Shown here: piece by piece, positions 1 through 16,887 of the stretch
How positions within the stretch are numbered: position 1 is the stretch's first letter
Layout of the letters: each line of letters opens with the position of its first letter
DNA from: Methanolobus sp. UBA32
GTDB taxonomy: Archaea; Halobacteriota; Methanosarcinia; Methanosarcinales; Methanosarcinaceae
Length of the DNA: 16,887 nucleotides
Reading direction: 5' to 3'
Assembly: GCA_002507205.1 (NCBI GenBank)
Contig: DAZF01000068.1
Span: forward strand, 3,092 to 19,978
Notes under the pieces: model-generated
Told to the model about the DNA's origin: nothing
The model's database searches: none
What the model saw: the letters and a program-made list of their open reading frames with translations, nothing else
Made by a program: the position numbers and the translations under genes

Positions 1-1
1 A

Positions 2-1042
2 ACTGTCACAGATGCTCTTGGAAGAAATGTGGAAATTCCCGAATTCCCTGAACACGTTATTTGTTCTGGTTCGGGAGCACTCAGGCTCCTGACATACCTT
101 GAAGAGCAGGATAAAATACTCGCAGTGGATAGTATCGAAACAAGAGATTCGGTTTACGATGCAAGACCATACGCCCTTGCAAACCCACAGTTCAGTACTG
201 ATTACACAGTATTCGGAGAATTCAGGGGAAACGATGACCCCGAAAAGATACTTGCCCTTGACCCACAACCTGATGTCATACTCAAAACCTATTCTACTTC
301 CGGCTACGACCCGGCAGAACTTCAGGAGAAAACAGGCATTCCAGTAGTTGCCCTTAATTATGGAGACATGGCCAGCAACAGAGAGAGCATGTACCAGAGC
401 CTGAGGATAATGGGTGAGGTCATGGATAAGGAAGAACGTGCTGAAGAAGTCATAGCTTTCTTTGATGAGACCATTGAAGACCTCAATGACCGTACTGCAG
501 ACGTACCGGCAGATGAAAAGACCACATGTTATGTAGGTGGCATCGCACGTGCAGGACCACACGGACTCCAGTCTACCGAACCAACCTACCCGCCATTCCT
601 TTTCACCAATGCACTGAACGTTGCCTATGCCGACATGGACCTCAGCACAGCAGAAGTTGCTAAGGAGAAGCTCATAGAGTGGGACCCAGAGATCATATTT
701 GTAGACCTTTCAACACTGCAATCAGAAGATGAGAACAGCGCAGTTTACCAATTACAGAATGATGAATCCTACCAGCAACTGAAGGCAGTTCAATCAGGTA
801 ACGTATACGGAGTACTCCCTTACAATTGGTACACCCAGAACTTCGGTTCAGTACTTGCAGATTCATTCTTCGCAGGAAAGTTACTTTATCCAGACAGGTT
901 CGAGGACGTTGACCTTGAAGATAAGACCGTAGAGATATACACATTCCTTGTATGCCAGGGAGATGAAGAACTTGGCAGAGAAGTGTGTGACCAAATGATA
1001 AATGCCTTTGGAACTCCGGCATTCACAAAACTGGACGTCTGA
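2..1042 (+). CDS. ABC transporter substrate-binding protein, iron-chelate/cobalamin type (5' end missing)
   Basis: Periplasmic-binding-type protein that would capture a metal chelate (iron siderophore, haem or cobalamin class) outside the cell and pass it to the permease encoded next. The reading frame is already open at base 2 and reads TVTDALGRNVEIPE, the usual beginning of the mature domain in this family, so the signal peptide/lipobox and true start lie before the window. A GTG at 29 is only an internal codon. About 346 residues are visible, close to a full binding domain. The C-terminal half carries the family pattern YNWYTQNFGSVLADSFFAGKLLYP. The stop is 33 bases before the permease start, so the genes form one operon. 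The ligand cannot be read from sequence; cobalamin, a siderophore or another chelate are all possible. Confidence 0.88.
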   Translation, partial: TVTDALGRNVEIPEFPEHVICSGSGALRLLTYLEEQDKILAVDSIETRDSVYDARPYALANPQFSTDYTVFGEFRGNDDPEKILALDPQPDVILKTYSTSGYDPAELQEKTGIPVVALNYGDMASNRESMYQSLRIMGEVMDKEERAEEVIAFFDETIEDLNDRTADVPADEKTTCYVGGIARAGPHGLQSTEPTYPPFLFTNALNVAYADMDLSTAEVAKEKLIEWDPEIIFVDLSTLQSEDENSAVYQLQNDESYQQLKAVQSGNVYGVLPYNWYTQNFGSVLADSFFAGKLLYPDRFEDVDLEDKTVEIYTFLVCQGDEELGREVCDQMINAFGTPAFTKLDV

Positions 1043-1075
1043 AGGTTCATGGAACGGGCAGAAACGGTGAAATGA

Positions 1076-2146
1076 ATGACTGGAACAGAGGGTGAAATTG
1101 CCCGTCGTTACAAAGAGCACACTGGCAGGAAGTACACATACCTCCTGGCAGGGATCGTGCTTCTTTTTGTGATGACGATAATATCCATCTCAGTCGGACC
1201 CGTAGACATCCCACCATTGGAGGTTGTACAAACACTCACCGGACACAGTGTTTCAGTGAGATGGGACAACATCATATGGAATATTCGCCTGCCTCAGGTG
1301 CTAACAGCCATCGTTGCCGGTGCAGGCCTGTCTATAGCCGGAGTTGTCATGCAGTCCATACTGAGAAATCCCCTTGGATCACCATTCACATTAGGGATAT
1401 CCAATGCTGCAGCTTTTGGTGCGGCTTTTTCAGTAATGGTACTTGGAACAGGTGCCACGCACAGCCGTGTTGGTGATGCGGTGACAATCAGCAATCCATA
1501 CACTACCACTGCTGTTGCATTTGTGTTCGCACTCCTTGTTACAGCCATCATCCTGGCATTCTCCAAGATCAGGAGAAACACACCGGAAGTAATGATACTT
1601 GTAGGAGTTGCCATGGGTTCACTTTTTACGGCGGGAACAATGTTCCTTCAGTATTTTGCCGATGACGTACAGCTCGCATCCATGATCTTCTGGACCTTTG
1701 GCGACGCCTCGAGGGCAAGCTGGGAAGAACTGGCACTTATTACTGCGATAGTAGTAGCCTCGATAATATATTTCACGTTGAACCGGTGGAAATACAATGC
1801 CATTGATGCCGGAGATGAGACTGCAAAGGGTCTGGGTGTTAACGTGGAGCAGGTCCGGCTCAGGGGAATGATGTGCGCATCCCTTGTAACCGCCATCATT
1901 GTCTCATTCCTCGGAGTCATTGGTTTTGTTGGACTTATATGCCCCCACATGGCACGCAGGATAATAGGAGATGACCACCGTTTCCTGATCACAGGAAGCC
2001 TGATAATAGGTGCATTGCTCCTGCTTTGCGCAGATACAGCAGCAAGAGTGATGATGGAGCCTTACCAATTACCTGTTGCCGTACTCACATCGTTTTTGGG
2101 CGCACCTACATTCATTTACCTTATACTGGGAGGAAGAAGGATATGA
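1076..2146 (+). CDS. FecCD/BtuC-family ABC transporter permease
   Basis: Membrane channel subunit of the importer, expected to work as a dimer with two copies of the ATPase encoded downstream. The 356 residues are highly hydrophobic with about nine to ten predicted membrane segments, the first near residues 22-42. The stretch WNIRLPQVLTAIVAGAGLSI followed by GVVMQSILRNPLGSPFTLGI is the FecCD/BtuC signature, and GVIGFVGLICPHMARRIIG near the C-terminal third is the conserved loop that contacts the ATPase. The ATG at 1076 is preceded by GGTGA at 1066-1070, a suitable ribosome binding site. The stop overlaps the ATPase start as ATGA, indicating translational coupling. Length is normal for the family. 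Substrate is uncertain. Confidence 0.95.
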   Translation: MTGTEGEIARRYKEHTGRKYTYLLAGIVLLFVMTIISISVGPVDIPPLEVVQTLTGHSVSVRWDNIIWNIRLPQVLTAIVAGAGLSIAGVVMQSILRNPLGSPFTLGISNAAAFGAAFSVMVLGTGATHSRVGDAVTISNPYTTTAVAFVFALLVTAIILAFSKIRRNTPEVMILVGVAMGSLFTAGTMFLQYFADDVQLASMIFWTFGDASRASWEELALITAIVVASIIYFTLNRWKYNAIDAGDETAKGLGVNVEQVRLRGMMCASLVTAIIVSFLGVIGFVGLICPHMARRIIGDDHRFLITGSLIIGALLLLCADTAARVMMEPYQLPVAVLTSFLGAPTFIYLILGGRRI

Positions 2147-2895
2147 TACTGGAAGTGGAGGGAGTGGAATTCCAATACAAAAGCAAGGAAGTGCTGAAGG
2201 ACATAAAATTTGAGCTGAAAAGGAATGAGATATTATCAATACTCGGACCTAATGGTGTGGGAAAAACCACACTGCTCAAATGTATGAACGCTATTCTCAA
2301 ACCAAAAAAAGGAGCTGTGCTCATAGAAAACGAAGATATCCTCAAACTGGAGCAAATAGAAATTGCAAGACGTATGGGGTATGTGCCGCAGAGATGTGAA
2401 CCTGCCAGACTGACAGCTTTCGATGCAATTCTTCTTGGCAGGATGCCGCACATGAAATGGAACATATCCCCGGAAGATGTGATGCTTGTGGAAACAACCA
2501 TCAAGAAATTGCATCTTGAGGATATGGCCCTGAGATACATAGACGAACTCAGCGGAGGAGAACTTCAGAAAGTGGGTATCGCACGTGCAATAGCTCAGAA
2601 TCCAAAACTTCTCTTGCTGGATGAACCCACAAGCAGCCTTGACCTTAAGAACCAGCTCGAGATACTGGACACGATAAGGGACGTTGTCAGGAAAGAGAAT
2701 GTATCTGCGATTATGACAATGCACGACCTGAATCTTGCTTTCAGATACTCTGACAAGTTCTTGTTCCTGAAAAATGGAACAATTTTTGCAGCAGGCAGTA
2801 TGAGTGATATCACACCCCAGATAATCCATGAGGTATACGGAGTACCTGTGACAATACAGAATTACATGGATATTTCAGTGGTAATACCAGTTTAA
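2143..2895 (+). CDS. ABC transporter ATP-binding protein, iron-chelate/cobalamin type
   Basis: Cytoplasmic ATPase that powers the importer. All ABC motifs are present and intact: Walker A GPNGVGKTT at residues 35-43, Q-loop in YVPQR, signature LSGGELQK, Walker B LLLLDEPTSSLD and the H-loop histidine in TMHDLN. The frame is open further upstream, but the start is taken at the ATG at 2143 because it gives the usual N-terminus (MILEVEGVEFQY), overlaps the permease stop by four bases (ATGA), and sits after the purine-rich ribosome site GGAGGAAGAAGG at 2129-2140. The product is 250 residues, normal for a BtuD/FepC-like subunit. It shares the operon with the binding protein and permease, and a methyltransferase gene follows 44 bases later. 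Confidence 0.95.
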   Translation: MILEVEGVEFQYKSKEVLKDIKFELKRNEILSILGPNGVGKTTLLKCMNAILKPKKGAVLIENEDILKLEQIEIARRMGYVPQRCEPARLTAFDAILLGRMPHMKWNISPEDVMLVETTIKKLHLEDMALRYIDELSGGELQKVGIARAIAQNPKLLLLDEPTSSLDLKNQLEILDTIRDVVRKENVSAIMTMHDLNLAFRYSDKFLFLKNGTIFAAGSMSDITPQIIHEVYGVPVTIQNYMDISVVIPV

Positions 2896-2896
2896 G

Positions 2897-2910
2897 AAAA
2901 AAAAAAAAAA
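2897..2910 (+). repeat. Homopolymer run of 14 A
   Basis: A run of fourteen A begins two bases after the ATPase stop codon, in the short gap before the methyltransferase gene. As RNA on the coding strand it is poly(A), so it is not a terminator for the importer genes. The run length could be affected by sequencing error or by slippage. Confidence 0.9.
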
Positions 2911-2939
2911 TCAAACACAAAAAACAGAAGGAAATTATC

Positions 2940-3782
2940 ATGGACTATCAAAATATAGATTGGAGCAAAGTATGGATAGAGCAAATGGAAAAACACCTTC
3001 AATGCGGAAACAAAAAGAAGGCTTCAATATGGGAGGATAAAGAGAGTGCAAAAAGATTCTGGGAAATGTCACAGAAAGATAATCAGAAAAGAGCAAAAGA
3101 GACAATCAAACCCCTGAAAATTACACCACAGTCCAGAGTGCTTGACATTGGAGCAGGCCCAGGAACACTTGCAATCCCGCTTTCAGAAAAAGTAAAACAT
3201 GTTACTGCCGTGGAACCTTCAAAAGGCATGATTGAAGTCTTTGAAGAAAACATGGGTGATTATAGGTGCAACAATATATCCATTGTCAAAAAGAGATGGG
3301 AAGACATCGATGTTGAAAAGGATCTTGATGGACCTTATGACGTAGTAATTGCGTCTTTTTCCCTGGGCATGCCAGACATCCGCAAATCAATAGAAGATAT
3401 GCTGGCAATAGCTTCAGGACATATCTACCTATACTGGTTCGCCGGTGAAACATCATGGGACATGCATTCCAGGAATATATGGCTGCAACTGCACGGAAAG
3501 GAATACTACCCCACGCCTAAGTGCGACATAATCTATAACTTACTGTACCAGATGGGAATTTACCCGAATATGGAAACTTTCACACTGGGACGCACGGAAG
3601 TTTACTCTTCCATGAATGAAGTAATAAATAATCTTTCAAATCATTTCTCAGTGTCAACAGACAATCAGCAGAAAATACTTGAACAATACATGGAAAAGAC
3701 CCTTAGGAAGGAAAATGGAAACTATATTTATGATGCACGTTCCACAAGAGTAAAGATGTGGTGGAATACAAAGGATTACTGA
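2940..3782 (+). CDS. Class I SAM-dependent methyltransferase
   Basis: Soluble methyltransferase of unknown substrate, 280 residues. The S-adenosylmethionine-binding fold is clear: motif I VLDIGAGPGT at residues 67-76, an acidic residue after strand 2 in AVEPSKGM (E92), and the motif-IV-like strand PYDVVIASFSLGM near 132-144. The first 60 residues are charged and helical. The C-terminal half has many aromatic residues (W and Y), which may form the substrate pocket. The start ATG at 2940 follows AGAAGGAA at 2926-2933. It lies 44 bases after the ATPase gene on the same strand, so it is probably the fourth gene of the importer operon. That placement suggests, but does not prove, a role in modifying or making the imported chelate. 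It ends 20 bases from the convergent kinase gene. Confidence 0.82.
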   Translation: MDYQNIDWSKVWIEQMEKHLQCGNKKKASIWEDKESAKRFWEMSQKDNQKRAKETIKPLKITPQSRVLDIGAGPGTLAIPLSEKVKHVTAVEPSKGMIEVFEENMGDYRCNNISIVKKRWEDIDVEKDLDGPYDVVIASFSLGMPDIRKSIEDMLAIASGHIYLYWFAGETSWDMHSRNIWLQLHGKEYYPTPKCDIIYNLLYQMGIYPNMETFTLGRTEVYSSMNEVINNLSNHFSVSTDNQQKILEQYMEKTLRKENGNYIYDARSTRVKMWWNTKDY

Positions 3783-3802
3783 TGGTTATTGATAGCTAGC
3801 AG

Positions 3803-4336
3803 TTATCTGACATTCACATCAACACCTGTGCCGGATCCTGGCAGGATCTCATCCAATATCCTTTTTGCGACGTCTGCTACTTTATCCTTTCTGCCAACCT
3901 CGATAATATGGTCTGCAAAAGCTCTGTAAAGTACAGTCCTTTCCTCGTACAGACCATGTAATCCTTTTTCTTTCAGGCCTACCACACCCCTTGTAGTGAG
4001 ATTGGACAATCTCATAACAATTGTACCAAAGGGGACATCAAGGTATACTACAACGGATCTTGCTTTCAGGGATTGCATCGCTTTTTCAGAATATACAACA
4101 CTCCCGCCTGTTGCAATGATGCAGTTATCCCCCAGCTTAAGATCAAGTATGCTTTGTTCCTCTGCCCTTATGAGAGCCATGTCCCCCAGGTCATTGACAA
4201 TGTCCTGAAGGCCGGTTCCCGACTCATCTATTAGAAGCTTATCAGTATCGATGAATTCATAACCCAACATGGATGCTAATTTCTGTCCGGCAGAACTCTT
4301 GCCTGCACCCGGCATGCCAATCAAAGTTATAATCAT
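3803..4336 (-). CDS. P-loop kinase of the shikimate-kinase family
   Basis: Small-molecule kinase with the shikimate kinase fold, 177 residues. Visible motifs are Walker A GMPGAGKSS (7-15), DTD (30-32), an arginine in LIRAEE (R57), the GGS turn (77-79), a LID arginine in TTRG (R116) and an arginine in EERTVLY (R133). By position these match the residues that bind shikimate and ATP in bacterial AroK. Most archaea, however, use an unrelated GHMP-type shikimate kinase, so the name AroK is not safe here. The gene is third in a minus-strand operon after UPF0237 and UPF0210, with a gap of only 30 bases, and it may serve the same unknown pathway. Start ATG at 4336 is weakly supported by GGGATGAT just upstream. 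The substrate is not known. Confidence 0.82.
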   Translation of the reverse strand: MIITLIGMPGAGKSSAGQKLASMLGYEFIDTDKLLIDESGTGLQDIVNDLGDMALIRAEEQSILDLKLGDNCIIATGGSVVYSEKAMQSLKARSVVVYLDVPFGTIVMRLSNLTTRGVVGLKEKGLHGLYEERTVLYRAFADHIIEVGRKDKVADVAKRILDEILPGSGTGVDVNVR

Positions 4337-4366
4337 AGGATCATCCCGTATTGCACCATAAAGAGT

Positions 4367-5728
4367 TCAGTTTGTAAGAGATTGTATAGGAGCAGGTATT
4401 CGACCGCCTCTTGAAATGAATTTCTCCGAACTGAATTTGTGAACCGGCATCACAGGAGCAGTCCCAAGAAGGCCGCCGAACTCGATCATATCTCCTACTT
4501 TTGTACCCGGAGCAGGTATCAGCCTTACAGCGGTTGTTTTCTTATTTATCATTCCTATTGCCATCTCATCTGCAATTATGGCAGAGATCGTTGAAGACGG
4601 AGTATCCCCCGGAACTGCTATCATGTCAAGACCGACAGAACATACACTGGTCATAGCTTCAAGTTTATCCAGTGACAGGGAACCCCTCTGTACAGCCCTT
4701 ATCATGCCTTCGTCCTCGCTTACAGGAATGAAAGCACCACTTAGTCCGCCAACAGAAGAAGATGCCATAGCTCCGCCTTTCTTTACCGCATCGTTGAGAA
4801 GCGCAAGTGCGGCAGTGGTGCCGTGAGTTCCGCAGCTTTCCAGACCCATGGCTTCCAGAATAGCGGCAACACTGTCACCTATGGCAGGGGTTGGGGCAAG
4901 AGAGAGGTCAAGCACACCAAATTGTGCATGCAGTCTGCGCGCGGCTTCTTTACCCACCATCTCGCCCATTCGGGTTATTTTGAAAGCCGTTTTCTTTATG
5001 CACTCAGAGATATCACCAAGTGTCGGGTCTTTGAGTGCACGCACTGCAGAATTAACAACTCCGGGACCGCTCACACCTACATTTATAACGCAGTCAGGTT
5101 CGCCAATTCCATGAAAAGCGCCTGCCATGAAAGGATTATCTTCCGGAGCATTTGCAAAGACAACAAGTTTAGCACAACCAATGCCCGAATTAGCCTTTGT
5201 CAGCTCAGCTGTTTCCTTGATGACTTTCCCCATAAGAGCAACCGCATCCATATTGATACCCGCTTTGGTGGTTGCCACATTTACTGAAGAACATACCTTA
5301 TTAGTGCTTGCAAGTGCCCTGGGTATGGAGTTTATCAGTGTGAGGTCCCCCGGAGTCATGCCTTTCTGGACCAGGGCACTGAAACCGCCTATAAAATCGA
5401 CACCTGTATCCTCGGCAGCCCTGTCCAGTGTTTGGGCAACTGATGTATAGTCCGTGGCATCACAGCTTTCGGCAACTATTGCAATGGGAGTTACTGAGAT
5501 CCTTTTGTTTATTATCGGGATTCCGTAAAGGTTCTGTATATCATTGGTCGTCTTGACAAGGTCCTCTGCATAATACATGATCCTGTTGTAAATGTTCTCG
5601 TTGAAAGTATCTATATCAGGATGACTGCAACCGCGCAAGTTGATACCCATGGTGACGGTCCTTATGTCAAGGTTCTCACTGGTCACCATTTTAATTGTTT
5701 CAAGTATTTCTTCAGGATGGATCAGCAT
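4367..5728 (-). CDS. UPF0210 (DUF711/PFL family) protein
   Basis: Conserved cytoplasmic protein of unknown biochemical role, found together with UPF0237 ACT proteins in bacteria and archaea. The product has 453 residues. Recognised stretches include [20 protein letters not shown] at the N-terminus, [20 protein letters not shown] in the middle, and [18 protein letters not shown] in the C-terminal half. The start is placed at the ATG at 5728 because the usual N-terminus MLIHPEE begins there and GAGGTG at 5736-5741 lies seven bases upstream. An alternative ATG at 5743, overlapping the ACT gene stop as ATGA, would add five residues (MRCIP). Either way the gene is coupled to the ACT gene before it. 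Family assignment is firm; function is not known. Confidence 0.93.
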
Positions 5729-5735
5729 GGGAATG

Positions 5736-5741
5736 CACCTC
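5736..5741 (-). promoter_or_regulatory. Ribosome binding site for the UPF0210 gene
   Basis: On the minus strand GAGGTG precedes the ATG at 5728 by seven bases. It overlaps the stop codon of the ACT-domain gene (5740-5742). This supports the 5728 start and suggests that ribosomes finishing the ACT gene re-initiate on UPF0210. Confidence 0.6.
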
Positions 5742-6018
5742 ATATCCTGTGCATGAAATGGAATGCATCTTCGTGCTGGACCCTTACCTCAACACCAAGC
5801 TCTGAACCTTTTTCGGACATTGCCTGCTGGAAAGCTGCCAGATCGAAGTTCTCTTCTTTTATCTGTGCCAGCATTATCATGGTGAACAGGTCATCCATGA
5901 TGGTCTGACTGATGTCTACAATGTTGACATTATATAGTGCCATGACCTGCGTGATTCCCGCAACAATACCAATTTTATCAATTCCAATAACAGTGATTAT
6001 AAAACGACTAGATGACAT
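5740..6018 (-). CDS. ACT-domain protein, UPF0237 family
   Basis: A 92-residue protein made of one ACT domain, a fold that normally binds amino acids or other small ligands and regulates a partner. The ACT core is visible as [20 protein letters not shown] at residues 6-25, then [20 protein letters not shown]. In bacteria and archaea it is almost always next to UPF0210, as here, and probably acts as its ligand-sensing partner; that role is inferred. The start ATG at 6018 is well supported by GAAGGAAGA a few bases upstream. It is the first gene of the three-gene minus-strand unit, and its promoter contains a perfect palindrome (see the promoter entry). Confidence 0.92.
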
Positions 6019-6044
6019 GGATCTTCCTTCTTTGAGTGCTTTTT

Positions 6045-6072
6045 AAGAAGCTACCAGGTAGCATAATATACT
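6045..6072 (-). promoter_or_regulatory. Promoter of the UPF0237-UPF0210-kinase unit with palindromic candidate operator
   Basis: On the minus strand a TATA-like GTATATTA lies at about 6064-6071. Immediately downstream, at 6050-6062, is a perfect 13-base palindrome, GCTACC-A-GGTAGC (top strand). The predicted transcription start falls near 6043-6047, so the palindrome sits between TATA box and start, where a bound repressor would block initiation. The promoter is inferred from spacing; the palindrome is seen directly. Confidence 0.5.
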
Positions 6073-6457
6073 GGATGCTATTTTGACTTTGCTAATGCTA
6101 TAATCTGTGAAAAAGATGTGCCTGAACACACCTCAATGAAAAAGTATATTTGTCAGAGACAGAATCATCTAAATGTTAAAAAAAAATAAAAATCATTCTG
6201 ATGGACAAAATACGGTTGTGGGAATAATACGTCGTATTTAGGCACCTGCATTGAAAATAATCATGCAGAAAATATTAATAAATTCCAATCTAGAATATAT
6301 TAGTACAAATATATAATAACCTGAAGCAAAAGTAACTGACGTAACAAACCGGATTGATAGTAAGTAACAAAGTTTATATATAAATTTCATTATGATTATT
6401 ATGATGATGGTTTGAACGGCTAGGTTCATCAGATGATTCAAACAATCAGGAGATACA
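6073..6457. other. Non-coding region between divergent units
   Basis: No convincing gene. The region is AT-rich. It contains a 13-base palindrome AATACG-T-CGTATT at 6226-6238, an A-rich run near 6177-6186, and the promoter of the DUF5371-pilin pair near 6373-6384. A 67-codon open frame on the minus strand (6238-6441) is a low-complexity accident, rich in isoleucine because of repeated ATTATGATG-like sequence. Confidence 0.6.
6373..6384 (+). promoter_or_regulatory. TATA box for the DUF5371-pilin genes
   Basis: TTTATATATAAA is a near-ideal archaeal TATA box. It predicts a start near 6405 and a leader of about 50 bases before the ATG at 6458, which has its own ribosome site GGAGAT at 6449-6454. 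Confidence 0.65.
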
Positions 6458-6664
6458 ATGGTTAAAATTGTACACGCACAAACTGTACTTACGGAAGATG
6501 AACTGGCGGCTTTAAAGAAGAAATGTAATGAGTCGTCAACGAAAGAAGCCTTGAGTATGGCAGTGCAACATTATCTCGAGTGCGAATATACCGAACTCGA
6601 CGATAAAATGTGGACCAAAAAGCTTGAAAAAGTGGTCCAAAAGAAGAATCAGAAGAAACTATAA
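6458..6664 (+). CDS. DUF5371-family small protein
   Basis: A 68-residue charged protein of unknown function. I recognise the pattern from Methanosarcinaceae: an N-terminal VKIVHAQTVLTEDELAALKK, then ESSTKEALSMAVQHYLECEY and a lysine-rich tail DKMWTKKLEKVVQKKNQKK. The first part, strand then two helices with STKEAL, resembles ribbon-helix-helix DNA-binding proteins of the antitoxin/CopG kind, so a regulator is possible; this is inference. No toxin gene accompanies it. It has a good ribosome site (GGAGAT) and a strong TATA box. The pilin gene begins 25 bases after its stop on the same strand, so the two are probably cotranscribed. Confidence 0.82.
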   Translation: MVKIVHAQTVLTEDELAALKKKCNESSTKEALSMAVQHYLECEYTELDDKMWTKKLEKVVQKKNQKKL

Positions 6665-6689
6665 ACTTCTGAACAAGAGAGGAACAACT

Positions 6690-7163
6690 ATGAGCAAAGC
6701 AAACCAATTTTTAGATGAGGATGCAGTATCCCCGGTCATCGGCGTTATCCTGATGGTCGCAATCACTGTAATCCTTGCTGCAGTCATTGCAGCATTCGTA
6801 TTCGGCATGGGACCACCAGAACAGGCACCACAGGCAAGTATCAGAGCCAGTGCACTTGAAATAAATGATTTTAACTCTGTTATGCTTGAACATCAGGGTG
6901 GGGACGAAGTTACGCTTACTTCATCAGTTACCAAATTCAGTGTTGATGGAAATGCAGTAGATTATGGACCTGTAGGAGACTACTTCTCTGCAGGAGACCG
7001 TCTCTACATTGGAGCAAACGGAACAGATACTTACACCCTTGCAAACACAACAGCTGATGCAGACGCTACTGAAAACGTTGGCAATTCTACCGAGACTGTG
7101 GACCTAACAATCATTGATGTCCAGAGCCAGCAGATGATTGCTGACCTGACCGTAAGGTTCTAA
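6690..7163 (+). CDS. Archaeal type IV pilin with conserved N-terminal domain
   Basis: Secreted pilin-like subunit, 157 residues. The N-terminus MSKANQFLDEDAVSPVIG followed by the hydrophobic VILMVAITVILAAVIAAFVF (about residues 19-38) is the archaeal type IV pilin N-terminal domain, the substrate of the prepilin peptidase (PibD/EppA class). The hydrophobic helix forms the filament core. The rest is a polar, acidic beta-rich head with several N-x-T/S sequons (for example NGTD, NTT, NST), consistent with N-glycosylation on the cell surface. The ATG at 6690 is chosen because it precedes the conserved leader and follows GAGAGG at 6677-6682; the frame is open further upstream into the preceding gene. 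No pilus assembly ATPase or peptidase gene is in the window. A strong terminator follows. Confidence 0.93.
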   Translation: MSKANQFLDEDAVSPVIGVILMVAITVILAAVIAAFVFGMGPPEQAPQASIRASALEINDFNSVMLEHQGGDEVTLTSSVTKFSVDGNAVDYGPVGDYFSAGDRLYIGANGTDTYTLANTTADADATENVGNSTETVDLTIIDVQSQQMIADLTVRF

Positions 7164-7174
7164 ACTCAAATTTA

Positions 7175-7208
7175 ATGACGCATCTTGCGTCATCTTTTCT
7201 TTTTTTCT
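7175..7208 (+). terminator. Hairpin/T-tract terminator after the pilin gene
   Basis: Perfect 8-bp stem ATGACGCA / TGCGTCAT (7175-7182 with 7186-7193), three-base loop TCT, followed directly by CTTTTCTTTTTTTCT. It ends the DUF5371-pilin transcript 11 bases after the pilin stop. Confidence 0.85.
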
Positions 7209-7229
7209 AATAATCGACAATTTAGATAA

Positions 7230-7240
7230 GTATATATACT
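7230..7240 (+). promoter_or_regulatory. TATA box for the small membrane protein gene
   Basis: GTATATATACT at 7230-7240 gives a predicted start near 7262 and a leader of roughly 30 bases before the TTG start codon at 7290. Confidence 0.6.
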
Positions 7241-7289
7241 ATCCAAATGCACACTTCCTTGTAAGTAATTATATTCAGGATGTGGTATT

Positions 7290-7829
7290 TTGGATTATGA
7301 AGTAGCTTTAAAGAACTCCTGGAATGTTGTGAAGGAGAACCTCGTAACATTTATAGTTGGTTTATTGATAGCCGCTGTAGGCTCAATATTGATAGTTACC
7401 ATTGCACCTCTTGCCTATGGATTTACTTCCATGGCAGTAAAGGGAGCAAGGGGAGAAAAGATAGAGATCAATGATGTATTTGTAGGCTTTAACAAGGATG
7501 ATTTCATAAGAAGTTGGACATTCATGCTTGTTTACATGGTCGTTGCCGGAGTACTTGGGCAGATAGCATCCATACTCTCAACGATAGTAGGAATACTTTT
7601 CATGTTCACCCTACCATTGCTAGTCATTAAAGGATATGGCGGTATTGAGGGAATAACAGAAAGTATTGAGATTATCAAGAAAGTCCCTGTGGAAAGTATA
7701 ATCGTTTATGTGATAACACTTGTTCTCAACATGATCGGTGCAATCCTTCTGGGAGTCGGACTGCTAATAACAGTACCTATCAGTACAGTATTCCTGGCAA
7801 ATGCAACATTCGAGCTTGCTGAAGAATAA
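7290..7829 (+). CDS. Small integral membrane protein of unknown function (DUF4013-like)
   Basis: A 179-residue membrane protein. It opens with an amphipathic YEVALKNSWNVVKENLV, then hydrophobic segments at about residues 17-44, 73-115 (probably two passes) and 135-172 (probably two passes). The loop MAVKGARGEKIEINDVFVGF between the first segments resembles archaeal DUF4013/DUF975-type proteins, but I cannot assign the family firmly. The start codon is TTG at 7290; no in-frame ATG fits, and AGGATGTGG just upstream can serve as ribosome site. It is a single-gene unit with its own TATA box and a strong terminator. No function is known; a role in membrane organisation would be a guess. Confidence 0.75.
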   Translation: MDYEVALKNSWNVVKENLVTFIVGLLIAAVGSILIVTIAPLAYGFTSMAVKGARGEKIEINDVFVGFNKDDFIRSWTFMLVYMVVAGVLGQIASILSTIVGILFMFTLPLLVIKGYGGIEGITESIEIIKKVPVESIIVYVITLVLNMIGAILLGVGLLITVPISTVFLANATFELAEE

Positions 7830-7853
7830 TTTAAAGTAAAATAATATATCGAA

Positions 7854-7887
7854 TGCTGTAAACATTTGTTTACAGCACTGTTTTTTA
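7854..7887 (+). terminator. Hairpin terminator between convergent genes
   Basis: Perfect 10-bp stem TGCTGTAAAC / GTTTACAGCA (7854-7863 with 7868-7877), loop ATTT, followed by CTGTTTTTTATTT. It serves the plus-strand membrane protein gene. On the minus strand the T-tract is weaker, but it may also help to end the long ArlD/E-like transcript. Confidence 0.85.
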
Positions 7888-7916
7888 TTTGGAATCTAAG
7901 AACTAATCCTAAAGAT

Positions 7917-10664
7917 TCAGATTCCGTATATCTCATAACCCTTTTTGACCTTTTCTATATCCCTTTCGATTACAGATAACCTGTTCTTATCCACCTTCAT
8001 ACCGGCAAGGCTCTCGATGAACCAGATAGATTTAACGTGGTCATCAGGCGTTAGTTTCCAGTCGGGTTTTTCCATATAGAAATCAATGCCATCGGCATAA
8101 TGCAGCAGTTCCATCCTCACTTTTTCAGTGATCCATCCAAGCTCTTCATAATAAGAGAGTATGTCAGGGAGATTATTACGACCTACAAGCCCCATCAAAA
8201 ACTCAAGCCATTCCATACAGAGTTTCATATTGCCTGAATTTTTGACTATATTGGAAAGGTGGACATTCTGCCCGAATCCCTTGTAACTTTTGGCACCCAG
8301 TTTTTTTAATTCTGCTTCCACATATTCGGTGACAGAACTTATCTTCTCAAGCATTGCAGCATTCTTCTGCTCGGATTCCTGCCTGAACTCCTTGAACTCA
8401 GAAGAAACCATGCCAAGATTATCAATCAATGAAGATATGGATCTTGAAAATTCAATTGAAGTCGATTTTGTATCCTCATGGGATTTTTCCATGGAACTGA
8501 TCCTTGAACCGATTACATCCAGCTTACCGGAGACATCATCAATACGGGAAAATTTTGATTCGTTTTCCTGCAATGACTCATGCAACTGTGCAAGAAGTGC
8601 AGTATAACAATTCACAAGTTCAGAAATATTGTCTTCCATCCGGGAAAGATCAGACTTGATGGAAGTATTATCAGACAGGAGAACTTCAAGATTTGATTCA
8701 AAATTATCAACCTTTCCTTCAATAGAACTCGTCTTTTCTTCAATATCTGCAAACTTTATCTGATCCTGAGCCAGGACATCTTCACTGGCTTTGGCGAAAG
8801 AGGACAATGTCTCGTCCAGATATGAAACCTTACTCGAAAAGTTTTCGACCTCACCACGAACAGAAGTGAATTGCATGCCCATGTCCCTGAGATTGCCTTT
8901 TAGCTCGTCGATGTCACTTTCAATTCCAGCATACCTCTTATCAGCAATCATGCCATTTGATTCTGCAGAGAGAATCTTCGACAAACTCATCCTGGAAGAG
9001 TCTACAGAATTATCATTATGAGAAACAAGTATATTGTCAAACAACTCAGATTCTTCCTGCTGTCCCGTCATTTCTCCTACGTTCGGTATTTCAGAGCTGC
9101 TTTCAGGCAGAATCTCATGACCGGTCAAAGCATTTGAGGTCACAGATTCACCAACTGGTACGACTCCTACGAGTTCGTCATCTACACCTAAGAAATCAGG
9201 ACTACTATCCCGAACAGTATTTTGAACAGAATCATGAGAAACAATTTCGTCAAGGGAATATTTAGGATCCATTGCCATTACAGGGTTATCTATTGGAGTC
9301 ACTTTCCTGATAGCCTCAACAGGCTCACGCACCAGATCGGATTCAAAAGGATTTACCTGTGCACCATCTGCAGTTTCCTTCAGAACTTCTGCAGATGAGA
9401 CGAACGGATTAACCGGAGAAGGAGCAACGTTAACGTCGGATTCATTTTCAAATGGTGACTGAGATGCAGAATTTGCAGCATTGGTATACATCGAATCTTC
9501 TGACAGTGTATCTCCCCTCATGTCCTCCATTCTTTCAATAAGGCTCTTCCCTTTCGTCAGATTTTTGAAAAAACCTCTGGCGACAACAGATATCCCTTCA
9601 ATATTCTTTTTGAATGAATCTACGTTAATAGGAGGCTTAATTGACCTGTTGCTGCCAGTTTTCTCTTTTACAGATGTTGTTTCAGCACTATGGAAAGGTT
9701 CACCAAAAGGATTTACGCCGGTAGTAGAGACAGCAGAAAACGGATTTACACCAGCACCAGAAGGAGCTTCAAACGGATTAGCACCAACCGCAGGAGTAGA
9801 GTCAAAAGGATTGGCACCAACATCAGGTGCAGCAACAAATGGATTGACACCAACATCATGAGGAGTTTCAAAGGGAGTGGCACTAACAGTAGGAGCAGTA
9901 TCAAAGGGATTTACGCCAGCAGCAGGAGGAGCTTCAAACGGATTGACACCAACGGCAGGGGCAGAATCAAAGAGATTAGCACCAATAGTAGGGGCGGCAG
10001 CAAAGGGATTTATTTGAGGAGCAGATGCATTTTCTGACGAAGGGACAGCTGACGGGAATGTTATTGAATCATGAACTGCTGATTCGGACATATTTATGGC
10101 CGGTGGCTCAGGACCGTTCCCCGATTCAGTGTCAATTCCAGGCGGAATAAAAGGTTCAAATAATGGTGGAGGTGATCGCTTTTTAGGAGAAACACCAGAA
10201 TTTTGATTGGTTTTTGCAGACGCATTATCATCTATGCCAGAATTATCAAAAGTAAACAATGTTTTGGGAATATCATTGAGAACGCCTTCGTTTTGGTCAG
10301 GCGTTCCGGGAATATTCGACGCATTCATGAATGAAGGTAAAGAAGGAGGAAAAGACATCTCATCAGGATTTGAAGTTGGTACCTCGCTTTTATTTTCACT
10401 CACTGCAGACAGATCTGGTAAATCCCCAAATGAAGGAAAACTCATTTCCGGCATTTGACCAACCTTAACATCTGATGCAGGTTCATGAGCCTCTATTTTT
10501 GCCTCCTCCATTGGAATATCTGCAAAAGCATTTGCTAATATATCAGGAATCGGAGGAGGTGAAAACATTTTATTTTTAGAAGCATCCAGCGATAGCTTCG
10601 CCTCATCACCAGCTGATGACATAATCTCTGCTATTTTTTTATTCTCCCATGGAAGTTCACTCAT
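7917..10664 (-). CDS. Long repeat-containing protein with coiled coil and C-terminal ArlD/E (FlaD/E) domain
   Basis: A 915-residue cytoplasmic-type protein with no signal peptide or membrane segment. In order: an N-terminal helix (SELPWENKKIAEIMSSAG), a proline/serine-rich disordered region (about 30-215) with short repeated SFP motifs, nine 11-residue NPF repeats (219-317) plus a partial tenth, a basic segment with VARGFFKNLTKGKSLIERME (about 359-380), two more NPF motifs, a long coiled coil (about 570-790), and a C-terminal domain of about 90 residues (KLCMEWLEFLMGLVGRNNLP ... WKLTPDDHVKSIWFIESL) matching the archaellum accessory ArlD/E domain. Usual ArlD/E proteins have roughly 130-400 residues, so this is unusually long, and no arl genes flank it. 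ATG at 10664 is preferred; a TTG at 10673 is possible. The ribosome site is weak. Family role: ArlC/D/E form the cytosolic ring linking archaellum motor and chemotaxis. Its role here is inferred only. Confidence 0.85.
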   Translation of the reverse strand: MSELPWENKKIAEIMSSAGDEAKLSLDASKNKMFSPPPIPDILANAFADIPMEEAKIEAHEPASDVKVGQMPEMSFPSFGDLPDLSAVSENKSEVPTSNPDEMSFPPSLPSFMNASNIPGTPDQNEGVLNDIPKTLFTFDNSGIDDNASAKTNQNSGVSPKKRSPPPLFEPFIPPGIDTESGNGPEPPAINMSESAVHDSITFPSAVPSSENASAPQINPFAAAPTIGANLFDSAPAVGVNPFEAPPAAGVNPFDTAPTVSATPFETPHDVGVNPFVAAPDVGANPFDSTPAVGANPFEAPSGAGVNPFSAVSTTGVNPFGEPFHSAETTSVKEKTGSNRSIKPPINVDSFKKNIEGISVVARGFFKNLTKGKSLIERMEDMRGDTLSEDSMYTNAANSASQSPFENESDVNVAPSPVNPFVSSAEVLKETADGAQVNPFESDLVREPVEAIRKVTPIDNPVMAMDPKYSLDEIVSHDSVQNTVRDSSPDFLGVDDELVGVVPVGESVTSNALTGHEILPESSSEIPNVGEMTGQQEESELFDNILVSHNDNSVDSSRMSLSKILSAESNGMIADKRYAGIESDIDELKGNLRDMGMQFTSVRGEVENFSSKVSYLDETLSSFAKASEDVLAQDQIKFADIEEKTSSIEGKVDNFESNLEVLLSDNTSIKSDLSRMEDNISELVNCYTALLAQLHESLQENESKFSRIDDVSGKLDVIGSRISSMEKSHEDTKSTSIEFSRSISSLIDNLGMVSSEFKEFRQESEQKNAAMLEKISSVTEYVEAELKKLGAKSYKGFGQNVHLSNIVKNSGNMKLCMEWLEFLMGLVGRNNLPDILSYYEELGWITEKVRMELLHYADGIDFYMEKPDWKLTPDDHVKSIWFIESLAGMKVDKNRLSVIERDIEKVKKGYEIYGI
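9705..10010 (-). repeat. 33-bp tandem repeat coding for 11-residue NPF units
   Basis: Read on the minus strand, nine consecutive in-frame units of 33 bases (10010 down to 9714), plus a partial tenth, encode the pattern [N/T][P/L]F-x5-[x]-x-G-[V/A]. Examples are NPFEAPPAAGV, NPFDTAPTVSA, NPFVAAPDVGA and NPFDSTPAVGA. Units differ at DNA level but keep exact 33-base spacing with no indels, so the array grew by duplication and is under frame selection. Confidence 0.92.
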
Positions 10665-10692
10665 AAAAACCAACTATCGATTAAAAAGCATT

Positions 10693-10740
10693 AATTATTA
10701 TAAATTCAAGAATATTATATGCGCGATATTTATATAAGAG
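10693..10740 (-). promoter_or_regulatory. Candidate promoters of the long ArlD/E-like gene
   Basis: Two TATA-like elements face the gene. The proximal TTTATAATAA (about 10695-10704) predicts a start near 10673, giving a leader under ten bases. The distal CTCTTATATAAATA (about 10727-10740) predicts a start near 10708 and a leader of about 44 bases. The short-leader option fits the lack of a clear Shine-Dalgarno sequence. Confidence 0.4.
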
Positions 10741-10784
10741 TTACTCTTGGCAGAAAAACTAATGTTTAAAGATAATACAGATGA

Positions 10785-10891
10785 GAAAATAGTAAAAAGT
10801 TTTAGGCGCACGGGAATGATTGAGGGAATGGACGAAAGATAAAGGATGAAATTTGTGCTAAAAATTCACTTTACTGTGAGTTTGTGCGCCT
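10785..10891 (-). ncRNA. Candidate small regulatory RNA, about 105 nt
   Basis: Read on the minus strand, a strong TATA box (TTATATATAA, 10911-10920, preceded by CGAAACTC as a BRE-like element) predicts a start at about 10889-10892. Exactly there begins the arm TAGGCGCAC (10892-10884), which pairs perfectly over nine bases with GTGCGCCTA (10811-10803) near the 3' end. Just inside the 5' arm is a second hairpin: AACTCAC / GTGAATT (10882-10876 with 10869-10863) with a six-base loop and one G-U pair. Between the second hairpin and the closing arm is a pyrimidine-rich loop (about 10854-10812) with ATCCTTT, TTCCCTC and TTCCC. After the closing stem come T-runs (10798-10794, 10789-10786). No open frame of note is present. 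The structure is seen; transcription is inferred. It is not a tRNA: no T-arm consensus. Confidence 0.5.
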
Positions 10892-10908
10892 ACTTGTGCA
10901 TAGAAAAC

Positions 10909-10925
10909 AATTATATATAAGAGTT
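10909..10925 (-). promoter_or_regulatory. TATA/BRE promoter of the candidate small RNA
   Basis: TTATATATAA is self-complementary, so it could recruit TBP in either orientation. The BRE-like GAAACTC on the minus-strand upstream side favours transcription toward lower coordinates, into the candidate RNA. The 12-mer AACTCTTATATA recurs at 10731-10742 on the same strand, upstream of the ArlD/E-like gene. Confidence 0.5.
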
Positions 10926-11048
10926 TCGCACATCCTCAAAAACATGCACATCATGAGCACATGAGATAATCACAATCATCTAACACAATACATGTTCGCA
11001 ATGATATAAAAAAATATAAAAAATAGACATTGTAAATGTGCAAATGAA
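10926..11048. other. Non-coding stretch with repeated GCACAT words
   Basis: No gene is seen. GCACAT occurs three times on the plus strand (starting at 10928, 10946 and 10957), with further GTGC/GCAC words nearby. It may be regulatory DNA upstream of the candidate small RNA, or chance in AT-rich sequence. Confidence 0.35.
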
Positions 11049-11076
11049 TAAAACATAAAAAAAGAAAGAGAGAATC
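11049..11076 (-). terminator. T-rich terminator after thiI
   Basis: Immediately after the thiI stop on the minus strand the sequence runs TCTCTCTTTCTTTTTTTATG and then GTTTTATT. This is the T-rich type of archaeal terminator; no stable hairpin precedes it. Confidence 0.5.
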
Positions 11077-11080
11077 CGGC

Positions 11081-12256
11081 TCAAATATCCAGATTCATAA
11101 TTCTTGCATTTTCAATAGACTTGCGAACAAGATCATCAATATCGATCTTTTCTTCTTCTGCAACCAGAGAGTCAAAGCCAGCTTTTACCTCAGGATGTAC
11201 CGGAACTGCCTGACAACTTCCGGCAGGCTGGATAGATATATCAAAAGTACCTATCTTTCTTGCAATATCGATTATCTCATTCTTGTCAAGACCGATCAGC
11301 GGATGATATATAGGAAGGCAAAGACCGTAGATTTCAGCATACATATTAGCTGCGGTCTGGGAAGCCACCTGACCAAGAGATGAACCGGTAACTATACCTG
11401 AAGCATCTTCTTTTTTCATTATTTCAGCAGCTATCCTGTACATGGTACGCTTACAGAGAAGACATGTTTTGTTCTTAGAACATTTATCTATAAAATTCCC
11501 GAGGTTGGAACCATTCGGAACCTCATATGCCTTGAAAGCATGACTTGGACACCATTCCTGGAGTGCTTTTAGACAATCCATTGTGCGCTTATGGGCAGCG
11601 TCCTCATTGTAAGGAGAATTATTGCAATAAACAGGCACAATCTCCACACCTCTTTTCATCATGAGCCATGTGGAAACCGGAGAATCAATTCCTCCAGAAA
11701 CAAGGGATATCATTTTACCCTGAGTTCCCAGTGGAAGTCCACCTACGCCTTCTATTGATTCTGTGAAAACGTATGCCTTGCTCTGGCGCATTTCCACGAA
11801 TATTTCCCGGTCGGGATTTGATAGATCCACAGAAGGAGTAATACCTTTTGACTCCAGCATATTCCATACCGCATCACCGCACCTCATGCCAATCTCACGT
11901 GATGAAAAACTATGGTTACCCGTACGTCTGGCCCTGATAGCAAAAGACTGACCCTCAGTAACAAAACTATCGGCAAGCTTTGCACATAAGTCGCCTGCAG
12001 CCTCTATAGTAGCATCCGTCACCTGTGCAAACGAAGCAGATACCACACCGAAAACATCTGCTGCTGCTTTTGCAGCCCGCATATCTTCGGATTCGATGAA
12101 TATTCTTCCCCATTCACGCATTATCCGGGAATAAGGTATACCACGGTGATCCAGCATTGCGGATATATTTTTCACCAGAGTCCTTTCATAAAAGTTACGA
12201 ACGCCTGTGCTCTTTAAGGCAAGTTCACCATATCTTACAATGATTATGTTTCCCAT
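11081..12256 (-). CDS. thiI: tRNA 4-thiouridine sulfurtransferase ThiI
   Basis: Adenylates uridine 8 of tRNA and exchanges the oxygen for sulfur; it may also supply sulfur for thiamine. The 391 residues contain an N-terminal ferredoxin-like/THUMP region (about 1-165) and a PP-loop ATPase with SGGIDSPVS at 187-195. There is no C-terminal rhodanese domain, as usual in archaea. The CxxC motif CLLC at 265-268 matches the cysteines reported to be essential in the Methanococcus maripaludis enzyme, and a further cysteine (C348, in GSCQAVP) aligns with the active-site region of the bacterial protein. The ATG at 12256 gives the standard MGNIIIVRYGELALKS start; the frame is open to a TTG at 12304 but that extension is not typical. 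A TATA box at about 12320-12329 suggests its own promoter. Confidence 0.94.
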   Translation of the reverse strand: MGNIIIVRYGELALKSTGVRNFYERTLVKNISAMLDHRGIPYSRIMREWGRIFIESEDMRAAKAAADVFGVVSASFAQVTDATIEAAGDLCAKLADSFVTEGQSFAIRARRTGNHSFSSREIGMRCGDAVWNMLESKGITPSVDLSNPDREIFVEMRQSKAYVFTESIEGVGGLPLGTQGKMISLVSGGIDSPVSTWLMMKRGVEIVPVYCNNSPYNEDAAHKRTMDCLKALQEWCPSHAFKAYEVPNGSNLGNFIDKCSKNKTCLLCKRTMYRIAAEIMKKEDASGIVTGSSLGQVASQTAANMYAEIYGLCLPIYHPLIGLDKNEIIDIARKIGTFDISIQPAGSCQAVPVHPEVKAGFDSLVAEEEKIDIDDLVRKSIENARIMNLDI

Positions 12257-12311
12257 TGGTAAGAAATCAGCAATAAGACTATTAAAGTTAATCGGAAAAG
12301 GCAACTATGAC

Positions 12312-12335
12312 CTATTATTAATATATAAATAATAG
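12312..12335 (-). promoter_or_regulatory. thiI promoter within an AT-rich inverted repeat
   Basis: TTTATATATT on the minus strand (about 12320-12329) predicts a start near 12300 and a leader of about 45 bases. It lies inside an inverted repeat, CTATTATT (12312-12319) and AATAATAG (12328-12335), with an eight-base spacer. This may be an operator or just AT-rich sequence. Confidence 0.45.
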
Positions 12336-12344
12336 ATAGGCAAA

Positions 12345-12647
12345 CTACCTTTTAATGCTGAAATCCGGGAATTCTGAAGCAAAAGAAGACCATGAGATCT
12401 CCAGGTCATCAACTCTGGCATGGGCAGGGCCTATATGGAGAAAATCAATAAGTCTTTGGATGGAATGCCTGTTCCCTTCTGCAAAAACTTTGACACTTCC
12501 ATCGGACATGTTCTGTGCAAACCCGGTAAGACCCAGTTTTCTTGCATTTTCCACAGTGAATCTGCGAAAATAGACACCCTGAACTCTTCCCCTGACAAGT
12601 ATTGTTGCAGAGGAAAATTCCTCTGCGTTAGATATCTCACCCTGCAT
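12345..12647 (-). CDS. acyP: Acylphosphatase
   Basis: Small cytoplasmic enzyme that hydrolyses acyl phosphates (for example acetyl phosphate or carbamoyl phosphate) to carboxylate and phosphate. The 100 residues carry the family signature VRGRVQGVYFRRFTVENARK (residues 18-37) with the phosphate-binding arginine R28, and the second signature GFAQNMSDGSVKVFAEG with the catalytic asparagine N46. Length is slightly above the usual 90-95 because of a short N-terminal extension. It follows thrS by 23 bases on the same strand, and thiI comes next. There is no Shine-Dalgarno sequence before the ATG at 12647. A TATA-like box overlapping the thrS stop lies 27 bases upstream, which fits a leaderless transcript. 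In methanogens the physiological substrate is not known. Confidence 0.93.
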   Translation of the reverse strand: MQGEISNAEEFSSATILVRGRVQGVYFRRFTVENARKLGLTGFAQNMSDGSVKVFAEGNRHSIQRLIDFLHIGPAHARVDDLEISWSSFASEFPDFSIKR

Positions 12648-12668
12648 ACAGGTTAATTTGTATGAAAG

Positions 12669-12680
12669 GCTTATATGAAT
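12669..12680 (-). promoter_or_regulatory. Possible leaderless-type promoter for acyP
   Basis: ATTCATATAAGC on the minus strand overlaps the thrS stop codon (12671-12673). Its centre is about 27 bases from the acyP ATG, so transcription would start at or next to the start codon. The box is not a perfect consensus. Confidence 0.35.
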
Positions 12681-14581
12681 TTTGGCCTCTGACTAAGCAT
12701 TTTTGCAAGACACAGACCTTTATAAGGCATCCCTTCAACCTCTGATGAGATTCTGGCATTTAATTCTTCAGAAGTCATCTCGACCTTAACAGGGCTCTTT
12801 GGCTGTGATTCTGCACGGATGGTCACATTGATCGTGCCATTCTCCACTTCACTGTCACCAACAACTACAACATAAGGGATCCATTCACGGCCAGCTTCAC
12901 GTATCTTCTTACCTACGGTATCGTCCCTGTCATCAATATCAACACGACAATTGAGTTGCCCAGATACCTTTAAAGCATAATCCATATGCTTTTCTGCTAT
13001 AGGTATTACTCTTACCTGAGTAGGAGAAAGCCATAATGGCAAAATAGGAACCCCACCCGCTTCAGCCCTCATCGCCTCTTTTTCAAGCAGGCCATAGATA
13101 CAGCGCTCAATCGCACCACTTGGTGAGCAGTGAAGGATCACAGGCTTGTTGGCATTTCCATTGGAATCAATATAATTGATGTCATACCTTTCAGCATTCT
13201 CAACATCTATCTGCACGGTTGAAAGCGCACTTGCCTTTGCAAGGGCATCAACGAAATTGAACTCGAATTTAAGCACGAAGTAGAAGAAACGAGTATCCCA
13301 CATCTCGATCAGGACAGGCTTGTCCACAGTCTTTGCAAGGTTTGTAATGAAATCCTTGTTCTCATTATAGAAATCCCTGGTAAACCGGATAGCAACTTCA
13401 AAGTCATCCACCTTGATGCCTATCTTATCCAGAACAGAGATACACATATTGTACTGCTCATCGAACTGGGATATTGCATTCTCCATATCAGCACACAGGC
13501 TGTGCATGTCAGGCATTGTGAAAGCACGCAGACGTCTCAGGCCCACAAGTTCCCCACGCTGCTCCTTCCTGAAACTGTACCGGGTCATCTCCACCATTTT
13601 CAATGGCAGGTTCTTGTATGAGATGGTCATGTCATGGTTCATAAGGAACTGACCGAAACATGCGGCAAACCTGAGGAAAAGCTGCCTCTTGTCAGATTCA
13701 ATGGAATACTGGCGGGCAGGGAACCTGTCAAGATACTTTTTCAGGGTTGGGTGATTCATATCATACATAAGAGGCGTCTCAACCTCCATTGCCCCTACTT
13801 TTGCAGACTCCTCAAGCACATAGTTCTCCAAGAGTGATTTCATCAGGCGGCCTTTTGGATAATAGCGCATATTACCTGAATCCGACCCCGGCTCATAATC
13901 AGCTATTTCCAACCTGCGCATCAGCTCAACATGCGGTGGTGCCTTTTCAACAGCCCTCTTCTTGGATATCTCGTAGTCCACAAACTTCCCGAGATTTTCA
14001 TGACCTGAAAAATCAAAGGTAGTTGCATCGTGCAGAATTCCATCAGGTGTCAGGACATGCCAGTATGATTTTGCTGTGCTCTCTGCTTTGAGAGCTTCGG
14101 AAACTACCTCTTCCTTTACGGATGCCAGACATGAAGACGATTCTGACCCTGAGGCAACTTCATCAGGAACGATGGAACGTGACAGTTCGGAAAGCGGATG
14201 GCCTTTACAGCTTATTTTGAAAGCCTTATACCATCCGAATGGTGCCCTCTTAACAGTGAATTCCCCGGAAAGTGCTTCTTCTATCCCTTTCAGGACAGCA
14301 ACACCAACCTTAGGTGAGGAGAGATCTGAACTCAGGTGAGCATACGGATATACCATTATGTTTTCCGCTTTAACCTGTGAAGCCACGTTTTTTATCTCTT
14401 CTACAGCTTTTGAGATAGCACCCTCTACGTTGGACTCATCTACTTTTTCCACTGCAATAAATGCAGCAAGAGCTTCTTCAAGTCTGCCTTTTTTAAAGGA
14501 CTCTTCTATTTTTTCAGCAACCGGGGTGCTCTTTTTCACTTCGTATTCAATATAATCAGAATGGATCAGTAATAATTGCAT
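12671..14581 (-). CDS. thrS: Threonyl-tRNA synthetase, archaeal type
   Basis: Charges tRNA-Thr with threonine; 636 residues. The N-terminal domain (about 1-145, starting [14 protein letters not shown]) is the archaeal D-aminoacyl-deacylase-like editing domain that removes mischarged serine, not the bacterial N2 domain. The class II catalytic core follows: motif 2 [20 protein letters not shown] at 335-354, zinc/threonine ligands C308, H360 and H484, and motif 3 in [18 protein letters not shown] (486-503). The C-terminal anticodon-binding domain covers about 515-630 ([19 protein letters not shown] onward). ATG at 14581 is supported by AGGTGA at 14586-14591. Downstream on the same strand come acyP (23-base gap) and thiI, both housekeeping genes. 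Nothing appears broken or missing. Confidence 0.96.
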
Positions 14582-14698
14582 AAATTCACCTGTTAGATTC
14601 TGCTATCTTAATTAGACCAATCGTTAATAACCTTTTTCAAGTCATTAAGAAACAAATACAGGCCCAGACCCATAAAATAAGACACTTTTAATGCACTT

Positions 14699-15784
14699 TC
14701 ATTCTGCAACTTCTTTTTCGCAAAAATGGGCATTTTTCTGTGCACAAACCGGCCCGTCATTGCCTGTATAAACCCGGTATGCTGCGATTATCGCACCCAA
14801 CACGATAGGAGCCATAAAAAAACCTGCAATACCGCCTACAAATGCACCACCCATAAATGCCAGAAGAATAAGGAAAGGATGTATCTGGGACTTGATACTT
14901 GAAAGGTAAGGACGCAGGAAGAGTTCAGGAGGGCCATAGATGATTATGGATGAAACGACGAAAAACACTACTGCGCTTTCAAGACCCATATCCAGATAAC
15001 GATATAAAGACAAAACAAGCAGAACCATGTAACCGGCAAATAGAGGAATGACGGATGCCACGAATATAAGGGCGGATAAAGCAAGTATATGACTAAAACC
15101 AAATGCATAGAAAACTATCAGAGAAAGAACACTGGCAATCAATGCGGCTGAAGCATTTCCTATGAAAACGCCCTGCAGGATCACATCAAGATGAAATAGG
15201 TATCGTACAGCAGTAGGCTTGTGGTCAGTTGGAACTACCCGCAATACGGACCTGTAAAGGCCATCACCATCTGCAAGTAAAAAGTAACAAAGGAATATTG
15301 CAACAAGCAGATTTATAGCGAACATCATCAGATTTTGAGCATAAGACACAATTCCAATCTTACTCAGCAGTGGAAAGAAAGATGTGGAAATATTCCATAT
15401 CATTTGTTGTACATCAGCACTGTACCTTTGAGGAACATCTATAGACCTGAATAAATCAAATGTTGTGTTGATAACGTACCCCTGATTCTCAATTATCCAC
15501 GCAATCTGGCGAAGTATTTCAATGACTCCGGAACCTATTATGAAAACAACCGGAACGACTATACACATCGTTGCCACAAGAGCTGCAGTCTTCCTGAACC
15601 TTTTTAGTTTCATGTAAATTGGGCGGGCAATATAGGCAAATACAAGACCAAGAACAATACCATCCGCAAGAGGGAAGAGTATGTACACAAATAGAACGGA
15701 CAGGAAGAAAATTGCTATAAGGGAAACTAGTTTCCACCTACTATCGATTATACGTGAAAGTCCATCCTGATTTATCATAACCAT
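14699..15784 (-). CDS. AI-2E family transporter (UPF0118-type membrane protein)
   Basis: Integral membrane protein of 361 residues with about eight predicted membrane segments: two near residues 17-55, one near 66-92, a long soluble helical part about 95-150, then segments near 155-178, 210-262 (two or three), 272-295 and 305-345. The layout and motifs such as LPLADGIVLGLVFAYIARPI-like at the N-terminus (FPLADGIVLG) and GPPELFLRPYLSSIKSQIHP followed by GGAFVGGIAGFFMAPIVLGA are those of the AI-2E family. Members have been linked to autoinducer-2 export or to Na+/H+ exchange; substrate here is unknown and quorum signalling should not be assumed in a methanogen. ATG at 15784 follows AAGGAT; an ATG at 15778 is equally possible. 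A TATA box lies just upstream. Confidence 0.9.
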   Translation of the reverse strand: MVMINQDGLSRIIDSRWKLVSLIAIFFLSVLFVYILFPLADGIVLGLVFAYIARPIYMKLKRFRKTAALVATMCIVVPVVFIIGSGVIEILRQIAWIIENQGYVINTTFDLFRSIDVPQRYSADVQQMIWNISTSFFPLLSKIGIVSYAQNLMMFAINLLVAIFLCYFLLADGDGLYRSVLRVVPTDHKPTAVRYLFHLDVILQGVFIGNASAALIASVLSLIVFYAFGFSHILALSALIFVASVIPLFAGYMVLLVLSLYRYLDMGLESAVVFFVVSSIIIYGPPELFLRPYLSSIKSQIHPFLILLAFMGGAFVGGIAGFFMAPIVLGAIIAAYRVYTGNDGPVCAQKNAHFCEKEVAE

Positions 15785-15813
15785 TTATATCCTTCAAATA
15801 TTCTTTTCTGGGG

Positions 15814-15827
15814 TTTATATAATATAT
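15814..15827 (-). promoter_or_regulatory. TATA box for the AI-2E family gene
   Basis: ATATATTATATAAA on the minus strand predicts a start near 15795, leaving a short leader of about 10-15 bases that includes the AAGGAT ribosome site. Confidence 0.55.
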
Positions 15828-15869
15828 TAACCTATTAATAATTCACTATGAAAGGATGGTACACCTGAA

Positions 15870-16886
15870 TCAGGACAATTTATCCGCATATTTGAGCACT
15901 ACACATGAATCCGTGCATTTACCACACCTGATACAACTATCACTTACCTGTGCATACCCATCTTTTATAGTAATAGCATCCACCGGACAGACTTTGAGGC
16001 ATATACCACAGCCTGTACACCTGTGAGCCTTCAATAACTGGCGCGATACCTTCCTGAAAAGAGAATCTGCAGCAGCCTTATTTTCAGAATTTACCACAAG
16101 GCTCCCGGATGAAAATATCTTCACCGTGGATGAATCATTCCTTACCATCAGAAGACCAAGTTCTTCTGAAAAAACGGTTTTTCCGATGATGTTCATTATA
16201 TCCGCAGTTCTTTTCATGGAAAAACCATCTATTGAAGCTTCAATGCTATAACCACCCGCCTTGCATGGAGATATTCCTGAAGTGATATTGATATTGAATG
16301 ATGAGTCACTAACACTTGCAGATGGAGAGATTCCCATTTCTTCACAGAGTTTTAGCATCTTGGGAGGGAGTTCTTTCCACCTCCATAAGCCATGCTCTAT
16401 GAATTTATCAGACAGTCCATTCTTTTCTGCCCACTGCATAAGGAACGATTCCCACCGTTCATGTAATTGGGGATGCAGGTCCTTCAGACGCTTGTATTCT
16501 GCGGAAAGGGCTGCAGGACAAAGATAACACCCTACCCTTTCAAATCCAAGATCATAAAGCGGATTATATTCAAGTTTTCTCCAATAGATGTACAACCAGA
16601 CCTCTATTGCCTTCCAGTCTTTTATGGGAAAAATATTAAGCTGGCCTGGAACAAAAGGATTCTTTTCACTTGTGGAAATATTGGCCCTGGAAAATGACTC
16701 GTATCTTCTTTTGCCGTCTACGGTTATGCATGTGGGAGCGTGCTCAAGACACTCCTCTATGGCTGCATTGGCAGGAGCAAGTTTGCATATCTTGCAGCAC
16801 CATCGGAAATCCTTTGCAGGAGGACCGAATGCATCCACATTGTCCCAGAAATCAGACACTGCCTTCTTTTCTATCAATTTGATGTT
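15870..16886 (-). CDS. PAPS-reductase-family protein with C-terminal 2[4Fe-4S] ferredoxin (5' end missing)
   Basis: C-terminal 338 residues of a larger protein; the frame is open to the window edge (NIKLIEKKAVSDF...), so a TTG at 16877 is not the real start. Counting from that TTG, the visible part has the end of a phosphoadenosine phosphosulfate reductase/PP-loop domain with RWCCKIC (C27, C28, C31), KDWKAIEVWLYIYWRKLEYN and GCYLCP (C117, C120), a middle segment (about 190-280), and a ferredoxin domain with CTGCGICLKVCP (287-298) and CIRCGKCTDSC (315-325). The CC...CxxC arrangement resembles the iron-sulfur site of APS reductases, suggesting an extra [4Fe-4S] cluster. Methanogens carry several such proteins; whether it reduces sulfate esters or does another sulfur-transfer reaction cannot be said. 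The nucleotide-binding N-terminal part lies outside the window. Confidence 0.85.
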   Translation of the reverse strand, partial: NIKLIEKKAVSDFWDNVDAFGPPAKDFRWCCKICKLAPANAAIEECLEHAPTCITVDGKRRYESFSRANISTSEKNPFVPGQLNIFPIKDWKAIEVWLYIYWRKLEYNPLYDLGFERVGCYLCPAALSAEYKRLKDLHPQLHERWESFLMQWAEKNGLSDKFIEHGLWRWKELPPKMLKLCEEMGISPSASVSDSSFNINITSGISPCKAGGYSIEASIDGFSMKRTADIMNIIGKTVFSEELGLLMVRNDSSTVKIFSSGSLVVNSENKAAADSLFRKVSRQLLKAHRCTGCGICLKVCPVDAITIKDGYAQVSDSCIRCGKCTDSCVVLKYADKLS

Positions 16887-16887
16887 G

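Follow-up and report, generated by a model that had tools for sequence, protein, structure and literature searches.

A probable gene for a small non-coding RNA, with a dedicated archaeal promoter, between thiI and an arlD/E-like gene in Methanolobus and related Methanosarcinaceae

The window, a 16,887-nt stretch of Methanolobus sp. UBA32 (contig DAZF01000068.1), carries thiI (11081-12304, minus strand). An arlD/E-like archaellum gene (7917-10673, minus strand) adjoins thiI. The two genes are separated by a 407-base intergenic region. The RNA gene described here lies inside it, with thiI as the upstream and the arlD/E-like gene as the downstream neighbour. ThiI of the window is 97% identical to ThiI of M. 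mangrovi. The arlD/E-like product is 918 aa long, has a coiled-coil-like middle part and an Arch_fla_DE domain confined to residues 802-891, near the C-terminus. An ORF (6624-7163, plus strand) that matches TIGR02537, the N-terminal domain of archaellins and type IV pilins, is located close to the arlD/E-like gene and is possibly a surface-fibre gene. The next ORF (7290-7829) has no NCBIfam match.

The putative RNA gene is about 98 nt long (10794-10891, minus strand), with both ends predicted, and appears as a conserved block in 30/111 genomes of the family. It is preceded on the minus strand by a BRE-like GAAACT and a TATA box (GAAACT-CTTATATA, 10927 to 10914), where the first-pass annotation placed the promoter. 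The TATA box, defined as the best match to TTTATATA within the upstream stretch, agrees with it at 7 or 8 of 8 positions and stands at the same spacing in 31/31 loci (the window and 30 genomes). All 31 have 26.5 or 27.5 bases between the centre of the TATA box and the A of AGGCGCAC; a start about 26 bases after the box had been proposed. The RNA start is predicted at 10891 or 10890. In Methanolobus psychrophilus a TATA-to-start distance of about 19-22 nt is given in the available text of PMC5378194, which suits an RNA that begins with the first bases of the stem. The T-rich tail claimed after the second arm is a T5 run (10798-10794, minus strand), proposed as the terminator. In 26/31 loci four or more consecutive T begin no more than 10 bases from the stem. 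The element ATGCACA (10895-10901, minus strand; about -10 to -4) is present in 29/31 loci. Across 2,620,000 bases of the M. mangrovi contig there is a single TTATATA-N8-18-ATGCACA. ATGCACA, near -10 of the RNA promoter, is a possible site for a dedicated regulator.

The ends of the predicted RNA are complementary. A perfect 9-bp inverted repeat, claimed earlier and read in the sequence as such, is formed by the 5' arm TAGGCGCAC (10884-10892, minus strand) and the 3' arm GTGCGCCTA (10803-10811, minus strand). It is the one 9-bp inverted repeat of the intergenic region at spacings up to 110. Some 9-bp repeat also occurs in 24% of 500 dinucleotide shuffles; a 9-bp repeat with at least 6 G/C per arm occurs in 0/500. 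The minus-strand fold has an energy of -16.9 kcal/mol vs -7.25 (sd 2.28) in 200 shuffles (z -4.2). The similar plus-strand stretch gives z -2.1. Six of the 9 pairs are invariant in 19 distinct sequences. Compensatory changes, which the first-pass annotation expected as support for the stem, are absent (0/9 pairs altered on both sides), because the stem hardly varies. Drift of the arms without compensation, named there as the sign of a false stem, is not seen either. Only isolated pairs are lost: one inner pair in each of two loci (L002 and L110), and the outermost pair in L110 and L115. The closing stem would tie the RNA ends together, probably protecting both.

The nested 7-bp hairpin proposed at 10863-10882 does not hold up. 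On the minus strand it contains a C.A mismatch; its 7 pairs, one of them G.U, exist on the plus strand only. It is not conserved, with 76% of cells paired and two pairs missing in 6/19 sequences. Better kept is a weak inner hairpin (10846-10869, minus strand), AUGAAUUU-UAGCAC-AAAUUUCAU, with its loop around UAGCAC and 93% of cells paired. It forms in the cut-out segment of 29/30 genomes (14/15 distinct segments). In genome G058 it still folds, with both arms differing and the register shifted. This hairpin is hardly more stable than its shuffles: in only 2/15 distinct segments does the fold energy lie among the lowest 5% of the shuffled ones. No covariation was found in it by alignment count.

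Conservation follows the proposed gene. By 10-base steps over 31 loci, identity is about 0.34-0.60 upstream and reaches 0.83 at the TATA box and 0.92 in the first arm; it is 0.76-0.78 in the variable part and 0.97-1.00 in a core of about 40 nt. Past the T-run it drops to about 0.3. The core contains the near-invariant pyrimidine-rich strand CCUUUAUCUYUCGUCCAUUCCCUCAA (10820-10845, minus strand; identity 0.97-1.00 in 31 loci), which is proposed as the pairing strand and is complementary to the cheC start region. These approximately 26 nt and AUUAUUCCC are pyrimidine-rich and unpaired in the consensus. In the most divergent copy (L110, genome G062) the inner hairpin is lost and the core strand is largely retained.

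One copy is found in each of 30/111 Methanosarcinaceae genomes by BLAST of DNA. A covariance model of 19 distinct sequences finds the same 30, all at E 1.9e-19 or better; all further matches have E values of 0.014 or higher. Run on 185 genomes of the order with an E cut-off of 0.05, the model returns the 30 carriers and a weak match in G004 only. The matches in G004 (E 0.014), G077 (0.035) and G083 (0.13), which are Methanosarcina-sized genomes, consist of short shared runs only and were treated as chance. A scan with the core gave 0 matches in viral contigs and 0 in plasmids. Alignment of ThiI yielded 80 loci. The full RNA pattern is present in 13 of them, every time 3' of thiI and on the same strand. 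In 9/13 loci the RNA is succeeded by the arlD/E C-terminus; the remaining 4 contigs stop too early. Among the 67 ThiI loci without the RNA, the arlD/E C-terminus is present only in L010, and in 29 of the 67 the covariance model finds nothing. Named carrier loci belong to Methanolobus and Methanomethylovorans, one being labelled just Methanosarcinaceae; the genus of the other carriers was assigned from sequence type, and fragmented genomes in the set are possibly incomplete.

Three Methanolobus-like genomes (G050, G052 and G056) stand beyond the 30 carriers. In G050, the genome of L010, a run of N covers the RNA site. In G052 the RNA was not found. In G056 (L012) thiI is followed by an ORF that starts like arlD/E, with no RNA between them and only an E 0.55 match elsewhere, an apparent loss in one lineage.

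Near-fixed spacing, a single copy in 30/111 genomes and a conserved block made up of promoter and RNA support the earlier proposal of a gene for a small non-coding RNA under a dedicated archaeal promoter. It is very likely that the locus is a real non-coding RNA gene. There is about an even chance that its product would act as a base-pairing regulator of translation starts. The main reading (probability roughly 0.5) is a trans-acting sRNA of about 98 nt, encoded by a single-copy gene with its own promoter and terminator, whose pyrimidine-rich strand would cover ribosome-binding sites. The near-invariant strand would pair with purine-rich start regions (Shine-Dalgarno sequence, start codon and first codons). 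Such pairing would block access of the ribosome to mRNA starts. From sequence we infer that the gene would be transcribed, that the RNA would have the ends given above, and that it would pair in the cell and repress, with cheC and a 4Fe-4S gene as targets.

Pairing was scanned by an own energy model, in which some stacking values are approximate, and the energies are comparative only. The M. mangrovi gene set came from a simple ORF rule. A first duplex scan, in which long loops were allowed, did not separate the real from the shuffled RNA and was superseded by a stricter one. With the full loop, 225/2833 M. mangrovi start regions reach -16 vs 89-160 in 16 shuffles. Mid-gene windows also show an excess (98/1789 vs 43-79 in 8 shuffles). 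With the near-invariant 41-nt block at -14, 185 start sites match vs a mean of 133 (sd 30), and 5/60 shuffles are as high. Gene-end windows show a similar excess (6/60 shuffles as high) and mid-gene windows show none (20/60). The ratio of start to mid-gene matches is equalled by 10/60 shuffles. On the opposite strand of the start regions the block has 3 matches vs 185. Genome-wide enrichment of pairing at start sites is weak.

The first candidate target, cheC, sits in a che operon (confirmed by Pfam). With cognate RNAs its start region pairs at -18.9 or lower in 21/21 Methanolobus. In 5 Methanomethylovorans the pairing is weaker (-11.7 to -19.0), with the RNA core unchanged. The mean over 26 genomes is -23.2 vs -11.3 (sd 1.5) for 20 shuffles (z -7.8); here, as for the 4Fe-4S gene below, real values come from cognate RNAs and shuffles from the M. 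mangrovi loop, both targets were chosen for their top rank in a scan, and the pairing partly uses conserved codons. Five neighbouring gene families have z between -1.5 and +0.4. For 7 relatives that yielded no match to the RNA, the own model puts the cheC site at -8.6 to -14.5, a comparison confounded by kinship. RNAduplex gives -9.5 to -19.0 in these 7 vs -17.4 to -33.4 in the 21 Methanolobus, and the groups overlap. The cheC site of G050 (-19.4) was left out of the group without the RNA because its RNA site is unreadable. CheC of the candidate-target type is present in 26/28 carriers examined out of the 30 (E up to 1e-20) and in 8/33 other family genomes examined out of 81 (E up to 1e-25), 3 of these 8 being Methanolobus-like. 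The che operon of M. mangrovi (L146, contig 105-120 kb) comprises several CheC-like genes, CheD, CheR, CheB, CheA and a CheY-like gene, and high pairing scores are seen at several start regions of the operon. Other che genes in the M. mangrovi scan reach -18.6 (cheD), -16.3 (a PilM-like gene) and -15.8 (a second cheC). Across genomes the PilM-like gene reaches -16 in 7/21 (z -1.5). As a target cheC is a tentative candidate, and a true target relation is somewhat doubtful. A more specific proposal is unlikely: a dedicated sRNA of motile methylotrophic methanogens, encoded beside the arlD/E-like gene, would control chemotaxis by clamping the cheC mRNA. One strand (CGUCCAUUCCCUCA) would pair with the Shine-Dalgarno sequence UGAGGG and the early codons (AUGGACGA), the start codon being looped out, and would thus tune CheC within the che operon. 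A real cheC pairing would provide a case of archaeal chemotaxis controlled at the RNA level.

The second candidate target is a gene for a 4Fe-4S (NapH-like) membrane protein. Core BLAST matches in two species pointed at its start, and in an independent scan it was the top of the 2833 M. mangrovi start regions (-30.0). A best match better than -30.0 was obtained with 3/16 shuffled RNAs. Orthologues scored with cognate RNAs reach -16 or lower in 13/27 genomes (z -8.4). In the other 14/27 the pairing fails despite an unchanged RNA core. Further matches in the M. mangrovi scan are Ppx/GppA, DUF7524 and a response-regulator gene. A match at Thi4 (273490-274080, -28.5) was discarded; its start was read as internal, the Pfam match beginning at profile position 57.

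A real non-coding RNA could also act mainly by binding protein, as a scaffold, a sponge or an RNP component, with the invariant strand as the protein site. This is the strongest of the alternatives, and its own probability is rather low. Near-invariance of about 40 nt over two genera exceeds what a single mRNA target would account for, the antisense signal across the genome is weak, and the predicted targets are not retained in every carrier. Evidence against this reading is a cheC pairing that far exceeds shuffles and neighbouring genes, and an unpaired strand complementary in type to purine-rich starts (3 opposite-strand matches vs 185).

It is quite improbable that the block is a cis-acting element, either a 3' region of thiI or a leader or attenuator of the arlD/E-like gene, and not a free RNA. 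Such a role is suggested by the position between two same-strand genes, with the downstream ORF starting about 180-280 bases further on in the loci compared. Against this, a TATA box at near-fixed spacing and a T-run belong to the RNA itself. The downstream gene carries a separate TATA box in the window (10731-10738, minus strand), where identity climbs again to 0.68. In L110 no thiI ORF is present within 1.5 kb upstream of the RNA, which argues that the RNA is independent of thiI. The start regions of thiI and arlD/E show no pairing (z +0.4 and -0.5, respectively).

A guide RNA (C/D, H/ACA or other) or another known housekeeping RNA is very improbable. A compact conserved archaeal RNA bearing an unpaired strand would suit this class. 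No Rfam family, however, matches at the gathering threshold in the whole window, in line with the earlier reading that tRNA, H/ACA and C/D signatures are lacking; below the threshold, nothing at 10680-11080 is better than E 6.4. The best pairings with 16S (-21.8) and with the following 3.7 kb (-23.3) equal the shuffle averages.

That the block encodes a tiny protein on either strand is the least credible alternative: the sense frame is open through and beyond the block in 13/30 genomes and antisense frames of 9-15 aa exist, but the sense frame is shut after 3 codons in 16/30 and missing in 1/30 because the variable part changes length, the core is invariant even at would-be third positions, and no reading frame is conserved across the 30 genomes, as the earlier reading of the block as non-coding had it.

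The reading as a base-pairing sRNA has parallels among known regulators. To our knowledge, few archaeal sRNAs have known targets. In bacteria, C/U-rich anti-Shine-Dalgarno sRNAs such as RsaE/RoxS aim an unpaired C/U-rich strand at purine-rich start sites. We know of no homology between them and the RNA described here. Unlike in RsaE/RoxS, the strand here is about 26 nt long, invariant and kept open by an end stem. A known kind of methanogen sRNA masks ribosome-binding sites, as described in the parts of PMC3510493 and PMC5867862 consulted. According to the former, sRNA162 of Methanosarcina mazei is 191 nt long, has three stem-loops and is reported only in Methanosarcina. It is likewise an intergenic methanogen sRNA, whose unpaired linker pairs with mRNA and masks the ribosome-binding site. 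By that description, however, its linker is its most variable part, whereas the unpaired strand here is the least variable; and where sRNA162 has three stem-loops, the present RNA has a single end stem plus a weak hairpin. Similar to the present RNA is sRNA154 of Methanosarcina mazei, likewise a conserved sRNA of a methanogen, which carries an anti-ribosome-binding-site segment and acts on several targets (available parts of PMC5867862). It differs, as described there, in having its segments on two loops, in being conserved in Methanosarcina and in its link to nitrogen limitation. The covariance model found no convincing match in Methanosarcina-sized genomes. The RNA family appears new. It is absent from the Rfam copy searched and unnamed in the titles among the literature matches listed.

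Among the literature matches listed, the only work on archaeal sRNA together with post-transcriptional control of archaellum or chemotaxis concerns the Haloferax regulator CsmR. For Methanolobus psychrophilus R15, 195 intergenic sRNA starts are given in the available text of PMC5378194. No description of the present RNA was found in that text; the nine cold-box sRNAs highlighted in it form a group, whereas the RNA here is single-copy. The R15 set comes from the same genus, and the RNA is present in a genome with the R15 ThiI: carrier G048 has a ThiI identical over 100 residues to that of R15, and its copy of the block is at C1:2307165-2307252. The RNA may for this reason be listed, unremarked, in Table S6 of PMC5378194. 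The RNA is single-copy and unusually conserved, and published start-site data exist for a carrier.
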